Assembly (NCBI GenBank): GCA_028684815.1
Contig: JAQUFE010000001.1
Location: 1-64,000 of the forward strand
Length of the DNA: 64,000 nucleotides
Source of the DNA: Sulfurimonas sp.
GTDB lineage: Bacteria > Campylobacterota > Campylobacteria > Campylobacterales > Sulfurimonadaceae
Reading direction: 5' to 3'
Under the pieces are notes generated by a model that did no database searches, was not told the origin of the DNA, and saw nothing but the letters and a program-made list of their open reading frames with translations. This document shows positions 1 to 64,000 of this stretch, piece after piece. Each line of letters opens with the position of its first letter. Position 1 is the first letter of the stretch. The position numbers and the translations under genes are program-made.

Positions 1-42
1 TTTAACAATATAACTACACTTCCAGTAGGAGGAGCACACTAA
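1..42 (+). CDS. C-terminal end of an upstream subunit, probably the Fe-S subunit of the molybdoenzyme
   Basis: Frame 1 is open from base 1 and ends FNNITTLPVGGAH-stop, with the TAA at 40-42 overlapping the ATG of the next gene (TAATG). The Shine-Dalgarno AGGAGG of the next gene lies inside this coding end. Such 1-base stop/start overlap is typical of subunits of one complex. By the usual order in polysulfide/sulfite/tetrathionate-type complexes (Fe-S subunit before the NrfD subunit) this is probably the four-cluster ferredoxin subunit. Only 13 residues are visible, so the family cannot be read from the sequence itself. Confidence 0.45.
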   Translation, partial: FNNITTLPVGGAH

Positions 43-947
43 TGGCGGCACATGAAATTTTAGCAGCAACAAATGCTGTAGTTACTTTGGATGCGGCACT
101 TCCTGGAATTGTTTGGCCTTGGCTAGTAACAGTTAATATGTGGGCGAAGAGTATTGGTACTGGTGTAATCTTTATGTTATTTTTACTTATTAGAACACAT
201 CCAGATCAGGTAAAAGGCTTAAGATTTCCTACAACCGTAGTAGCTCTTATCTTTATTCATATCTTTTTACTTTTTACTCTAGCGGACTTGCATCAACCAT
301 TTAGAATGTGGCATATTTTCTTCTATCCTCATCTATCTTCAGCAATTACTATCGGTGCTTGGATGGCTACGATATTTGTAGGTTTACTATTCCTTCTTGC
401 CTTTGTAAGCTTTATCAAAAAAGATGATGCACTCTTTGACAAGATACTAACTTGGGTAGTGATTTTAGCAATCCCAGTTACACTCTATACAGCAGCGCTT
501 ATGTCACAGTGTACAGCTCGTGAACTCTGGCAGATGCCAACAGAATCGGCTCAAATGATGTTTGCAGCACTTCTAGCTGGTTCTGCATTTATGATCTTAC
601 TAGGTGGCAATAAACTAAACTATGAAGCTAAGAAGACTCTAGGTGTAGTCTTAGGACTAAGTGCTTTAATGTCTTTTATTCTATATATGTCAGAGTATAT
701 CTTTGGTCCTATGAAGGCTGAAGAAGTAGCTTTTATTTTAGAGTACATTAAAGGTGATGGACCATATACAGTGATGTTTTGGTTAGGTCAATGGATAACA
801 TATCTCTTACCGATGCTTCTTATCGTTTTAAGTAGAGCTTCAAAGAGCGAGAATCTTTTAAAACTTGCAGCGTTATTGGCGCTTGTAGGTCTGTGGTTAG
901 TTAAGCATGTTTGGCTAACAATTCCACAATTATTACCAATGAGTTAG
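42..947 (+). CDS. NrfD/PsrC-like quinone-interacting membrane subunit
   Basis: A 301-residue polytopic protein with about eight hydrophobic segments (roughly residues 26-48, 62-79, 98-120, 137-158, 166-184, 198-218, 238-262, 269-293) and few charged loops. This matches the NrfD/PsrC family, the membrane anchor that exchanges electrons with the quinone pool in molybdoenzyme complexes. It lies between the end of a probable Fe-S subunit and the catalytic subunit, with only 10 bases to the latter, so the three should form one complex. The start is an ATG with a strong AGGAGG about 8 bases upstream. Whether the complex reduces or oxidises a sulfur compound is not visible here. Confidence 0.85.
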   Translation: MAAHEILAATNAVVTLDAALPGIVWPWLVTVNMWAKSIGTGVIFMLFLLIRTHPDQVKGLRFPTTVVALIFIHIFLLFTLADLHQPFRMWHIFFYPHLSSAITIGAWMATIFVGLLFLLAFVSFIKKDDALFDKILTWVVILAIPVTLYTAALMSQCTARELWQMPTESAQMMFAALLAGSAFMILLGGNKLNYEAKKTLGVVLGLSALMSFILYMSEYIFGPMKAEEVAFILEYIKGDGPYTVMFWLGQWITYLLPMLLIVLSRASKSENLLKLAALLALVGLWLVKHVWLTIPQLLPMS

Positions 948-957
948 GGAGAATTAG

Positions 958-3900
958 ATGTATTTACAAAGTAGAAGAACATTTTTAAAAGGCGCCGCAT
1001 TCACTGTTGCTGGCGCTGTTATTGCTAAGGGTGTGTTTACAACAGATGCACAAGCTGAGTCTGTCTCACAAAGCAAGTTTACAAATACTCCAGATTCATT
1101 ATCATTCTACCCTCCGATGGAGGAGTGGGGCGACTTTAAAGAGCTTGATGGGAATGACTGGAAAAGAGGCGGGATTGACCGTCATGGTGTAAGAAGTCCA
1201 GAAAATCCAGAAGGTATAGAAGTAAACGACTATATGATAATCCCGACGGCATGTTCAAACTGTGAGGCTTCTTGTGGTTTGACTGCATGGATTGATAAGA
1301 AGACTTTTACAGTTAAGAAGTATATGGGTAATCCTCTTCACGCTGCATCTCGTGGAAGAAACTGTGCAAAAGGTTACGCTGTACAATCACAAATGTACGA
1401 TCCAGACCGTATAGCATTCCCACTTAAGCGCGCTCCTGGTTCTGCTCGTGGTGAAGGTAAATGGGTTCGTACAACTTGGGATGAAGCAATGACTGCCATC
1501 GGTAAGAAGATGGGCGATACTCTTAGAGTTGGTGATGAGTTATCTAAAAAAACTGTAATGTTTCATGTTGGCCGTCCAAATGAAAATGGTTTTACTGGTA
1601 AAGTTTGGCATACACTAGGTTGTGATTCGTTTAATTCACATACTAATATCTGTTCAGCAAATGCTCGTACAGGAATCATACAGTTTGCAAATGATGATAG
1701 ACCATCTCCAGACTGGGCAAATGCGAAACTTATCTTTTTAAACTCATCTCACGCAGCAGATGCTGGTCACTACTTCCAACAATCAGCCTCTTTTATTGCA
1801 GATGCAAGATCAAAGGGCGCTAAGCTTGTAGTTATGGATCCTCGTATGTCTAACTCTGCTGGTATGGCAGATTTGTGGATTTCAGCATGGCCTGGAACTG
1901 AGCCAGCTATATATCTATACTTAGCTCAAAGAGTTTTAAGTGAAGGAAAAGTTGATAAAGAGTTTGTTAGAAAGTGGATTAACTGGGAAGTATTTTTAGA
2001 TAATAAAAAATATTTAGACTATATGGTCACTAAAGGCTATATCTCTAAAGTTCCAACAGGAGATCAATTTGAAGATTTTCTAGAAGTTTTAAAAGAGACT
2101 TATGCTCCATTTACACTTGAGTATGCTTCTAAAGAGACTCATGTACCTGCTCATAAACTTGAAGAACTATACGATATGTTTATCTGGGCTGGAACTTCTG
2201 TATCTTCATACTATTGGAGAGCTTCATCTTCTGGAAACAGAGGTGGATGGACTGCTGGAAGAACTGGCTACTTCTCACTCGCACTTCGTGGCGCAATTGG
2301 CCCTGAGGGTGGTACTTTCTTCCATCACTGGCATGTTATTTCTGTCGGTGGAAAAGGTGGAAGTTCTACTGTTGGTCAAGGAAAAGGTGGCGTAGATATT
2401 CCAAAAGTAAATGCTTATAATGAACTAACTTGGCCGCCAGAGTGGCCTCTGTCTACTTATGAGCTATCATTTTTACTACCGCACCTTCTCTCAGATACCC
2501 AGTGGCAACAAAAGTGGATAGATAGAGGTCTTAATGTTCCTCAAAAACTCTCTGTTTGGATTCCTCGTATGTATAATCCTGTTTGGATAAATCCAGATGG
2601 TTTTAGATGGATAGAGACTATCAAAGATGAAAAGAAGATGGAGTTAACATTTAATCTCTCGCCTGTATGGTCTGAGACTAACTGGTATGTTGATTATATC
2701 CTGCCTGTAGGATTAGCTGGCGAGAGACATGACCAACACTCTGAGGCTACGATGCCAGCTCGCTGGACTTCATTTCGTCAACCAGTTATGCGCGTAGCAC
2801 TAGAGAAAATGGGATGGAAACCTAAAAACCCAAATCGTGCTACACTAGAAGCTCATATAAAAGCAGGTCTTGGTGAAGTTTGGGAAGAGAATGAATTTTG
2901 GTTTGATCTATGTGTAAACTATATAGATCCAAAAGGTGATATCTTCTTAGACGATGCTAAGACAAAGTCTATTAGATCTATGTGGGAGTCTAAAAAAACA
3001 CCTGGTACTCCTGTAACTATTGCTGAGTGGTATGACGCGGCATTTGGTGATAACTTACCAAATCTTAAATCTACTGCTACGTCAGATGCAAGATACAAAA
3101 ATGCAGAGTTCCCAATCTATGAATATATGAGAGATCATGGTGTTTGGATGGAAGAAAATCATATCTATTCGCCTCAAGAGAGAGAAGTAGTAGATGATGG
3201 AGCGAACTATATCTCTCATGGTCATAAGTATGACAAAAAAGATGTAACTATAGATAAAAGAACAGGTGTTATGACTGCTGATAACAATGGTAAGCAGCAA
3301 TCTATTGGTATTGAGATCGATGGTAAGAAGATGGAAGGTTTTGCTACGATGGATAAAAAACTTGACTTTTTCTGTGAGTGGCTTGCAGAAGACTGGAAGT
3401 GGCCAGAGTATGCTATACCTTTTTATCCAAGAAGTGAAGAAGAGAAAAAAGAGATGGTTCATATCGTATCACATGTAAATCACATGTATATGACTGAAGA
3501 GAACTCGTATGCGCTAAATACTATATTTAGACTCCCATACAACATTCATACACGCTCAGCTAACTCGAAGCATCTTATGGAGATTTCTCAAAACCATGAC
3601 CCTATCTGGATTTCAACGCCAGATGCAGCTCGTCAGGGCTTTAAGCGTGGAGATGCTATCCGTGTAAGAATTACAGATAGTGTTACAGGACTAGAGTCTG
3701 GTTACTTCGTAGCTATGGCAGTTCCTACAGAGGGTGTTCTTCCTGGAACTCTTGCTTGTTCACACCATGGTGGTAGATGGAAACTTGTAAACTCAGTCTC
3801 AATTCCAAACGGTGTTAGTGCTGGTAAAGTAAACTCACAACCAATAAAAAGAGATATGAATGACCCAGCTTTTATGGCACACTCTCCTGAGAATGCAGGT

Positions 3901-4374
3901 AAAGAAGCTGGTCAAATCAAGATTGAAGATTATGATGGAACTGGTGGATTAAATAGTTTTGGTGTTCCAACTGCTGAACTTCAAATGGATGGCAAGGTAG
4001 GAAAGCTAAAGTATGTAGAGGGAATCAAACCTTTTCATGCTGCTAGATTTGCAGACTACAACCGTGATAGTGGAAATATCTGGTGGGATGGACTAAGTGG
4101 TTCATGGCAAAATGCTGTAGCTGCAGCTCATCCAGACCCAATTTCTGGAATGCACTGTTGGCATCAAAAGGTTATCTTAGAGCCTGCTCAAAGTGGAGAT
4201 AAGATAGGTGATATTCATGTAAATTATGAAAACAACTTTAAAATCTATCAAGGATGGAGAGATGAACTTACTCGTGGACTAGATGTAAACGATAAGATAC
4301 GCCGTCCTAGACATATCAAACGTCCGTGGGTACCACTTACAGATGAAGCGTATGAGATAAACTTAAAGAGCTAA
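958..4374 (+). CDS. Tat-exported molybdopterin oxidoreductase, polysulfide/tetrathionate/sulfite type catalytic subunit
   Basis: A 1138-residue catalytic subunit of the complex iron-sulfur molybdoenzyme family. Residues 6-33 are a twin-arginine signal (SRRTFLKGAA, then a hydrophobic stretch to AQA), so it acts in the periplasm. A [4Fe-4S] site is formed by Cys99, Cys102, Cys106 and Cys136 (CSNCEASC and GRNCAKG). The likely Mo ligand is Cys232 in NICSANAR, which fits PsrA/PhsA/TtrA/ArrA-type enzymes rather than Asp- or Ser-liganded ones. It is longer than typical PsrA (about 750-800) and nearer TtrA or SoeA in size. In Campylobacterota, complexes of this type are usually annotated as polysulfide reductase or sulfite-oxidising SoeABC; the substrate cannot be fixed from this sequence. 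Confidence 0.85.
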   Translation: MYLQSRRTFLKGAAFTVAGAVIAKGVFTTDAQAESVSQSKFTNTPDSLSFYPPMEEWGDFKELDGNDWKRGGIDRHGVRSPENPEGIEVNDYMIIPTACSNCEASCGLTAWIDKKTFTVKKYMGNPLHAASRGRNCAKGYAVQSQMYDPDRIAFPLKRAPGSARGEGKWVRTTWDEAMTAIGKKMGDTLRVGDELSKKTVMFHVGRPNENGFTGKVWHTLGCDSFNSHTNICSANARTGIIQFANDDRPSPDWANAKLIFLNSSHAADAGHYFQQSASFIADARSKGAKLVVMDPRMSNSAGMADLWISAWPGTEPAIYLYLAQRVLSEGKVDKEFVRKWINWEVFLDNKKYLDYMVTKGYISKVPTGDQFEDFLEVLKETYAPFTLEYASKETHVPAHKLEELYDMFIWAGTSVSSYYWRASSSGNRGGWTAGRTGYFSLALRGAIGPEGGTFFHHWHVISVGGKGGSSTVGQGKGGVDIPKVNAYNELTWPPEWPLSTYELSFLLPHLLSDTQWQQKWIDRGLNVPQKLSVWIPRMYNPVWINPDGFRWIETIKDEKKMELTFNLSPVWSETNWYVDYILPVGLAGERHDQHSEATMPARWTSFRQPVMRVALEKMGWKPKNPNRATLEAHIKAGLGEVWEENEFWFDLCVNYIDPKGDIFLDDAKTKSIRSMWESKKTPGTPVTIAEWYDAAFGDNLPNLKSTATSDARYKNAEFPIYEYMRDHGVWMEENHIYSPQEREVVDDGANYISHGHKYDKKDVTIDKRTGVMTADNNGKQQSIGIEIDGKKMEGFATMDKKLDFFCEWLAEDWKWPEYAIPFYPRSEEEKKEMVHIVSHVNHMYMTEENSYALNTIFRLPYNIHTRSANSKHLMEISQNHDPIWISTPDAARQGFKRGDAIRVRITDSVTGLESGYFVAMAVPTEGVLPGTLACSHHGGRWKLVNSVSIPNGVSAGKVNSQPIKRDMNDPAFMAHSPENAGKEAGQIKIEDYDGTGGLNSFGVPTAELQMDGKVGKLKYVEGIKPFHAARFADYNRDSGNIWWDGLSGSWQNAVAAAHPDPISGMHCWHQKVILEPAQSGDKIGDIHVNYENNFKIYQGWRDELTRGLDVNDKIRRPRHIKRPWVPLTDEAYEINLKS

Positions 4375-4493
4375 AGAAGCTCTTTAATGGTATGAAATAA
4401 CTATAAATTTCTCCCAGAAGTGGAACTTTTAGGAACGCTAACCCATAGCGTTCTCCACGACAAATCACGCAAAATAGGCGAGGCTGAAGCCTC
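4364..4493. terminator. Hairpin cluster after the molybdoenzyme gene
   Basis: Three hairpins follow one another. TTAAAGAGC/GCTCTTTAA (4362-4388) spans the stop codon. GAACGCTA/TAGCGTTC (4433-4453) has a 5-base loop. GAGGCT/AGCCTC (4480-4493) has a 2-base loop. GAAGTG near 4418 can also pair with CACTTC near 4493, enclosing the inner hairpins. None has a good T-run behind it, so factor-independent termination is uncertain; they may protect the mRNA 3' end. Confidence 0.4.
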
Positions 4494-4524
4494 ACTTCCG
4501 AGTTGTTTCACAATTTCTTTATTT

Positions 4525-4669
4525 AATTGAACCTTCTGATTAATCTATAAACTAGATTCCGTGTCAAGCACGGAATGACGGGATACGTGTCAAGCACGGA
4601 ATGACGGGATACGTGTCATCCTGAACTTGATTCAGGATCCAACTTTATAATTGTTCAGAGCATTCAATT
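4525..4669 (+). repeat. Dispersed palindromic element, copy A
   Basis: One of eight intergenic copies in this window. It starts with a TTGAA..TCTGATTAATC end, contains the hairpin ATTCCGTG-TCAAG-CACGGAAT, then the hairpin GATCCTGAA/TTCAGGATC, and ends GTTCAGAGCATTCAA, the inverse of the left end. In this copy the first hairpin half with its GACGGGATAC tail is tandemly repeated. It lies at the convergent junction of the molybdoenzyme gene and the thioredoxin-like gene, and its end touches the stop codon of the latter. Confidence 0.75.
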
Positions 4670-4670
4670 A

Positions 4671-5189
4671 TTAAAACTTATCTGCTATCCACATTCTAAA
4701 ATATAAACCTAAAGTACTCGTAAAACCAACCTCACTAAAGATTAGATTTTTATCTTTGTCATATATAAATGTAGTTGGATAAGCTGCAACCTTAAACTCT
4801 TTTGCAAAAAAACCACTCTCATCATTATAGACTTTAAAATCAAAACTATTTTTACTCATATACTCTTTTATCTTTTTATCCTCACCAGAGTTTACAGCGA
4901 TACTGAGCACTTCATACTCCTCTGAGATGCTCTGTATATTTGATGCTTCTATTTTACAAGTAGGGCACCAAGTGGCCCAAAAATGGATTAAGATAGGTTT
5001 ATCTTTTGGATGTCTATAACTTGTTTTATCTAAGAGAGTAACACTCATCTCTTGTAACTTTTGTTTATTTAAGTCCATACTTTTATAAAAACTAATAACA
5101 TTTGCAGCCACAGTCATAATAACTATAAAAAGAACTATCTCTTTTAGATATTTTTTTATTTTTTGCTTAATAATCATAGATTTTGTCAT
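4671..5189 (-). CDS. TlpA/ResA-like membrane-anchored thiol-disulfide oxidoreductase
   Basis: A 172-residue protein with one N-terminal membrane segment (about residues 16-35) and a periplasmic thioredoxin fold. The redox motif is WCPTC inside HFWATWCPTCK, and AAYPTTF supplies the cis-proline loop. This is the TlpA/ResA/ScsD class, which keeps apo-cytochrome or copper-site cysteines reduced in the periplasm. It is divergent from a NosL-like lipoprotein gene 75 bases away. A role in copper-site or cytochrome c maturation is plausible, but that link is inference. A start a few residues in (the second Met) is possible. Confidence 0.8.
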   Translation of the reverse strand: MTKSMIIKQKIKKYLKEIVLFIVIMTVAANVISFYKSMDLNKQKLQEMSVTLLDKTSYRHPKDKPILIHFWATWCPTCKIEASNIQSISEEYEVLSIAVNSGEDKKIKEYMSKNSFDFKVYNDESGFFAKEFKVAAYPTTFIYDKDKNLIFSEVGFTSTLGLYFRMWIADKF

Positions 5190-5264
5190 AATATTGTCAC
5201 TTTAACACTTTTTTAATTCTTAGTCGCTAATATACATCAATATTAAAAACACAAGGATAAAAAC

Positions 5265-5759
5265 ATGAAAAAGATATATGCGACTTTAGTGCTAGTTCTA
5301 CTCTTTGGTGGATGTGCTACAGATAAAGAGCCACATGTAAAATCAACCATGTTCCAAACGGTCTCACCAACAGAAGCGACACTAACTCAAAAGGGCAAGG
5401 ATAAAGAGTTTTGTGTAAGATGCGGGATGAATTTGGTAAAGTATTATAAAACTAGCCATGCTGCACAAGACGAAAAACATCACTATCAATACTGCTCAAT
5501 CCACTGCCTAGAAGAGCATCTAGGAGAGGGAGTGACTCTTAAAAATCCTAAGGTTGTTGATGTTGACTCCCTAAAACTCATCCCTGTTGGAGATGCTTTT
5601 TATGTAGTTGGGAGTAAAGTAAGGGGAACCATGACTAGAGTTAGTAAGTATGCTTTTAAGGGTGAAGCTATGGCTAAAGAGTTTCAAGCGAAAAATGGCG
5701 GAGAGATTATGCGTTTTAATGAAGCACTTGAAGTTACAAAAAAAGACTTCAAGCGTTAA
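5265..5759 (+). CDS. NosL-like copper lipoprotein
   Basis: A 164-residue lipoprotein with a lipobox ending LLFGGC. It carries the motif FCVRCGM and later YCSIHC, with several His residues between them, which is the pattern of NosL, a Cu(I)-binding lipoprotein that helps assemble the copper sites of nitrous oxide reductase. The start has AAGGAT about 10 bases upstream. A nosZ gene is present in the window but 47 kb away, so this gene is not in a nos cluster here. It overlaps the convergent TRIC-family gene by 11 bases. NosL-like proteins without a nos role also exist. Confidence 0.75.
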   Translation: MKKIYATLVLVLLFGGCATDKEPHVKSTMFQTVSPTEATLTQKGKDKEFCVRCGMNLVKYYKTSHAAQDEKHHYQYCSIHCLEEHLGEGVTLKNPKVVDVDSLKLIPVGDAFYVVGSKVRGTMTRVSKYAFKGEAMAKEFQAKNGGEIMRFNEALEVTKKDFKR

Positions 5760-6363
5760 ACTTAGGTAGTTGCCAGCCTCTCTTGAAGGCTATGAGCCTC
5801 AATACTACAGAAAATATTGCCACGCTTGAGATAGTTAGAGCATTTAGTGAATTAAATGCTTCTAATAATGCTAAAAGCAGAGCAACTATAACGGCTATAG
5901 ATCCGTAAAAATCACTTATTAGAACTGTTGGTACTTGGTTTATCATAACATCTCTTGTCACTCCTCCGCCCATTGCAGTGATGAAGCTCAAAATCATAAT
6001 CCCAAAGAAATTATATTCGGCATTTATGGCTAAGATGGCACCTGTTATACTAAAAGCGACCAGCCCTATAGTGTCGCTTACTACAAATATCCATTTTTGC
6101 TCTAGTGATGGTTTAGTATATAGTTTAAAAACAAAAGCTACAAAAAGACTTAAAAATAACGTGATAGCTGGATATAAAGAGCTAAAAGCAAAAGGAGTTG
6201 AACAGAGAATTGCATCTCTAATGATTCCACCTCCAAGGGCAGTTAGTGCAGATGCTATGAGTATTCCTAGAATATCTAGTCTGTTTTTTATGGCTACAAG
6301 AAAGCCACTTATGCTAAAAGCAGTGATACCGATGATATCAGCAAAGATAAAAAATTCTGGCAT
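5749..6363 (-). CDS. TRIC/UPF0126 (YicG-like) membrane channel protein
   Basis: A 204-residue protein with about seven hydrophobic segments and an internal repeat: GIIRDAILCSTPF in the first half and GVTRDVMINQVPT in the second, each preceded by a run of glycines. This twofold pattern is characteristic of the UPF0126/TRIC family of bacterial trimeric cation channels. Its stop lies four bases before the stop of the downstream-transcribed carbonic-anhydrase gene's neighbour region, and it follows that gene on the same strand, so they may be co-transcribed. Its ion and physiological role are not known from the sequence. Confidence 0.85.
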   Translation of the reverse strand: MPEFFIFADIIGITAFSISGFLVAIKNRLDILGILIASALTALGGGIIRDAILCSTPFAFSSLYPAITLFLSLFVAFVFKLYTKPSLEQKWIFVVSDTIGLVAFSITGAILAINAEYNFFGIMILSFITAMGGGVTRDVMINQVPTVLISDFYGSIAVIVALLLALLEAFNSLNALTISSVAIFSVVLRLIAFKRGWQLPKFNA

Positions 6364-6367
6364 CTAC

Positions 6368-6895
6368 TTAGTTTTGGTACTCATTTTTAAAGCTTACATA
6401 TCTCGTAGCAGATGCATAAAGCTCTTTTACCTCTTCATCACTAAGCTCTCTTACAAACTTTGCAGGACTTCCCATAATGAGTGAACGAGGAGGAAAAACT
6501 TTGTTTTTTGTCACAAGTGCGTCAGCTCCCACAATGCTCTCCTTGCCAATAACAGCACCATCTAAAATAGTGGCTCCCATACCTATAAGACAAGCACTCT
6601 CTATAGTGCACCCATGAAGCATAACTCTGTGACCTATGGTTACATCATCACCTACAATAGTTGGATGACCATCACTTTTATCTGCTTTTTTGTAGTGAGT
6701 TACATGAATCATACTCAAATCTTGGACGCTAACTCTATCGCCGATTTTAATGAAATGTACATCTCCTCTAATGATGGTTCCAAACCAGATGGAGCAATCC
6801 TCTCCAAAGGTCACATCTCCAATAACATCAGCTGAGGGAGCTATCCAAGTATTTTTGCCAATAGTTGGCTCTTTTTCTCTAAATTTATAAATCAT
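6368..6895 (-). CDS. Gamma carbonic anhydrase-family hexapeptide protein
   Basis: About 175 residues from the ATG at 6895, chosen over the longer frame start at 6937 because GGAAG lies just upstream and the product then begins with the family-typical MIYKFREKEPTIG. Left-handed beta-helix repeats follow (ADVIGDVTFGEDCSIW, IGDRVSVQDLSMIHV, VTIGHRVMLHGCTI, IGMGATILDGAVIG). The metal-binding histidines of gamma carbonic anhydrases are seen in MIHVTH and in IGHRVMLHG. The start overlaps the end of ppk by 11 bases, suggesting translational coupling. Such YrdA/PaaY-like proteins may be carbonic anhydrases or CoA-thioester-acting proteins. Confidence 0.85.
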   Translation of the reverse strand: MIYKFREKEPTIGKNTWIAPSADVIGDVTFGEDCSIWFGTIIRGDVHFIKIGDRVSVQDLSMIHVTHYKKADKSDGHPTIVGDDVTIGHRVMLHGCTIESACLIGMGATILDGAVIGKESIVGADALVTKNKVFPPRSLIMGSPAKFVRELSDEEVKELYASATRYVSFKNEYQN

Positions 6896-8999
6896 TTGAA
6901 TCTTCCGAAAATAGTTTTGACATGATTTGAGAGACACTTCTTTGAGTCTCCTTTTTACTTGCCTTTGAAATTTTGTTTACAAACTCTTCTAAAAGCTTGT
7001 GGTTGTTTATAATCTTCTCATCTTCTGAAGCTCTTAGGACTCTTTTGTATGAACCATCACTCTGAAGTTCGTGCGCCAAAGCGTTATCAGAGCATTGAAG
7101 TTTTAGTATTTGTAGGATTTGACTCTTTGACTCTTCATCTTTGATGGCAGTTAAAAGTTCTATCCTTCTCATTAAGTTTCTAGGCATCCAATCAGCTGAA
7201 GAGATATAGACCTGACTAGCATCGTTTTTAAAGTAAAAAACCCTAGGATGTTCTAAGTATTTGCCTAGTATTGAGATAACTCGAATATTATCACTAACTC
7301 CCTCGATGCCTGGCTTTAAGCAACAGATGCCACGCACTATAAGGTCTATCTTTACTCCAGCTTGTGATGCCCTGTAGAGGGCACAAATAACATCATCATC
7401 AACTAAAGAGTTTAGTTTTACGATGATTTGTCCATCTTTTTTTCTTCTAGCTTCATTGTTTATAAGGGATAAAATCTTCGGTTTAACCTGAGCTGGAGAC
7501 ATATAAAGTTCGTCAAGTTTACCTTTTTTACTAAAACCAGTTAAAAAATGAAAAAACTTTGTTAAGTCATTTGTGATTACATCTTTTGAGGTCATATAGC
7601 TCATATCTGTGTAGATTTTTGCAGTAGCTGGATTGTAGTTTCCTGTCCCTATATGGGCATACTGCTTTAATTTTCCATTTTTTCGCCTTGTGACAAGAGC
7701 TGCTTTTGCGTGAACTTTAAAGCCTTTGATGCCGTAAATAACATGTGCTCCAGCTTTTTCAAGCGCCTTTGCCCAGATAAGATTGTTCTCTTCATCAAAT
7801 CTTGCTTTTAGCTCAACCATAACAGTCACCTGTTTTCCACTCTCAGATGCAGCCATCAGGGCCTGAACTATTGGCGAATTTGTTCCTGAGCGGTAAAGTG
7901 TCATCTTTATAGAGACTGTATCAGGGTCTTTTGCAGCACTTTGTATGAGTTTTATAACTGGCTCAAAACTGACAAATGGATGGTACATTAAAACATCTTG
8001 CTTCTCAAGTGCTGTAAATATATTTTCATTGTGGTCAAAAGGGGGTAGAGTTTTTGGTTTAAATGGCGGATGCAAAAGGTGTGCAAAATTTTTATTTGAG
8101 ACGATTTGCCAAAGACTTGAGAGATTTAAAAATATATGAAATCTATAAATATCATCTTTATAAACATTGGCATGTCTATTAAAAAAATTCAACAGCTCCT
8201 CATCTGAATCGCTACCAACTTCTAGCCTTACCATTTCACCTTTTCTACGGAGTTTTAAACCCTCTTCTAAAATCTCCATAAAGTCATCAGCTTCCTCCTC
8301 TTCTATCTCCATATCTGCATTTCTTGTAATCCTAAAAGATGCATATTTTATAAGTTTATAACCTGGAAAAAGGTCTTGAATGTGCTGAACAACGAGTGAT
8401 TCTATGGGTACATAAATACCATCATTAAGCTCTATAAATCGGCTTATGACTCTAGGGACTCTTATGATGCCAGTCCTCTCAACAGTTTCATCATCCATAT
8501 CTGCAAGTTTTACAATAAGTCCAAAACTAAGATTGTTTAAGTGTGGAAAAGGGTGCGTTGCATCTACAGCTATAGGGATGATTACAGGGTAAATATTTTC
8601 ATAAAAATATTTTTTTAGCTTACCTCTTTGAGTTTGAGTCACCTCTTCATAAGACTTGATAAAAATGCCCTCAGCTTCAAGTTTTTTGAGTATTGAGCTT
8701 AAGCAGTGTTCTACTACTTGTTGCTCTTGATGCAAGTAGTTTCTTATCTCAAGAAGTTGTTGCATTGGTGTGAGTCTATCAGCTCCTGAGAGAATGATGC
8801 CAGCTGCAAAGAGTTTTTTTAATCCTGCAATTCTAATCATATAAAATTCATCTAAGTTTGTTCCATAGATGGCTAGAAATTTTAGTCTCTCTAAAAGTGG
8901 AAGTGATTCATCTTGAGCCTGCTTTAAAACTCTAGTGTTGAACTGCAACCATGAGAGTTCACGATTGTTATATAGGTCTGGGTTTTTGAGATTTATCAT
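6885..8999 (-). CDS. ppk: Polyphosphate kinase (PPK1)
   Basis: About 704 residues, the usual length of PPK1, which reversibly transfers the terminal phosphate of ATP onto polyphosphate. The N-terminus LYNNRELSWLQFNTRVL and the block NLDEFYMIRIAGLK are hallmarks of the family. KVHAKAALV contains the histidine that is autophosphorylated in characterised enzymes, and HIGTGNYNPATAKIYTD the second conserved histidine. I place the start at the ATG at 8999; the frame also has a TTG at 9014, but GGGG lies at a good distance from the ATG. It precedes the carbonic-anhydrase gene with an 11-base overlap. Confidence 0.95.
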   Translation of the reverse strand: MINLKNPDLYNNRELSWLQFNTRVLKQAQDESLPLLERLKFLAIYGTNLDEFYMIRIAGLKKLFAAGIILSGADRLTPMQQLLEIRNYLHQEQQVVEHCLSSILKKLEAEGIFIKSYEEVTQTQRGKLKKYFYENIYPVIIPIAVDATHPFPHLNNLSFGLIVKLADMDDETVERTGIIRVPRVISRFIELNDGIYVPIESLVVQHIQDLFPGYKLIKYASFRITRNADMEIEEEEADDFMEILEEGLKLRRKGEMVRLEVGSDSDEELLNFFNRHANVYKDDIYRFHIFLNLSSLWQIVSNKNFAHLLHPPFKPKTLPPFDHNENIFTALEKQDVLMYHPFVSFEPVIKLIQSAAKDPDTVSIKMTLYRSGTNSPIVQALMAASESGKQVTVMVELKARFDEENNLIWAKALEKAGAHVIYGIKGFKVHAKAALVTRRKNGKLKQYAHIGTGNYNPATAKIYTDMSYMTSKDVITNDLTKFFHFLTGFSKKGKLDELYMSPAQVKPKILSLINNEARRKKDGQIIVKLNSLVDDDVICALYRASQAGVKIDLIVRGICCLKPGIEGVSDNIRVISILGKYLEHPRVFYFKNDASQVYISSADWMPRNLMRRIELLTAIKDEESKSQILQILKLQCSDNALAHELQSDGSYKRVLRASEDEKIINNHKLLEEFVNKISKASKKETQRSVSQIMSKLFSEDSNDL

Positions 9000-9047
9000 A
9001 TGTTTTTGCCCCAAAATTATTTTTCACATTATATCGAAATGTTATTA

Positions 9048-10283
9048 CTATTTTATAACTCCACTGCCTTTGTAGTTTGCTGAGTGGTATATAATGGTGT
9101 TGTTTTTTCTAGCATAGTATCGCATCAAAAGGTTTTGGATAGTGGGTTCTATGGATGGTGCAAACCAGGCATTGTTGCTGATGGCTATCATATATTTGAC
9201 ATCGCCTTCATAGAGCTTGCTAGATGTCGCCTCATAGCAGATTGCATTTCTGAACTTTACACCTTTAATGTTAAAATCAGTCGCCTCTTTTGCAGTCTGA
9301 AAATCTGCCTCTCCCGCAAAAAACATCTCATTTATATAGTCTTGTGCAAATTTTGGAAGCGGGATATATTCGCCAAAAGGAACTAAAACAAGTTTTTTAG
9401 CCACTTCAAATTGCCCATCTTCAAACAAGTATGTAACATTATAGTTATGTTCTTCCTCTTTGTAAAGCGTGCCTGCTACTATACTAATATGTTTAGAATA
9501 TTCTAAAAGCTTATCTATAAGAAGTTGGTTACGGTTCAAATAAAGTGGAAATACTGACTCAGGAAAGACAACTACATCATACTCCTTGTCTATAGCATCT
9601 TCAATCTCTTTAAAGATCATATCTATAGTAGAAAAAAGGCTCTCTTTTTGCCATTTTCTATCTTGTGATATCTCAGTATGTACAAGTTTAATGTTTAGTT
9701 CTGGAGCTTTTAACTCATGAGCGTTAAAGTTTAGAGCCAAGATGAGTAGGGCTAAAGGTGCGTATTTGTATGGCTTTTTTATGTAGTTGGGCAAACTAAG
9801 AGCAAGCAAAACTAGGATGAGTTGATATTTATAGATGCCGATGAAACTCTCAACAAAAATAAGCTCTATTTGCATCCAGTTCCAATTGAGTGGCTCAAAA
9901 AAACTAAGCCCAAAAAGTAAAACAGCTCTTATATAGACCTCCCTGCTAAGTGCTAAAATTCCAAAAAATAGTAAATAAATAATACCAAAACCAAGACTTA
10001 CAAAAGGAGTAAGATAGCCAACTCCCGTGTACTCGAAGCTATAACCTATCCAGTAAAACCAAAGCAGCCCTATAAAAAAACCAGCAACTAAGATGGCCCT
10101 TTTAGAAATGTATAAAAAAAGTGCAATAGATAACACTCCAAAGAGAGTGTTGATGAGTTTAGAACTAAATCCCCAATGTTCAAAGTAGATAAAAGCACTA
10201 AATAAAAGAGCTGTCAGTAAGCCAACAATAGCGTCAAAGGTAAATGTATGGTTTGTTTTAAAAGTTGTTATTTTTCTAGTCAT
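9048..10283 (-). CDS. lnt: Apolipoprotein N-acyltransferase
   Basis: A 411-residue protein with about six N-terminal membrane segments (to about residue 190), then a periplasmic carbon-nitrogen hydrolase domain. The catalytic triad is visible: Glu in VVFPESVFP, Lys in KKLVLVPFGEYIP, Cys in FRNAICYEA. This is Lnt, which adds the third acyl chain to lipoproteins. It is shorter than the E. coli enzyme (about 510), as is common in Campylobacterota. Many lipoproteins are encoded in this window. A TATAAT (complement 10289-10294) ends 5 bases before the ATG and there is no clear Shine-Dalgarno, so the transcript may be leaderless or nearly so. Confidence 0.9.
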   Translation of the reverse strand: MTRKITTFKTNHTFTFDAIVGLLTALLFSAFIYFEHWGFSSKLINTLFGVLSIALFLYISKRAILVAGFFIGLLWFYWIGYSFEYTGVGYLTPFVSLGFGIIYLLFFGILALSREVYIRAVLLFGLSFFEPLNWNWMQIELIFVESFIGIYKYQLILVLLALSLPNYIKKPYKYAPLALLILALNFNAHELKAPELNIKLVHTEISQDRKWQKESLFSTIDMIFKEIEDAIDKEYDVVVFPESVFPLYLNRNQLLIDKLLEYSKHISIVAGTLYKEEEHNYNVTYLFEDGQFEVAKKLVLVPFGEYIPLPKFAQDYINEMFFAGEADFQTAKEATDFNIKGVKFRNAICYEATSSKLYEGDVKYMIAISNNAWFAPSIEPTIQNLLMRYYARKNNTIIYHSANYKGSGVIK

Positions 10284-10420
10284 GCGAAATTATAGAGAGT
10301 TAATAGTAAAGAGAGTGTTAAGAAAAGTATGGAAAAAAGGTAATTTAAAGATAGTATGGTGGCTTTTATGACAAATCGGCTTTGAAAATTATCTTTTTTG
10401 GTGAGGAATTATTTAGTAAT

Positions 10421-10645
10421 CGAATGCTCTGAAGAATTGAGTGCTCTGAAGAATTGAGTGCTCTGAAGAATTGAGTGCTCTGAAGAATTATCAAGTTGGA
10501 TACTGAATCAAGTTCAGGATGACAGTTTGTTTGTTCAGCTTGTTTGTTCAAGATGGGCGTGCCCCGTTCCACGTCATTCCATGTTTGTCCGTCATTCCGT
10601 GCTTGACACGGAATCTAGTTTGTAGAATAATCAGAGCATTTGATT
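10421..10645 (-). repeat. Dispersed palindromic element, copy B, with a 17-bp tandem repeat
   Basis: Reverse-oriented copy of the dispersed element. At one end the unit TGCTCTGAAGAATTGAG occurs four times in a row (10425-10490, period 17), so the terminal sequence itself has been amplified. The body holds the CTGAATCAAGTTCAG hairpin and the ATTCCGTGCTTGACACGGAAT hairpin, and the far end is AATCAGAGCATTTGATT. It fills most of the 514-base gap between lnt and ogt. An apparent reading frame through it (10366-10572) has no credible product. Confidence 0.75.
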
Positions 10646-10797
10646 ATACTCTTTAGCGGACTTATCTGAAATTTCAAGAGAGTAGATTATAATGTACTTT
10701 AAAAATGTTAAAATCATAAAGATATAGTTTGAAGATTATTAAAGTAAGAAATATAAACATCAGATAAAAGCTGCAAAAACAAAAGAGGTAAGTTCCC

Positions 10798-11277
10798 ATG
10801 CAAAATCAACTCTACAACCGCGTTATTACAACTCCCTTAGGCAATATGATTGCTACAGCAGATGAAGATGCAATTATCTCTTTTGATTTTATAGAAGAGG
10901 GCAAAATTTATCAATCAATCAATGCTCCATCTCCCCTTTTACTTAGGCTTGAAAAAGAGGTTCTTGAGTATTTTAGAGGAGAGAGAAAAGAGTTTACGAT
11001 ACCTCTGTCTCCAAGTGGGACAACATTTCAAAAAGAGGTTTGGAAAACACTTTTGAGCATACCCTATGGCACAACAGTTTCATATAAAACAGAAGCAAAG
11101 ATATTTGGAAACCCAAAAGCCATAAGAGCAGTTGCAAATGCCAATGGAAAAAACCCTATCTCTATTTTGATTCCATGTCACAGAGTCATAGCATCAGATG
11201 GCAGTTTGGGTGGTTATAGCGGAGGATTAGACAAAAAAGAGTTTTTGCTTTCACTTGAGAGTGATTTTATTCAATAA
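10798..11277 (+). CDS. ogt: Methylated-DNA-protein-cysteine methyltransferase
   Basis: A 159-residue one-time repair protein that removes alkyl groups from O6 of guanine. The active-site motif IPCHRV is at about residues 124-129, with the preceding FQKEVWKTLLSIPYGTTVSY helix-turn-helix and the downstream GGYSGGLDKKEFLL typical of the family. Length matches Ogt-type enzymes without an Ada domain. The ATG follows an AGAGG-rich stretch. It stands alone between two copies of the dispersed element. Confidence 0.93.
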   Translation: MQNQLYNRVITTPLGNMIATADEDAIISFDFIEEGKIYQSINAPSPLLLRLEKEVLEYFRGERKEFTIPLSPSGTTFQKEVWKTLLSIPYGTTVSYKTEAKIFGNPKAIRAVANANGKNPISILIPCHRVIASDGSLGGYSGGLDKKEFLLSLESDFIQ

Positions 11278-11330
11278 TATTCATATACATAGATGATATA
11301 TTTTTACTGCTAAAGGCTAAGAAGATAAAT

Positions 11331-11481
11331 AATTGAATGCTCCGAATAATTATTAATTTGAATCCCAAATCAAGTTCAAGATGATGTTTATTTGTACAGT
11401 TTGTTTGCTCAGGATGCTGTGTGTCCCGTCATTCCGTGCTTGACACGGAATCTAGTTTATAGACTAATCAAAGGGTTCAAT
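11331..11481 (-). repeat. Dispersed palindromic element, copy C
   Basis: Reverse-oriented copy between ogt and the UDP-glucose dehydrogenase gene. It starts TTGAATGCTCCGAATAATTATTAA, has a degenerate AATCAAGTTCAAGAT hairpin, a GTTTATTTG/GTTTGTTTG spacer module also seen in copies B, F and H, then the intact ATTCCGTGCTTGACACGGAAT hairpin, and ends GGGTTCAATTA. The remaining bases up to 11634 show no gene; they should hold the promoter of the next gene. Confidence 0.7.
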
Positions 11482-11634
11482 TAGTGGCAATATTAATCTT
11501 ATGAGAAACAACTTTAAGCTCTTTATTTTTAAATTTTTTTTGATAAAAGTTAAATAAGACGAACCAATAATGGCCCTAATATTTAAGACAGAAATCCAGC
11601 GAAGTCAATTAAACAAAGAAAGGAATTTAAAACT

Positions 11635-12834
11635 ATGAAAATAGCAATAGCAGGAACAGGATATGTAGGTTTAAGCAACGGCATACTCTTAGCGCAAAAA
11701 AATGAAGTGGTAGCACTTGATATTATTCCTGAAAAAGTAGAGATGCTCCAAAACAAAATCTCTCCTATTGAAGATAAAGAGATAGAGGAGTATCTCAAAA
11801 AAGAGAGTTTGAATTTTAGAGCGACTTTAGATAAGGCAGATGCGTACGTGGATGCCGAGTATATCATCATCTCTACACCTACAGACTATGACCCAGAAAC
11901 AAACTACTTCAACACCAAGTCTGTAGAAGATGTAGTAAAAGATGTGCTTATTTATAATCCAAATGCAATAATGGTTATCAAATCTACAGTGCCAGTAGGT
12001 TATACCAAAAGTTTAAGAGAAAAGTTTAGTACTGAAAAGATTATCTTTTCTCCTGAGTTTTTAAGGGAAGGAAAAGCACTGTACGATAATCTTTACCCAA
12101 GTAGAATCATAGTAGGAGAACAATCAGAGCGTGCTAAAATTTTTGCAAATCTTTTAGTCCAAGGTGCTATAAAAAAAGATATAAATATTTTGTTTACAGA
12201 CTCAACAGAAGCAGAAGCTATAAAGCTCTTTTCAAATACTTATCTTGCTATGAGAGTTGCATATTTCAATGAGTTAGACTCTTATGCAGAAGTACACCAT
12301 CTAAACTCAAAACAAATCATAGAAGGGGTAGGTTTGGATCCTCGCATAGGAAATCATTATAATAACCCAAGCTTTGGATATGGTGGATACTGTTTACCAA
12401 AAGATACAAAACAACTAAGAGCAAACTATAGTGAAGTACCAAGCAACCTAATAAGTGCAATAGTAGATGCAAATACAACAAGAAAAGATTTTATAGCAAA
12501 ATCTATAATGAAAAAGCTAAACCTTACTATGAGTGAAAATATAAAAACAACTAAAATAGTAGGAATATATAGGCTCGTCATGAAATCAGGAAGTGATAAC
12601 TTTAGAGCAAGTGCTATACAAGGCATAATGAAACGACTAAAAGCAAAAGGTATAGAAGTAGTAATCTATGAACCAAATATAGATGAAGAACTATTTTTTA
12701 ACTCAAAAGTTATAAAAAACCTAGATGAGTTTAAGTCAGTCTCAGATGTTTTAGTGGCAAATAGACAAAATGAAGACCTAAACGATGTAGAAGATAAAGT
12801 TTACACTCGTGATATTTTTGGTAGTGATGATTGA
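11635..12834 (+). CDS. ugd: UDP-glucose 6-dehydrogenase
   Basis: A 399-residue NAD-dependent dehydrogenase that oxidises UDP-glucose to UDP-glucuronate, a precursor for surface polysaccharides. The N-terminal Rossmann motif is [29 protein letters not shown] marks the sugar-nucleotide site; and [14 protein letters not shown] contains the catalytic cysteine. The length fits the shorter (about 390-400) class. The ATG has AAAGGA about 8 bases upstream. No other polysaccharide gene is next to it, and it lies between two copies of the dispersed element, so it is an isolated gene or was cut off from a cluster. Confidence 0.9.
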
Positions 12835-12948
12835 GATATTAGAGAAAATGATAAAAAAACAGTGTTTTAGTTTATAGAATATTGCCAATTCTAATATCAA
12901 GTGTAATTTTTAAAACGTTATTTGGGAGTGTTTATGTTAGCTTACAAA

Positions 12949-13066
12949 ATTGAATGCTCTGATTAATCTATAAACTATATTTCGTGTCAAACACGGAATG
13001 ACGGGACACGCGTCATTCGGAACTTGATTTAGGATATACCTTAATAATCGTTCAGAGCACACAATT
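12949..13066 (+). repeat. Dispersed palindromic element, copy D
   Basis: Forward copy starting TTGAATGCTCTGATTAATC, with a decayed first hairpin (TTTCGTGTCAAACACGGAAT), a degenerate AACTTGATTTAGGAT second hairpin and an end TCGTTCAGAGCACACAATT. The stretch 12835-13242 otherwise holds no gene that I can support; GATATTAGA at 12835 and TCTAATATC at 12890 can pair across a 46-base loop just behind the ugd stop. Confidence 0.75.
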
Positions 13067-13242
13067 ATCTTTTTTTTGTTATAAACTTTGCAGCAGAACT
13101 ACTACATTCCATTTCGCTTATGTTTAATCCTAGCACTAATGAGGATAGCTAATCTTTACATTTTTGCTAGCTATAGTATATGAAAATTCTAACAAGTAAA
13201 AGGTAGTTGAAAATATCTAAAATAAGGGGTTGGTAGTAATGA

Positions 13243-13318
13243 TGGTGCTCACAACTGGACTCGAACCAGTGACTTTTACCTTGTCGAGGTAACACTCTAC
13301 CAACTGAGTTATGCGAGC
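13243..13318 (-). tRNA. tRNA-Val(GAC)
   Basis: The reverse strand folds as a full cloverleaf: acceptor GCTCGCA/TGTGAGC, D stem ACTC/GAGT, anticodon stem TTACC/GGTAA, T arm ACTGG-TTCGAGT-CCAGT, discriminator A and encoded CCA. The anticodon loop is TCGACAA, giving anticodon GAC (Val). Position 33, normally U, reads C here. Confidence 0.92.
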
Positions 13319-13449
13319 AAATTAAGAGTGACATTGTAGCTAAGAATCCTTAAAGTAATTTTTCTTGACTTAGGACAAATATTTATATTTATTTTATGTT
13401 TATAGAGTGTATAATTTCAATTACAAATAAAGTACCCAAAAGGTAGGAT

Positions 13450-15027
13450 ATGCACTTAAAAGAGTTAGAAGAATTAGGATTACAGAATATTGGTAAGGTT
13501 TATCATAATTTAAGTTATGAAGAACTTATACAGCATGAACTTGATAACGGTGAGTGTGCTCAGACAAAAACAGGTGCAACAGCAGTTGATACAGGTATCT
13601 TTACAGGCCGTAGCCCAAAAGATAAATACTTCGTAGATCGTGATCCATCAAACAAATATATAGCATGGGGAGATGTAAATAAAAAAGTCTCTTCAGAAAT
13701 TTTTGAAGAACTCCTTGAAGTTGCAAAAGAGCAGCTCTCAGGAAAAGATTTGTATATTACAGATGCTTTTTGTGGAGCTTCTGCAGCGTCAAAGAGGTCT
13801 GTTCGTTTTATCTCTGAAATTGCTTGGCAATCACACTTTGTTAAAAATATGTTTATCCGCCCTACTAGCTCAGAGTTAGAAGTTTTTAAAACTGAATTTA
13901 CAGTCTTAAATGCATGTAAGGCAGTAAATAAAAAATGGAAAGAACATGGCCTAAACTCAGAAGTCTTTGTACTTTTTGATGTTGAGAACAACATAGCTAT
14001 TATCGGCGGTACTTGGTATGGTGGTGAGATGAAAAAAGGGATTTTTTCAATGATGAACTACTGGCTGCCGCTAGAAGGAAAACTTCCAATGCACTGCTCT
14101 GCAAACGTTGGAGAAGATGGTGATACAGCACTTTTCTTTGGACTTAGCGGAACAGGTAAAACCACACTAAGTACAGACCCAAAAAGAGCACTTATCGGAG
14201 ACGATGAGCATGGTTGGGATAACCACGGAGTCTTTAACTTTGAGGGTGGATGCTATGCTAAGGTTATAAATCTTGATGCAAAGAGCGAACCTGAAATCTA
14301 TCATGCGATAAGAACAAATGCTCTTTTAGAAAATGTTGTGATGTATGGAGAGGGAGAGGTTGATTACGAAGACAATTCAAAAACTGAAAACACTCGCGTT
14401 TCTTACCCTATAGAGCACATCGAAAATCATAAAGAAGACTTGATGGCTGGGCATCCACAAAATATTATCTTCTTAACTGCAGATGCCTTTGGTATACTTC
14501 CTCCAGTCTCAAAGCTCACTAAAGAGCAAGCAATGTACTACTTTTTAAGCGGATATACTGCAAAAGTGGCTGGGACAGAAAGAGGGATAACTGAACCTGT
14601 TGCAACCTTTTCAGCTTGTTTTGGAGAGGCTTTCTTACCTCTTCATCCTACCGTTTATGCTAATCTCTTAGGTGAGAAAATTGATGCACATGATGTTCAT
14701 GTCTACCTTGTAAACACTGGTTGGACTGGTGGAGGTTATGGTGTTGGAAAGCGAATGAGCATCAAAAATACCCGTGCTTGCATTAACGCCATATTGGACG
14801 GAACTATAAAAGATAGTGAATTTGATACTATTGAGGTTTTTGGACTACAAGTTCCAAAAACACTAGGAGATATAGACCCTAATATCTTAAACCCTCGTAA
14901 TGCGTGGAGTGATAAAGATCATTTTGATAGTAAAAGAGACAACCTAGCAAAAATGTTTATAGAAAACTACAAGAAGTACCAAACAAGTGAACATACTGAT
15001 TTCGCACCATATGGTCCAAAGTTATAA
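13450..15027 (+). CDS. pckA: Phosphoenolpyruvate carboxykinase (ATP)
   Basis: A 525-residue enzyme converting oxaloacetate and ATP to phosphoenolpyruvate, CO2 and ADP. The kinase P-loop [11 protein letters not shown] is at about residues 230-240, preceded by [11 protein letters not shown] and followed by [29 protein letters not shown] near the N-terminus is the substrate-binding signature of the ATP-dependent family. The ATG is preceded by AAAAGGTAGG. In an autotrophic organism it would feed gluconeogenesis from reverse-TCA intermediates. A terminator follows, so the gene is monocistronic. Confidence 0.96.
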
Positions 15028-15056
15028 AAAAGGGGGGGGGAGTTTTTTATAAACTC

Positions 15057-15083
15057 ACCTCTTCTTTTTTGAAGAGGTTGTTT
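15057..15083 (+). terminator. Rho-independent terminator of pckA
   Basis: ACCTCTTC (15057-15064), a T6 loop and GAAGAGGT (15071-15078) make a perfect 8-bp stem followed by TGTTTCTTT. It could also serve the convergent dedA transcript. A run of nine G lies between the pckA stop and this hairpin (15032-15040). Confidence 0.75.
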
Positions 15084-15131
15084 CTTTCATTTTCTAAAGA
15101 AACTCAATTCTTTCGTTTTCTAAAGAAGCTA

Positions 15132-15692
15132 TTACTTACGCTTTGTGGCTTTTTCCATATAGAACCACAAAGCGCCTCCAAAAATTACTAAAATCAAAGG
15201 TGCTATCCAAGGTTTTTCACCAATGAAACCAGCCACTTTTACTAAAGCACTTCCAGAATAGTAACTACCAAGCCCAAAAACTAAAGCCCAAACTGCAGCA
15301 CTAAGGACATTAAGGACTGCAAACCTTTTAAAATCATACTTTGTTAGACCAATAGCTATAGGGATAAGGGTCTTGATGCCATAAACAAACTTTTGAAAAA
15401 GTATGATCCATGAACCATATTTTTTCATCAACACATGTGAGAGCGCTAACTTTCTTCTATGTTTTCTAAGACCATCCATCATCATACTTTTTTGATAGCG
15501 AGCCATGTAGAAAAGTAAAAAATCACCTAAGGTGTTTGCTGTAAACGCTATTAAAATAGATAAAGTAAGATCCATCTCACCTAAAAAAGAGAGAACTCCA
15601 GCCCCAATAATCGCTACGAAACCACCACCCAAAGAGTAGAGAAAAAGTCCTATATATCCATATGTAGCGAGATTGCTAAATGTATCTTCCAA
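15132..15692 (-). CDS. DedA-family (VTT domain) membrane protein
   Basis: A 186-residue membrane protein with four to five hydrophobic segments. The central block with GDFLLFYMARY and the later FQKFVYGIKTLIPIAIGLTKYDFKRF is typical of the DedA/VTT family, now linked to lipid-carrier (undecaprenyl phosphate) flipping and membrane homeostasis. It runs convergent to pckA. The C-terminus ends in a Lys/Arg-rich tail. No partner gene on the same strand lies close, as uvrB is 246 bases upstream. Confidence 0.85.
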   Translation of the reverse strand: MEDTFSNLATYGYIGLFLYSLGGGFVAIIGAGVLSFLGEMDLTLSILIAFTANTLGDFLLFYMARYQKSMMMDGLRKHRRKLALSHVLMKKYGSWIILFQKFVYGIKTLIPIAIGLTKYDFKRFAVLNVLSAAVWALVFGLGSYYSGSALVKVAGFIGEKPWIAPLILVIFGGALWFYMEKATKRK

Positions 15693-15748
15693 AATTAATA
15701 TTCCTTGATTTTATTTCATAAAATAAAGGAAACCTTTATTCTATATTT

Positions 15749-15902
15749 GTCACGGTATCGGAAGTATACCCACAAGGGGTACGATGTTTCCGCTACCTAC
15801 GCTAACACTTGGTTTCCTTCGGCAGGAAGCCCTCGCAACTTGTTGTTCTTGCTGTTTTGTCACGGTAAAGGGGTACGATGTTTCCGTTACCTATGCTAAC
15901 AC
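15749..15902. repeat. Imperfect direct repeat between dedA and uvrB
   Basis: Two copies of a sequence starting GTCACGGTA and containing GGGGTACGATGTTTCCG and GCTAACAC: 15749-15808 and 15859-15902. The first copy has a 16-base insertion after GTCACGGTA. Between them lies GGTTTCCTTCGGCAGGAAGCC, which can form a short hairpin. GC content is visibly higher than the flanks. No gene in this 246-base gap can be supported. Confidence 0.55.
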
Positions 15903-15938
15903 CACAACCAGACTTATTTTAATGCGCTGTTTTCTTGT

Positions 15939-17921
15939 TTATAATTGTTTTATCTTCATGATTTCATCACGAAGTCTTGCTGCTTCTTCAAAGTTTAACT
16001 CTTTTGCAGCTTGTTTCATCTTTAGAGATAGCTCTTTTACTATTACTTTTTTTTCTGCTGCTGGAATTTTATCCATTTTTTTATGTTTTTGGTAAATACC
16101 GCCATGATCTTCAAGCTTTAGGTTGGCATCTAGTTTTCTTATGGTTGTAGTTGGAGTGATGCCGTGTTTTTTGTTGTGAGCCTCTTGTATCTCTCGCCTT
16201 GCATTTGTTTTGTCTATCGCTCTTTGCATAGAGCCTGTTATTTTATTTGCGTACAAGATAACTCTACCGTTTGAGTTCCTAGCCCCTCTTCCTATAGTCT
16301 GAACAAGTGCCGTCTCACTTCTTAAAAAGCCTTCTTTATCAGCATCTAGTATGGCAACAAGGGAGACTTCTGGCAAGTCTAAACCCTCACGAAGTAGGTT
16401 GATGCCGATGAGCACATCAAACTCGCCAAGTCTAAGTGCACGGATGATTTGGTTTCTCTCTATGGTGTCGATGTCTGAGTGCATATATTGAACTTTTATA
16501 CCCAAATCTGCTAAGTATTTTGTGAGTGCTTCTGCCATTTTTTTTGTTAGCACTGTTATAAGAACTCTCTCATCTTTAACAGTTATCTTTTTTATCTCAT
16601 CGTGAATATCTTCTACTTGGTTATCAGATGTTCTTATCTCTAGAACAGGATCTAGCAGTCCAGTAGGGCGGATGATTTGCTCAGCTTTAACGCTAGACAT
16701 CTCAAGCTCATATTCAGAAGGTGTGGCTGAGACAAAGAGATAAAAAGGAGCTTTAACAATGTACTCATCAGCTTTTAGAGGGCGATTGTCTAGTGCTGAA
16801 GGGAGGCGAAAACCATGCTCTACTAAAACTTCTTTTCTAGCTCTGTCACCTGCGTACATTCCACGATACTGAGGAAGTGAAACATGCGACTCATCTACGA
16901 TAACAAGATAGTCTTTGTGATTTACTGCAAAGTAGTCAAGCAGAGTAAAAGGAGCTTCACCTGGTTTTTTGTTAGTAAGAAGTCTTGAGTAGTTTTCAAC
17001 GCCTTTACACATTCCTGTGGTTTGTAGCATCTCTAAATCAAACTCAACTCTCTGTTTTAGCCTTTGGTACTCTACTACTTTTCCCTCTTTTTGAAAAAAT
17101 GCAAGTCTATCATCTAACTCTTCTTCTATGCGTTTTATGGCAACTGCCATCTTCTCTTGAGATACACTAAACTGTGAAGTAGCGTAGATGGTGAACTTTT
17201 TATGCTCCTCTAGTTTTTTGTTATCTATGACATCGATAGTGTACATAGCCTCTATCTCATCGCCAAAAAACTCTATACGCAGAGCTTCTTGCTCAAAATA
17301 AGGAGGATAAACATCCATAGTTTCACCATTTACTCTGATGTGGCCACTGTCAAAAAAGCTATCGTTTCTACTGTAACCCATCTCAACAAGGCGAAGAAGA
17401 AGTTTTTTCTGAGCTATTTCATCTCCAACTTCTAAAGTTTGGACCATATTTAGGTACTCTTCTGGATCTCCCAAACCATAGTTTGCAGAGACAGATGCGA
17501 TAACTATTACATCATCATAAGAGAGAAGGTTTGCAGTAGAAGAGAGTCTTAGGCGTTCGAGTTCATCATTTATAGCACTATCTTTTTCTATAAAAAGATC
17601 TTGGCGTGGAATGTAGGCTTCAGGCTGATAGTAGTCATAGTAAGATACAAAATACTCAACATGGTTGTTAGGGAAAAATTCTCTAAACTCACTATAGAGT
17701 TGGGCAGCAAGAGTTTTGTTATGAGTCATGATGATGGTTGGCATCTTCACATTTTCTATAACTCTTGCCATAGTGTGAGTTTTACCACTTCCTGTCACAC
17801 CCTCAAGGGTCTGATAGCGGTTTCCATCAAGAATTGATTTGCTTAAAACTTCTATGGCTTTTGGCTGATCACCAGCTGGCTGATAAGGAGATACGACTTT
17901 AAAATTCGGTTCTTTTTTCAT
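15939..17921 (-). CDS. uvrB: UvrABC system protein B
   Basis: About 660 residues; the damage-verifying helicase-like subunit of nucleotide excision repair. Walker A is [12 protein letters not shown] near residue 40, the beta-hairpin region [15 protein letters not shown] follows, DESHVSLPQ is the Walker B block, and the C-terminus carries a UVR domain ([20 protein letters not shown]). I prefer the ATG at 17921 to the TTG at 17939: the shorter product begins as homologues do, and a TATAAT (complement 17929-17934) ends exactly 7 bases before this ATG, with no Shine-Dalgarno, so the mRNA may be leaderless. Confidence 0.95.
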
Positions 17922-18077
17922 TGCTAGGATTATAGCCAAATGGAGATAATGTTAAAGAAGAGTAGTGTTTTAAAAGGGTGCTTCTTCTGTGACTTTTGAG
18001 AGAGCAATTTTTACGAGACTTATTTTTAAGCTTAATATAATAAGATATTGGATATTAACAGTACAAAAGGATTTCAA

Positions 18078-18467
18078 ATGAATAAAATATTATTAAGTAC
18101 AATCGCAATAGTCGCATTAACAATGCTAACGGTACACGCTGATGGCATAGATGATATCATGCAGAGTAAAAGTTCTAAACAGAGTACTGACGATAGTCAA
18201 GCTACTAGTAGAAACTCTCCATCATCTGACAATAGTCAAGCTGCGATTGATCAAGCTCAACTAGAAAAATTTGCTTCTGTAAATAGTGATCAACTTGCAA
18301 AAGAGATTGCTGCTGGACATGGTGAAATGGTTGATACATTAGCAGCTCTACTTAAAGTTGAAGATAAAGCTCTCTTTATTTCAAGACTTCAAGATAATTA
18401 TGAGAAGATATATACTTCATCTGATATAAAATCATCAGATGTTTTAAAGAATATTTCTAAAATATAG
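18078..18467 (+). CDS. Small exported protein of unknown function
   Basis: About 129 residues from the ATG at 18078, chosen because AAAGGA lies about 8 bases upstream and the product then starts with a clean Sec signal (MNKILLSTIAIVALTMLTVHA). The mature part has a Ser/Gln/Asp-rich low-complexity stretch (about residues 25-55), then an amphipathic helical region with no cysteines. I do not recognise a family. The frame extends 10 codons further upstream but without a ribosome site. A strong terminator follows, so it is probably transcribed alone. Confidence 0.7.
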   Translation: MNKILLSTIAIVALTMLTVHADGIDDIMQSKSSKQSTDDSQATSRNSPSSDNSQAAIDQAQLEKFASVNSDQLAKEIAAGHGEMVDTLAALLKVEDKALFISRLQDNYEKIYTSSDIKSSDVLKNISKI

Positions 18468-18472
18468 TTTAT

Positions 18473-18507
18473 ACGCTCTACCCTTTATTAAAGAGTAGAA
18501 GCGTTTT
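18473..18507 (+). terminator. Rho-independent terminator
   Basis: ACGC-TCTAC-C-CTTT, loop ATT, AAAG-A-GTAGA-A-GCGT followed by TTTT: a long stem with two small irregularities directly behind the small exported protein gene. The next coding region (DUF4105) begins immediately after its T-run. Confidence 0.8.
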
Positions 18508-20331
18508 ATAACAAGGCCTCGACTTATCTTACATCTATTTTTACTTCTTTTTTTATCATTATCACTATTTGCAAAATCTGACTATTATATAAAAATAGCA
18601 CAAGAAAAAAAACTCTCCCAGTCAGCATATTGGCATGTCCTTTTGCATATGCAAGATGATATAAGTGAAGTCGAAGATAAAGCATTTTTTCTAGCAAAAG
18701 ATGGCAAAAAAGATGCCTCAGCAGAACTTGAAGCTACAATAAAAGCTCTCTATAATGAAAAAAGATTTGATGATAATTCAACAGCTTGCCTCTTTCCTGC
18801 AAGAAAGCATTGGCTAGCAAAAGAGCTTGAGATGAAAAACCTTCCCGAAGTTAAGTGTGAGCAATTTGATTTTCTTTTAAAACAGATAGATCCAAAGTCC
18901 GTCAGCCTTATTTTTCCTTATATGCAAGGGAGTTCTCCCTCATCAATGTTTGGACATACTTTTTTACGAATAGATTCAAACTCAAAACCAAGAATGCTCT
19001 CTTATGCATTTAATTATGGCTCAGAGCACAATGAAGAAGATAATAAATTAACTTACATGTATAAAGGGTTCTTTGGTGGTTATAAAGGTACTTACTCTCT
19101 ACTACCTTATTATGAAAAAATCAAAGAGTATAGAGACCTTGAAGAGCGCGATATATGGGAATATGATTTAGATTTTACAAAAGAAGAAACTACTCAGATG
19201 CTGAGGCATATATGGGAAGTTGAGCTTAACTACTCTTGGTACTATTTCTTTACGCAAAATTGTTCGTATAAAATGCTTTGGATAATGGAATCAGCAAGAG
19301 AAGGATTAGATTTAAGAAAATATTTTCATTTTCATGTTATACCATCAGAGACGGTAAGAGCGTGTGTTGATGATGGCATAGTGAGAAAATATCACTATCT
19401 TCCAGCAAGAAGTACAAAACTTATAGCCTATGAAAGCAAACTTAATGATAGAGATATTAAGGATGTTTTTAATATCAGCAAAGAAAAAATAAAACTTAGT
19501 GAGTATCTTAAAAAAGATGACACTGCTATACAAGCCAAACGATTTGTACTAGAAGCTTCTGCTGAATTTGTAGAGTATGATTATCAAAAGAAGGATATCA
19601 ATGCTACTACATATAAAAATAGACTTCATGAGATTTTAATTGCAAGAGCTTCTTTGGGGAAAGGGGAGAATGTTGAAGTAGAGATGCCAGAGAATCCAAT
19701 ACTATCGCATCGTTCATTTAAGATAAGTATAGAAGCTGGAAGTAGAAATTCACAGGAGATAGCTTTTATTGGTCTGCGCCCAGCAAACCACTCTATAACC
19801 GATTTTGATATTGGATATCTTCTTGGTGCCCAAGTAGAGTTTATGGATCTCCTTTTTTCTTACAAAAAGAATGATTTTAATCTTGAAAAAGCAACGATAA
19901 TTTCTGTGGCTTCTTTAACACCAAAAACAAAGTTTTTTAAACCAAAATCGTATCGTTTTTCTTTTGGATTTGATAGAAAATACTTAAATGAAAATGCGGA
20001 ATTTACAGCTAATTATTCACAAGGTGCAACATGGGGAGATAAAAATGCCTATTTTTATCTCTTAGCAGATATCTTGCTCTATACAGACAATATTTTAACA
20101 GCAGGAGTTGGTGGAGTTATGGGTACTTCTCTCCATCAAGGAAGGTATTTTCAAACAAACCTTGAAGTTCATCAGCGTATCTATAGCACCGGCGATACCC
20201 AACTTCTTTTCTCAGCTTCACAGCGTTACCACTCTTCACAAAACACATCACTAGCCATTTCGTATGATTATGTGCAAAAAGATGAGGTTGACTGGAAAAC
20301 TTTTAAATTATCACTTGATTATTTCTTTTAA
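18508..20331 (+). CDS. DUF4105-family periplasmic protein with no canonical start codon
   Basis: The first TTG/ATG in frame are at 18643/18649, but the frame stays open back to a TAG at 18496. Upstream in frame lies an evident signal peptide (LHLFLLLFLSLSLFAKS). No ATG, GTG or TTG exists in that stretch; candidates are ATA at 18508 or ATC at 18526, the latter 9 bases after AAGG. From there the protein is about 600 residues. It contains SLIFPYMQGSSPSSMFGHTFLRID and YYFFTQNCSYKML, typical of the DUF4105/Lnb N-terminal domain, where the His and Cys form a papain-like site. The C-terminal 200 residues look like a beta-barrel. Function is unknown; the start is the weak point. Confidence 0.75.
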   Translation: MTRPRLILHLFLLLFLSLSLFAKSDYYIKIAQEKKLSQSAYWHVLLHMQDDISEVEDKAFFLAKDGKKDASAELEATIKALYNEKRFDDNSTACLFPARKHWLAKELEMKNLPEVKCEQFDFLLKQIDPKSVSLIFPYMQGSSPSSMFGHTFLRIDSNSKPRMLSYAFNYGSEHNEEDNKLTYMYKGFFGGYKGTYSLLPYYEKIKEYRDLEERDIWEYDLDFTKEETTQMLRHIWEVELNYSWYYFFTQNCSYKMLWIMESAREGLDLRKYFHFHVIPSETVRACVDDGIVRKYHYLPARSTKLIAYESKLNDRDIKDVFNISKEKIKLSEYLKKDDTAIQAKRFVLEASAEFVEYDYQKKDINATTYKNRLHEILIARASLGKGENVEVEMPENPILSHRSFKISIEAGSRNSQEIAFIGLRPANHSITDFDIGYLLGAQVEFMDLLFSYKKNDFNLEKATIISVASLTPKTKFFKPKSYRFSFGFDRKYLNENAEFTANYSQGATWGDKNAYFYLLADILLYTDNILTAGVGGVMGTSLHQGRYFQTNLEVHQRIYSTGDTQLLFSASQRYHSSQNTSLAISYDYVQKDEVDWKTFKLSLDYFF

Positions 20332-20489
20332 AATAATTTAAGTAGCTTGATAAGGGGATACAATATGTGTGTTTGAAGCTAATTATCATCATTATAAAAT
20401 ATGCAAAAAAATAAATACTTTAATTAAAATCAATAAATATAATTAATTATTAAGACTAAACTTAATATAAAATTAACACTCTATTGCTA

Positions 20490-20640
20490 TGCTTTACACT
20501 TCAAAGTTCCTTGCCATGATATTAGTTTGGCGACTACAAGGCAAGGAATGGCGGCAAGCACCAATATTGTTTTATCATTACTTTCGTTAATTTAATCATA
20601 ATATATATTTTGGTGTTGTTTTATCAAAACATAAATTAGG
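20490..20640 (+). promoter_or_regulatory. Possible structured leader upstream of the TonB-receptor operon
   Basis: The 317-base gap before the receptor gene holds nested pairings. TTCCTTGCC (20507-20515) pairs perfectly with GGCAAGGAA (20540-20548) around a 24-base loop. Outside it TGCTT (20490-20494) pairs with AAGCA (20556-20560). A second GGCAAG (20553-20558) can compete for the same left arm. Just downstream CACCAATAT (20560 on) can pair with ATATTTTGGTG (about 20605-20615). This is the layout of a riboswitch or attenuator, but I recognise no known class. It could also be a protein operator. Confidence 0.4.
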
Positions 20641-20648
20641 AGAAAAAA

Positions 20649-22646
20649 ATGACAAAAGTAAATGGTATAAGTTTATCTTTGATTGCTGTTGCAACATTTT
20701 TAAATGTAGCAAATGCAGATTCAACAGATTTGGGGGAAGTCTCTGTTACAGCCACAAAAACAGAGAGAAAAGTTTCTGATGTGCCAGCAAGCATTAACAT
20801 CATTACAGAAAAAGATATTGAAAATTCAGTTGCTTTAAGTGCGAATGAAATTTTAAAAAATGTTGCCGGTTTAAACATACGAAACAGTATGGGGCTAATG
20901 TCTGTTGATACAAGCAACAAGGTATATATGAGAGGATTTGGAGGAAGTGATGCTCGCTCTTTAGTGTTAATAGATGGTGTTCCTATGAATAATCCATATA
21001 CGGGCGCTGTGGATTGGAATCAGATTCCGATGAGTTCAATAAAAAGAATAGAGGTGGTTAAAGGTTCCGGTTCCTCTTTGTATGGTTCAAATGCTATGGG
21101 TGGTGTCATTAATATTATTACTAAAAAACCTAAAGAACAAAAAACTGATATTACTCTTAGTTATGGAAGCATGAATACTAAGATAGGTTCAATCTCTACT
21201 ACTGGAAAGGTGGGTAAATTTGGTTATTTTTTCTCTGGACAGATGGCAAAAAGTGATGGATATATAACTGATGTAGCTACTAATCAGAAAGAAAATAGTA
21301 TCAAAAGAGGTGTTGAGAGAGAGAATGCAAATATAAAGTTTACATATGATATCGATGACACTTCAGATATCACCGCTTCTTATATTTATTATCACAATCA
21401 AGATGTGGGTGCTTTAGACGTGCCCAGCGGCTATAATCCATACGAAAAGACAATGCATACACTTCAAGCAACTTATGCAAAATTTTTTGACAATTTATCA
21501 GATATGAAAATTACTATTTACAGTAAACCCGGTGAGAATTCATATGACTCATTAAAATATAATGCTACCTACCAAACAGAATTGCAATATAAAGATGAAG
21601 GTAAAAACGATGATTATGGTGTAACCGCTCAATATACTATTCCAATAGGAGACCATATTATAACGGCTGGGGTTGATATGAAAAATAGTTATGCAGAGAA
21701 AAAAGATATCTACGCTACAAGTGGTACTATATTTAAGAAAGGAAGTCAAGACTATTATGGAATATTTGCGCAAGATGAATGGTTTATAAATAAACAATTT
21801 ATTTTAAACATCGGTGGAAGAGTGGATTACTATAAAAATCATAGCGGTGAAATGCATGATGAAGTCAATAGTATTGATACAAATTATCAAGAGAAAACAT
21901 TTAATGCTTTTAGCCCTAAAATTGGAGCAGTTTATCATGCAACTAAATCAACATCTTTAAGAGCTTCTATAGGTAAAGCATTTAGAGCACCAACTGTAAG
22001 CGATCTCTATAGCAACTGGGTATATTATTCGAATGTGTATGCAGGAAATCCAAATTTAGATCCTGAGACCGTAATTTCTTATGAGATTGGAGTAGATCAA
22101 AAAATTGGAGATGGTAATATTCATATTACAGCGTATCGAAGTGATGCTGAGGATTTTATATACTCTATAGATCCGCTTGATCCCTTAAGTACAAATTATA
22201 AAGAGAAAACTAATGTGGGTGAAGTAGAGATTCAAGGGGTGGAGTTTGAAGTTGATTATACTTTTACAGATGCGTTAAAAGTAATGGCTAACTACACATA
22301 CAATGAATCAAAAATCAAAAAATTTGAGGCTAACAGTGCGCTAGAGGGGAAATATTTAACATATATTCCAAAAAATAAAGCTTCAGTTTCTATTGAGTAT
22401 ATGAATCCAAAAATTATTAATATAATCGCTAGTGGTAGATATGTAGGAAAACGTTATAGTGATGATGCAAATACAGAATCTAGTGCATATGAAAGTTACA
22501 CTCTGTTTGATTTAAAATTATCAAAAAAAATAACCAAAAACAGCGAACTTGAAGTAAGTGTAGATGATTTGTTTGATAGAGGGTATATAGAATATCATAA
22601 CTCCCCAGGCAGAGTAGTAACAGCAAGACTTAAAATGAGTTTTTAA
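20649..22646 (+). CDS. TonB-dependent outer-membrane receptor
   Basis: A 665-residue receptor. Residues 1-23 are a Sec signal; the TonB box region is GEVSVTATK; the plug domain follows (VPASINIITEKDIE, VYMRGFGGSDARSLVLIDGVP, RIEVVKGSGSSLYGSNAMGGVINIIT), then a 22-strand-type barrel ending in an aromatic-containing strand (KMSF). The sequence resembles the siderophore/cobalamin receptor branch, but the substrate cannot be read. The ATG has AGGAG about 6 bases upstream. It is the first gene of a tight operon with redox proteins, which points to a metal or redox-active cargo (inference). A tonB gene is present at 36006. Confidence 0.92.
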   Translation: MTKVNGISLSLIAVATFLNVANADSTDLGEVSVTATKTERKVSDVPASINIITEKDIENSVALSANEILKNVAGLNIRNSMGLMSVDTSNKVYMRGFGGSDARSLVLIDGVPMNNPYTGAVDWNQIPMSSIKRIEVVKGSGSSLYGSNAMGGVINIITKKPKEQKTDITLSYGSMNTKIGSISTTGKVGKFGYFFSGQMAKSDGYITDVATNQKENSIKRGVERENANIKFTYDIDDTSDITASYIYYHNQDVGALDVPSGYNPYEKTMHTLQATYAKFFDNLSDMKITIYSKPGENSYDSLKYNATYQTELQYKDEGKNDDYGVTAQYTIPIGDHIITAGVDMKNSYAEKKDIYATSGTIFKKGSQDYYGIFAQDEWFINKQFILNIGGRVDYYKNHSGEMHDEVNSIDTNYQEKTFNAFSPKIGAVYHATKSTSLRASIGKAFRAPTVSDLYSNWVYYSNVYAGNPNLDPETVISYEIGVDQKIGDGNIHITAYRSDAEDFIYSIDPLDPLSTNYKEKTNVGEVEIQGVEFEVDYTFTDALKVMANYTYNESKIKKFEANSALEGKYLTYIPKNKASVSIEYMNPKIINIIASGRYVGKRYSDDANTESSAYESYTLFDLKLSKKITKNSELEVSVDDLFDRGYIEYHNSPGRVVTARLKMSF

Positions 22647-22648
22647 CA

Positions 22649-23575
22649 ATGAAGCTTATAATAAATTTAAAAAAAGCTAGTCTCATAGTGTTTCTGTTTT
22701 TACCCATAGCACTAAACGCTTCAACATGGATTTATCAATATAAAAATAAAGAAACAAATGAAAAAGAGCTGTTAATAAAAAAAGGTAATTATCCAAATGG
22801 TAAGCAAATAGAGAGTTTTAATGACTCAGAAATCTTTATACGAGACATGGATAACAGTGTAGCAAGGACAAGTGTTGTAAATGGAAAAATACCTTTTGAT
22901 GTGCCGTATAAAGGAAGCTATCATATTTTTTTTAAAAATCTATATGTAGAAAATGAAGTTTTACATATAGAGTTATCCAGCATACGCGTATATAATGTTT
23001 ATGGTGATTTACAAGATGCACTTGTAAAAGAGGTGCGTGGTAAAACGGTTGGTACTCACTATGCAAAAGAGCCGTTGGCTGATGTACCATTTGAAGTAAT
23101 TTTACAAAAACCTATAAGAAAGCATCACATTAACTGTTGCCTATACTCTGGGGATATCTTGCCATTTAAGATCTATTTTAAGGGCAGTATCAAAAAAGAT
23201 ATACCTTTAAAAGTCTATACTCAAAAAGGTTGGACAAGCAAGATAAATCCCGATAGTGATGGAATTATCTCCTTTGAAATTCCAAGAAATACTTATGCTG
23301 ATATAAAAACCAATAAAAGATATACAGAGTCTTTATTGGTAGAAGCTAATTATGAAGAAAATGTAAGTGGAATTTATAATGATAAAGAGTATAAAAAAAG
23401 AGTTTATACAATGACCCTGCCATTTGATTTTCATACTTCACCTCTTGAATACTCATCTCAACTTTCTGGTTTTTATGTAGTTGTCGGTGTAATGCTTGTT
23501 TTTTCATTAGGCATCTATTACTACAGACGAAAAAAGAAAAAAGAACCAAAAGAGATATGGTTTGATGAAAAATAG
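22649..23575 (+). CDS. DUF4198-like periplasmic protein with a C-terminal membrane anchor
   Basis: A 308-residue protein starting 2 bases after the receptor stop. It has a signal peptide (residues 1-24) and a C-terminal membrane helix (about 277-295) followed by a lysine-rich cytoplasmic tail. The block GDILPFKIYFKGSIKKDIPL, with KINPDSDGIISFEIP and a LLVEANY strand, resembles DUF4198/NikM-like proteins, beta-sandwich domains found near nickel/cobalt or TonB receptor systems. HHINCC (about residues 164-169) is a possible metal or heme-type ligand cluster. The function is unknown; the operon position suggests handling of the imported substrate in the periplasm. Confidence 0.65.
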   Translation: MKLIINLKKASLIVFLFLPIALNASTWIYQYKNKETNEKELLIKKGNYPNGKQIESFNDSEIFIRDMDNSVARTSVVNGKIPFDVPYKGSYHIFFKNLYVENEVLHIELSSIRVYNVYGDLQDALVKEVRGKTVGTHYAKEPLADVPFEVILQKPIRKHHINCCLYSGDILPFKIYFKGSIKKDIPLKVYTQKGWTSKINPDSDGIISFEIPRNTYADIKTNKRYTESLLVEANYEENVSGIYNDKEYKKRVYTMTLPFDFHTSPLEYSSQLSGFYVVVGVMLVFSLGIYYYRRKKKKEPKEIWFDEK

Positions 23576-23600
23576 AGAAGTTATATTTTAAGGAGTATTG

Positions 23601-24605
23601 GTGTCAAATTTAAAAAAGAAAATCAATAATATGAATCTTGTAAGATTTCGTTTTTGGTTTCAAATAGTTGCATTTTTATTGATTGTATATGGTGGATATA
23701 TTGGCTTTGATTTGGGTGATAAATTGCCTACTTTTGCGTGCGTATATAATGGTGATTTTACTGGTGGAAAGTGCTATTTGGGGATGTTGCAGCATGATTT
23801 AAATCACCATTGGGAGACTTTTTTAGGATTTGCCGGATATGCTTTTTTAATTTCATTAGGAATGTTTATGGTTTGGTTTTGGCTTTTAAATAAAGCTTGG
23901 TGCGGTTTTGTATGTCCGCTTGGTACAATGCAGGACTGGATTACAGCCTTTAGAAAAAAGTTAAAAATAAGATTTTCACAGTATGACTGGTCTAGCAGAG
24001 CAAAGATAAAATCAATTAAGTGGATTTTATTGATTTTACTTTTGATAATTCCTGTCATGATTTCAAACTCTATTTTTGGACTTCCAACACTTCCAAATGG
24101 ATTATCAATGCCCTTTTGCGACATTTGCCCGGGAAGAATGCTTATACCTGCTTTTACAGGTAATTTCAGTCAATTTTATATTGATTTTTCCTCTAAAACA
24201 GAGATTGTAATGACTACTTTGGGAATGATTATCGTTGGTCTATTTTTAGTTGGTTCCTTTATAAAAAAAAGATTCTTTTGTTATTTTTGTCCTATGGCGG
24301 CACTGCAGTATACTTTTTCAAAACCGGCTCTTTTAAAGCTCTACAAAGATGGTAGTAAATGTACAAAATGTGGTGATTGTTATAGAGCATGTGATATGGA
24401 TATTTTAGAGATAGCTGATGATGTTACAAGTAAAAACCTTGTAACTGAAGATTGTACACTGTGTTTAAAATGTGTTGCAGCTTGTCCTGAAGAGGGCTGT
24501 TTGGAAGCAAATTTTGCAGGAAAAACTATTTTTGAATCAACAAAAGAGGGCTTTATAATTAGGATGGCTATGGATAAAAAAGGGGAATTAAGTGAGCAGC
24601 ATTGA
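23601..24605 (+). CDS. NapH/NosR-like membrane ferredoxin protein
   Basis: About 334 residues with four to five membrane segments and two cytoplasmic-type CxxxCP motifs (WCGFVCPLG and FCYFCPMA), the signature of the NapH/NosR/RdxA membrane family. At the C-terminus are two [4Fe-4S] sites: CTKCGDCYRACDM and CTLCLKCVAACPEEGC. Such proteins pass electrons between quinols or flavins and redox partners. I choose the GTG at 23601, 5 bases after AAGGAG; the TTG at 23598 would be too close. Its end overlaps the next gene by 14 bases. A likely role is electron supply to the HgdB-like protein (inference). Confidence 0.85.
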   Translation: MSNLKKKINNMNLVRFRFWFQIVAFLLIVYGGYIGFDLGDKLPTFACVYNGDFTGGKCYLGMLQHDLNHHWETFLGFAGYAFLISLGMFMVWFWLLNKAWCGFVCPLGTMQDWITAFRKKLKIRFSQYDWSSRAKIKSIKWILLILLLIIPVMISNSIFGLPTLPNGLSMPFCDICPGRMLIPAFTGNFSQFYIDFSSKTEIVMTTLGMIIVGLFLVGSFIKKRFFCYFCPMAALQYTFSKPALLKLYKDGSKCTKCGDCYRACDMDILEIADDVTSKNLVTEDCTLCLKCVAACPEEGCLEANFAGKTIFESTKEGFIIRMAMDKKGELSEQH

Positions 24606-25866
24606 GCGCACAATTGAAACACCAAAAGATAAACAAAACAGACATAAAGCCATGGAGGCAATAAAAGTTATAAAGAGCATTAAAGATGATTTTAAATCTC
24701 CAATTGAAAGTATGAACTATTTTTATGATTTATTTGAAAGAGTTTACTGTAAAAATGAACCACTCCATGAGGGTAAAACAAAAGTAGGGACTATGTGTAT
24801 ACAGATACCCTCTGAAATTATTTATGCTCTTGATGGAGTTCCTATAAGATTGTGTAATGGTTTTTATACGGATGATGAAATAGGAAGCGATTTATTACCG
24901 CAAAAAGCTTGTCCATTAGTAAAAGCTACTGTCGGACACTTTGCATCAAACAATTTTACTGATAAGCCCGATATTGTATTTTCTCCTACCACTTGTGATC
25001 AAAAAACAAAAGCAGGAGCTATCATAAAAAATTTTGGTTATAAGGTTATTGATGTTGACTTTCCTCGTACAAAAGATAGTGAAGGAAGCCGTGAATACTG
25101 GAGAAAAAGTATAAAACAATTTGCAGTTGAATTATCAAAGTTTAAAAACAAAAAACTCACAAAGTCAAATTTAGAAGTTTCAATAAAAAAGATAGGCTAT
25201 GCACAATCACTCTATCATAAATTGTCAGAATATAGAAAAGAAGAAAATGTTCCTATTTTAGGGTTAGATATGTTTTTGATAACAAACGCTTTTTTCTTCG
25301 ACAAAATAGATAGTTGGATAGATGCCATGGAAGTTTTACTTAAAGAGATGAGAACAAGAGTGGATGAAAAAATAAATGTCGCCGGCAAAATGAGTCCAAG
25401 AATTGTTTTTACAGGCTCTCCACCTATCTTTCCAAACTATAAGATACCTCTTATTATAGAACAATCGGATGCTTTGATTGTAGCTGATGAAACTTGTAGT
25501 TCAAACAGAATGTTTAATGATATGGTAGCTGTTGATGAGTGGAATTTATATGATATGATAGATTCCATTTCAGATAAGTATCTAAAAGCCTGCACTTGTC
25601 CAATTTTTACAACCAATGAGGATCGCATAAGAAGAATTATTGATCTTGTAAAAAACTATAAGGCTGATGCTGTTATATATCAAGCATTTGCAGGATGTAC
25701 AGTATATGAGATGGAACAAAGAAGTGTGCTTGAAGCTATGGAAAAGGCAGGTATTGCTATTTTGTATATTGAGAGTGATTATAGCCCTTCTCAACAAGGA
25801 CAGTTAAGCACAAGGATTGAAGCTTTTATGGAATCACTAAAGAGTAGAAAAAGAAAGAAAAAATGA
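24592..25866 (+). CDS. HgdB/double-cubane-cluster-like 2-hydroxyacyl-CoA dehydratase family protein
   Basis: A 424-residue protein of the 2-hydroxyacyl-CoA dehydratase beta/YjiM/double-cubane family. Conserved blocks: VGTMCIQIPSEIIYALDGVP, LPQKACPLVKATVG, FSPTTCDQKTK, DETCSSNRMFND, YLKACTCPIF, FAGCTVYEMEQ and the C-terminal QLSTRIEAFMES. The cysteines at these sites ligate [4Fe-4S] or [8Fe-9S] clusters in known members. The start is GTG inside the preceding gene. The partner ATPase (HgdC/BadF type) that normally drives electrons into such proteins is not in the operon or elsewhere in the window. A single subunit rather than an alpha/beta pair favours the double-cubane type over a true dehydratase. 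Confidence 0.8.
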   Translation: MSSIERTIETPKDKQNRHKAMEAIKVIKSIKDDFKSPIESMNYFYDLFERVYCKNEPLHEGKTKVGTMCIQIPSEIIYALDGVPIRLCNGFYTDDEIGSDLLPQKACPLVKATVGHFASNNFTDKPDIVFSPTTCDQKTKAGAIIKNFGYKVIDVDFPRTKDSEGSREYWRKSIKQFAVELSKFKNKKLTKSNLEVSIKKIGYAQSLYHKLSEYRKEENVPILGLDMFLITNAFFFDKIDSWIDAMEVLLKEMRTRVDEKINVAGKMSPRIVFTGSPPIFPNYKIPLIIEQSDALIVADETCSSNRMFNDMVAVDEWNLYDMIDSISDKYLKACTCPIFTTNEDRIRRIIDLVKNYKADAVIYQAFAGCTVYEMEQRSVLEAMEKAGIAILYIESDYSPSQQGQLSTRIEAFMESLKSRKRKKK

Positions 25867-25891
25867 AATCATATATTTACGAGTATAGCAA

Positions 25892-26530
25892 ATGATATTT
25901 CTAACTATATTTTTTATGGGTTTGCAATTAGGGGCAACTGCTTGCGCTATTAGTTGTATGCCTGTAATGAGTCCTATTTTACTAGCGAATGGAGAAGATA
26001 AATCAAGAACTATGAAAATTTTAGTTCAGTTTTTTGGAGCTAAAGTAGTTGCTTATACTCTCATAGCAGTTTTAGCTTTTTTTGGAGCTAGTTTAGTCAA
26101 ATCTATGATTGAAAATTCTTTTTTTTCACAAATATTAGGTGCTTTTATCATTTTGCTTGGTAGTTGGCTTTTTTTTACAGCCCTAAGAGCTAAAAAATCC
26201 TGCATAAAGGATTGCACAAATTCAAAAGTATCTACTTTAGGATATCTAGGAATCGGGTTTTTTAGTTCTTTTAGTTTTTGTGCTCCTATGATGTCTCTTG
26301 TTTTACTAAGTTCTACAACTGCAGATTTTAGCACTTCGCTACTGTATGGTATCTCTTTTGGTTTAGGTGTAGTTTTGATACCATTTTTGTTTTTTTACTT
26401 ATTTATCTTCAAAATAAGCTCAAGTATTACTGTGCAATTAGCAAAATATAAAAAGCATATAGAAATTTTTGCCTCATTATCATTAATTATTATAGGATTT
26501 TTAGTTTACTATCAACATTTGAAACTATAA
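25892..26530 (+). CDS. TauE/SafE- or DsbD-like six-helix membrane transporter
   Basis: A 212-residue protein with six hydrophobic segments. GLQLGATACAISCMPVMSPIL in the first and GFFSSFSFCAPMMSLVLL in the fourth form two related half-repeats with Cys and Pro residues in the membrane, as in DsbD/CcdA and the UrtH/SafE-like sulfite exporter families. It can move reducing equivalents or a small anion. It closes the receptor-ferredoxin-HgdB operon, 25 bases after the previous stop. The first membrane segment carries two Cys (ACAISC) that could be redox-active. Confidence 0.7.
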   Translation: MIFLTIFFMGLQLGATACAISCMPVMSPILLANGEDKSRTMKILVQFFGAKVVAYTLIAVLAFFGASLVKSMIENSFFSQILGAFIILLGSWLFFTALRAKKSCIKDCTNSKVSTLGYLGIGFFSSFSFCAPMMSLVLLSSTTADFSTSLLYGISFGLGVVLIPFLFFYLFIFKISSSITVQLAKYKKHIEIFASLSLIIIGFLVYYQHLKL

Positions 26531-26696
26531 ATATTTTATAACTAGTTCTCCTGATTAGTGGTATTTATAAAATTATGTTTTAAAAGAGGTAACTATATAA
26601 AATGTGCTACTAAGAGTTAGTTTTCAAAAAGTCATATAATTTTCCTCCAATGATTGTATAATCGCAAAAATAAAGATCTAAAGGTTTAAACCAAAA

Positions 26697-28220
26697 ATGC
26701 AAGAGATTGAAAATATTGAACTAGAGTATTTAAAACTAGAAGATGCTAAAGAATTGCAAGAAGCGATGATGATGTCTTATCCTAATTTACCAGATTCATA
26801 TTGGAGGGAGAGCCAGATAAAAACTCTGACAGAGAAGTTTCCTGATGGTCAGATTGTTATCAAAGTTGATGGCGAGATAGCAGCTTGTGCTCTTTGTATA
26901 ATAGTTGATTATGATAAATTTTCACATCATCATACATATAGTCAAATCACAGGAAATTACACTTTTAGCACTCATGACGATGATGGAGATATTTTATATG
27001 GAATCGATGTATTTGTAAAACCAAGGTTTAGGGGACTTCGTTTAGGACGACGCTTATATGATTATAGAAAAGAGCTTTGCGAAAAACTAAATTTAAAAGG
27101 GATAGCTTTTGGTGGGAGGATTCCAAATTATCACAAATATGCGGATGAAATATCGCCAAAAGAGTATATAGAAAAGGTAAAAAGAAAAGAGATTGATGAC
27201 CCCGTGCTAAACTTTCAAATCTCTAATGATTTTCACCCGTCTAAAATCCTAAAAGGATATCTAGAAGGAGATTTAGATTCTGGTGAATTTGCAGTACTTT
27301 TAGAGTGGGATAATATCTACTATGAGCGCCCAAATAAGAAGGCTACAACAAAGAAGAAGATAGTTCGATTAGGCTTAGTACAGTGGCAGATGAGGCCTTA
27401 CTCGAACTTGGATGAGCTTATGCAACAAGCGGAGTATTTTTTAGATACAGTCTCAGGTTATCGCTGTGACTTTGCTCTTTTTCCAGAATTTTTCAACGCT
27501 CCACTGATGGCTGAAAACAACCATATGTCAGAGCCAGATGCCATAAGAGAGCTAGCAAAACATACACAAACAATTGCTAAAAGGTTTTCTGAACTCTCTA
27601 TCTCTTACAATATCAACATCATAACAGGTAGTATGCCAGAGATGAAAGATGGAGATCTTTATAATGTCGGATATTTATGTAGACGTGATGGTAGCACAGA
27701 GAGATATGAAAAAATTCATGTAACTCCAGATGAGGCAAAAGTTTGGGGTATGCAAGGTGGAGATACTCTAAAAACTTATGATACAGATTGTGGAAAAATC
27801 GGAATACTTATATGCTATGATGCAGAGTTTCCAGAACTTAGCCGTTTACTTGCTCAAGAGGGAATGGATATCCTCTTTGTTCCATTTTTAACAGATACTC
27901 AAAATGGATACTCTCGCGTAAGACTCTGTTCACAAGCTCGCGCTATAGAAAATGAGTGCTATGTGGCTCTTGCAGGGAGTGTTGGAAATCTACCAAATGT
28001 ACACAATATGGATATACAATTTGCACAATCAGCAGTATTTACACCGTGCGACTTTGCATTTCCTACAAACGGGATCAAAGCAGAAGCGATAGCAAATAGT
28101 GAGATGGTTCTCATCGCAGATGTTGACATAGACTTGCTAACTGAGCTTAACACCTTTGGAAGTGTAAGAAACTTAAACGATCGAAGAAAAGATATGTACG
28201 AAGTGGTAAAAAAATATTAA
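26697..28220 (+). CDS. Bifunctional GNAT acetyltransferase / nitrilase-family hydrolase
   Basis: A 507-residue fusion. Residues 1-150 form a GNAT domain (GIDVFVKPRFRGLRLGRRLYD is the acetyl-CoA binding motif A). From about 223 (KKIVRLGLVQWQMRPY) a carbon-nitrogen hydrolase domain follows with the triad Glu in FALFPEFFNAP, Lys in YEKIHVTPDE and Cys in ILICYDAEFPE. Such fusions are widespread and usually annotated as bifunctional, with unknown substrate. The ATG has AAAGG upstream and a TATAAT-like box near 26656. It precedes an SDR gene by 21 bases. Confidence 0.9.
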   Translation: MQEIENIELEYLKLEDAKELQEAMMMSYPNLPDSYWRESQIKTLTEKFPDGQIVIKVDGEIAACALCIIVDYDKFSHHHTYSQITGNYTFSTHDDDGDILYGIDVFVKPRFRGLRLGRRLYDYRKELCEKLNLKGIAFGGRIPNYHKYADEISPKEYIEKVKRKEIDDPVLNFQISNDFHPSKILKGYLEGDLDSGEFAVLLEWDNIYYERPNKKATTKKKIVRLGLVQWQMRPYSNLDELMQQAEYFLDTVSGYRCDFALFPEFFNAPLMAENNHMSEPDAIRELAKHTQTIAKRFSELSISYNINIITGSMPEMKDGDLYNVGYLCRRDGSTERYEKIHVTPDEAKVWGMQGGDTLKTYDTDCGKIGILICYDAEFPELSRLLAQEGMDILFVPFLTDTQNGYSRVRLCSQARAIENECYVALAGSVGNLPNVHNMDIQFAQSAVFTPCDFAFPTNGIKAEAIANSEMVLIADVDIDLLTELNTFGSVRNLNDRRKDMYEVVKKY

Positions 28221-28241
28221 CTTAAAATATAAGGAAAACAA

Positions 28242-28952
28242 ATGAAAGATAAAATTGTATTAGTAACTGGAGCAAATCGCGGTTTAGGAAGAGCTTTTGT
28301 AGAGAAGATTTTGGAGTTAAAGCCGAGTAAGATATATTGCGCGGCTAGGGATATTGATAGCCTAAAAGGCATCAAAACTATGAGTGATATTATAGAAACT
28401 ATAGAGTTAGATATCGCTTCAAAAGAGTCTATAGTTAAGGCAGTAGCAAACATCGAAAAGTTAGATGTTCTTATAAATAACGCTGGCGTAAACTCAAATG
28501 CAAGGCTCTTTGATGATAGTTTTTTTGATATAGAAGTGAACTTAAAAGGGACTAGTAATCTTACACAAGCACTTTTTGAAAAACTAAAAAACTCAAAAGG
28601 AACAGTTATAAATGTTACTTCAGTATTGGCTCTAATCAACCTACCTGTGCTAGGAAATTACTGTGTTTCTAAAAGTGCACTGCACTCTTTTACACAAGCA
28701 TTAAGAGCCGAGTTTGGACTCTTTGGTGGTGAGGTTTATGAGGTGTTACCTGGTCCGATTGAGACTAGAATGACAGAGGGTTCCCAAATGCCAAAAACAA
28801 GTCCGCAAGATATAGTAGATGCGACTTTAGAGTCTATGAAAAAAAGAGTTTACGAGGTATATCCTGATGGATTTGCACAAATGGTCAAAAAAAGACTTCA
28901 AGAAGAGCCACAAAAACTTATAGAAGAGTTTGCAATGAGTCTTCAAGGATAA
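28242..28952 (+). CDS. Short-chain dehydrogenase/reductase
   Basis: A 236-residue SDR. The cofactor motif is TGANRGLGRAF at the N-terminus; NNAGVNSN and the catalytic Ser (NVTSVLA) and YCVSKSALHSF (YxxxK) are present; PGPIETRMTEG closes the site. The residue pattern after strand 2 (CAARDIDSL, an Arg) leans to NADPH. The substrate is not predictable. It starts 21 bases after the GNAT-nitrilase gene with AAGGAAA in front, so they form an operon. Confidence 0.9.
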   Translation: MKDKIVLVTGANRGLGRAFVEKILELKPSKIYCAARDIDSLKGIKTMSDIIETIELDIASKESIVKAVANIEKLDVLINNAGVNSNARLFDDSFFDIEVNLKGTSNLTQALFEKLKNSKGTVINVTSVLALINLPVLGNYCVSKSALHSFTQALRAEFGLFGGEVYEVLPGPIETRMTEGSQMPKTSPQDIVDATLESMKKRVYEVYPDGFAQMVKKRLQEEPQKLIEEFAMSLQG

Positions 28953-29053
28953 AAAAGTTCTTTAAAAAATATCAAGAATTATAACTAAATTTGAATAGCA
29001 ACATAATTTCAAATTAAGATATTGTAGTATGTCAAAAATAAAATGGAGTTAGA

Positions 29054-29554
29054 ATGAAAAAAATTATAGTAGGTTTAATTGCAGCATTTTTGTTTGTTGG
29101 ATGTAGTTCAAAAGGTTCTACAGAAGCAGTTGAGCCAAAGTTAGTTGTTGGAAAAAGTTTGTCAGAACTAGCGCTTAATGATCAGTTTAAAAAGGCACAT
29201 AGGCTAGAGGCAACTACAAAAAAAGTGATATTTGCATTTTCAAAAGATGTGGCACATACTTGTAATGACTACTTTGTTACACAATCTCCTACATATTTGA
29301 GTGAAAATAACACGCAGTTTGTGGCAGATGTAAGTGCAGCACCCTCACTAATAAGAAGTATGTTTATACTACCAGGGCTAAAAGACTTTAAGCACACAGT
29401 TTTACTGCTTGATGATAAAGAAATAGCAGCACCTTATAGAGAAGGGATGGATACTCAAAAGATAGTGGTTGTATATATAGAAGATGAATCAATCGCAAAA
29501 ATTGAAGTCATTGCTTCAGAAGATGAGTTAAAAAAAGTAATAGAAGCTAAATAA
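29054..29554 (+). CDS. Lipoprotein of unknown function
   Basis: A 166-residue protein with a clear lipobox (AAFLFVGC, Cys at about residue 17). The mature part, with KKVIFAFSKDVAHTCNDYF and HTVLLLDDKEIAAPYREGMDTQKIVVVYIED, has the alternation of strands and helices of a thioredoxin-like fold but no CxxC pair. I do not recognise a named family. The ATG follows TGGAGT. A perfect 12-bp terminator stem overlaps its stop codon, so it is monocistronic. Confidence 0.75.
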   Translation: MKKIIVGLIAAFLFVGCSSKGSTEAVEPKLVVGKSLSELALNDQFKKAHRLEATTKKVIFAFSKDVAHTCNDYFVTQSPTYLSENNTQFVADVSAAPSLIRSMFILPGLKDFKHTVLLLDDKEIAAPYREGMDTQKIVVVYIEDESIAKIEVIASEDELKKVIEAK

Positions 29555-29565
29555 GCTTCTATTAC
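29537..29565 (+). terminator. Terminator hairpin overlapping the lipoprotein stop
   Basis: GTAATAGAAGCT (29537-29548), loop AAATA, AGCTTCTATTAC (29554-29565): a perfect 12-bp stem whose left arm codes for the last residues. The T-run behind it is weak (TTAGCATTTT). Confidence 0.65.
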
Positions 29566-29676
29566 TTAGCATTTTAGAGAAGTTTTAGAAAATCAAAGCC
29601 TATTGTTTAAAAGAGTGAAGTAAAGATTATAGTTTTTGTGATAGAATTATAACTATATAAAAACATAGGAATCTTT

Positions 29677-29904
29677 ATGCAAAATCAGACAAATTTAGAC
29701 AAACTAAACGATAAAATCTCCCAAATACTTCAAAGTTATAACTCTCTAAAAGAAGAAAACAAAAGTTTTCGTACAGAACTCATAACGCTTAAAGCAGAAA
29801 ATCAAGCAAAAGATGCAGAGATAGAAAAACTTGTAGAAGCAAATTTAATGAAAGATTTGGAAATAGAAGAGATAGTAGAAAAAATAGAAAGCATCTTAGA
29901 GTAG
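29677..29904 (+). CDS. Short coiled-coil protein upstream of a ZapA-like gene
   Basis: A 75-residue protein that is almost all heptad-repeat helix (LKEENKSF, LITLKAENQAKDAEIEKL), highly charged and without a signal. It starts with AGGAAT upstream and ends 5 bases before the ZapA-like gene. The size, composition and partner recall ZapB-type cell-division coiled coils, but no motif proves this. Confidence 0.55.
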   Translation: MQNQTNLDKLNDKISQILQSYNSLKEENKSFRTELITLKAENQAKDAEIEKLVEANLMKDLEIEEIVEKIESILE

Positions 29905-29909
29905 GGCAT

Positions 29910-30128
29910 ATGAGCAAAAAAATAGGGTTACTCATAGGAGGTCGTCGTTTTGATGTTGATGTAGAGGATAATTTTGCACCTTTTTTAGAAAAGAACATGG
30001 CAAAAGACTTTAACAAAGATGGCAATAATGATCTGAAAAAACTACTCCATGCTTATGTAAGAAGAACGCATGAGTTATTTTTACAAGAGAAAAAAATAGA
30101 AGAGTTGCTCAGTAAAACAGAACTTTAG
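29910..30128 (+). CDS. ZapA-like small protein
   Basis: A 72-residue protein. The N-terminal strand-loop-strand LLIGGRRFDVDVEDNFAPFL resembles the start of ZapA, where a short beta region (NGRxYxLxV) is followed by a long dimerising helix; here the rest is helical. ZapA bundles FtsZ at the septum. The family similarity is by eye and modest. It sits directly behind a coiled-coil gene and upstream of tRNA-Arg. Confidence 0.45.
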   Translation: MSKKIGLLIGGRRFDVDVEDNFAPFLEKNMAKDFNKDGNNDLKKLLHAYVRRTHELFLQEKKIEELLSKTEL

Positions 30129-30202
30129 CTTTAAATAGTTTCTATTTTAGCTTAGTATAAGCTAAGATGGATACAATTTCATCCTCTTTATAGAGAAGGT
30201 GT

Positions 30203-30279
30203 GCGCTCGTAGCTCAGCTGGATAGAGCACTGGTTTGCGGTACCAGCGGTCACATGTTCGAATCATGTCGGGCGCACCA
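30203..30279 (+). tRNA. tRNA-Arg(GCG)
   Basis: Acceptor GCGCTCG/CGGGCGC, D arm GCTC-AGCTGGATA-GAGC, anticodon stem CTGGT/ACCAG with loop TTGCGGT (anticodon GCG), T arm with TTCGAAT and encoded CCA. A fragment of a tyrosine recombinase gene lies 80 bases downstream, so this tRNA may have served as an attachment site. Confidence 0.95.
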
Positions 30280-30358
30280 TACTTAAACTCCCTCAACAAC
30301 GAACTTTCAAAAACTTTTTCAAACTCTACAAATACTTGAATTATTATCAGTGTCACCA

Positions 30359-30466
30359 TTAAAGATTGACTTTAGTGTTAGCTTCTAAGGCTTTTGCATC
30401 AATCCATTTCGCATAGTGTTCAATTAGCATCTTTAAAGAACCATGACCTAGCAAATTTGCGATTTC
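30359..30466 (-). pseudogene. C-terminal remnant of a tyrosine recombinase (phage-type integrase)
   Basis: On the reverse strand an open stretch reads EIANLLGHGSLKM then LIEHYAKWIDAKALEANTKVNL-stop. LLGHGS with its His and HYAKW with the catalytic Tyr are the two C-terminal active-site boxes of tyrosine recombinases. Nothing upstream continues the domain in this frame: the reverse-strand sequence from about 30466 to 30590 is open in another frame (VREEGNNRNFFDRITKFYVAVQSS) and does not look like an integrase. So only about 35 codons remain, fused to other debris, next to a tRNA gene. Confidence 0.7.
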
Positions 30467-30581
30467 TTACATCGCTAATCCAAGCAGTAAGTGCAACACT
30501 TGATTGAACTGCTACGTAAAATTTCGTAATTCTATCAAAAAAATTTCTATTGTTGCCTTCTTCTCTTACGCCAATTTTAAT

Positions 30582-30697
30582 AGAGTGTTCTGAGCAATTA
30601 TCAAATTAGATCCTGAATCAAGTTCAGGATGACGCATATCTCGTCATTCAGTGCTTGACACGGAATTTAGTTTACAAATTAATCAGAGGATTCAATA
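30582..30697 (-). repeat. Dispersed palindromic element, copy E
   Basis: Reverse copy: AGTGTTCTGAGCAATTA at one end, intact GATCCTGAATCAAGTTCAGGATGAC hairpin (split here as GATCCTGAA/TTCAGGATG), ATTCAGTGCTTGACACGGAAT hairpin, and AATCAGAGGATTCAATA at the other end. It lies between the recombinase debris and the MCP gene. The rest of 30280-30774 holds only the integrase remnant and the MCP promoter region. Confidence 0.75.
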
Positions 30698-30774
30698 CAA
30701 ATAGCAAAATAAATTTGGTATTTTTCAGGTACAATATTGCCCACATTTTAATAAAAAAACAAAAGGATTAAGCG

Positions 30775-32775
30775 ATGCCATCAATTAGCTTGAGTAAACA
30801 GATTAGTATAGGATTTGCAATTATCCTATTGGCTATGATTATCATGGGTGTTATTGCTATAAGTAGCATGTCAAAGGCTATTTCAAATTCAAAAACACTT
30901 GATGCTGAGTATATAGAGGAAGTATCTATCGTTACTTCATTAGAGAGAAACTATGCAAAAGGTCGTATAGAGATAGTGAAATTTCTTTATTCTGAAGATT
31001 TAGAGTTTATAAAAGCTGCACAAAAGCACGTTTTAAGTGTATATGAGAGATTAAATGAGCTCAAAGAATTTTCTGCAAAATACCCAAATCTAAAAGTTTT
31101 AGCTAAAGACCTTCCAATTGTTGAAGCAGGAATTAACGAGTATAAAGTATATGCACAAGAGGTTGAAGCTCTTATTGTAAAGAAAAAAGAGCTTCAAAAG
31201 GAGCTAGATGAAAAGGCAATAGCTTTTACAGAGCATGCACAAGCAGTACTAAAAAGCCAGCAAAAACAGATGCGAAAAGCGGCTTAAACTAAGGTAGAGA
31301 TGCCACTACGCACAGAGAGACTTTTTATATCTTATGATGCGCTTATTCGTGGTTTAGAACTTCGTTTAGACAACTTTAGAGCAAGTGCTAGTGGTGATGC
31401 ATCTATTTTAGAAAATGCACTGAAAGATTTTGACAAAGTATTGGCTCCTATCCAATCACTTCGTAATGATGCAAGAAATGCAAAAAACATAGAATCATTT
31501 AGAATATTTGAAGAAGCTACTATCGCTTACAAAAATAATCTTGAAGAGATTATGGCAATAAACCTTAAAGTTGAGTCTATTAAAACAAAGACCGTTGAAG
31601 CTGCTTTTAATACACTTACTTTAGTAGAAGAAGTGAGCCTTGCAGGTTTTAACGCTACAAAACGAGTGTCACAGGAGTCTATAGAAGATTTAGATAGTTC
31701 AAAACTGAAAATGGTTGCTATCTTAATTCTTGCTATATTGATTGGTCTAAGTGTTGCCTGGTACATAGTTGTAATGGGAATTAACAAACCACTTACTAAA
31801 TTTAAAGAGAGTATGTTAAAAATAGCAAATGAGCATAATCTCTCTATAAAGGTTGATACACAAGCACCAGTAGAAATAAGTCAAATTGCATCTAGCTTTA
31901 ATGATTTTACAAAAAAACTTTTTGATCTTATTGACAATACAAAGCGCTCTTCAAATGAAAATGCGGCTATTGCACATGAACTCTCAACTACAGCACTAGG
32001 TGTTGGGAATAATGTTGAAAAATCAGTTATCGTAACTCAAGAAGCAAACCAAAGAGCTATACAAATAAGAGAAGAGATTCGTTCATCAATTACAGATGCG
32101 CAAGAGAGTAAAAAAGAGATTATCAGAGCAAATGAAAATCTAAATGCAGCGCGTAAAGAGATGAATGCTATGAATGCAAGAGTGCAAGAAACAGCTCATA
32201 CTGAAGTAGAACTTTCTCATAAAATGACAACGCTCTCACAAGATGCAAATGAGGTAAAGTCCATTTTAGAAGTTATTGGTGATATTGCAGATCAGACAAA
32301 TCTTTTAGCTCTTAATGCTGCTATCGAAGCTGCTCGTGCAGGTGAACATGGACGCGGTTTTGCAGTTGTTGCAGATGAAGTACGTAAACTCGCAGAGCGC
32401 ACTCAAAAATCTTTAGTAGAGATAAACGCAACTATCAATGTTATCGTGCAGTCAATAATGGATGCAAGCATGCAAATGACTGAAAATTCCGAAGGAATCC
32501 AAGCTCTAGCTACAACAGCTGCAGAAGTGGAATCGAGGATAAATGAAAGCGTTTCAATCGTAAATCTAGCAGTATCTGCAAATGATAAAACGGTAAATGA
32601 TTTTGAGTTAACAGGTAAAAATGTTGAAGATATAGCACACAAAGTATCTCAAATCAATGATATCTCTGCCATAAATGCAAGAAGTGTTGAAGAGATTGCA
32701 GCAGCAGCCGAGCACCTTAACTCCATGACAGAAGAGTTAAATAGCAAGCTTGAGATTTTTAGAACTTCAAAATAG
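30775..32775 (+). pseudogene. Methyl-accepting chemotaxis protein interrupted by one in-frame stop
   Basis: Two reading frames (30775-31287 and 31300-32775) are in the same frame and separated by a single TAA at 31285-31287; read through it gives 666 residues. The first part has a membrane helix (about residues 12-32) and the start of a long helical periplasmic sensor (HBM/4-helix-like). The second part completes the sensor, has a second membrane helix (about [20 protein letters not shown]), a HAMP-like region and the signalling hairpin with [41 protein letters not shown]. All domains are present, so the damage looks recent. Re-initiation at the ATG at 31300 (AAGGTAGAG in front) would give a receptor without its first membrane helix. 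Confidence 0.85.
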
Positions 32776-32832
32776 TTTTCATTAAAAAAATTGGTGAAGT
32801 TATTTTAAAATAGAGCGATTAGAATATAGCTC

Positions 32833-32893
32833 AGGTTTTCTTGCTAGTAAAAACAATGATAAAACATCACTGTTAAACAAAACAAGAAAACCT
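32833..32893. repeat. Long imperfect hairpin downstream of the MCP
   Basis: AGGTTTTCTTG (32833-32843) and CAAGAAAACCT (32883-32893) are exact inverse copies; inside the loop AACAaTGAT and ATCAcTGTT pair as well, giving a nearly continuous stem. There is no T-run. It lies in the 469-base gap between the MCP and tRNA-Met, in which I see no gene. It could be a small RNA, a processing site or the remnant of an inverted-repeat element. Confidence 0.45.
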
Positions 32894-33244
32894 CTCCATG
32901 TAACGCACAGCGTACTAACTTCCTTAGATATAGCTCTTTAAAAGATTTTTTCGTCTTCATCAATTTTAAGGTTCATTCTCAAGAGCGATTCACATTTTCA
33001 CAGTTCTAAATTGAATTAACGTTACATATATAATCACTACTAAATATAAATGGATAAGTTTTTTTATGAAATAAGATAGTTCTATTGTTTTAAGATTTGC
33101 ACATATGAAGCTAAAATATCTCTTAAAAAAGCATATATATTAATGATAGTATTGTTTTTATCGAATTTACTTAGTCACCGAGACGGCACCGAGCAAAATT
33201 TAAATGTTCTTAGAGATTAATATTATAAGGGATTTTAGAGTGGA

Positions 33245-33321
33245 TGGTGTCAAGAGAGGGACTCGAACCCTCGACCTCCGGCTTATGAGACCAGCGCTCT
33301 AACCAGCTGAGCTACCTTGAC
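33245..33321 (-). tRNA. tRNA with anticodon CAT (elongator Met, or Ile2)
   Basis: Reverse strand: acceptor GTCAAGG/TCTTGAC, D arm GCTC-AGCTGGTTA-GAGC, anticodon stem CTGGT/GCCGG with loop CTCATAA, T arm GAGGG-TTCGAGT-CCCTC, discriminator A and CCA. The first acceptor pair is G-C, so it is not an initiator tRNA. Met and lysidine-modified Ile cannot be separated by eye; Met is more likely. Confidence 0.9.
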
Positions 33322-33399
33322 ATCCGTTTTGTAGGTCGGAATTATATAACTAGAAAACTTTAAGTTTGCTTTTATAGGAAAAGAAATGCATATAACAAG

Positions 33400-33447
33400 A
33401 TAGACTAAATAACATTTACAACATTTTGTAAATAAAGTTTAGTCTAT
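33400..33447. promoter_or_regulatory. Nested perfect palindrome upstream of groES
   Basis: Outer arms ATAGACTAAA (33400-33409) and TTTAGTCTAT (33438-33447) enclose inner arms ATTTACAA (33414-33421) and TTGTAAAT (33426-33433), with exactly 4 bases between outer and inner arm on both sides and a 4-base centre. It lies between the divergent tRNA-Met and groES, 79 bases before the groES ATG. No CIRCE sequence (TTAGCACTC/GAGTGCTAA) is present, so this may be the heat-shock operator or another protein site. Confidence 0.5.
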
Positions 33448-33525
33448 GTTGCTAAGGTCATTGACTTTGTTACCTTATTTTTGTAATATAACCATCTCAA
33501 ATCATAAACTATACAAGGAGAATTA

Positions 33526-33786
33526 ATGAATTTTCAACCACTAGGCAAAAGAGTCTTAGTTAAAAGACAAGAAGAGTCCAATACAACAGCATCTGGTATC
33601 ATCATTCCAGACAATGCAACTGAAAAACCATCACAAGGCACAGTTGTAGCTGTTAGTAAAGAAGTTAGCGAGATTAGCGAAGGTAATGTAGTTGTATTTG
33701 GAAAATACTCAGGAAATGAGATTACACTAGATGCACAGAAGTATATAGTGATAGATACAGATGATATCTTTGGAATCATCGGATAA
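33526..33786 (+). CDS. groES: Co-chaperonin GroES
   Basis: An 86-residue Gro[26 protein letters not shown] at the N-terminus holds the mobile loop that binds Gro[17 protein letters not shown] and [13 protein letters not shown] are typical barrel strands. It is at the short end of the family (about 86-97). The ATG follows AAGGAG. The gap to groEL is 173 bases and contains three hairpins, which is unusually long for a groESL operon. Confidence 0.96.
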
Positions 33787-33842
33787 ATAAAATTAGTGTA
33801 AAATACCTTTAACTCTCGAAAATTTATTTTCGTAGCTTTTAG

Positions 33843-33927
33843 GTATGCTACCCAATGGCATACTCCATGCTAAGGGGGTTGTAGGGACAAATGTCCCTGC
33901 TGTTAAAACGGACTGGTTCGTTTTAAC
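33843..33927. repeat. Three consecutive hairpins between groES and groEL
   Basis: GTATGC/GCATAC (33843-33863), AGGGACA/TGTCCCT (33883-33898) and GTTAAAACG/CGTTTTAAC (33902-33927) follow one another in the 173-base groES-groEL gap. The last could act as an attenuator or processing site, but no T-run follows it. The composition (GGGGGTTG, GGGACA) differs from the AT-rich flanks, suggesting an inserted repeat element. Confidence 0.5.
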
Positions 33928-33959
33928 ACATAAATCAAATAAAAAAGGAATTAATAAAT

Positions 33960-35597
33960 ATGGCAAAAGAGATAATATTTTCAGATAATGCAAGAAATGC
34001 ACTGGCTCGTGGTGTTGAAAAATTAACAGATGCAGTAAAAGTTACGATGGGTCCTCGTGGTCGTAATGTACTCATTCAAAAAAGCTATGGCGCTCCTATC
34101 ATCACAAAAGATGGTGTGTCTGTTGCTCGTGAGATAGAATTAAAAGATAGACTAGAAAACATGGGTGCTCAACTTGTAAAAGAAGTAGCATCTAACACTG
34201 CTGATGAGGCAGGTGATGGAACTACTACTGCTACAGTTTTAGCAAATGCTATCTTTAGTGAGGGTTTAAGAAACATAACAGCAGGTGCTAATCCAGTTGA
34301 AGTTAAGCGCGGAATGGACAAAGCTTGTGAGGCGATTTTAGCAAACCTAAAAGCAGCAAGCAAAGCTGTAAATGGTAAAAAAGATATAGCACAGATTGCT
34401 ACTATCTCTGCAAATTCCGACTCTTCTATCGGTGATATGATAGCTGAGGCTATGGAGAAAGTTGGTCAAGATGGTGTTATCACAGTTGAAGAGGCTAAGG
34501 GAATTTCTGATGAGTTAGAGGTTGTTGAGGGTATGCAGTTTGACCGTGGATACTTAAGTCCTTACTTTATCACAAACACTGAGAAGATGACTGCTGAGAT
34601 TGAAAATCCTTGGATTTTACTAGTTGATAGCAAAATATCTTCACTAAAAGACCTTCTACCAGTTTTAGAGCAAGTTCAAAAGACTTCTCGTCCACTTCTT
34701 ATCATCGCTGAAGATGTAGAAGGCGAAGCACTGTCGACTCTAGTTGTAAACAAACTTCGTGGTGTTTTAAATATCTCTGCTGTTAAAGCTCCAGGTTTTG
34801 GCGATAGAAGGAAAGCGATGCTTCAAGATATCGCAACATTAACTGCTGGAACTGTTATAGCTCAAGAGACAGGTCACACTTTAGAGGGTGCGGACATCTC
34901 ACTTCTTGGTCAAGCATCTCGCGTGGTAATCGATAAAGACAACACAGTTATAGTAAATGGTGCAGGAACTAAAGAGGCAGTAAATGCAAGAATCTCTGAG
35001 ATAAAAACTCAACTTGAAGCTACGAGCAGCGAGTATGATAAAGAAAAACTTCAAGAGAGACTTGCAAAACTTAGTGGAGGAGTAGCAGTTATCAAAGTTG
35101 GAGCTGCGACTGAGACTGAGATGAAAGAGAAAAAAGATAGAGTAGATGACGCACTCTCAGCTACAAAAGCAGCTGTAGAAGAGGGCATCATTATAGGTGG
35201 TGGAGCAGCTCTTGTTCGTGCTGCGGCAAAAGTTAAGCTAGACCTTTGTGGTGATCAGCAAATAGGTTGTGAGATTATTCTTCGTGCTGTAAAAGCTCCA
35301 ATCAAGCAAATCGCTAAAAATGCTGGATATGATGCTGGTGTAGTTGTAAATGCAGTAGAGATTGCAGAAAATCAAAATATTGGTTTTAACGCGGCAACTG
35401 GAGAGTATGTAGATATGTTTGAAGCGGGTATTATAGACCCACTAAAAGTAGCTCGTGTAGCTCTTATAAACGCAACATCAGTATCAAGTTTACTTCTAAC
35501 AACGGAAGCAGCAATATATGAAGTAAAAGATGAAAGCGATGCAGATATGGGCGGCGGAATGCCACCACAAATGGGCGGAATGCCGGGTATGATGTGA
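33960..35597 (+). CDS. groEL: Chaperonin GroEL
   Basis: A 545-residue chaperonin, the standard length. [26 protein letters not shown] and the nucleotide-binding block [12 protein letters not shown] are at residues 25-95; [17 protein letters not shown] is the family signature; the C-terminus is the usual Gly-Gly-Met tail ([16 protein letters not shown]). The ATG follows AAAGGAATT. It is followed by a strong terminator that is itself part of a tandem repeat. Confidence 0.97.
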
Positions 35598-35608
35598 GAC
35601 GCGTAAAG

Positions 35609-35633
35609 AAAACGACACCTGTGTGTCGTTTTT
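35609..35633 (+). terminator. Terminator of groEL (first of three copies)
   Basis: AAAACGACAC, loop CTGT, GTGTCG and a run of T: a perfect stem with A- and T-tracts on its sides, 12 bases after the groEL stop. Two further copies lie at about 35757-35781 (one mismatch) and 35905-35929. Confidence 0.85.
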
Positions 35634-35950
35634 AGCGTCGGAACCACAGTCGATGTCCGAAGGACCGACGAGGACAAAATCTCTTAGGCAAATTTCTTTG
35701 CTTTTGCCCTTTTCGAATCAAAGTTCGATGTCCGAAGGACCGAACTGCGAAGGACCACTACGACACCTGCGTATCGTTTTTAGCGCCCCAACCACAGTCG
35801 ATGTCCGAAGGACCGACGAGGACAAAACCTCCTAAGCAAATTTCTTTGCTTTTGCCCTTTTCGAATCAAAGTTCGATGTCCGAAGGACCGAACTGCGAAG
35901 GACCACTACGACACCTGCGTGTCGTTTTTAGCGCCCCAACCACAGTCGAT
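35613..35950 (+). repeat. 148-bp tandem repeat carrying the groEL terminator, about 2.3 copies
   Basis: CGACACCTG..TCGTTTTTAGCG recurs at 35613, 35761 and 35909, exactly 148 bases apart, and the sequence between is nearly identical. Each unit contains the terminator hairpin, GTCGATGTCCGAAGGACCGAC, a GGCAAA..TTTGCC pair and GTTCGATGTCCGAAGGACCGAAC (35723-35745 and 35871-35893), i.e. two related hairpins with the core GTCC-GAA-GGAC. The reading frame seen across it is not a credible gene. The array ends just before tonB. Confidence 0.8.
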
Positions 35951-36005
35951 TTCTTCTCTCTTCATTTAACTCTTATCTAACATATAATTTGATATTATCC
36001 TCACT

Positions 36006-36746
36006 ATGATTAGACATGGTAGCTCAATATTTTTATCTTTAGCATTTCACACTCTTATAGCAGTTTTGCTCATTATTACATACAAAAGCGTAGTCATGAC
36101 CAAAGAAGAGATAGTAGAAAAAAAAGTATGCATAGAGCTGTGCAATGTGTTTGAGCAAAAACCAGCAATACCTCCAAAACCTTTAGTTGAGCCTAAAATA
36201 GAGCCTAAAGAAAATCCTAAACCCATCATTGAAAAACCAAAACCTACACCAAAACCAGTTGTAAAAAAAGAGATTGTTAAAGAAGTCCCTGTTGTGATGC
36301 CAGAGATAGAGCCGATAGTAGAACAGGAAATAGTAAAAGAGGCAGTAAAAAAAGAAATTATAGAAGAGACTTTTGAGCAAACTAATAAACAAAGCACAGA
36401 TGAAACACCAAAAGAGATACAAGAACAAAAAGTCCAAGAGATAGAGAGTAAAGAAGTAAAGATTGAGAGAGAGTATTTGCAAGAGCATCTTGCAAAAATT
36501 GTACAGCTTTTAAGAGATAATCTCTACTATCCAAGAAGAGCAAGGCAGATGCAAGAAGAGGGCGAAGTAGTGGTTAAGTTTGTGCTATCTAAAGATGCCA
36601 CTGTTTACTCTATTGAAGTTATATCTTCAAAGAGTAAGATACTAAGCCGCTCTGCAATTAAGACCATAGAAGATTTGTCTGGGAAATTTCCAAAGCCAAA
36701 AGAAGATTTGACTCTGCATGTTCCTATCGAATATTCACTAAGATAG
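36006..36746 (+). CDS. TonB-family energy transducer
   Basis: A 246-residue protein: one N-terminal membrane helix (about residues 10-28), a Pro/Glu/Lys-rich spacer (about 50-140, many PKP and EPK units) spanning the periplasm, and a C-terminal TonB domain (LAKIVQLLRDNLYYPRRARQMQEEGEVVVKF, then YSIEVISSKSKILSRSAIKTIE). It would energise receptors such as the one at 20649. exbB/exbD are not next to it. A TATTAT (35993-35998) ends exactly 7 bases before the ATG with no Shine-Dalgarno, so a leaderless mRNA is possible. Confidence 0.9.
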   Translation: MIRHGSSIFLSLAFHTLIAVLLIITYKSVVMTKEEIVEKKVCIELCNVFEQKPAIPPKPLVEPKIEPKENPKPIIEKPKPTPKPVVKKEIVKEVPVVMPEIEPIVEQEIVKEAVKKEIIEETFEQTNKQSTDETPKEIQEQKVQEIESKEVKIEREYLQEHLAKIVQLLRDNLYYPRRARQMQEEGEVVVKFVLSKDATVYSIEVISSKSKILSRSAIKTIEDLSGKFPKPKEDLTLHVPIEYSLR

Positions 36747-36749
36747 ATC

Positions 36750-36911
36750 TTACTCTAAGGGTTTGAAGTACTCTTTAGCCGAGCCACAATTTGGGCAAAC
36801 CCAATCATCTGGCAAATCTTCAAAAGAAGTCCCCGGAGCTATCCCACCCTTAGCATCACCTACTTCTGGATCATAAATATATCCACAAAATACACACTTA
36901 TACTTTTTCAT
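36750..36911 (-). CDS. Rubredoxin
   Basis: A short gene of 53 codons. The product begins [19 protein letters not shown] and later reads [20 protein letters not shown]: two CxxCG motifs around the single iron site (Cys6, Cys9, Cys39, Cys42) with the conserved aromatic residues of rubredoxins. AAGGAGA lies 5-6 bases before the ATG. It is an electron carrier, often for oxygen or peroxide detoxification in microaerophiles. It is convergent with tonB, with 3 bases between the two stops. Confidence 0.95.
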
Positions 36912-37108
36912 ATCTTTCTCCTTATGAGGGTTAGTTGTTATTATACTGAAAATTAGAACGAATATAAAATATCATCATTGAGTCATTACGTGTCAATGTA
37001 ACTATTTAACTAAAATAAAAGATAAAATCATGCACTCTTAAGTAATAATAAACTACCATAAAAAACTTGTTGATTAGTTACCATTAAAACGATAAAAAAT
37101 CTTTAATA

Positions 37109-37267
37109 ATTGAACTCTTTGATTAATCTATAAACTAGGTTCTGTGTCAAGCACAAAATGACTGGATACGCGTCATCCTAAATGAATAAACTATTATCTT
37201 GAACAAACAAACTGTCATCCTGAACTTGATTCAGGATCCAACTTAGTAATTGCTCAGAGCGTTCAAA
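37109..37267 (+). repeat. Dispersed palindromic element, copy F
   Basis: Forward copy starting TTGAACTCTTTGATTAATC with a decayed first hairpin (GTTCTGTGTCAAGCACAAAAT), the GAACAAACAAACTGTCATCC spacer module, an intact GAACTTGATTCAGGATC hairpin and an end TGCTCAGAGCGTTCAA. It fills much of the 422-base gap between the rubredoxin gene and the TraT-like gene; no other gene is seen there. Confidence 0.75.
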
Positions 37268-37333
37268 TAGTACTTGTATAAAAATAGATACAAAAAAAGA
37301 AGCTTGTGTTTCATTTTAAAATAAGGAGTAAAA

Positions 37334-37936
37334 TTGAAAAAAAGAATATGGATAGCGTTGTTAAGTTTATTGGTCTTTTCTGGTTGTGGAACATTTTCAC
37401 TACAGATGGATAGTAAAATGACTCAGAGCATTTTTTTAAAAAACTTACAACCTAAAAAAACCATATATTTAGTAAAAACTAACACAACAAGTGTTGATGA
37501 CAATATAGGTTTTTTAGTCAAAGATAAATTGATAGAAAAAAACTATGAATTTATCAATAGCCCAGAAGATGCAACATATATATTGAGAGTAAATACAATA
37601 AATATGAATGCAAACAGACAACAAAATGAGGCTAGTGCAGCAGCTGTTACAGGGGCTAGCACTGGTATAGTTATGTTGGCTACAAGGGGAGCAAAAGATG
37701 GAGTGGGTGGCGCTGTAATCGGTGCTGTAGTTGGGGGAGTTTTTGCGTATGCTATTGCAGATGGACAAGTTCGTATGCAGGTAGATGTTGTTATTACAGA
37801 ACAAATGGATAATAACAATATCGACTACGCAACAAGGATTATCGCAGAGGCTAAGCAAGTTCACTTAACACCAGAAAAAGGTCAACCTTTACTGGAAGAA
37901 AAAATATCAAAGCAGATAGCTGGTATATTTTTATAA
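37334..37936 (+). CDS. TraT-like lipoprotein
   Basis: A 200-residue lipoprotein (lipobox ending VFSGC, Cys 18). ATYILRVNTINMNANRQQNE and the glycine-rich hydrophobic stretch GAKDGVGGAVIGAVVGGVFAYAIADGQVRMQVDVVI match the TraT complement-resistance/surface-exclusion family. Chromosomal members are outer-membrane lipoproteins of unknown role. The start is TTG with AAGGAG 5 bases upstream. It precedes another lipoprotein gene by 15 bases. Confidence 0.8.
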   Translation: MKKRIWIALLSLLVFSGCGTFSLQMDSKMTQSIFLKNLQPKKTIYLVKTNTTSVDDNIGFLVKDKLIEKNYEFINSPEDATYILRVNTINMNANRQQNEASAAAVTGASTGIVMLATRGAKDGVGGAVIGAVVGGVFAYAIADGQVRMQVDVVITEQMDNNNIDYATRIIAEAKQVHLTPEKGQPLLEEKISKQIAGIFL

Positions 37937-37951
37937 TTTTAAAGGAAAAAT

Positions 37952-38593
37952 ATGAATAAAAAAATAAGTACATTAGTTTTAACTACACTCGCAGTAGTTT
38001 TTTTTATGAGTGGTTGTAGTTCACATCAAATAGGAACACCGTCGGAGATTAGCAAGATAAATGGACATCCTGAAGCAAACACTAAAGAGGAGAAAATATT
38101 TTTAGTAGCTACAAGAAATGATAGTAGCAATAGCCTCTCAAGAGCTTCAGATATAGAAGAGTCAGCGTATTTTACTTTACAAAATGTTGCAGAGAGTGCA
38201 CTTGAGAGAGGCGACAAATATTTTGCGGTAAATGCCCCAAAAGCAATGTCAAACTTTGATGGTAGCACGATTACTACAATGGATGAGTTTGTAGAGAAGT
38301 GTGGTACTAGTTCTGGTGGAGGATTTGCTTCGGCGTTTGATGCATTTGGGCTAAATACTTACTATTGTAATATTTCAGGGGTAAGAATTGTACATGCTGG
38401 ATTTATGGAAGTTGCATTTTACAAAGAAAAGCCTTTAAATGTTTTAGTGTGGGATGCAGAAGCTGTTTTAGATTACCTTAAAAAAGAAGATCTTTACAAA
38501 ACTTATGATAAAAAAGATGTAGAAATAGTTGAGTCTTCAAAACTAGGTGGCGGTGGCTATTGGGTTAAGAACCTAAGAGATTTAAAACAATAA
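37952..38593 (+). CDS. Lipoprotein of unknown function
   Basis: A 213-residue protein with lipobox FMSGC (Cys about 22). It contains a Cys pair in the mature part (KCGTSSGGGF and YYCNIS) that may form a disulfide, and a C-terminal GGGGYWVKN. I do not recognise the family. It is co-oriented with the TraT-like gene (AAAGGAAA before the ATG) and followed by an 11-bp terminator stem, so the two form a short operon. Confidence 0.7.
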   Translation: MNKKISTLVLTTLAVVFFMSGCSSHQIGTPSEISKINGHPEANTKEEKIFLVATRNDSSNSLSRASDIEESAYFTLQNVAESALERGDKYFAVNAPKAMSNFDGSTITTMDEFVEKCGTSSGGGFASAFDAFGLNTYYCNISGVRIVHAGFMEVAFYKEKPLNVLVWDAEAVLDYLKKEDLYKTYDKKDVEIVESSKLGGGGYWVKNLRDLKQ

Positions 38594-38601
38594 AATATAT
38601 G

Positions 38602-38628
38602 TTCAATACACTTTATTAGTGTATTGAA
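38602..38628 (+). terminator. Terminator hairpin after the lipoprotein pair
   Basis: TTCAATACACT (38602-38612), loop TTATT, AGTGTATTGAA (38618-38628): a perfect 11-bp stem. The following bases (TAGGATTG) give no T-run, but it is placed 8 bases after the stop. The rest of the gap to tRNA-Glu shows no gene. Confidence 0.55.
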
Positions 38629-38855
38629 TAGGATTGTAAATAATTTTAATCAAAATAGGCTAAATAAAGCGGATACAATCACTAGATGTAGCCGTTTGCA
38701 CTTACTACTTGAATTGGCGAGTATAGTTTTTTGTTTCGTTTGGATAGATAAGTAGCCATAATTTAGTCCTGCTTGCGTACCAAAAAAAATGCATAAATAG
38801 ATATCTCTAAAATAATTTATGAAAGTATTTAAAATTGGGAGTTTGAAGAAAAAGT

Positions 38856-38930
38856 TGGTGACCCCAAGGAGAATTGAACTCCTGTAACATGGATGAAAAC
38901 CATGGATCCTGACCGCTAGACGATGGGGCC
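38856..38930 (-). tRNA. tRNA-Glu(TTC)
   Basis: Reverse strand: acceptor GGCCCCA/TGGGGTC, anticodon stem CATGG/CCATG with loop TTTTCAT (anticodon TTC), T arm AGGAG-TTCAATT-CTCCT, CCA encoded. Confidence 0.95.
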
Positions 38931-38945
38931 AACTAATTTTGTAAA

Positions 38946-39021
38946 TGGTGTCCTGTGATGGATTCGAACCATCGGCCACATCATTAAAAGTGACGTGCTC
39001 TACCAGCTGAGCTAACAAGAC
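38946..39021 (-). tRNA. tRNA-Lys(TTT)
   Basis: Reverse strand: acceptor GTCTTGT/ACAGGAC, D arm GCTC-AGCTGGTA-GAGC, anticodon loop CTTTTAA (anticodon TTT), T arm GATGG-TTCGAAT-CCATC, CCA encoded. It lies 15 bases upstream of tRNA-Glu on the same strand and is probably co-transcribed with it. Confidence 0.95.
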
Positions 39022-39163
39022 GAAATACAAACAATTTGTTTGTGAGCCGAAATTATAGGCAAATAGTTTTTCTATGTCAAGACAATTGAGAAGAAAATGC
39101 CAAAAGTTTTAAAAAAGTTGCAATACCTCATGAAAAATCGCTTTTTTAGATAAAATATATTTA

Positions 39164-40081
39164 ATGAATTATTATAGTTTTGAATATCCTTACCTTATTT
39201 TATTACTGTTTCCAATTATCTACTGCTTATATAGATGCAAAGAGCAGATACAAAGTAGATACTTCGTGCATTTGGAATTTTTAAGAGCTAAAAAAAACTT
39301 CTTTAAGAGAGAGTGGATTGTAAAGATACTAATCTTTATCTCTCTTTGTATAGCTCTTGCATCTCCCATCGTTGTGGATAGAGACAACTCATACAACAGA
39401 GAAGGAAAAGATATAGTACTAGCCATAGATGCAAGTGGATCTATGAACTCATTTGGTTTTGATGATGAATCAACTGATGGCAAAAGGCTGACTAGGTTTG
39501 AACTTACAAAGATAGTTGCAGCGGAGTTTATAAAAAAAAGACTAGGCGATAATGTTGGAGTAGTAATCTATGGAGATTTTGCCTTTATCGCATCTCCTAT
39601 AACTTATGAAAAAGAGATAGTTGCCCAGATGCTAGAGTATACTAACCAAGGGATGGCTGGGCAAAATACTGCGATAGGTGAAGGGGTTGCTATGAGTGTT
39701 CGTGCATTTGAGACATCAGTTGCTAAGAGTAAAATCATAGTTTTACTAAGTGATGGCGAGCATAATAGCGGGAGCATCTCGCCAAAAGATGCCATAAAGC
39801 TAGCAAATGAAAAGAACATAAAAATATACACAATAGCCATAGGATATGAGGGCGAGGCAGATGAGGCACTCTTAGAGATGATAGCAAAAGAGTCTAATGG
39901 AGAGTTTTTTAGAGCTCTATCTGCTAAAGAGTTAAAAGATGTTTATGACGAGATAGATAAGCTTGAATCATCAAAGATCAAGAGTAGAGACTATCTTTTA
40001 AAAGAGTACTACTATGAGGTGTTTTTACTCTTAGCATCTATGCTTTTGCTATATCTCATTTACAGAGAGATTAAAAGATGA
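39164..40081 (+). CDS. BatA-like von Willebrand factor A protein, first copy
   Basis: A 305-residue membrane protein: two N-terminal helices (about 7-23 and 53-70), a VWA domain with the metal-site motif DASGS (Asp89, Ser91, Ser93) and a C-terminal helix near 280-300. This is the BatA layout of the Bacteroides aerotolerance type clusters, where MoxR ATPases and VWA proteins act in periplasmic/membrane stress. It starts the cluster and overlaps the next gene by 4 bases. TAAAAT (39151-39156) ends exactly 7 bases before the ATG without a Shine-Dalgarno, so a leaderless start is possible. A paralogue lies at 46906. Confidence 0.88.
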   Translation: MNYYSFEYPYLILLLFPIIYCLYRCKEQIQSRYFVHLEFLRAKKNFFKREWIVKILIFISLCIALASPIVVDRDNSYNREGKDIVLAIDASGSMNSFGFDDESTDGKRLTRFELTKIVAAEFIKKRLGDNVGVVIYGDFAFIASPITYEKEIVAQMLEYTNQGMAGQNTAIGEGVAMSVRAFETSVAKSKIIVLLSDGEHNSGSISPKDAIKLANEKNIKIYTIAIGYEGEADEALLEMIAKESNGEFFRALSAKELKDVYDEIDKLESSKIKSRDYLLKEYYYEVFLLLASMLLLYLIYREIKR

Positions 40082-41511
40082 CCTTTTTATCAGCCCATTA
40101 CTTTTGGCTCTTTTTATTTCTAGTTGCCCTTATAGCAAAGAGAGATTTTCGTGGTTTTAGCATAAGAGCTTACGGATATCTCCTCACATTTGTATTTATA
40201 ATCCTCGCCCTTACAAGGCCTGTAATACTCCAAGAGCCTGTAAAAAAAGAGATGATGTTAAGTGATGTGATAATTGCGGTTGATCTATCTTTTTCTATGC
40301 AAGCCCGTGATGTGCATCCATCAAGACTTATAAAAGCAAAAGAGACTCTATCACAACTTATAAGAGTTCATAAAAATAGTCGGTTTGCTATTGTGGGTTT
40401 TACTACAAATGCCATCATCCTTTCGCCACTAACTCAAGATAGAGAACTACTTGAGCATCTCTTTGGCTCTCTTGATGAGGATATGATTATTACCAAGGGC
40501 AGCTCTATTATGAGTGCCTTAGAGCTTATGGCAAAGATGTCAAAGTCGAAAAAGCCAAGTGTAGTGATACTTAGTGATGGAGCAGATGAGATAAGTTATA
40601 CAAAAGAAGCCGAGTTTGCAAAAAAAAGAGGCTTAGTTATAAATGTCTTTATGTTGGCAACAAAGATGGGCGATAGTATAGTCTTAGAGAGCGGAGAATT
40701 TTTAAAAGATGCAGCAGGGAACATTGTAGTGAGCCGTGAAAATGAGGCTATTAAAGGGTTAAGCGAAGTGACTGATGGCATCTATACTAAGAGTTTTGAT
40801 GAACTTGTCAATGCTTTGGAGTCTCAAAGAAGCGATGATGAAAAAAGCGAGCAGAGTGTAGTTGATAATACTGAACTTTTTTACTACTTTGTCTTTTTAG
40901 CAATAGTAAGCTTTTTAGTGAGTAACACAACTTTAAAAAAGTATGTTTTAGCTTTTTTACTTCTCTTTGGGGTGAGTTTAGATGCAAGCCTCTTAGACTA
41001 CTTTGCGGATAAAAATATAAAAGAGTTTAAGCTCGCTAACTCTCACTATAGAAGTGGAGAATTTGAAGAAGCGATAAGCTCTTATGAGATGGTAAAATCT
41101 TCAGATGCCAAGTTTAAAGCTATAGTTTTTTATAACATGGCAAACTCGCTAGTAAAGCTAAAGGAGTATGAAAGAGCAAAAGAGGCGTATATGAAATCCC
41201 TCACTCTTAGTTACTCAAAAGAGGCTGATGAAAATATGCGATATGTAAAAGATTTAAAAGAACAGAAGCAAGCAGACTTTAAAAATAATTCTAAAAAAAC
41301 ATCTCTCTCAAAAGGTAAAAAAAAGAAGAAAAAAGATGGAGGAGGCTCAAATATGAATGTAAGTGCTAGTAGTGGAAGCTCAGATGCAAAAGATGCCAAA
41401 GAAGCATCTGCGCAAAAAAAGATAGATCTAAACTCAAACAAAACAAAACTAAGTTCAAAGGCGTATGAGCTGATAAATAAGGAGCAAGTGGATGAAAAAC
41501 AACCTTGGTAA
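40078..41511 (+). CDS. BatB/BatC-like fusion: VWA domain plus TPR, first copy
   Basis: A 477-residue protein. Two helices near the N-terminus, a VWA domain with DLSFS (Asp69, Ser71, Ser73), a membrane helix at about 262-280, another near 300, then TPR-like repeats (about 320-400: SHYRSGEFEEAISSYEMV and ANSLVKLKEYERAKEAY) and a Lys/Ser-rich tail with a KKKKKK run. This is BatB fused to BatC. The 3' end overlaps the next gene by 20 bases and encodes DEKQPW, matched in the paralogue at 47832. Confidence 0.85.
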   Translation: MTFLSAHYFWLFLFLVALIAKRDFRGFSIRAYGYLLTFVFIILALTRPVILQEPVKKEMMLSDVIIAVDLSFSMQARDVHPSRLIKAKETLSQLIRVHKNSRFAIVGFTTNAIILSPLTQDRELLEHLFGSLDEDMIITKGSSIMSALELMAKMSKSKKPSVVILSDGADEISYTKEAEFAKKRGLVINVFMLATKMGDSIVLESGEFLKDAAGNIVVSRENEAIKGLSEVTDGIYTKSFDELVNALESQRSDDEKSEQSVVDNTELFYYFVFLAIVSFLVSNTTLKKYVLAFLLLFGVSLDASLLDYFADKNIKEFKLANSHYRSGEFEEAISSYEMVKSSDAKFKAIVFYNMANSLVKLKEYERAKEAYMKSLTLSYSKEADENMRYVKDLKEQKQADFKNNSKKTSLSKGKKKKKKDGGGSNMNVSASSGSSDAKDAKEASAQKKIDLNSNKTKLSSKAYELINKEQVDEKQPW

Positions 41512-42598
41512 AATCTTTTTGCTCTTGCTTTTAAGCGCTAGACTCTTTGCATCTACATATGAGTGGAGTGTTTTAGCTGATAAAAAAAGTGCTATGACAA
41601 ATGAGCCAATTTATTTAAAATATAGTTGCACCTTTAGTGATATTGCTCATACATATATGATAGAGTTTAACCCAGTTGTGGATAATGAAGAGTATAAAAT
41701 TTTGCTCTTAAGTGAAACTAAAAATATAATAGATGCAAAAAGAATCAATACTTATGAGTATCTACTCTATGTAAAAAAAGCACAAAATTTTAAGCTTTTT
41801 CTTGATACAAAGATGAAAAAAACAAACAAAGACTCCATCAAAAATAGTGTTATTGGACGAGATAATTTTGCTCGTGAAGACTACAGTGTAAAGCTTATCA
41901 GACAAGAGGGTGTGGAGCTAGAGATAAAAGATGCTAAAAGTGAGCTTGTGGGAGAAATTAGTGTTGATGTGAAGAGGGACAATGGTATCGGGGTAATGGC
42001 TTATGAACCTTACCATTTAGAGATAAAAATAGAGGGGCGCGCAAATTTTGACGCTATAAAAGCATTTCATTTTGATATAGATGGAGTCAAAACTATAGAA
42101 GAAAAACCAATAGAAAATTTTAAGCTAACAAAAGATGGATATATAGGTTCTTGGGTTCAAAAATTTGCATTTGTAAGTGATGGTAATTTTACGATTCCCC
42201 GTACCGAGATAGAGTACTTTGACTTAGGTGAGAAAAAACTAAAGCTTTTGAGTTTTGATGAGGTGGATGTTGAAGTAAGGGAGCTCTATAAAAAAGAGGA
42301 ACTTTTAGAAAAAGAAGAAAAAAGCTTTGAGATAGAGTATAGATATATCTACTATGTGTTAGCGTTTTTAGCTGGATTTATTGTTGCAAAGATTAAGTTT
42401 AAAAAAAGAGTGAAACTCTCCTCAGATGAGATGCTCTTTAACAAAAAAATAGATGAGATAAAGACTCTAGAAGAGTTGGTTTTTTTCTTGGTCTTAAGTG
42501 ATGCAAAGAGATATAGCAAGATTGTACAGAAGATAGAGCAAAAAGAGATAGCCTCACTGCAAAAGGCTAAGCAAGTAAGCAAGTTCAAGATAAGTTAA
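41492..42598 (+). CDS. BatD-like protein, first copy
   Basis: A 368-residue protein with a signal peptide (MKNNLGKIFLLLLLSARLFA), a beta-rich periplasmic region and one membrane helix at about 288-305, then a cytoplasmic tail. The pattern (immunoglobulin-like repeats, GYIGSWVQKFAFVSDGNFTIP strand) fits BatD, the oxygen-tolerance protein of Bat clusters. It starts inside the preceding gene with AAGGAG in front. It is shorter than the paralogue at 49636 (about 470). Confidence 0.75.
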   Translation: MKNNLGKIFLLLLLSARLFASTYEWSVLADKKSAMTNEPIYLKYSCTFSDIAHTYMIEFNPVVDNEEYKILLLSETKNIIDAKRINTYEYLLYVKKAQNFKLFLDTKMKKTNKDSIKNSVIGRDNFAREDYSVKLIRQEGVELEIKDAKSELVGEISVDVKRDNGIGVMAYEPYHLEIKIEGRANFDAIKAFHFDIDGVKTIEEKPIENFKLTKDGYIGSWVQKFAFVSDGNFTIPRTEIEYFDLGEKKLKLLSFDEVDVEVRELYKKEELLEKEEKSFEIEYRYIYYVLAFLAGFIVAKIKFKKRVKLSSDEMLFNKKIDEIKTLEELVFFLVLSDAKRYSKIVQKIEQKEIASLQKAKQVSKFKIS

Positions 42599-42643
42599 AT
42601 GAGTTTTAACTAAAATTCGTGAGATTTTAAAAGGGAAAACTAT

Positions 42644-43690
42644 ATGAAAATATCATTTAAGCAGGTGTTTAGTATATTAATCACTGCTTTACTTATGAGT
42701 GGATGTGCTCATAAAATAAAGATAAAAGCACTACAGCCTGCTGAAGTCGAAGAAATGGCTACAAAGAAAAAAATCGCAATAAGTAGCTTTAGAAATGATT
42801 ATTATGGTCTCTCTGGCAAGATTGAATCTCAAATAGCTAAGCATAAACTAGATCAAAAAAGATACTTTACCGTGGTTAGTAGAAAAGATTTAGACAAGAT
42901 TATAGCTGAGCAAAAATTGCAATCATCTGAGCTTATGGATGAGAGAACTGCTACGAGGGTTGGAAAACTTATAGGTGCTCAAGCTGTGATAAATGGAGAG
43001 ATAGCATCTGCTAATGGCGAGTCGGGTAGATATTTAAAAGATGCAAAAGAGTGCCTAAATTACACTAAAAAAGGGTGTACTAAATGGCGTTACTACAAAG
43101 TGACTTGCCACACTACAAAAGCTTCTGTCTCTGCAAACATTAATATCGTAAATGTTGAGACTGGTTCTATAATCTATGGAGACACACTAAACAAAGAGTA
43201 TTCTGCTGATTCTTGTAACCCTTTAGGAGGTTTTTTTGGTCTTGGCGGCTCTAGTGAAATCTTATCAAAAGCTCAAGCTCTAAACAGACTAACCTCGGCA
43301 ATAGCAAGTGAATTTGTATATAAACTCACTCCTAACTATATCTACTTTGAAGTAACTCTACTCGATGAGATAGAGCTTGATGGTGTAACAAATACTCAAG
43401 AAGATATTTTTGAGTATTCTTTAGAGTATATAAAAGCTGGCCGCATGGACAAGGCAGAGTCAATGCTTCAAGAGCTTTTAGATGAACTAGATGGTAACTC
43501 TTATGTGGTTGCGTATGTTTATGGAGTAGTCCAAGAAGCACAGGGGAAACTAGAGCGTGCAAAAAAAGCATATACTTTGGCTGATGACTTAACGATTAAA
43601 CCAGTAGAAGAGATAAACTTAGCTCTAAGAAGGATCGATAATTTGATTGATAAAAGAGAGAGAGCAAAGAGGCAGATAAATGCTAAGTAG
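42644..43690 (+). CDS. CsgG-like lipoprotein with C-terminal TPR-like region
   Basis: A 348-residue lipoprotein (lipobox LLMSGC). KKIAISSFRNDYYG, FTVVSRKDLDKIIAEQKL, ATRVGKLIGAQAVINGEI and the VNVETGSIIY strand follow the CsgG/curli-secretion lipoprotein fold. The last 100 residues resemble two TPR units. CsgG proper forms an outer-membrane pore; many relatives act as assembly factors. AAAGGG precedes the ATG. It overlaps the LPP20-like gene by 11 bases. Its place inside a Bat cluster is unusual. Confidence 0.75.
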   Translation: MKISFKQVFSILITALLMSGCAHKIKIKALQPAEVEEMATKKKIAISSFRNDYYGLSGKIESQIAKHKLDQKRYFTVVSRKDLDKIIAEQKLQSSELMDERTATRVGKLIGAQAVINGEIASANGESGRYLKDAKECLNYTKKGCTKWRYYKVTCHTTKASVSANINIVNVETGSIIYGDTLNKEYSADSCNPLGGFFGLGGSSEILSKAQALNRLTSAIASEFVYKLTPNYIYFEVTLLDEIELDGVTNTQEDIFEYSLEYIKAGRMDKAESMLQELLDELDGNSYVVAYVYGVVQEAQGKLERAKKAYTLADDLTIKPVEEINLALRRIDNLIDKRERAKRQINAK

Positions 43691-44681
43691 ATATATTATA
43701 GCTTTAGCACTATCTGCTCTATTTATTTTAGGTGGATGCAAAGGCGCACCAACTCCACCACCACAAGCAAAATCACTTCCAGCTTGGATAAACGCTCCAC
43801 TTCCTAGTGATAATAGTAAGTTTATGTATGGAATGGCGATAGCAAGTGATAGAGAGAGTGCTATAAAAGCGGCTCTAAGTGATATGGTTGCAAAACTTGG
43901 AACTACTATAGAGTCTTCTTTTGAGTCAAATGAAGAGGTCCGTGGTGGCTTTGTAAACTCTAGCGTTAAAAATCAGATAAAGTCTGGTGTTTCTAAAATT
44001 AGCATAAATAATTACGAGGTCATAAAGTCTTATAGAGTTAGTTACAGAGAGTTTGCGGTGATGCTCCAAAGTGATAAAACGAAGTTTATAAATGGTCTTA
44101 AGCAAAATCTTGAGATGCAAAAAAAAGAGATATCACAAAAGTATGATTCGCTAAAGGACTTAGATGCACTAAGTAGATACAACGCTAAAAAAGAGTTGTC
44201 TCTTAAGGCAAGTGAATTACTCTCAAATATTCTCATCATCTCAGAGCTAGATAAGAGTTTTGATAAAAAAGAGAGTCTAGACTTTATAGAAGTAAAACAA
44301 AAAGAGTTTTTAAAAGAAGCAAAGGGTTTGAGATTTTTTGTAAGTGGAGATGCTAAGTCTTCAAAATTTGCAAATATTATAAAAAATTATCTTGCACAAA
44401 ATGGTTTTAATGTAGTGAGTTCTAAAGATGCAATAGAGATAAAGATTAAAACAAATGAGAATATAAATCAGCACGCTTCTATGCAAATCGCAGTGCTCAC
44501 TTTAGATATTGGCGTGTATGATAAAAACAGAAGAATTGGTGGTAAAAGTATAATACTAAAAGAGAGATATAGTGGTTCAAAAGAGAGTGTTTATAAAAAC
44601 GCATCGATTCATCTTGAACAAGATATAAAGTCTCAAGGTATCAGTGAGGCGATTGGGATTAATTTAGTAGAAAATCATTAA
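43680..44681 (+). CDS. LPP20-family lipoprotein
   Basis: A 333-residue lipoprotein (lipobox ILGGC). LPAWINAPLPSDNSKFMYGMAIASDRESAIKAALSDMVAKLGTTIESSF is the typical start of LPP20-family proteins, outer-membrane lipoproteins first described in Helicobacter. The C-terminal half (RFFVSGDAKSSKFANIIKNYLAQNGF) resembles a second lipoprotein-type domain. It is coupled to the CsgG-like gene, so both probably work together at the outer membrane. Confidence 0.75.
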   Translation: MLSRYIIALALSALFILGGCKGAPTPPPQAKSLPAWINAPLPSDNSKFMYGMAIASDRESAIKAALSDMVAKLGTTIESSFESNEEVRGGFVNSSVKNQIKSGVSKISINNYEVIKSYRVSYREFAVMLQSDKTKFINGLKQNLEMQKKEISQKYDSLKDLDALSRYNAKKELSLKASELLSNILIISELDKSFDKKESLDFIEVKQKEFLKEAKGLRFFVSGDAKSSKFANIIKNYLAQNGFNVVSSKDAIEIKIKTNENINQHASMQIAVLTLDIGVYDKNRRIGGKSIILKERYSGSKESVYKNASIHLEQDIKSQGISEAIGINLVENH

Positions 44682-44730
44682 CCACGCTTAGATATACTTC
44701 TCTACACATTTAACACAAGGTTGTTTTAGT

Positions 44731-45678
44731 ATGGTTGGCAAGATACAAAAGATTAAAAAAGAAGTCTCAAAAGTAGTTGTAGGACAAGAGAGGATGATAG
44801 ATGGGATGCTTATCGCACTATTGTGTGATGGACATATCCTTATAGAAGGCGTTCCAGGACTTGCAAAAACTACAACAGTTAATGCATTAGCATCTTCACT
44901 CGGACTTGGCTTTAAGAGAGTCCAATTTACTCCAGACCTGCTTCCCTCAGATATTTTAGGTGCTGAGATTTATGATCCTAAAAGTAATAGTTTTAAGATC
45001 AAAAAAGGTCCAATCTTTACGAACCTTTTACTAGCAGATGAGATAAACCGCGCACCTGCAAAGGTTCAATCAGCTCTACTTGAAGTGATGCAAGAGAAGC
45101 AAGTAACACTAGGTGATGCTACCTTTAAACTAGATCTTCCTTTCTTTGTTATGGCTACTCAAAACCCAGTAGAACAAGAGGGCGTTTATCAACTCCCAGA
45201 AGCTCAGCTAGATAGATTTATGCTAAAGATTGTAGTTGATTACAACACCAAAGATGAAGAGCTTGAGATTGCAAGGCGCATCTCTAGTGGTGCATTTGAG
45301 AAGATTTCTGCGGTCATAGATGCAAGTGAGCTAGAAGAGTTAAAAGAGGCAATAAAAAGCGTTCATATAGATGAAGAAGTTGAGAAGTACATTATCGAGC
45401 TTGTCAGCGCTACGAGAAATCCTAAAGAGTATGGACTCGAAGAGCTTCAAGACTATATACAGTTTGGAGCATCTCCTCGTGTAAGTATTGATATGTTTAA
45501 GGCTGTAAAAGCTATGGCATATCTGCGATCAAAAGAGTTTGTAACTCCTGTTGATGTTGCTTATGTGGCAAAAGAAGTTATGCGTCATCGCATCGTGCTC
45601 TCTTATGAAGCCGAGGCTGAGGGTATTACAACTGATGAGATTATTCAAAAAGTCTTAGAAACTGTAGCTATTCCTTAA
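44731..45678 (+). CDS. MoxR-family AAA+ ATPase
   Basis: A 315-residue AAA+ protein. Walker A EGVPGLAKTTTVNALA, Walker B LLLADEINRAPAKVQSALLEVMQE, sensor 1 FFVMATQNPVEQEGVYQLPEAQLDRFMLK and the lid domain with ASPRVSIDMFKAVKAMAYL are all present. MoxR ATPases act as chaperones for VWA-domain proteins, of which four are encoded around it. It is the only MoxR in the window and would serve both Bat triplets. Confidence 0.94.
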   Translation: MVGKIQKIKKEVSKVVVGQERMIDGMLIALLCDGHILIEGVPGLAKTTTVNALASSLGLGFKRVQFTPDLLPSDILGAEIYDPKSNSFKIKKGPIFTNLLLADEINRAPAKVQSALLEVMQEKQVTLGDATFKLDLPFFVMATQNPVEQEGVYQLPEAQLDRFMLKIVVDYNTKDEELEIARRISSGAFEKISAVIDASELEELKEAIKSVHIDEEVEKYIIELVSATRNPKEYGLEELQDYIQFGASPRVSIDMFKAVKAMAYLRSKEFVTPVDVAYVAKEVMRHRIVLSYEAEAEGITTDEIIQKVLETVAIP

Positions 45679-45689
45679 GGTAGAGAGTT

Positions 45690-46520
45690 TTGAGCAAACT
45701 TCAAAAGATTTTAGTCCGAGCAAGACGTCAAGTTTTTAGTGAGATGATTGGAAACAATCCATCTATATTTCAAGGCGAAGGCTATGATTTTATAGAGCTT
45801 CGTGAGTATATGCACGGTGATGATATTCGCCATATTGACTGGAATATCACGGCTAAGATGCAGCGTCCATATATAAAAGTCTTTCGTGAAGAGCGAGAGC
45901 TAAATGTTGTTTTAGTCTCTGTCTTAAATGGAAGTGTTCACTTTGGCTCAAAAAAATTCAAGCAAGATAGTATCGCTGAGGTAAACGCACTTTTAGGATA
46001 CTCAACTCTAAAAAATGGCGACTTGCTAAGCTCTTATATCTTTACAGATAGGCTAATCTCAAACTCAAAACCTAGCAAAAAACTCCACCAAGTTCAAAAA
46101 ACCACACAGGATATTTTAGACTTTGATGCACTAAATCAAAAACTTGACTTTAAAGTTATAGCAGAAACGCTACAAAAAAGACTAAAAAGAAGATCACTCA
46201 TCATAATCATAGGAGATTTTTTTGAGATACCAGACTTTAATGTTTTAGCTAAAAAACATGAAGTTGTAGCAATTATAGTTCGAGATATGCTAGAAGAGCA
46301 TCCTCCTAAGATGGGTTTTGCATCTCTAGTTGATCCACAAAGTGGAGCTACACTAGAGGGAGATTTTAACGCTTCAAGTGTAGAGTCTTATGCGAAAAAA
46401 GTAGCTGCACATGATCATAAACTCTTTGATACTTTAAAAAAACACAGAGTGAGATTTACTAAAGTTTATACACATAAAAGTGCAAGCGTAGAGCTTCGCA
46501 GACTCTTTGAGGGTAGATAG
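45690..46520 (+). CDS. DUF58-domain protein
   Basis: A 276-residue cytoplasmic protein. GEGYDFIELREYMHGDDIRHIDWNITAKMQRPYIKVFREERELNV is the signature of DUF58, which together with MoxR and VWA proteins forms conserved clusters. The domain is itself a diverged VWA fold. The start is TTG, 11 bases after the MoxR stop. It abuts the next gene with no gap. Confidence 0.88.
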   Translation: MSKLQKILVRARRQVFSEMIGNNPSIFQGEGYDFIELREYMHGDDIRHIDWNITAKMQRPYIKVFREERELNVVLVSVLNGSVHFGSKKFKQDSIAEVNALLGYSTLKNGDLLSSYIFTDRLISNSKPSKKLHQVQKTTQDILDFDALNQKLDFKVIAETLQKRLKRRSLIIIIGDFFEIPDFNVLAKKHEVVAIIVRDMLEEHPPKMGFASLVDPQSGATLEGDFNASSVESYAKKVAAHDHKLFDTLKKHRVRFTKVYTHKSASVELRRLFEGR

Positions 46521-46913
46521 ATGCAAGATATAGAACTTCACGATATAAAGACTATAGTAGAGATAGATGAGTACTCACTATATTATCTCTTAGGGAGTGT
46601 TTTTATTGCTGTTTTGGTGGTTTTAGCACTGCTTTACTTGCTTATAAGATATATAAAAAATAGAAATGTTTACAATGTAAGAAGAGAACATTATAAGCTG
46701 ATGACTCTGCAAAATTTAAGTAAAACAAAAGAGGCAGCTTATGCTATCACTTTTTATGGGCTTACCTTTAGAGATGATTCACCTAGAAATTTTGAGATGT
46801 ATGAAAACCTAACTAAAAGACTAGAGCCATATAAGTATAAAAAAGAGGTAGATGCCTTTGATGATGAAGTCAAAAGTTATATAGAACTATATCGAGGTAT
46901 GATTGATGTTTGA
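46521..46913 (+). CDS. Small membrane protein of Bat clusters
   Basis: A 130-residue protein with one membrane helix (about residues 20-44) and a cytoplasmic helical domain (NFEMYENLTKRLEPYKYKKEVDAFDDEVKSYIELY). It occupies the position of the DUF4381-like protein found between DUF58 and BatA in such clusters. Similarity to that family is by position and layout only. It begins immediately after the DUF58 stop and overlaps the next gene. Confidence 0.65.
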   Translation: MQDIELHDIKTIVEIDEYSLYYLLGSVFIAVLVVLALLYLLIRYIKNRNVYNVRREHYKLMTLQNLSKTKEAAYAITFYGLTFRDDSPRNFEMYENLTKRLEPYKYKKEVDAFDDEVKSYIELYRGMIDV

Positions 46914-47835
46914 GGGCATCTATTTTGAGTATCCATTATTAGCCCTTTTAGTTATTTTTTTTATAGTTTGTGCCCTTTTTTGCAAGCAAAGAGCATCATC
47001 TATATACTTTCCTCATACAAAAGATTTTATGCAAGATTCTGTCTCCGCTTCAAAGATGCTTTTTTTTCTCAAGTGGCTTGGTATTATAATGCTCATAATG
47101 GCTATGATGTCGCCTATAAAAGATGAACCTTATGAGCTAAAGCCAAAAGATGGTTATGAGATAGCGCTTATTTTAGATGCATCTCAGTCGATGCAAGCAC
47201 AAGGTTTTGATCTTGCAAATCCATACTCTACAAGATTTGATGTAGTAAAAGAGATAGTTAGCTCCTTTATAAAAGAGAGAAAAAATGACAATATCGGTCT
47301 TGTTGTTTTTGGATCTTACTCTTTTATAGCATCTCCACTTACCTATGATGAAAATATCTTAAATAAGATAGTCTCTCAGCTTGGCATCGGTATGGCTGGG
47401 CCATATACAGCACTCTATACTTCACTAGCTCAGGGTGTAAATCTCTTAAAGATGAGTAAGACTAAAAGTAAGGTTGCCATACTTTTAACTGATGGATATA
47501 GCACACCGCAAATAGATAGAATTCCTCTTGATGTAGCTGTAGAGATGGCAAAAAAAGAGGGCATTAAAGTCTATCCTATTGGGATAGGGATGCCACATGA
47601 ATATAATGGCGAAGTTTTGATGCACATAGCTGATGAGACTGGAGGAAAAGCCTTTGGAGCTGCGAGTGCGAGTGAGCTTGAGAGGATTTATAAAAAGATA
47701 GATGAGCTAGAGACTTCAGAGATTAAAGCTCAAACATTTTCATATACAAAATATTACTATTTTTTTCCGCTTTTTATCGCACTTATTAGCTTGATGTTAT
47801 ATGTTTTTTTAAAAAACAAAAGGGGTAGTTTATGA
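46906..47835 (+). CDS. BatA-like VWA protein, second copy
   Basis: About 309 residues from the ATG at 46906 (GAGG about 9 bases upstream); a TTG three bases earlier is the alternative. Two N-terminal helices, a VWA domain with DASQS (numbering from ATG: about Asp91, Ser93, Ser95) and a C-terminal helix. GIGMAGPYTALYTSLAQGVNLL aligns with GMAGQNTAIGEGVAMSV of the first copy, so the two are paralogues. The end overlaps the next gene by 4 bases (ATGA), just as in the first triplet. Confidence 0.88.
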   Translation: MFEGIYFEYPLLALLVIFFIVCALFCKQRASSIYFPHTKDFMQDSVSASKMLFFLKWLGIIMLIMAMMSPIKDEPYELKPKDGYEIALILDASQSMQAQGFDLANPYSTRFDVVKEIVSSFIKERKNDNIGLVVFGSYSFIASPLTYDENILNKIVSQLGIGMAGPYTALYTSLAQGVNLLKMSKTKSKVAILLTDGYSTPQIDRIPLDVAVEMAKKEGIKVYPIGIGMPHEYNGEVLMHIADETGGKAFGAASASELERIYKKIDELETSEIKAQTFSYTKYYYFFPLFIALISLMLYVFLKNKRGSL

Positions 47836-49652
47836 CTTTTTTGCATCCTGAATTTTTATACTATATGCTTCCCCCACTCTTTATACTCTTTGGACTAATC
47901 CTCACTCAAAAGGATTTTGAAGCTACATTTTTTTCTGCTGAAGTGATAGAGAGACTTAGTGTAAGTGCAAATACAATGTCACAAAGACTTAGAAACGTTC
48001 TCTTTTTTCTTGTCTGTTTTTTGATAATTTTAGCATTGGCCGAGCCAGTTATAGATGAGGGTAAAGTCTTAGTAAAAGCAAAGAGTGCGGATGTGATGAT
48101 TGCTCTTGATATAAGTGACTCAATGCTAGCGCAAGATCTCTATCCAAACCGCTTAGAGTTAGCAAAACAAAAGGCTTTGATGTTTATAGATGAGATGAGT
48201 GAGGAGAGAGTTGGAGTTATGGCATTTGCTAAAAATTCCTACCTTGTCTCACCGCTTAGTTTTGATAGCAAAGCAGTTGGTTTTTTACTAAAGCATCTAG
48301 ACACTAACTCCATAACACAAAAGGGTACAAACTTTTTATCTATCTTAGAAACATTTGAAAAGTCTCATGAAAACAGGGATGAAAAATACCTTTTAATACT
48401 CAGCGATGGTGGAGATGAGAGTGACTTTAGTAAAGAGATAGCCTTTGCAAAAAAGAACAAGATAGTAGTATTTGTACTTGCTATTGCAACCAAAGAGGGC
48501 GCACCTGTTAAAAAAGAAGATGGTAGTTTTATAGAACACAAGGGCAAAATCATCATCTCAAAACTAAATGAGGAGATAGCAACTCTTGCGGCTCAAAGCG
48601 GTGGAGTCTATATAGAGTCCTCACTCTCAAACACAGATGTTAAAGCGATGCTAAAAGAGATAAAATCCATCTCAAAAGCAAAAGAGCTAAAGAGTGAGGA
48701 GGTAAACAAGTACGAGCCACTATTTTACTATCCACTGGGCGCGGCTCTTATTTTACTCCTTTTTGCTACAAGTTCATTATCAAAACGGGTAAAGCCTGAA
48801 CTTGCATCTATGCTACTTTTTTCTATGCTCGTAGTCTTTAGCACTGAGACAAAAGCTTCAATGCTTGACTTTGTAGAGCTAAGAGACGCAAAAGAGGCTT
48901 ATGAAAAAGGTGAGTATGAAAGAGCAGCGGAGATTTATGAGAACTATGCAAATAAGTCTCAAGTTGGCGAGGGTTATTTTAATGCAGCAAATGCTTTTTA
49001 CAAGCAAAAAAACTATAAAAAAGCTATAGAAGCTTATGAGAGAGCCTTGTTTGATAGAGATGAGATGAGGGCAAAAAATCTCTCAAATCTTGGTAACGCT
49101 TATGCAAAATCTGGGGAGTTGCAAAAAGCTGTAGAGGCTTATGAGAGCTCTTTAGAGATAGAAGCTGACAAAGAGACTAGGGAGAACTTAGAGAGAGTCA
49201 AAAAATTGCTAAAAGAGCAAGATGAACAAAAAGAAGATAAGCAAGACAAAAAAAATAAGCAAGATAAAAAAGACAAAGAAGATTCTAGTGAGTCTGGCGA
49301 TGAAGACTCAGATGATGAAAACTCTCAAGATGAATCAAGCTCTAAGAGTAGCCAATCAGATAAAGAAAAAAAGAGTAATGAGACAAAAGCTAAAGAAGAA
49401 GATAGTGACAAAGAAGAGCAAAAAAAAGATGTAAATGATAAACAAGAGAAAAAAGAGCAGTTAGATGAACTTGAAAAAGATGAGAAAAATGGTGACTCTA
49501 ATGCAAGTGCAAAAGAGCTTCAAGAAGCGCAGATGAGCGATGCAGAGCAGAGAAAATGGCTAGATGAGCTAAACACACAAAATAGTAGTTTTATATATAA
49601 ACTTAGTGATGAAAAACCTACAAAGGATATGAGTGATGAGAAACCTTGGTAA
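47832..49652 (+). CDS. BatB/BatC-like fusion: VWA domain plus TPR, second copy
   Basis: A 606-residue protein: N-terminal helices, VWA domain with DISDS (Asp93, Ser95, Ser97), a helix near 300, TPR repeats at about 345-460 (AKEAYEKGEYERAAEIYENYA, AANAFYKQKNYKKAIEAYERAL, NAYAKSGELQKAVEAYESSL) and a very long Lys/Glu/Asp/Ser tail (about 460-560) of low complexity. It is about 130 residues longer than the first copy owing to extra TPRs and this tail. The C-terminus DEKPW matches DEKQPW in the first copy. Confidence 0.88.
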   Translation: MTFLHPEFLYYMLPPLFILFGLILTQKDFEATFFSAEVIERLSVSANTMSQRLRNVLFFLVCFLIILALAEPVIDEGKVLVKAKSADVMIALDISDSMLAQDLYPNRLELAKQKALMFIDEMSEERVGVMAFAKNSYLVSPLSFDSKAVGFLLKHLDTNSITQKGTNFLSILETFEKSHENRDEKYLLILSDGGDESDFSKEIAFAKKNKIVVFVLAIATKEGAPVKKEDGSFIEHKGKIIISKLNEEIATLAAQSGGVYIESSLSNTDVKAMLKEIKSISKAKELKSEEVNKYEPLFYYPLGAALILLLFATSSLSKRVKPELASMLLFSMLVVFSTETKASMLDFVELRDAKEAYEKGEYERAAEIYENYANKSQVGEGYFNAANAFYKQKNYKKAIEAYERALFDRDEMRAKNLSNLGNAYAKSGELQKAVEAYESSLEIEADKETRENLERVKKLLKEQDEQKEDKQDKKNKQDKKDKEDSSESGDEDSDDENSQDESSSKSSQSDKEKKSNETKAKEEDSDKEEQKKDVNDKQEKKEQLDELEKDEKNGDSNASAKELQEAQMSDAEQRKWLDELNTQNSSFIYKLSDEKPTKDMSDEKPW

Positions 49653-51051
49653 GATAGTTTTAGTTTTACTTCTTTTAAAAGTTGCGCTAAATGCTAGCAT
49701 TAGAGCTAGTGTAGATGCCACGAGTGTGGAACTTGGAGAGATGGTTACATACTCTTTGCATCTAAAAGAGAGCGCGAACAGGCCAATTATACAAACGCTT
49801 TGTGGTGTAAATGTAATCTCGACTAGTTCACAAAGTTCCATAGAGATGGTAAACGGAAAAATCTCAAGAAACAACACTTTTAGCTATAAATTTATACCAC
49901 AAAAAGATTGTGTGATAGAGCCTATGGAGATAGAAGTTGATGGAGTGGTGCATAAAAGTAATGCCGTTGAGATAAAAGTGACACAAGGCGTGGCAAATGC
50001 TGATGCTGACTTTATCTTATCCTTAGAGAGTAGTACAAAAGAAGTTTATGTTGGAGAGCCATTTGAAGTCACCCTTTTGTTTAAACAAAAATTAGGAGCT
50101 GAGGCAGTTGATAGTAAGTTTGAAGCCCCAGTCCTAAAAGGGTTTTGGATAAAAAATGAATCGCAGCCACAAAAAACTCAAGAGGGTGGTTATGTAGTCA
50201 CAAAAATCATCTACAAAATGGCGGCTCAAAGAGCAGGTGAGCTAAATATCTCAAAGGCACAAATGAGCGTAGCCTCAAGGAGCCACACAAGGGATAGCTG
50301 GGGTTCATGGGTACCAAAAATCAAGTGGCGATCATACTACTCAAATGAGCTAAATATAGATGTAAAGCCACTTCCTAAAGGTGTTGGACTTGTTGGAAGT
50401 TTCAATATTGTGGCTACTGTAGATAAAAATGAGATAAACGCAAATGAAGCGCTAAATCTTACGCTAGAAGTTGTAGGAGATGGAAACTTAGAGGATATAA
50501 AAAGTTTTAAACCATATATAGATGGGGTGAATGTTTTTGATGAAAAAATCTCTATAGAAGCAAATAAGCTTACTCAAAAAATGGCATTTGTAGCTCAAAA
50601 TGACTTTACAATCCAGCCATTTACTTTGAAATACTTTGACCCTAAAACAAAAGAGACAAAAACAATAACTACAGACAAAATAGAGATAAAAGTTAAAAAC
50701 TCAAAGCCAAAAGAAGAGTTGGTTGTAAAAAAAGAGTTAGACGAGCAGACTTTGGTGCAAAGAGATGAAAATGTATCAAGTTTATGGACTCTACTTATTT
50801 TTGTTCTAGGAGTGTTTTTGGGACTCCTTATCGGCATAGTAAAGCCATGGAAAAATCTTAAAAAGCAAAAAAGTCTATCTTTAAAAGATGAGAGAGTACT
50901 CTTAGTAAAGATGCTTCCATATAAAGATGATGAAGAGGTTAAAAAAATTATAGAAATAATTGAGCAAAATATCTATACGGATAAAAAAATAGAGATAGAT
51001 AAAAAGCTCTTAAGAGAGATAGTTAAGAAGTATATTTCTAAAGCTCCATAA
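49636..51051 (+). CDS. BatD-like protein, second copy
   Basis: About 471 residues from the ATG at 49636, inside the preceding gene. Signal peptide (MRNLGKIVLVLLLLKVALNA), several Ig-like beta domains (VDATSVELGEMVTYSLHL, VYVGEPFEVTLLFKQ, VDKNEINANEALNLTLEVVGDGN), one membrane helix at about 375-393 and a short cytoplasmic tail. It is a full-length BatD. A 10-bp inverted repeat follows and probably ends the cluster transcript. Confidence 0.88.
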   Translation: MRNLGKIVLVLLLLKVALNASIRASVDATSVELGEMVTYSLHLKESANRPIIQTLCGVNVISTSSQSSIEMVNGKISRNNTFSYKFIPQKDCVIEPMEIEVDGVVHKSNAVEIKVTQGVANADADFILSLESSTKEVYVGEPFEVTLLFKQKLGAEAVDSKFEAPVLKGFWIKNESQPQKTQEGGYVVTKIIYKMAAQRAGELNISKAQMSVASRSHTRDSWGSWVPKIKWRSYYSNELNIDVKPLPKGVGLVGSFNIVATVDKNEINANEALNLTLEVVGDGNLEDIKSFKPYIDGVNVFDEKISIEANKLTQKMAFVAQNDFTIQPFTLKYFDPKTKETKTITTDKIEIKVKNSKPKEELVVKKELDEQTLVQRDENVSSLWTLLIFVLGVFLGLLIGIVKPWKNLKKQKSLSLKDERVLLVKMLPYKDDEEVKKIIEIIEQNIYTDKKIEIDKKLLREIVKKYISKAP

Positions 51052-51084
51052 CTCCATATTTTTACTTTGCAACAATAGTTTTTT

Positions 51085-51118
51085 TAGAAGCTAATTGGCA
51101 TCTTTGTCTTAGCTTCTA
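51085..51118 (+). terminator. Possible terminator of the Bat cluster
   Basis: TAGAAGCTAA (51085-51094) and TTAGCTTCTA (51109-51118) pair perfectly around a 14-base loop, 33 bases after the last batD stop. A T-run precedes rather than follows it, so the direction is uncertain. Confidence 0.5.
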
Positions 51119-51251
51119 CTATCTTTAAAGTAATTAGCTTCATTATAAACTTAAAAATTTGAATTTTTAATATGCGCTTCATTGCAAAATTGATATACTT
51201 TTTAAGTCGCACAAAAGAGTGCTTTACAGTGCTTTTATATTAATAAGAAAG

Positions 51252-51371
51252 CAATTGAGACTTCTGATTAATCTATAAACTAGATTCCGTGTCAAGCGCT
51301 AAATGACGAAATATGCGTCATCCAGAACTTGATTCAAGATCCAATTTAATAATTGTTCAGAACATCCAATT
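51252..51371 (+). repeat. Dispersed palindromic element, copy G
   Basis: Forward copy: CTTCTGATTAATCTATAAACTAG, then a decayed ATTCCGTGTCAAGCGCTAAAT hairpin, GAACTTGATTCAAGATC, and TTGTTCAGAACATCCAATT. It lies in the 412-base gap between batD and the cytochrome gene. Apart from the terminator and the promoter region before 51464 nothing else is seen in that gap. Confidence 0.75.
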
Positions 51372-51463
51372 TTCTGTGATTGCATTTAGGCTCAATATTT
51401 AGGTTTATTGAAATTAGTTTGCGATTGTTAAAATATAGAAACCTTTAGTAAAAGGAGTTTTTT

Positions 51464-52747
51464 ATGAATATCTACTCTTTAATGTCAAGAATTTTTGCGG
51501 GCATCGCCTTAGTAATTCTACTATATGGCTTTATCATACCATCTGTTGGTTTTAATGGGACACTAGAACGAATTAAAGATAATAAAGTAGAAGATATACC
51601 TTCATATGTTTATCCGCTTTGGAATTTTTATCAAGATGGCAGATATGCTAGTATCAACACTCAAAAAGAAGCGAGAAGCAACTTAAAAAAGATGATTGAA
51701 ATATCTGAAGAGATAGGAGTACCATCAATGCCGGTATGGAACTTTTCTTTAGAAGCGCCCAACTATCCTAAAGAAGCTTTTCCTTATGGACTTCCTGTAT
51801 ATATCCATTTTGATGGACTGAGTGGAGAAGTTCATGAAATGAACACGATTAACCACTATGTAGGAATGGCTCCCATGGAGAGAGGAGGCATCTATGAGAG
51901 CACTCTTGCTCCCTATGCTCTTGTTGCTTTAGGGATGCTTTTTATGATTTTTCTCACCTATAACAATAAGTTTGTAAATCGGCTTATGGTTATTCCCGTA
52001 CTTCTACCCTTTATTTTTTTAGGTATTTATGCCTATTGGCTCTATTGGTTTGGTCATAACCTTCATGAGGGAGCCATCACGATTAAACCTTTTACTCCTG
52101 TTATTTTAGGAGATGGAAAAGTAGCTCAGTTTACTACTCACGCCTATCCTGTCATTGGTTTTTGGGCACTTCTTGCTATTAGTGTTTTATCTCTTATAGC
52201 ATGGTGGTTAAAGTCAAAATCATTAAAAATTCTACCACCTAAAAAAGCAACGATGTTGCAACACTCTATTTTTGTAGCTACTTTACTGCTAGGAATAGGC
52301 ACAGTAGTGTCCGTTTTAAAAACTGATATAGAAGTAGATACACTAAGTAAAATATCTACTCTTATAGATTCTACAAAAGTCAAAATACCAGTTACAGTAG
52401 AGCCATCAAAGCCTACAAAAGAAGAGATTGAGGCGATTACAAAAGAGAGAGAAGATGAAAGAAAAGAGCAGGAGTTAAAGATAAAGGCTTTAGAAAAAAG
52501 AGCTGGTTCTGCTGGAAAATTTAAAGTAAGCTCGATGTATAAAAGTAATTGTGCCCCATGCCATGGAGCTAGTGGAGAGGGAAGTGTTGGAAGTAAGCTT
52601 ATTGGATTGAACAAAGATGAATTGTTAGCAAAATTGCTCGAATACAAAGCAAACGAAGAAGAGATGCACATGGCTGTCTTTGAGTATTTGTCAGATGAAG
52701 ATTTAGAAAATCTTGCCGAAGAGATTGGTGAATTTTCTAACCAGTAA
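51464..52747 (+). CDS. Membrane-bound c-type cytochrome preceding nosZ
   Basis: A 427-residue protein: N-terminal helix (about 8-28), a periplasmic loop, helices at about 146-166, 170-195, 225-250 and 268-290, a charged coiled stretch (KEEIEAITKEREDERKEQELKIKALEK is split by me as 330-355), and a C-terminal cytochrome c domain with CAPCHG at about residues 362-367 and no obvious distal Met other than those near MHMAVF. The ATG has AAAGGAG. It lies 29 bases before nosZ and probably forms an operon with it, perhaps as quinol-to-NosZ electron donor. It may correspond to the NosB-type membrane protein of epsilonproteobacterial nos loci, but I am not sure. Confidence 0.7.
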   Translation: MNIYSLMSRIFAGIALVILLYGFIIPSVGFNGTLERIKDNKVEDIPSYVYPLWNFYQDGRYASINTQKEARSNLKKMIEISEEIGVPSMPVWNFSLEAPNYPKEAFPYGLPVYIHFDGLSGEVHEMNTINHYVGMAPMERGGIYESTLAPYALVALGMLFMIFLTYNNKFVNRLMVIPVLLPFIFLGIYAYWLYWFGHNLHEGAITIKPFTPVILGDGKVAQFTTHAYPVIGFWALLAISVLSLIAWWLKSKSLKILPPKKATMLQHSIFVATLLLGIGTVVSVLKTDIEVDTLSKISTLIDSTKVKIPVTVEPSKPTKEEIEAITKEREDERKEQELKIKALEKRAGSAGKFKVSSMYKSNCAPCHGASGEGSVGSKLIGLNKDELLAKLLEYKANEEEMHMAVFEYLSDEDLENLAEEIGEFSNQ

Positions 52748-52776
52748 AGTGTCATAACAAAATGAAGGATAGAAAG

Positions 52777-55371
52777 ATGAAAAAATATCTAAAGATAGCT
52801 TTTGTCGCAACATTAGGAGCGTTGTTAATGACGCAAGCCTTGGTAGCTGAGTCAGAGTTTCAAAAAGTTATGAAAAAGCGTGGACTGACTGAAAAAGATG
52901 CACTTGCTGCATTAAAGGTTTACAATCCTAGTGGCAAGCTTGATGAGTATTACGCATTTGTCAGTGGAGGGCAGTCAGGGCAAGTTTTAGTCTATGGTAT
53001 TCCCTCTATGAGGATTTTAAAGTATATTGGAGTTTTTACTCCAGAACCATGGCAGGGCTATGGTTTTGATACAGATTCAAAAGAAATTTTAAGACAAGGT
53101 AATGTTAGAGGAAGGGAGATAAACTGGGGAGATACGCATCATCCTGCACTATCTGAGACAGATGGAAAATATGATGGAAAATATCTCTTTATAAATGACA
53201 AAGCAAATGCCAGAATTGCGGTAATCAACTTGGAATACTTTGAAACTTCCCAAATTGTAGTAAATCCTATCTTTAAGTCTAGTCACGGGGGTGCATTTGT
53301 TACTCCTAATACAGAGTATATCCTTGATTCTTGCCAATATGCGGCTCCTTTTACAAATGACTACTATCCTATGGAAGCTTATGAAGATGTATATAGAGGT
53401 GGAGTAACATTTTGGAAGTTTGACAAAAAACAAGGAAAGATTTTAGAAAAAGAGTCTTTTACTCTTGAATTTCCTCCATATATGCAAGACTTGACAGATG
53501 CAGGTAAGGGTGTCTCAGATGGTTGGGCATTTACAAACTCTTTTAACTCAGAACTTTATACAGGAGGCATAGAAAAAGGTCTGCCTCCATTTGAAGCTGG
53601 ATGTAGCAGAAGTGATACGGATTTTTTACATGTATATAATTGGAAAAAATTGGCCGAACTTGCAAAAGATAAGAAAAATGTCAAAGTAATCAATGGACAT
53701 AAAGTAATACCTATTGAAGTAGCTGTAAAAAATGATGCACTCTTCTTAATACCTGAAAATAAATCTCCCCACGGACTTGATGTAAGTCCTGAGGGTCAAC
53801 TTATTATTGTCTCTGGTAAGCTAGATACTCATGCTTCTATCTTTGATTTTAAGAAAATTTTACATCAGATAAAAAACAGAGAGTATATTGCAAGAGATAG
53901 TTATGGTATACCAATATTGGACATGAAAAAATCTTTGCATGGACAGTTAGAACTTGGACTAGGACATCTTCATAACTCCTTTGGTAAAGAAGATGGCATA
54001 GTCTATAGTTCTTTATATGTAGATTCTCAAATTGTAAAGTGGGATTATAAGAAACTCAAACTTATTGACAGAGTCAATGTACACTATAATGTTGGGCATA
54101 TTGAAGCTATGGAAGGAAAATCTGCAGATCCGCAGGGAGAATACCTTATCTCTCTTAATAAGCTCTCAATCGATAGATTCTTACCTGTAGGGCCATTGCA
54201 TCCGCAAAACAACCAACTCATAGAAATCGGTTCAAAAAAGATGGAACTCCTCTATGATATGCCTGTTCCACTTGGAGAACCGCATCAAGCAGCTTCTATT
54301 CGTGCAAGTAAAATTCATCCAAAAGTTAGATACAACATGGGTAGCGATTCAAAAACAGGGAAACCTCATGTCGGAAAAACGCTTGCTGGCGAAGAGCGGA
54401 TTGAAAGAAAAGGAAACCATGTATATGTTTACTCTACTATGGTTCGTTCGCATATCAATCCTGAGCATATAACGGTCAATAAAGGCGATAAGGTTACTAT
54501 GTACATTACCAATGTAGAAAGAGCTCAAGATGAGACACATGGCTTTACTATAGACCATCACGATATACATGTTTCTGCAGAACCAGGTAGAACAGTCCAA
54601 GTAGATTTTGTAGCAGATATTGAAGGAGTTTTTCCTTACTACTGTACAGAATTTTGTTCTGCTTTGCACATAGAGATGATGGGATATCTTCTAGTTAAAG
54701 ATCCAAATAAAAATTATGATTGGATTCAAAAAACTAAAATAAAAGGCTTATCAGCACAAGAGTTACAAAAAGAGTATCAGAAGATTACAGCCAACAATGA
54801 TGCTACTAATAATGTTGTTGAAATGCTTTTTACATTTTTTGAAGATAAAGAGTATAAAAAATATCCTACGGTTAAAGATCTTATAGATGATGCAAAGGAT
54901 CAATATTCAAAAATAGATATTGAAAGAGAAAAAGCGATAAAAGCATATAATGAGAAAAACTTGGAAAAAGCGATTCTTTTTGAAAATATGATATGGCAAT
55001 ATATGATTAAAACCGCTGACTCAGCTATAAGAGCTAAAGATCTTCTTGTAACTCATTTAGCTACTCCTAAATCTGAAAAAGCAAAAAATGGAGAAGAAGC
55101 CTTTCGTGAGGGTGGGTGCTCTGGTTGTCATGTTATTGGAAGAGTAAGCTCGGGTCCAGATTTGATAGGTGTTCTAAAGCGACATAGAAATGCAGAACAA
55201 TGGGTTGCGGAGTATATTAAAAACCCTACAAGCAAGTTTCATGAACCATATATGAAGAAGATGATTGAGTTTTTTAATCTAAAGATGCCAAATCAAAATA
55301 TGAAAGATCAAGAGATAAAAGATATCATAGAGTATTTTAAATGGATAGATAAAAACGCTGATTTGTTTTAA
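52777..55371 (+). CDS. nosZ: Nitrous oxide reductase with C-terminal cytochrome c domain (clade II)
   Basis: About 864 residues from the ATG at 52777, preceded by GAAGGAT; an ATG 15 bases earlier is less well placed. A Sec-type signal (MKKYLKIAFVATLGALLMTQ) without twin arginine marks clade II NosZ. The seven-bladed CuZ domain carries its His residues (DTHHPALS, KSSHGGAF, KSPHGLDVS, GLGHLHNSF, EPHQAAS). The CuA site YYCTEFCSALHIEMMGY is at about residues 620-635. A cytochrome c domain with CSGCHV near residue 780 closes the protein, as in Wolinella-type cNosZ. It reduces N2O to N2 in the periplasm. No nosD, F or Y follows. Confidence 0.96.
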   Translation: MKKYLKIAFVATLGALLMTQALVAESEFQKVMKKRGLTEKDALAALKVYNPSGKLDEYYAFVSGGQSGQVLVYGIPSMRILKYIGVFTPEPWQGYGFDTDSKEILRQGNVRGREINWGDTHHPALSETDGKYDGKYLFINDKANARIAVINLEYFETSQIVVNPIFKSSHGGAFVTPNTEYILDSCQYAAPFTNDYYPMEAYEDVYRGGVTFWKFDKKQGKILEKESFTLEFPPYMQDLTDAGKGVSDGWAFTNSFNSELYTGGIEKGLPPFEAGCSRSDTDFLHVYNWKKLAELAKDKKNVKVINGHKVIPIEVAVKNDALFLIPENKSPHGLDVSPEGQLIIVSGKLDTHASIFDFKKILHQIKNREYIARDSYGIPILDMKKSLHGQLELGLGHLHNSFGKEDGIVYSSLYVDSQIVKWDYKKLKLIDRVNVHYNVGHIEAMEGKSADPQGEYLISLNKLSIDRFLPVGPLHPQNNQLIEIGSKKMELLYDMPVPLGEPHQAASIRASKIHPKVRYNMGSDSKTGKPHVGKTLAGEERIERKGNHVYVYSTMVRSHINPEHITVNKGDKVTMYITNVERAQDETHGFTIDHHDIHVSAEPGRTVQVDFVADIEGVFPYYCTEFCSALHIEMMGYLLVKDPNKNYDWIQKTKIKGLSAQELQKEYQKITANNDATNNVVEMLFTFFEDKEYKKYPTVKDLIDDAKDQYSKIDIEREKAIKAYNEKNLEKAILFENMIWQYMIKTADSAIRAKDLLVTHLATPKSEKAKNGEEAFREGGCSGCHVIGRVSSGPDLIGVLKRHRNAEQWVAEYIKNPTSKFHEPYMKKMIEFFNLKMPNQNMKDQEIKDIIEYFKWIDKNADLF

Positions 55372-55375
55372 TAAT

Positions 55376-55510
55376 AGAACCCTCTGATTAATTTGCAAAC
55401 TAGATTCCGTGTCAAGCACGGAATGACAGGATACGTGTCATTCTGAACAAACAAACCGTCATCCTGAACTTGATTAGGGGTCTAATTTTATAATTGTTCA
55501 GAACACCCAA
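55376..55510 (+). repeat. Dispersed palindromic element, copy H
   Basis: Forward copy 4 bases after the nosZ stop: GAACCCTCTGATTAATTTGC, intact ATTCCGTGTCAAGCACGGAAT hairpin, the GAACAAACAAACCGTCATCC spacer module, a decayed GAACTTGATTAGGGGTC hairpin and TTGTTCAGAACACCCAAT. It may provide the 3' end of the nosZ transcript. Confidence 0.75.
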
Positions 55511-55583
55511 TAAAAATTATTTCCATAAAAGCCTATTTTATAGTAGAATTTTCTCTTATAATTAAAAAGTTTTAGGAGATGCG

Positions 55584-56885
55584 GTGAGGGCTATTTTTTT
55601 AGTGTTTATTTTGTTTATATCGCTTGTGGCATCTGATGCTAAGATGAGGTATGAAAAGGTTCTTTTAAATGTTGAAAAACACTATTTTAAGCCCTTTAGT
55701 AGGGATAAGCTTATATCTAAAAGTATAGAGAATCTTTTGCAAAGCACTACATATTTGACAGAATCTGAAAATAAAAAAATAAAGCAGGAACTCTATAGAG
55801 CAAAAAGCGCAAATGTAAAGCTTGAAATTTTACTTGAGATTTTGTTAAAAAAAGGTATCTCAAAGGGCGAAATCTATGAGATGCTAATATCCTCTTGCAT
55901 GGATTCACTAGATGTTCACTCCCACTATTTAAATTATGAGCAGATGCAAGAGTTAAAGATAAAAACAGAGGGCATATTTATCGGATTAGGGATAAATTTA
56001 AACAAAGTAAACAATTCTCTTGTTGTCCAAAATATACTAAAGAACTCACCTGCATCTAAGGCGGATATAAAGGTATCGGATGTGATACTCAAAATTGATG
56101 ATGTTGCTTGTGATGGCATTTCACTGGAAGAAGCTATAGAGTCTCTTCGTAAAGATGTTGGGAAAACTGTAAAGTTAAGTATAAAAAGAGAGAGCAAACT
56201 CATAGAATTTGAGCTAAACATAGAGACTATAAAAGTAGAAACTCTAGAATTTAAGAGGTTAAGGGGGGAGATACTTTACTTTAAAATATCAAGTTTTGAA
56301 GCTAATATTGCCCAGATGGTTTCTGATAAAATAAAAGAGCACCAAAAGAGTAGCAAAGCTATTATCTTAGATCTTAGAGGAAATCCTGGTGGGCTTGTGT
56401 CTCAGGCAGTTGAAGTAGCTGATATGTTCTTAAATAGAGGAAATATCATAACTCAAGTTGGAAGAGGAGTGAATGATAAAAAATCTTATGATGCTTCAAA
56501 AGAAAAAACACTAACTAATCTGCCTTTGGCGGTTTTAGTAGACTCTAACACCGCTTCTTCGGCTGAGATTTTAAGTGGAGCTTTGCAGATTCATCATCGT
56601 GCCACACTCTTTGGAGAGAAAACTTTTGGCAAGGGGAGCGTGGAATCACTATATGCTATAAACAAAGAAGAAGCCCTAAGCCTTACAGTTGCACACTACT
56701 TTTTAGCGGATTCAAGCACGATAGAGGGTGTTGGAATTTTGCCAGATTATGAGGTAAACACCCAAATCATTGATGGCAGAGATAAATGTTTAGCTTCAGC
56801 AGAAGAATTCCTACAAAATATAAAAAAATTTGTTAAAAAAAATCCCTCTCAGATAAGTGGTGTGTGCACTAAAGAAGGGAAATAA
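55584..56885 (+). CDS. S41-family C-terminal processing protease (CtpA-like)
   Basis: A 433-residue periplasmic protease with a signal peptide, a PDZ domain (GIFIGLGINLNKVNNSLVVQNI to about 215) and the S41 catalytic core: AILDLRGNPGG-like ILDLRGNPGGLVSQAVEVAD, the Ser in NTASSAEILSGAL and the Lys in GEKTFGKGSVES. The start is GTG with AGGAG about 7 bases before; an ATG 6 bases upstream runs into TGA at once. It ends 1 base before the next gene's start and is probably co-transcribed with it. Confidence 0.9.
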   Translation: MRAIFLVFILFISLVASDAKMRYEKVLLNVEKHYFKPFSRDKLISKSIENLLQSTTYLTESENKKIKQELYRAKSANVKLEILLEILLKKGISKGEIYEMLISSCMDSLDVHSHYLNYEQMQELKIKTEGIFIGLGINLNKVNNSLVVQNILKNSPASKADIKVSDVILKIDDVACDGISLEEAIESLRKDVGKTVKLSIKRESKLIEFELNIETIKVETLEFKRLRGEILYFKISSFEANIAQMVSDKIKEHQKSSKAIILDLRGNPGGLVSQAVEVADMFLNRGNIITQVGRGVNDKKSYDASKEKTLTNLPLAVLVDSNTASSAEILSGALQIHHRATLFGEKTFGKGSVESLYAINKEEALSLTVAHYFLADSSTIEGVGILPDYEVNTQIIDGRDKCLASAEEFLQNIKKFVKKNPSQISGVCTKEGK

Positions 56886-56886
56886 A

Positions 56887-58677
56887 ATGTTTAAAAGCTT
56901 GATGCTTTTTCTATTTTTACTACTTTGGTTTTTACTAGCTCAGACTTCCTCATGTTTAGTCTTTCTCTTCTATCTCTTTGCCCTCACGCCTCTTTTAATG
57001 CTCTCTCTTATAGAGATGCCACTTATAAGAAAGAGGGCGGTTGCAACTGCACTGTTTCACGAGAGTAGTTCACTCTTTAGCATCTTTAAGAGTGTTTGGT
57101 TAAATCTCCTTATCTCTCTAGCTATCGCTTTTGTTGTAGTTACTTTGATGTTGGTTAGTAGTCTCTACTTTGAGGGAACTGTTTTTTTCATCTTGGGTTT
57201 GGATATCTTTGTGCTTTGGGGAATCTATGCTAAAACAAAAAAGTATCTAAGAGTAAGGGTTAAAGAGGAGTTTTTGTTTGCCATCTCTAGGAGGTGGAGC
57301 ATCTATCTAAACACGCTTTTTTTAATTTTAGTCTTTGCCATTTATGCTTTTTTTACTACCCCAAGTATTGAGATAAAACTCTTTAACTGCGAGATATTAA
57401 ATTTTATATCAACAAATCTAAGATATAAAGAACTCTTAGAATACAAGCTTATAAGCACATCCATAGGAGCATTTGGTAGTGCAGGTAGCATCTACTTTTG
57501 GATACTCTATCTACTTCTGTCTCAAAGTATTTTTGCTTGGGCTTACTCAAGATTACTTTTTTCTTTTGAATCAATAGATGCCATCTTAAAGACAAAAGAT
57601 AGAAACAAAAACTACTTTTTATTTGGCTTTATCTTAACGATAATCTTGCTTTTTATAATAAGTTCAAGCATAAACTATCTCTATGAAAAGCATCATATTC
57701 AAAAGTCTCAAGAAAAGATTGACAGACTTTATAAAGAAGTAGATAGGGTTATAGATGCAAAGCTTAGCTCGTCTGAGATGCTGTTGCTTGAAAATATAGA
57801 TGCCAATATAGATGAGCAAATAGATGCTGCTTTTGTCGATGTTTATTCTGGAGTTCCTGCACTTAGTGCATACTACTACTCCATAAAAGGTGAGTATAGT
57901 AGGATTTTTTTAAAGGGTTATAGTCTCTATTGTGAATATAAAAATGACTACTTAGCACCATTTTACAACCAGTATCTGCCACAAAAATTCCAGCTTAAAG
58001 ATTGTAATACAGAGGCTTTAGAAGATGAGATAGAGTCAAAGATAAACTACTATCTCTTCTCTGTAAACAACTTCTCTATGAAGGTTGATGAAGCATCAAA
58101 CAAGATTGACTCAAGTATAAAAAAATCTATGCTAGATTTTGAGAGTGAGCTAGAGAATAGCATCCGTAAAGTTGAGCTAAATCATGAGCTAGAGTTAGAG
58201 ACTTTGGATGTAAACTTTAGAGATATATTTGAAGCAAACTCTAGAGATATGGCTAAAAAAGGACTTAGCGCTACGGGAACCCTGCTTATAGGAAGTGCCA
58301 TCTCAAAGAGCATAATGTCTAAAATGCTACTAAAGTTTGGAGCAAAGGGCGCTGTAAAAGCTTCGTCTTTTTTTGGTGCTTCTATGGGTGGGATTGCACT
58401 TTGTGCACCTAGTGGCCCGTGGGCTCTGCTTTGTGGGGTTGTCACTGGAACTGCTAGTTGGGTTGGAGTTGATGCGGCTATGACTGAGGTCGATCAAGCT
58501 TTTAATGAGGAGGACTTTAAAAAGAGTGTGGTTTTGATGATAGATGCACAAAAAAACTCTCTAAAAAACCTTATGAAAGACTCTTACAAAGAGTGGGTAA
58601 AAAAACTCTTTAAAGAGCTAAGAGATGATGCAAACAAACTAAAATCTCCATACGAGCAGAGCTTTTCTAAGGGTTGA
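56887..58677 (+). CDS. Large membrane protein of unknown function
   Basis: About 596 residues from the ATG at 56887 (GAAGGGA upstream). Four to five N-terminal helices in the first 150 residues, further helices at about 200-225 and 245-265, a long helical region (about 280-440) predicted to be periplasmic or coiled, a glycine-rich hydrophobic stretch (GGIALCAPSGPWALLCGVVTG, split here at about 495-525) and a charged C-terminal tail. I do not recognise a family. Its last 25 codons are copied at 62089-62150, on the far side of the islet that follows. Confidence 0.65.
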   Translation: MFKSLMLFLFLLLWFLLAQTSSCLVFLFYLFALTPLLMLSLIEMPLIRKRAVATALFHESSSLFSIFKSVWLNLLISLAIAFVVVTLMLVSSLYFEGTVFFILGLDIFVLWGIYAKTKKYLRVRVKEEFLFAISRRWSIYLNTLFLILVFAIYAFFTTPSIEIKLFNCEILNFISTNLRYKELLEYKLISTSIGAFGSAGSIYFWILYLLLSQSIFAWAYSRLLFSFESIDAILKTKDRNKNYFLFGFILTIILLFIISSSINYLYEKHHIQKSQEKIDRLYKEVDRVIDAKLSSSEMLLLENIDANIDEQIDAAFVDVYSGVPALSAYYYSIKGEYSRIFLKGYSLYCEYKNDYLAPFYNQYLPQKFQLKDCNTEALEDEIESKINYYLFSVNNFSMKVDEASNKIDSSIKKSMLDFESELENSIRKVELNHELELETLDVNFRDIFEANSRDMAKKGLSATGTLLIGSAISKSIMSKMLLKFGAKGAVKASSFFGASMGGIALCAPSGPWALLCGVVTGTASWVGVDAAMTEVDQAFNEEDFKKSVVLMIDAQKNSLKNLMKDSYKEWVKKLFKELRDDANKLKSPYEQSFSKG

Positions 58678-58693
58678 TTTCACTCTTGATGAT
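58609..58693 (+). repeat. Left copy of an ~85-bp direct repeat flanking the C39 islet
   Basis: Starts TTTAAAGAGCTAAGAGATGATGC and continues through AAAATCTCCATACGAGCAGAGCTTTTCT to GGGTTGAT and CTCTT.ATGAT. It contains the 3' end of the membrane-protein gene and, on the other strand, a remnant of a trpA 3' end reading IIKSEINP-stop. The right copy is at 62089-62174, 3480 bases away. Confidence 0.8.
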
Positions 58694-58724
58694 ACCAATC
58701 AATAGCTTTCTTAGTGCAATTATT

Positions 58725-59294
58725 TTATCGTATAAAAAGCGACCGATTTGGCAGATTCAATGGTATAGTTGGGAATGAAGTGGTTTTTTCAGGCATAACT
58801 ACAAGAATATATCCGTAAGTCTCTTCATTCCACCATTGGAAAAACTCTTTTTTAGTTTGGACATAATAACCAAAACTCGGATCGAGGATACTTACAAAAT
58901 CTCCGTCATGATTCATAACTACAATAAAATGGGCGTAGTTTTCTCGATTGTCAATACGAGCGATAACGGGAACTTTTAGAGATTCGAATATAGCGGTATC
59001 AATTTTGTAACCAGAAGCGTTAAATCCAAACTCTTTAGAAATTTTCGCCATTTCTAAAAAGCTCAACATGTCGGTAGTAGATGTTTTGTCAAGAACTTGT
59101 TTTTCTCCGATTTGTTCCCCATAGAGATTCATAATCGTTGCCAATGCCGATGCACCACATGAGAGTTCGTAATTCTGTAACACAGTACCTTTGAGCTTTA
59201 AAGTTGAAAAAGGAGTTACTTTAAAATTTGTGTTTTCATTCGCACTTAGCGATAATGCGATGAAAAAAAGTAGCCGAATCAAAACTTGTGCCAT
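58725..59294 (-). CDS. Stand-alone periplasmic C39-family peptidase
   Basis: A 189-residue protein with a signal peptide (residues 1-18) and a papain-like C39 domain. The catalytic set is complete: Gln40 and Cys46 in QNYELSCGASALATIMNLYG, His122 in AHFIVV and Asp138 in ILDPSFGYY. In ABC exporters this domain removes double-glycine leaders; here it has no transporter fused and is exported itself, as FapD is in the functional-amyloid system. The gene overlaps the barrel gene by 16 bases, so the two are translationally coupled. The peptide precursor at 60213 carries a matching leader, making it the likely substrate (inference). Confidence 0.85.
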   Translation of the reverse strand: MAQVLIRLLFFIALSLSANENTNFKVTPFSTLKLKGTVLQNYELSCGASALATIMNLYGEQIGEKQVLDKTSTTDMLSFLEMAKISKEFGFNASGYKIDTAIFESLKVPVIARIDNRENYAHFIVVMNHDGDFVSILDPSFGYYVQTKKEFFQWWNEETYGYILVVMPEKTTSFPTIPLNLPNRSLFIR

Positions 59295-60133
59295 AAGGAG
59301 ATGGAGAGAATAGAATCTGGCGATTTGGATGATCCGCCCATAGTACTTGAAACTGCTAAAGAGTTTTTAGTGTTGAGTGAATATGTTGCACCGATATTAA
59401 AAGTCGAAATCATAGCACTATTAGAATAAGCAACACCATCGATTTTCGTTTCAGTTTGATAGCGTTGCTCCGTTCCTATATCTAGAGCAATTTTTGGGCT
59501 TAAAATGATTGAAAAATCAAGTCCGACTGAGAATGCGTTGCCGTTGTCTATATTGTAATCAGCTATTTCTTTAGAACCGTTATATATGGCTCCTACGGAC
59601 ACAGTTGAAATGACGGGGTCGGAATAATTTCGAAAAGCAAGCTTTGCAGAAAAAGAGTTTACATAAATATTTTTAGTACTCTCAAGATAACGCTCTTTTT
59701 GGTAAATAGAAGCTTGCAACGTCAAATAAGGTTTAAAATCGTAGATTGCATCAAATGAATAAGTCCCTCCAATCCATAACGAATCAAAATCTGTTGAGTT
59801 TTCATGTCCATATAGGTTTAAAATATCATAGTATTCACGCCGTTTGATGCTACCTGTTGCTGTTACCATAGCATCAAAATTTTCCGTTAGATCATATAAA
59901 AACGTTTGTTGCAAACTAAATATTTTTACATCTTGCCAATACTTTCCCTCATTCTCCACTATAAGATCGGGATAGGTTCTAAAAGAATTGGAACTGCCAC
60001 TTGAAAGCGATTGAAATGTGGTAACACTTCTAAGTCCTTGTTGATTTTTAAACATTGAATCCAGCGTAACTGGATCAGAAGCAAATACAATAGTTGTGCA
60101 TACTAATAGTGGTAATAGATATTTTTTTAACAT
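59279..60133 (-). CDS. Outer-membrane beta-barrel protein of the C39 islet
   Basis: A 284-residue protein with a signal peptide (MLKKYLLPLLVCTTIVFA) and alternating amphipathic strands with aromatic girdles (FSAKLAFRNYSDP, AFSVGLDFSIILSPKIALDIGTEQRY, AMISTFNIGATYSL), ending in Trp-His-Lys-Phe, a beta-barrel C-terminal signature. About 12 strands are likely. There is no plug or POTRA domain. The role proposed is a pore for the peptide at 60213, like FapF for Fap amyloid, but no sequence motif proves kinship with FapF. It starts 80 bases after the peptide gene, beyond a hairpin. Confidence 0.7.
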   Translation of the reverse strand: MLKKYLLPLLVCTTIVFASDPVTLDSMFKNQQGLRSVTTFQSLSSGSSNSFRTYPDLIVENEGKYWQDVKIFSLQQTFLYDLTENFDAMVTATGSIKRREYYDILNLYGHENSTDFDSLWIGGTYSFDAIYDFKPYLTLQASIYQKERYLESTKNIYVNSFSAKLAFRNYSDPVISTVSVGAIYNGSKEIADYNIDNGNAFSVGLDFSIILSPKIALDIGTEQRYQTETKIDGVAYSNSAMISTFNIGATYSLNTKNSLAVSSTMGGSSKSPDSILSISLWHKF

Positions 60134-60160
60134 TTATTCTTCTTTTGTGATTTGATATAA

Positions 60161-60184
60161 ACATCACCGAAGTATCGGTGATGT
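60161..60184 (-). terminator. Intercistronic hairpin between peptide and barrel genes
   Basis: ACATCACCGA and TCGGTGATGT pair perfectly (10 bp, 4-base loop). In the direction of the genes the stem is followed by TTATATC, a weak T-run, so it probably acts as a partial terminator or 3' stabiliser that lets the peptide gene be expressed above the downstream barrel and peptidase genes. Confidence 0.6.
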
Positions 60185-60212
60185 AAATTTTTAATCTTTT
60201 ACAATTTAGTAA

Positions 60213-60683
60213 TTAGATTGCAGAAAGATTATTGAGTACCGTATTGAGGTAAGGTGAAAGGATTCCATATGTTGTTGGATTCGTAACCACAGGTGCCGGT
60301 GCCCATATATAAAGATAATTTCTATATACCTTAGTTGGGGGAGTGTTTTTTGGTGTTGTGTGCCCTGCAAGGTATACATTATACCCGCTACTAAGTGTAC
60401 TACCGTATTTTTCAGCGATAATCCAGAGATTTTGTCCTTGGTAAGTTTCGCTTACATAACCCCATGTTTGTTTCATTGTTGGACTTGCAATATTTTTGTC
60501 CATATACACATATGAACCAGCAACAACATTTTTCATTTCATCATCATTAAGTGCAACAGCAGCCGATTCTTCGGCAGAAATAACACCACCTGTTGCTAAT
60601 GCGAGGAGATTGGATTCGGCTGAAAAAGCCGAAACGGACAAGAGAAAAGAAGCCAATAGTGTCTTAAAGAACACTTTTTGCAT
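60213..60683 (-). CDS. Secreted peptide precursor with a Sec signal and a double-glycine-type leader
   Basis: A 156-residue protein. Residues 1-22 are a Sec signal (MQKVFFKTLLASFLLSVSAF). A second leader follows: LNDDEMKNVVAG ending at Gly56, with Leu45 at -12, Glu49 at -8, Met50 at -7, Val53 at -4, Ala55 at -2 and Gly56 at -1, the pattern cleaved by C39 peptidases. The 100-residue mature part begins SYVYMDK, has no Cys and is rich in Tyr, Trp, Pro, Thr and Asn. AGGAG lies 6 bases before the ATG. It is the first gene of the barrel-C39 operon. It could be a bacteriocin-like peptide, a signal or a fibre subunit. Confidence 0.75.
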   Translation of the reverse strand: MQKVFFKTLLASFLLSVSAFSAESNLLALATGGVISAEESAAVALNDDEMKNVVAGSYVYMDKNIASPTMKQTWGYVSETYQGQNLWIIAEKYGSTLSSGYNVYLAGHTTPKNTPPTKVYRNYLYIWAPAPVVTNPTTYGILSPYLNTVLNNLSAI

Positions 60684-60810
60684 AATACAGCTCCTATTTA
60701 ATCTAATGTTAGTCTGTTTTCAAGAATATCGATTATTACCAACGGTAAATGTTCTTGAATGTTGTATTGTGCAAATAATATTCTTAAATAAAACATATTT
60801 TTTATAATTT

Positions 60811-61887
60811 CTATACTCCAAGATTTAACAACTTACCTGAAGTTGGTAATTTTGCATTTTTAAGTGTCTGATAGGCTGATGAGGGTGTGTTATTGTCATT
60901 TTTACTTAGAATTGAATCCTTAGCAATGCTTTGTCCTGAGAGATAACTACTGTAGTTTTCTTTTGTATGACGATCTATTTCTTTCATTAATGTATCGAAC
61001 ATATCAGGATCATCAAAATGTATATTCATCCCATCTGCTAGATTTGTTACATAATCGGCTCCGAATTTATCTGTTAGATATGACTGAAAATCCTGCCCTG
61101 ATTTTAAAAAATTGTAATAGTTTTGTATATTTTCATGTGTTTCTGCACTTACATCCATTTCTTGCATACTAAATAGGCCGAACAATTCACTAACAGAGAT
61201 TTCATTTTCAAATTCACTAGAAGGAACAACGGATGCAACAAAATCTTTGTACAAGTTTTTATATCCTGTAAGGGCATCAGGATCAGACCCAGCATAACCT
61301 CCACCAAAAAATCCTCTTTGTCCCGTATCAAAAGCATCCTTGTCTAAAATATCTGGATTTGTATTAGTTAAGCCTTGAATTTTTCCTGAAATTTGACTAA
61401 CTTCATATGCTTCTGTTTCTGTTCTTTGAATACTGATGGGATTATCCAACAAACTACCGTTCGATTGAAAACTATACGGCATATTTTTGATTTGATCCAC
61501 TGTCATACTTCCGTCAATATCTAAAGTATTACCAGCTACTTTACTAAAAAAACTCCAAACTTTACCCAATGCAGTAACAGGATCATCATTTGAACCAATT
61601 GCTTTAGTATAAGTTTCTGTCATTGCCATTTGGTTTTTATGGATTTTGATATTATCAGGAATCCCCGCCGCTTTATTAAAATCAGTACTAAAAAAACCGT
61701 TTTCATCGACTTTAAATCCCCATTTGGTTGAGATAGTAGCACTATCGCTACTTACAGCTGATAGACTAATCGCATCAGTAGATATTTCAGAAGTCTCTGA
61801 TCTTTTTTTAACGATAGATGCAGAATAAAGTGAAGATGATGTGACACTAGCTATGGACATAATAAGCTCCTTATATAATGGTAACAA
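60811..61887 (-). CDS. Probable flagellum-type secreted protein of unknown function
   Basis: The frame starts at 61887, but the ATG at 61860 (MSIASVTSSSLYSAS) is preceded by AAGGAG and is the likely start, giving about 349 residues. There is no Sec signal; the N-terminus is Ser/Thr-rich and unstructured. KWGFKVDENGFFSTDFNKAAGIPDNIKIHK is a conserved-looking block that recalls Campylobacter flagellum-dependent secreted proteins (Cj0814-like, from memory, not certain). The gene is in the islet, upstream of the peptide precursor on the same strand, 127 bases apart. Confidence 0.55.
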   Translation of the reverse strand: MLPLYKELIMSIASVTSSSLYSASIVKKRSETSEISTDAISLSAVSSDSATISTKWGFKVDENGFFSTDFNKAAGIPDNIKIHKNQMAMTETYTKAIGSNDDPVTALGKVWSFFSKVAGNTLDIDGSMTVDQIKNMPYSFQSNGSLLDNPISIQRTETEAYEVSQISGKIQGLTNTNPDILDKDAFDTGQRGFFGGGYAGSDPDALTGYKNLYKDFVASVVPSSEFENEISVSELFGLFSMQEMDVSAETHENIQNYYNFLKSGQDFQSYLTDKFGADYVTNLADGMNIHFDDPDMFDTLMKEIDRHTKENYSSYLSGQSIAKDSILSKNDNNTPSSAYQTLKNAKLPTSGKLLNLGV

Positions 61888-62088
61888 ATTTTATAACACT
61901 AAAAAAGCAAATATTGTTCCATTTATTTTGTTTATATTGGTTAGTTTTTCAAAAGCTTAAATGGATTAAAGAAGTAGTGTAGCTACAAAGCGTGCTGGCG
62001 AAAGTGATGATTTGTTATGCTTTTTTTAAAGTATCTCTTTTTTTTGTTCTTTTAAAAAAGCTAAAAAGATTCGGCTCAAGCTCTTGTA

Positions 62089-62174
62089 TTTAAAGAGCTA
62101 AGAGATGATGCTTCTAAGCTAAAATCTCCATACGAGCAGAGCTTTTCTTAAGGGTTGATCTCGCTCTTTATGAT
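62089..62174 (+). repeat. Right copy of the direct repeat; 3' fragment of the membrane-protein gene
   Basis: Starts TTTAAAGAGCTAAGAGATGATGC and reads, in the frame of the copied gene, FKELRDDASKLKSPYEQSFS-stop, nearly the same as the end of the gene at 56887. It runs into the 3' end of trpA (IIKSEINP). Upstream of it (61888-62088) the sequence does not match the rest of that gene. Confidence 0.8.
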
Positions 62175-62888
62175 TTTTGCTAGTTCATTGCACTTTTGAA
62201 TCTTTTGCGTATAATTTAGGTCATCTCTTAGAAGTATCTCTATAAAAGCACTTCCTACTATAACGCCATCAGCGCCCTCAGCTTTCTCTTTTGCAGTCTT
62301 AGCATTTACCCCAAAACCTACATATACTGGTGTGTTTGAGAACTCTTTTATGGAGTTTATAAAAGGTTGCAGATCTTCTGCAACTCCTGAGCCTGTGATG
62401 CCAGTATATGCTACCATATAGATAAATTTATCGGCACCATTTACTATCTCTTTTATCCGCTCTTTTGAATCTGTTGGTGCTACAAAACTAATATTGCTGA
62501 TAGAGTTTTTTTTAAAGAGTTCACTATATCTGAGTGATTCTTCATGTGGTAAGTCTGGAATGATAAGTCCACTTACTCCAATCTTAGATGCAAGAGGTAG
62601 CAGTTTGCTCAAATCTTGTTGATAAAAACTGTTAAAGTATCCCATCCAAAGAGTATCAACCTTTTGCGCGATAATTTCAGATATCTCTAATAGTTCTCTG
62701 AATTTAAAGCCATTCTTTAGTGCTATGTGACTTGTTTTTTCTATAAGAGGCCCATCAGCCACTGGGTCTGAAAATGGAACTCCAAGCTCTAGCATGTCGA
62801 CTCCATGCTCGGCTAGAGAGAGGCTTAAATCTACTGTAAAAGATTTTTCAGGATAAGTTGATGTTATATATGCTACTAATTTTTTCAA
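62148..62888 (-). CDS. trpA: Tryptophan synthase alpha subunit
   Basis: A 246-residue TIM-barrel enzyme that splits indole-3-glycerol phosphate to indole. LELGVPFSDPVADGPLIE contains the catalytic Glu and Asp; LIIPDLPHEES, YMVAYTGITGSG and YVGFGVNAKTAKE are the phosphate-binding and loop regions. It is slightly shorter than the E. coli protein (268). trpB is not beside it: the next gene upstream is an HPt-domain gene, 15 bases away. Its 3' end lies in the right direct repeat. Confidence 0.95.
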   Translation of the reverse strand: MKKLVAYITSTYPEKSFTVDLSLSLAEHGVDMLELGVPFSDPVADGPLIEKTSHIALKNGFKFRELLEISEIIAQKVDTLWMGYFNSFYQQDLSKLLPLASKIGVSGLIIPDLPHEESLRYSELFKKNSISNISFVAPTDSKERIKEIVNGADKFIYMVAYTGITGSGVAEDLQPFINSIKEFSNTPVYVGFGVNAKTAKEKAEGADGVIVGSAFIEILLRDDLNYTQKIQKCNELAKIIKSEINP

Positions 62889-62903
62889 GTTTTTTCCAAA
62901 TAT

Positions 62904-63305
62904 TTATTTTTCTAAAGGTGGTAATTTTAGGAGTTCAAACTTTACATGAGTTAACTCACTATCAGCTCTTAAGTCTTCTAACCATTGAGCGTACATGTCG
63001 CTGATGGAGAGAAGCCAAGTGACAACGTCACTACTTGCTAACTCTTCAGTTTTTCTTAGTTGCTCTAGGGCATCTTCAACAAAGGCGGAGAGTTTTGACA
63101 TAGAAGTGATTTTAAGGTAGCTAGAGGCGGACTTTATGTTGTGAAAAACACGAAAAAGTTCATCTACACTTCTTTTATATCTGTTTGGTTTTTCAAGATC
63201 CATAATCATAACTTCCATGCTCTCAACCATCATAGTGTAATGGTCTAAAAACTCATCTACAATCTCAAAATCAAAGTTAGCATCTAAGTCACTTCTTACG
63301 CCCAT
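62904..63305 (-). CDS. Histidine phosphotransfer (HPt) domain protein
   Basis: A 133-residue all-helical protein. DELFRVFHNIKSASSYLKITSMSKLSAFVEDALEQLR holds the HPt motif with the phosphorylatable His in FHNIKSAS. It lacks receiver or kinase domains, so it would relay phosphate between two-component proteins encoded elsewhere. It is coupled to trpA by a 15-base gap, which looks accidental. The ATG follows AGGAGAATT. Confidence 0.75.
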   Translation of the reverse strand: MGVRSDLDANFDFEIVDEFLDHYTMMVESMEVMIMDLEKPNRYKRSVDELFRVFHNIKSASSYLKITSMSKLSAFVEDALEQLRKTEELASSDVVTWLLSISDMYAQWLEDLRADSELTHVKFELLKLPPLEK

Positions 63306-63359
63306 AAAGTAATTCTCCTATTTAGTGCAATTGTATCAGTTTTTGGTTAAAATACTTTT

Positions 63360-64000
63360 ATGAATAAAAAAATGACAATTACTTCCATACAAAAAACAAA
63401 AGGTGTGCGTCCTTTAGTGATGATAACGGCTTATGATGCACTATTTGCTAGGCTTTTTGAGTCAAGCTCAGACATGATTTTAGTAGGAGATAGTCTAAAT
63501 ATGAGCTTTGCTGGCAAAAGTGATACTCTTAGTGCAACAATGGAGCAGATGCTCTACCATACAAACGCAGTTTGTGAGGGAGCAAAGAGTAGCTTTGTGG
63601 TGTGTGATATGCCTTTTGGAACTTATGACAACAAAGACGATGCTCTTAAAAACGCTATGAGAGTCTATAAAGAGACACAAGCTGACTCTGTAAAGATAGA
63701 AGGCGGAGAGAGCAGGGCAGATATAATCGAGCATCTAACAACTCATGGCATCGCCGTTTGCGGTCATATCGGACTTTTACCACAATCTGTAAGAAGCGAG
63801 GGCGGTTATAAAGTTAAAGGCAAAGACAATATCCAAAGAGAGAGTCTACTAAGGGATGCAAAAGCTGTGCAAAAAGCTGGAGCTTTTTGTTTGGTTATAG
63901 AGGGTGTAAAAGCTGAGGTGGCATCTGAAGTGGCATCTTGTGTTGATATCCCAGTTATTGGCATCGGTGCTGGTGTTGGCGTAGATGGGCAAGTTTTAGT
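63360..64000 (+). CDS. panB: 3-methyl-2-oxobutanoate hydroxymethyltransferase, 5' part
   Basis: About 213 codons are visible, and the gene runs off the window. The product reads TSIQKTKGVRPLVMITAYDALFARLFESSSDMILVGDSLNM, then VVCDMPFG, IEGG and CGHIGLLPQSV, the metal- and substrate-binding blocks of PanB (pantothenate pathway, ketopantoate formation). The start is the ATG at 63360 or the ATG at 63372. TAAAAT (63348-63353) ends 6 bases before the first ATG and there is no Shine-Dalgarno, so the mRNA may be leaderless. Confidence 0.93.
   Translation, partial: MNKKMTITSIQKTKGVRPLVMITAYDALFARLFESSSDMILVGDSLNMSFAGKSDTLSATMEQMLYHTNAVCEGAKSSFVVCDMPFGTYDNKDDALKNAMRVYKETQADSVKIEGGESRADIIEHLTTHGIAVCGHIGLLPQSVRSEGGYKVKGKDNIQRESLLRDAKAVQKAGAFCLVIEGVKAEVASEVASCVDIPVIGIGAGVGVDGQVL

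Follow-up and report, generated by a model that had tools for sequence, protein, structure and literature searches.

The window, a 64,000-nt stretch of a Sulfurimonas sp. contig, carries a three-gene cassette that in all likelihood is a two-step secretion unit, in which a precursor would pass the inner membrane by Sec, be cleaved in the periplasm by a C39 peptidase and leave through a FapF-like pore; cleavage and secretion are both inferred. The cassette belongs to a Campylobacterota-wide family, and its pathway represents a variation on the FapD/FapF hybrid route. An earlier note on this DNA had missed the extent of the family, namely its wide distribution, the hypervariability of the payloads, the partner gene and the plasmid-borne forms.

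The open reading frames of the precursor (156 aa; 60683-60213), the outer-membrane barrel (284 aa; 60133-59279) and the exported C39 cysteine peptidase (189 aa; 59294-58725) are neighbours and all lie on the minus strand, in line with the three co-oriented genes that the earlier note had described. Each of the three proteins starts with a hydrophobic stretch ending in an A-x-A-like site (read by eye, without a predictor), and the peptidase is predicted to be periplasmic. The stop of the barrel gene and the start of the C39 gene overlap by 16 nt (59279..59294, minus strand). This overlap is conserved in relatives, being exactly 16 nt in 44 of 50 related pairs, which suggests that barrel and peptidase are translationally coupled. 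Between the precursor and barrel genes lies a perfect 10-bp stem-loop (60161..60184, no strand assigned), which might possibly serve as an expression attenuator or mRNA-end stabiliser and might raise precursor output. This function is an inference, and the element does not go beyond chance (one terminator-like site versus a shuffle mean of 1.5).

The precursor combines a Sec-type signal (approximately residues 1–22), a double-glycine-type leader reaching to G56 and a 100-aa mature part that begins with SYVYMD. The combined leader (residues 1–56; 60516..60683, minus strand) was aligned with 16 related leaders; the related pattern, again behind a Sec-type signal, is D-L-L-A-x-x-(T/S)-x-G...L-x-x-x-E-M-x-x-V-x-G-G. 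In the window, the signal peptide is followed by LLALATGG...LNDDEMKNVVAG, and the predicted cleavage site is V-V-A-G56|S57, with AG instead of the GG that ends the leader in 90 of 92 unique precursors. A GG/GA-type site together with the L-x-x-x-E-M pattern satisfies the criterion for double-glycine substrates processed by C39 peptidases. The leader HMM matched the window precursor with E=9.1e-20, its sole match in the genome, although the window leader was itself among the seeds; several related leaders fall just under the cutoff of NCBIfam TIGR01847. The mature payload (coding region 60213..60515, minus strand) has a calculated pI of 9.1. The earlier note had thus rightly identified a leader-bearing precursor, but its product is a 100-aa protein and not a peptide. 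Separately, a distant second version of the locus (L024-L030, in genomes G144, G036, G126, G176, G085 and G027) encodes a C39 peptidase and, in most cases, a related barrel. In L026, L027, L029 and L030, the leaders of precursor-like genes show the pattern E-M-x-x-T-x-G-E/Q in place of GG, a hint that the last Gly alone is fixed.

The peptidase matched Pfam PF03412 (E=1.1e-22), and Q40, C46, H122 and D138 were invariant in seven relatives, which bears out the complete Gln/Cys/His/Asp site read earlier; the Cys, His and Asp regions also aligned with the PCAT1 peptidase domain (phmmer). When the protein was compared with the FapD profile, as the earlier note had proposed, FapD was indeed the top NCBIfam family (E=2.2e-19), albeit with 69.6 bits, far under the equivalog cutoff of 330. 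FilB (NF050078) came second and failed its criterion (52.3 bits versus a cutoff of 475). The genome (2.27 Mb, 96% complete) contains no further C39 match. Since this single C39 protein is free-standing and has a signal peptide, the criterion of a cytosolic C39 domain on an ABC exporter is not met, and no peptidase-containing ABC exporter was found for the precursor in this genome; the earlier note had seen no ABC transporter with the three genes.

The barrel could be recognised by structure comparison only. Its profile had no sequence match in the PDB up to E=10, and its own Pfam match was weak and below cutoff (PF13505, E=2.4e-4). The AlphaFold2 model was confident (pLDDT 85.3, pTM 0.77), with 12 main strands preceded by a short plug-like helix (residues 24–31). 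In a Foldseek search of the PDB, ranks 1–18 were all FapF chains (E from 2.6e-13), with the COG4313 channel next. VIA-align superposed residues 23–284 of the model on 88–406 of FapF (Z 24.4, rmsd 2.1 over 237 residues), a span that takes in the FapF helical plug, A89-G101 (PMC5557850). At the level of fold, the model therefore qualifies as a FapF-type 12-stranded barrel with an N-terminal helical plug. The likeness does not extend beyond the fold, because identity is only ∼12–16% and the COG4313 channel follows closely (VIA Z 22.6). The periplasmic coiled coil and linker that precede the plug in FapF are absent: the signal peptide ends at about residue 18 and the plug-like helix begins at 24, so that the ∼80-residue N-terminal region of FapF cannot fit. 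A barrel from an unrelated, well-described porin family would have refuted the earlier note; the nearest predicted fold is FapF and not an ordinary porin. Some related barrels are annotated as ‘HmcD domain-containing protein’. We found nothing behind this label: no such match was present in Pfam or NCBIfam, and the literature searched gave no relevant paper. The barrel genes of L020, L023, L037, L045 and L047-L052 contain a stop or frameshift, and C39 and precursors look intact in several of these loci; phase variation was considered and dropped, as no long homopolymer tract was seen at the junctions viewed.

Among 397 Campylobacterota genomes, the leader profile was detected in 53, a strong barrel match in 43 and both in 42. 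Thus, 42 of the 43 strong-barrel genomes also had the leader, versus 11 of the 354 others. The neighbourhoods of relatives, which the earlier note had suggested inspecting, almost always include a precursor with the same Sec and GG leader. Peptidase homologues lying without such a precursor would have counted against the system, and this was not the case: the only strong-barrel genome lacking the leader is G431, whose locus (L150) has a barrel, a C39 peptidase and an upstream partner-like gene (337 aa) with no recognised precursor. Could a porin, a peptidase and a small secreted protein simply be neighbours by chance? The weak Pfam match of the barrel would suit this explanation, but the recurrence of the same gene set in many loci and plasmids, the 16-nt overlap and the 42/43 co-occurrence contradict it, and we regard it as barely conceivable.

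Searching genome contigs with the barrel profile gave 22 loci, in Campylobacter, Helicobacter, Sulfuricurvum, Helicobacteraceae MAGs and one ‘Bacilli’ MAG that is probably misbinned, and a search with the barrel protein gave 47 Campylobacter plasmids; no barrel relatives were found in phage and viral collections. On 7.1–7.3-kb plasmids of C. volucris and C. jejuni (n=2), the annotated cargo comprises only replication and mobilization genes together with barrel, C39, partner and precursor. At this locus, the gene order is unchanged in a relative (G075), whose flanks are 93–94% identical and which has 51 unrelated nt where the window has 58694-60799 (no strand assigned). This empty site marks the cassette as a discrete unit, either gained in the window lineage or lost in G075. 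On a C. upsaliensis plasmid (L055:3856-9436), an integrase gene is flanked by two barrel-C39 copies, which are inverted and share their protein accessions. One related precursor is annotated ‘bacteriocin’ (CP125393.1), and a genome announcement ascribes, with no detail, a bacteriocin gene to a C. jejuni megaplasmid (PMC4882959). We found no description of the cassette family in the openly licensed literature searched, which is weak evidence of absence.

Taken as a secretion unit, the cassette would work as follows. Precursor, barrel and peptidase would all cross the inner membrane by Sec, as inferred from their signal peptides. The periplasmic C39 peptidase would then recognise the leader motif L-x-x-x-E-M-x-x-V-x-G and cut after Gly56, a step that we deduce because the active site is complete, the leader is conserved and leader and machinery co-occur. 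Finally, the basic 100-aa mature protein would exit through the FapF-like, helix-plugged 12-stranded barrel, whose fold is predicted and whose transport activity is inferred. The gene set, the leader, the barrel fold, the co-occurrence, the variability and the linkage to a partner, in contrast, rest on comparison or prediction. Across Campylobacterota, the same machinery would serve precursors that combine a shared leader with hypervariable payloads, and a cognate, mostly acidic and cytoplasmic-looking partner normally comes after each. Against this reading, the window leader ends in AG, the barrels of many relatives are broken, and 11 genomes have the leader with no strong barrel match.

The mature parts of the 92 unique precursors are mostly 90–145 aa long and very diverse, and single genomes encode up to 17 precursors. 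In the array loci L023, L033 and L052, identity is 89–100% among leaders but only 18–38% among mature parts. Likewise, the Campylobacter plasmids L056 and L057 share 100% identical barrels and leaders with mature parts at 43%, whereas L056 and L038 have barrels at 81% and mature parts at 80% identity; payloads thus appear to be exchanged between backbones. The window payload resembles that of L020 only, and chiefly in the leader. Because profile comparison revealed no significant similarity among the payload families, or between them and the window payload, we do not claim a common payload fold. The AlphaFold2 model of payload family A6, from relatives, was too poor for a fold search (pLDDT 54). 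No toxin domain scored above cutoff in the payload search.

These data also bear on whether the payload might be the fibre subunit of a Fap-type functional amyloid, as a FapD-like peptidase and a FapF-like barrel could imply. The earlier note had already doubted that the payload is such a subunit, and our results side with it: the window payload gene has no repeat family beyond short two-copy matches, the precursor matches no Fap subunit family, and the payloads are hypervariable. Furthermore, none of the five window proteins scanned matched FapA, FapB, FapC or FapE, and no amyloid-repeat subunit (FapB/FapC/FapE) was found in the precursor or the neighbours scanned. An amyloid is therefore improbable. 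We also rejected the cassette as a true Fap system, having found neither an amyloid-repeat subunit nor the FapF coiled coil. In Gram-positives, pheromones can carry double-glycine leaders and be processed by C39 peptidases; by this precedent, the payload could be a pheromone or signalling peptide that matures in the periplasm. Its relatives are far larger than known peptide pheromones, at mostly 90–145 aa, and no receptor-like gene recurs beside the precursors, which leaves signalling with very little to recommend it.

What sets most relatives apart is a partner gene. In 84 of 92 cases, the gene following the precursor was unannotated, on the same strand and within 300 bp. The encoded partners lack a signal peptide, are mostly acidic and have Asn/Ser-rich N-termini; at ∼200–450 aa, they are large for immunity proteins. 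The Cj0814 family (NCBIfam NF046095), which NCBI labels as flagellar-dependent secreted, was matched by 14 of 31 partners examined (best E=4.1e-85); for several other partner families, BLAST showed no relation to it. In the openly licensed literature searched, we found no paper on what Cj0814 does; two papers mention it, with abstracts on other topics. Mature and partner families co-vary: 492 pairs were alike in both, compared to a mean of 240 and a maximum of 345 in shuffled data. These permutations, like the binomial figures, treat related sequences as independent, so their significance is overstated, and the partner counts likewise ignore kinship. Median pI was 9.2 for mature parts and 5.3 for partners, and of 76 pairs, 59 combined a basic mature part with an acidic partner. 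Behind ten precursors, two or three partner-family genes stand in tandem, and orphan partners also occur. At L148:5057-6861 (G052), for example, two orphan partner-type genes adjoin, one like the L020 partner and one Cj0814-like, with no precursor. In C. jejuni GP013 (L041:2563-3858, minus strand), precursor and partner are fused in one 431-aa open frame.

In the window, the barrel gene comes next after the precursor, and the usual downstream partner is missing. The gene at position −1 relative to the precursor (60811..61887, minus strand; 358 aa) is Cj0814-like and belongs to the same superfamily as many partner genes elsewhere, with 57.5 bits against NF046095, below the cutoff of 80. It was considered as a cassette member and dropped: G075 keeps the gene without the cassette, which makes it a resident gene.

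The diversity of the payloads, their pairing with an acidic partner, the occurrence of partners in arrays and as orphans, and the small, cargo-poor plasmids together point to a bacteriocin-like competition protein with the partner as an immunity or protective protein. We give this role about an even chance; it is inferred, and neither killing nor immunity is proven. Caution is called for because the partners are large and the Cj0814 family is labelled as flagellar-dependent secreted, and the absence of a toxin domain above cutoff and of the usual partner in the window, where the adjacent Cj0814-like gene is resident, counts against this role. The broader proposition, which we advance tentatively and a little short of an even chance, is that the family comprises polymorphic antibacterial proteins with immunity partners, phylum-wide, chromosome- and plasmid-borne, with ≤17 precursors per genome, exported by Sec, a periplasmic C39 peptidase and a FapF-like barrel and not by ABC or type VI systems. 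The main competing explanation is that payload and partner form a non-toxic secreted or surface pair, for instance in adhesion or colonisation, with the partner leaving via the flagellar export apparatus and immune or phage pressure creating the diversity. The Cj0814 label of 14 of 31 partners, their Asn/Ser-rich N-termini without signal peptides and the presence of as many as 17 precursors in one genome would all be in keeping with such a pair. Tandem and orphan partner arrays, basic/acidic complementarity and small cargo-poor plasmids, in contrast, fit toxin and immunity better. Members of the family are also present in the group to which the window belongs, outside the host-associated Campylobacter and Helicobacter, and the flagellar label is not backed by a paper on Cj0814 function in the literature searched. 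We consider a non-toxic pair unlikely without dismissing it.

If the payloads are indeed bacteriocins, they would make up a system of antagonism that is widespread in Campylobacter and Helicobacter and frequently borne by conjugative plasmids. Apart from the peptidase, nearly all cassette genes are annotated ‘hypothetical protein’. Here, a FapD-like peptidase, a FapF-like pore and a leader-bearing substrate lie side by side, so that a defined substrate is available for direct tests of C39 cleavage in the periplasm and of FapF-type transport.

Among known systems, the Cj0814 family (NF046095) touches only the partners: 14 of 31 in related loci match it, but several partner families are unrelated by BLAST and the window gene is a resident below cutoff. 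The Fil system of Acinetobacter (FilB, NF050078) resembles the cassette in having a free-standing C39 peptidase of a putative surface system; the cassette peptidase, however, lies far below the FilB cutoff of 475, and no pilus genes stand beside it. With double-glycine bacteriocin export by PCAT1/ComA, the cassette shares the C39 fold and active site and a leader pattern ending in GG. It differs in placing the leader behind a Sec signal and in having an exported peptidase that stands alone; a C39-ABC exporter was not found in the genome. The closest parallel is Fap of Pseudomonas, and the Fap analogy drawn in the earlier note holds for the machinery, with FapD as the best NCBIfam family and FapF as the top 18 PDB hits. 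Fap likewise has a Sec-exported C39 protease, a plugged 12-stranded barrel and a substrate crossing in two steps (PMC5557850). Experiments place FapD in the periplasm as a Sec-exported C39 protease, with secretion depending on its catalytic Cys; the substrate of FapD is described as unresolved, and the Fap proteins lack a canonical C39 site (PMC5557850). Unlike Fap, the cassette has no amyloid-repeat subunits and its barrel no N-terminal coiled coil. Its substrates bear an explicit GG-type leader, which Fap proteins lack (PMC5557850), and its payloads, which in relatives come with a partner gene, are hypervariable.
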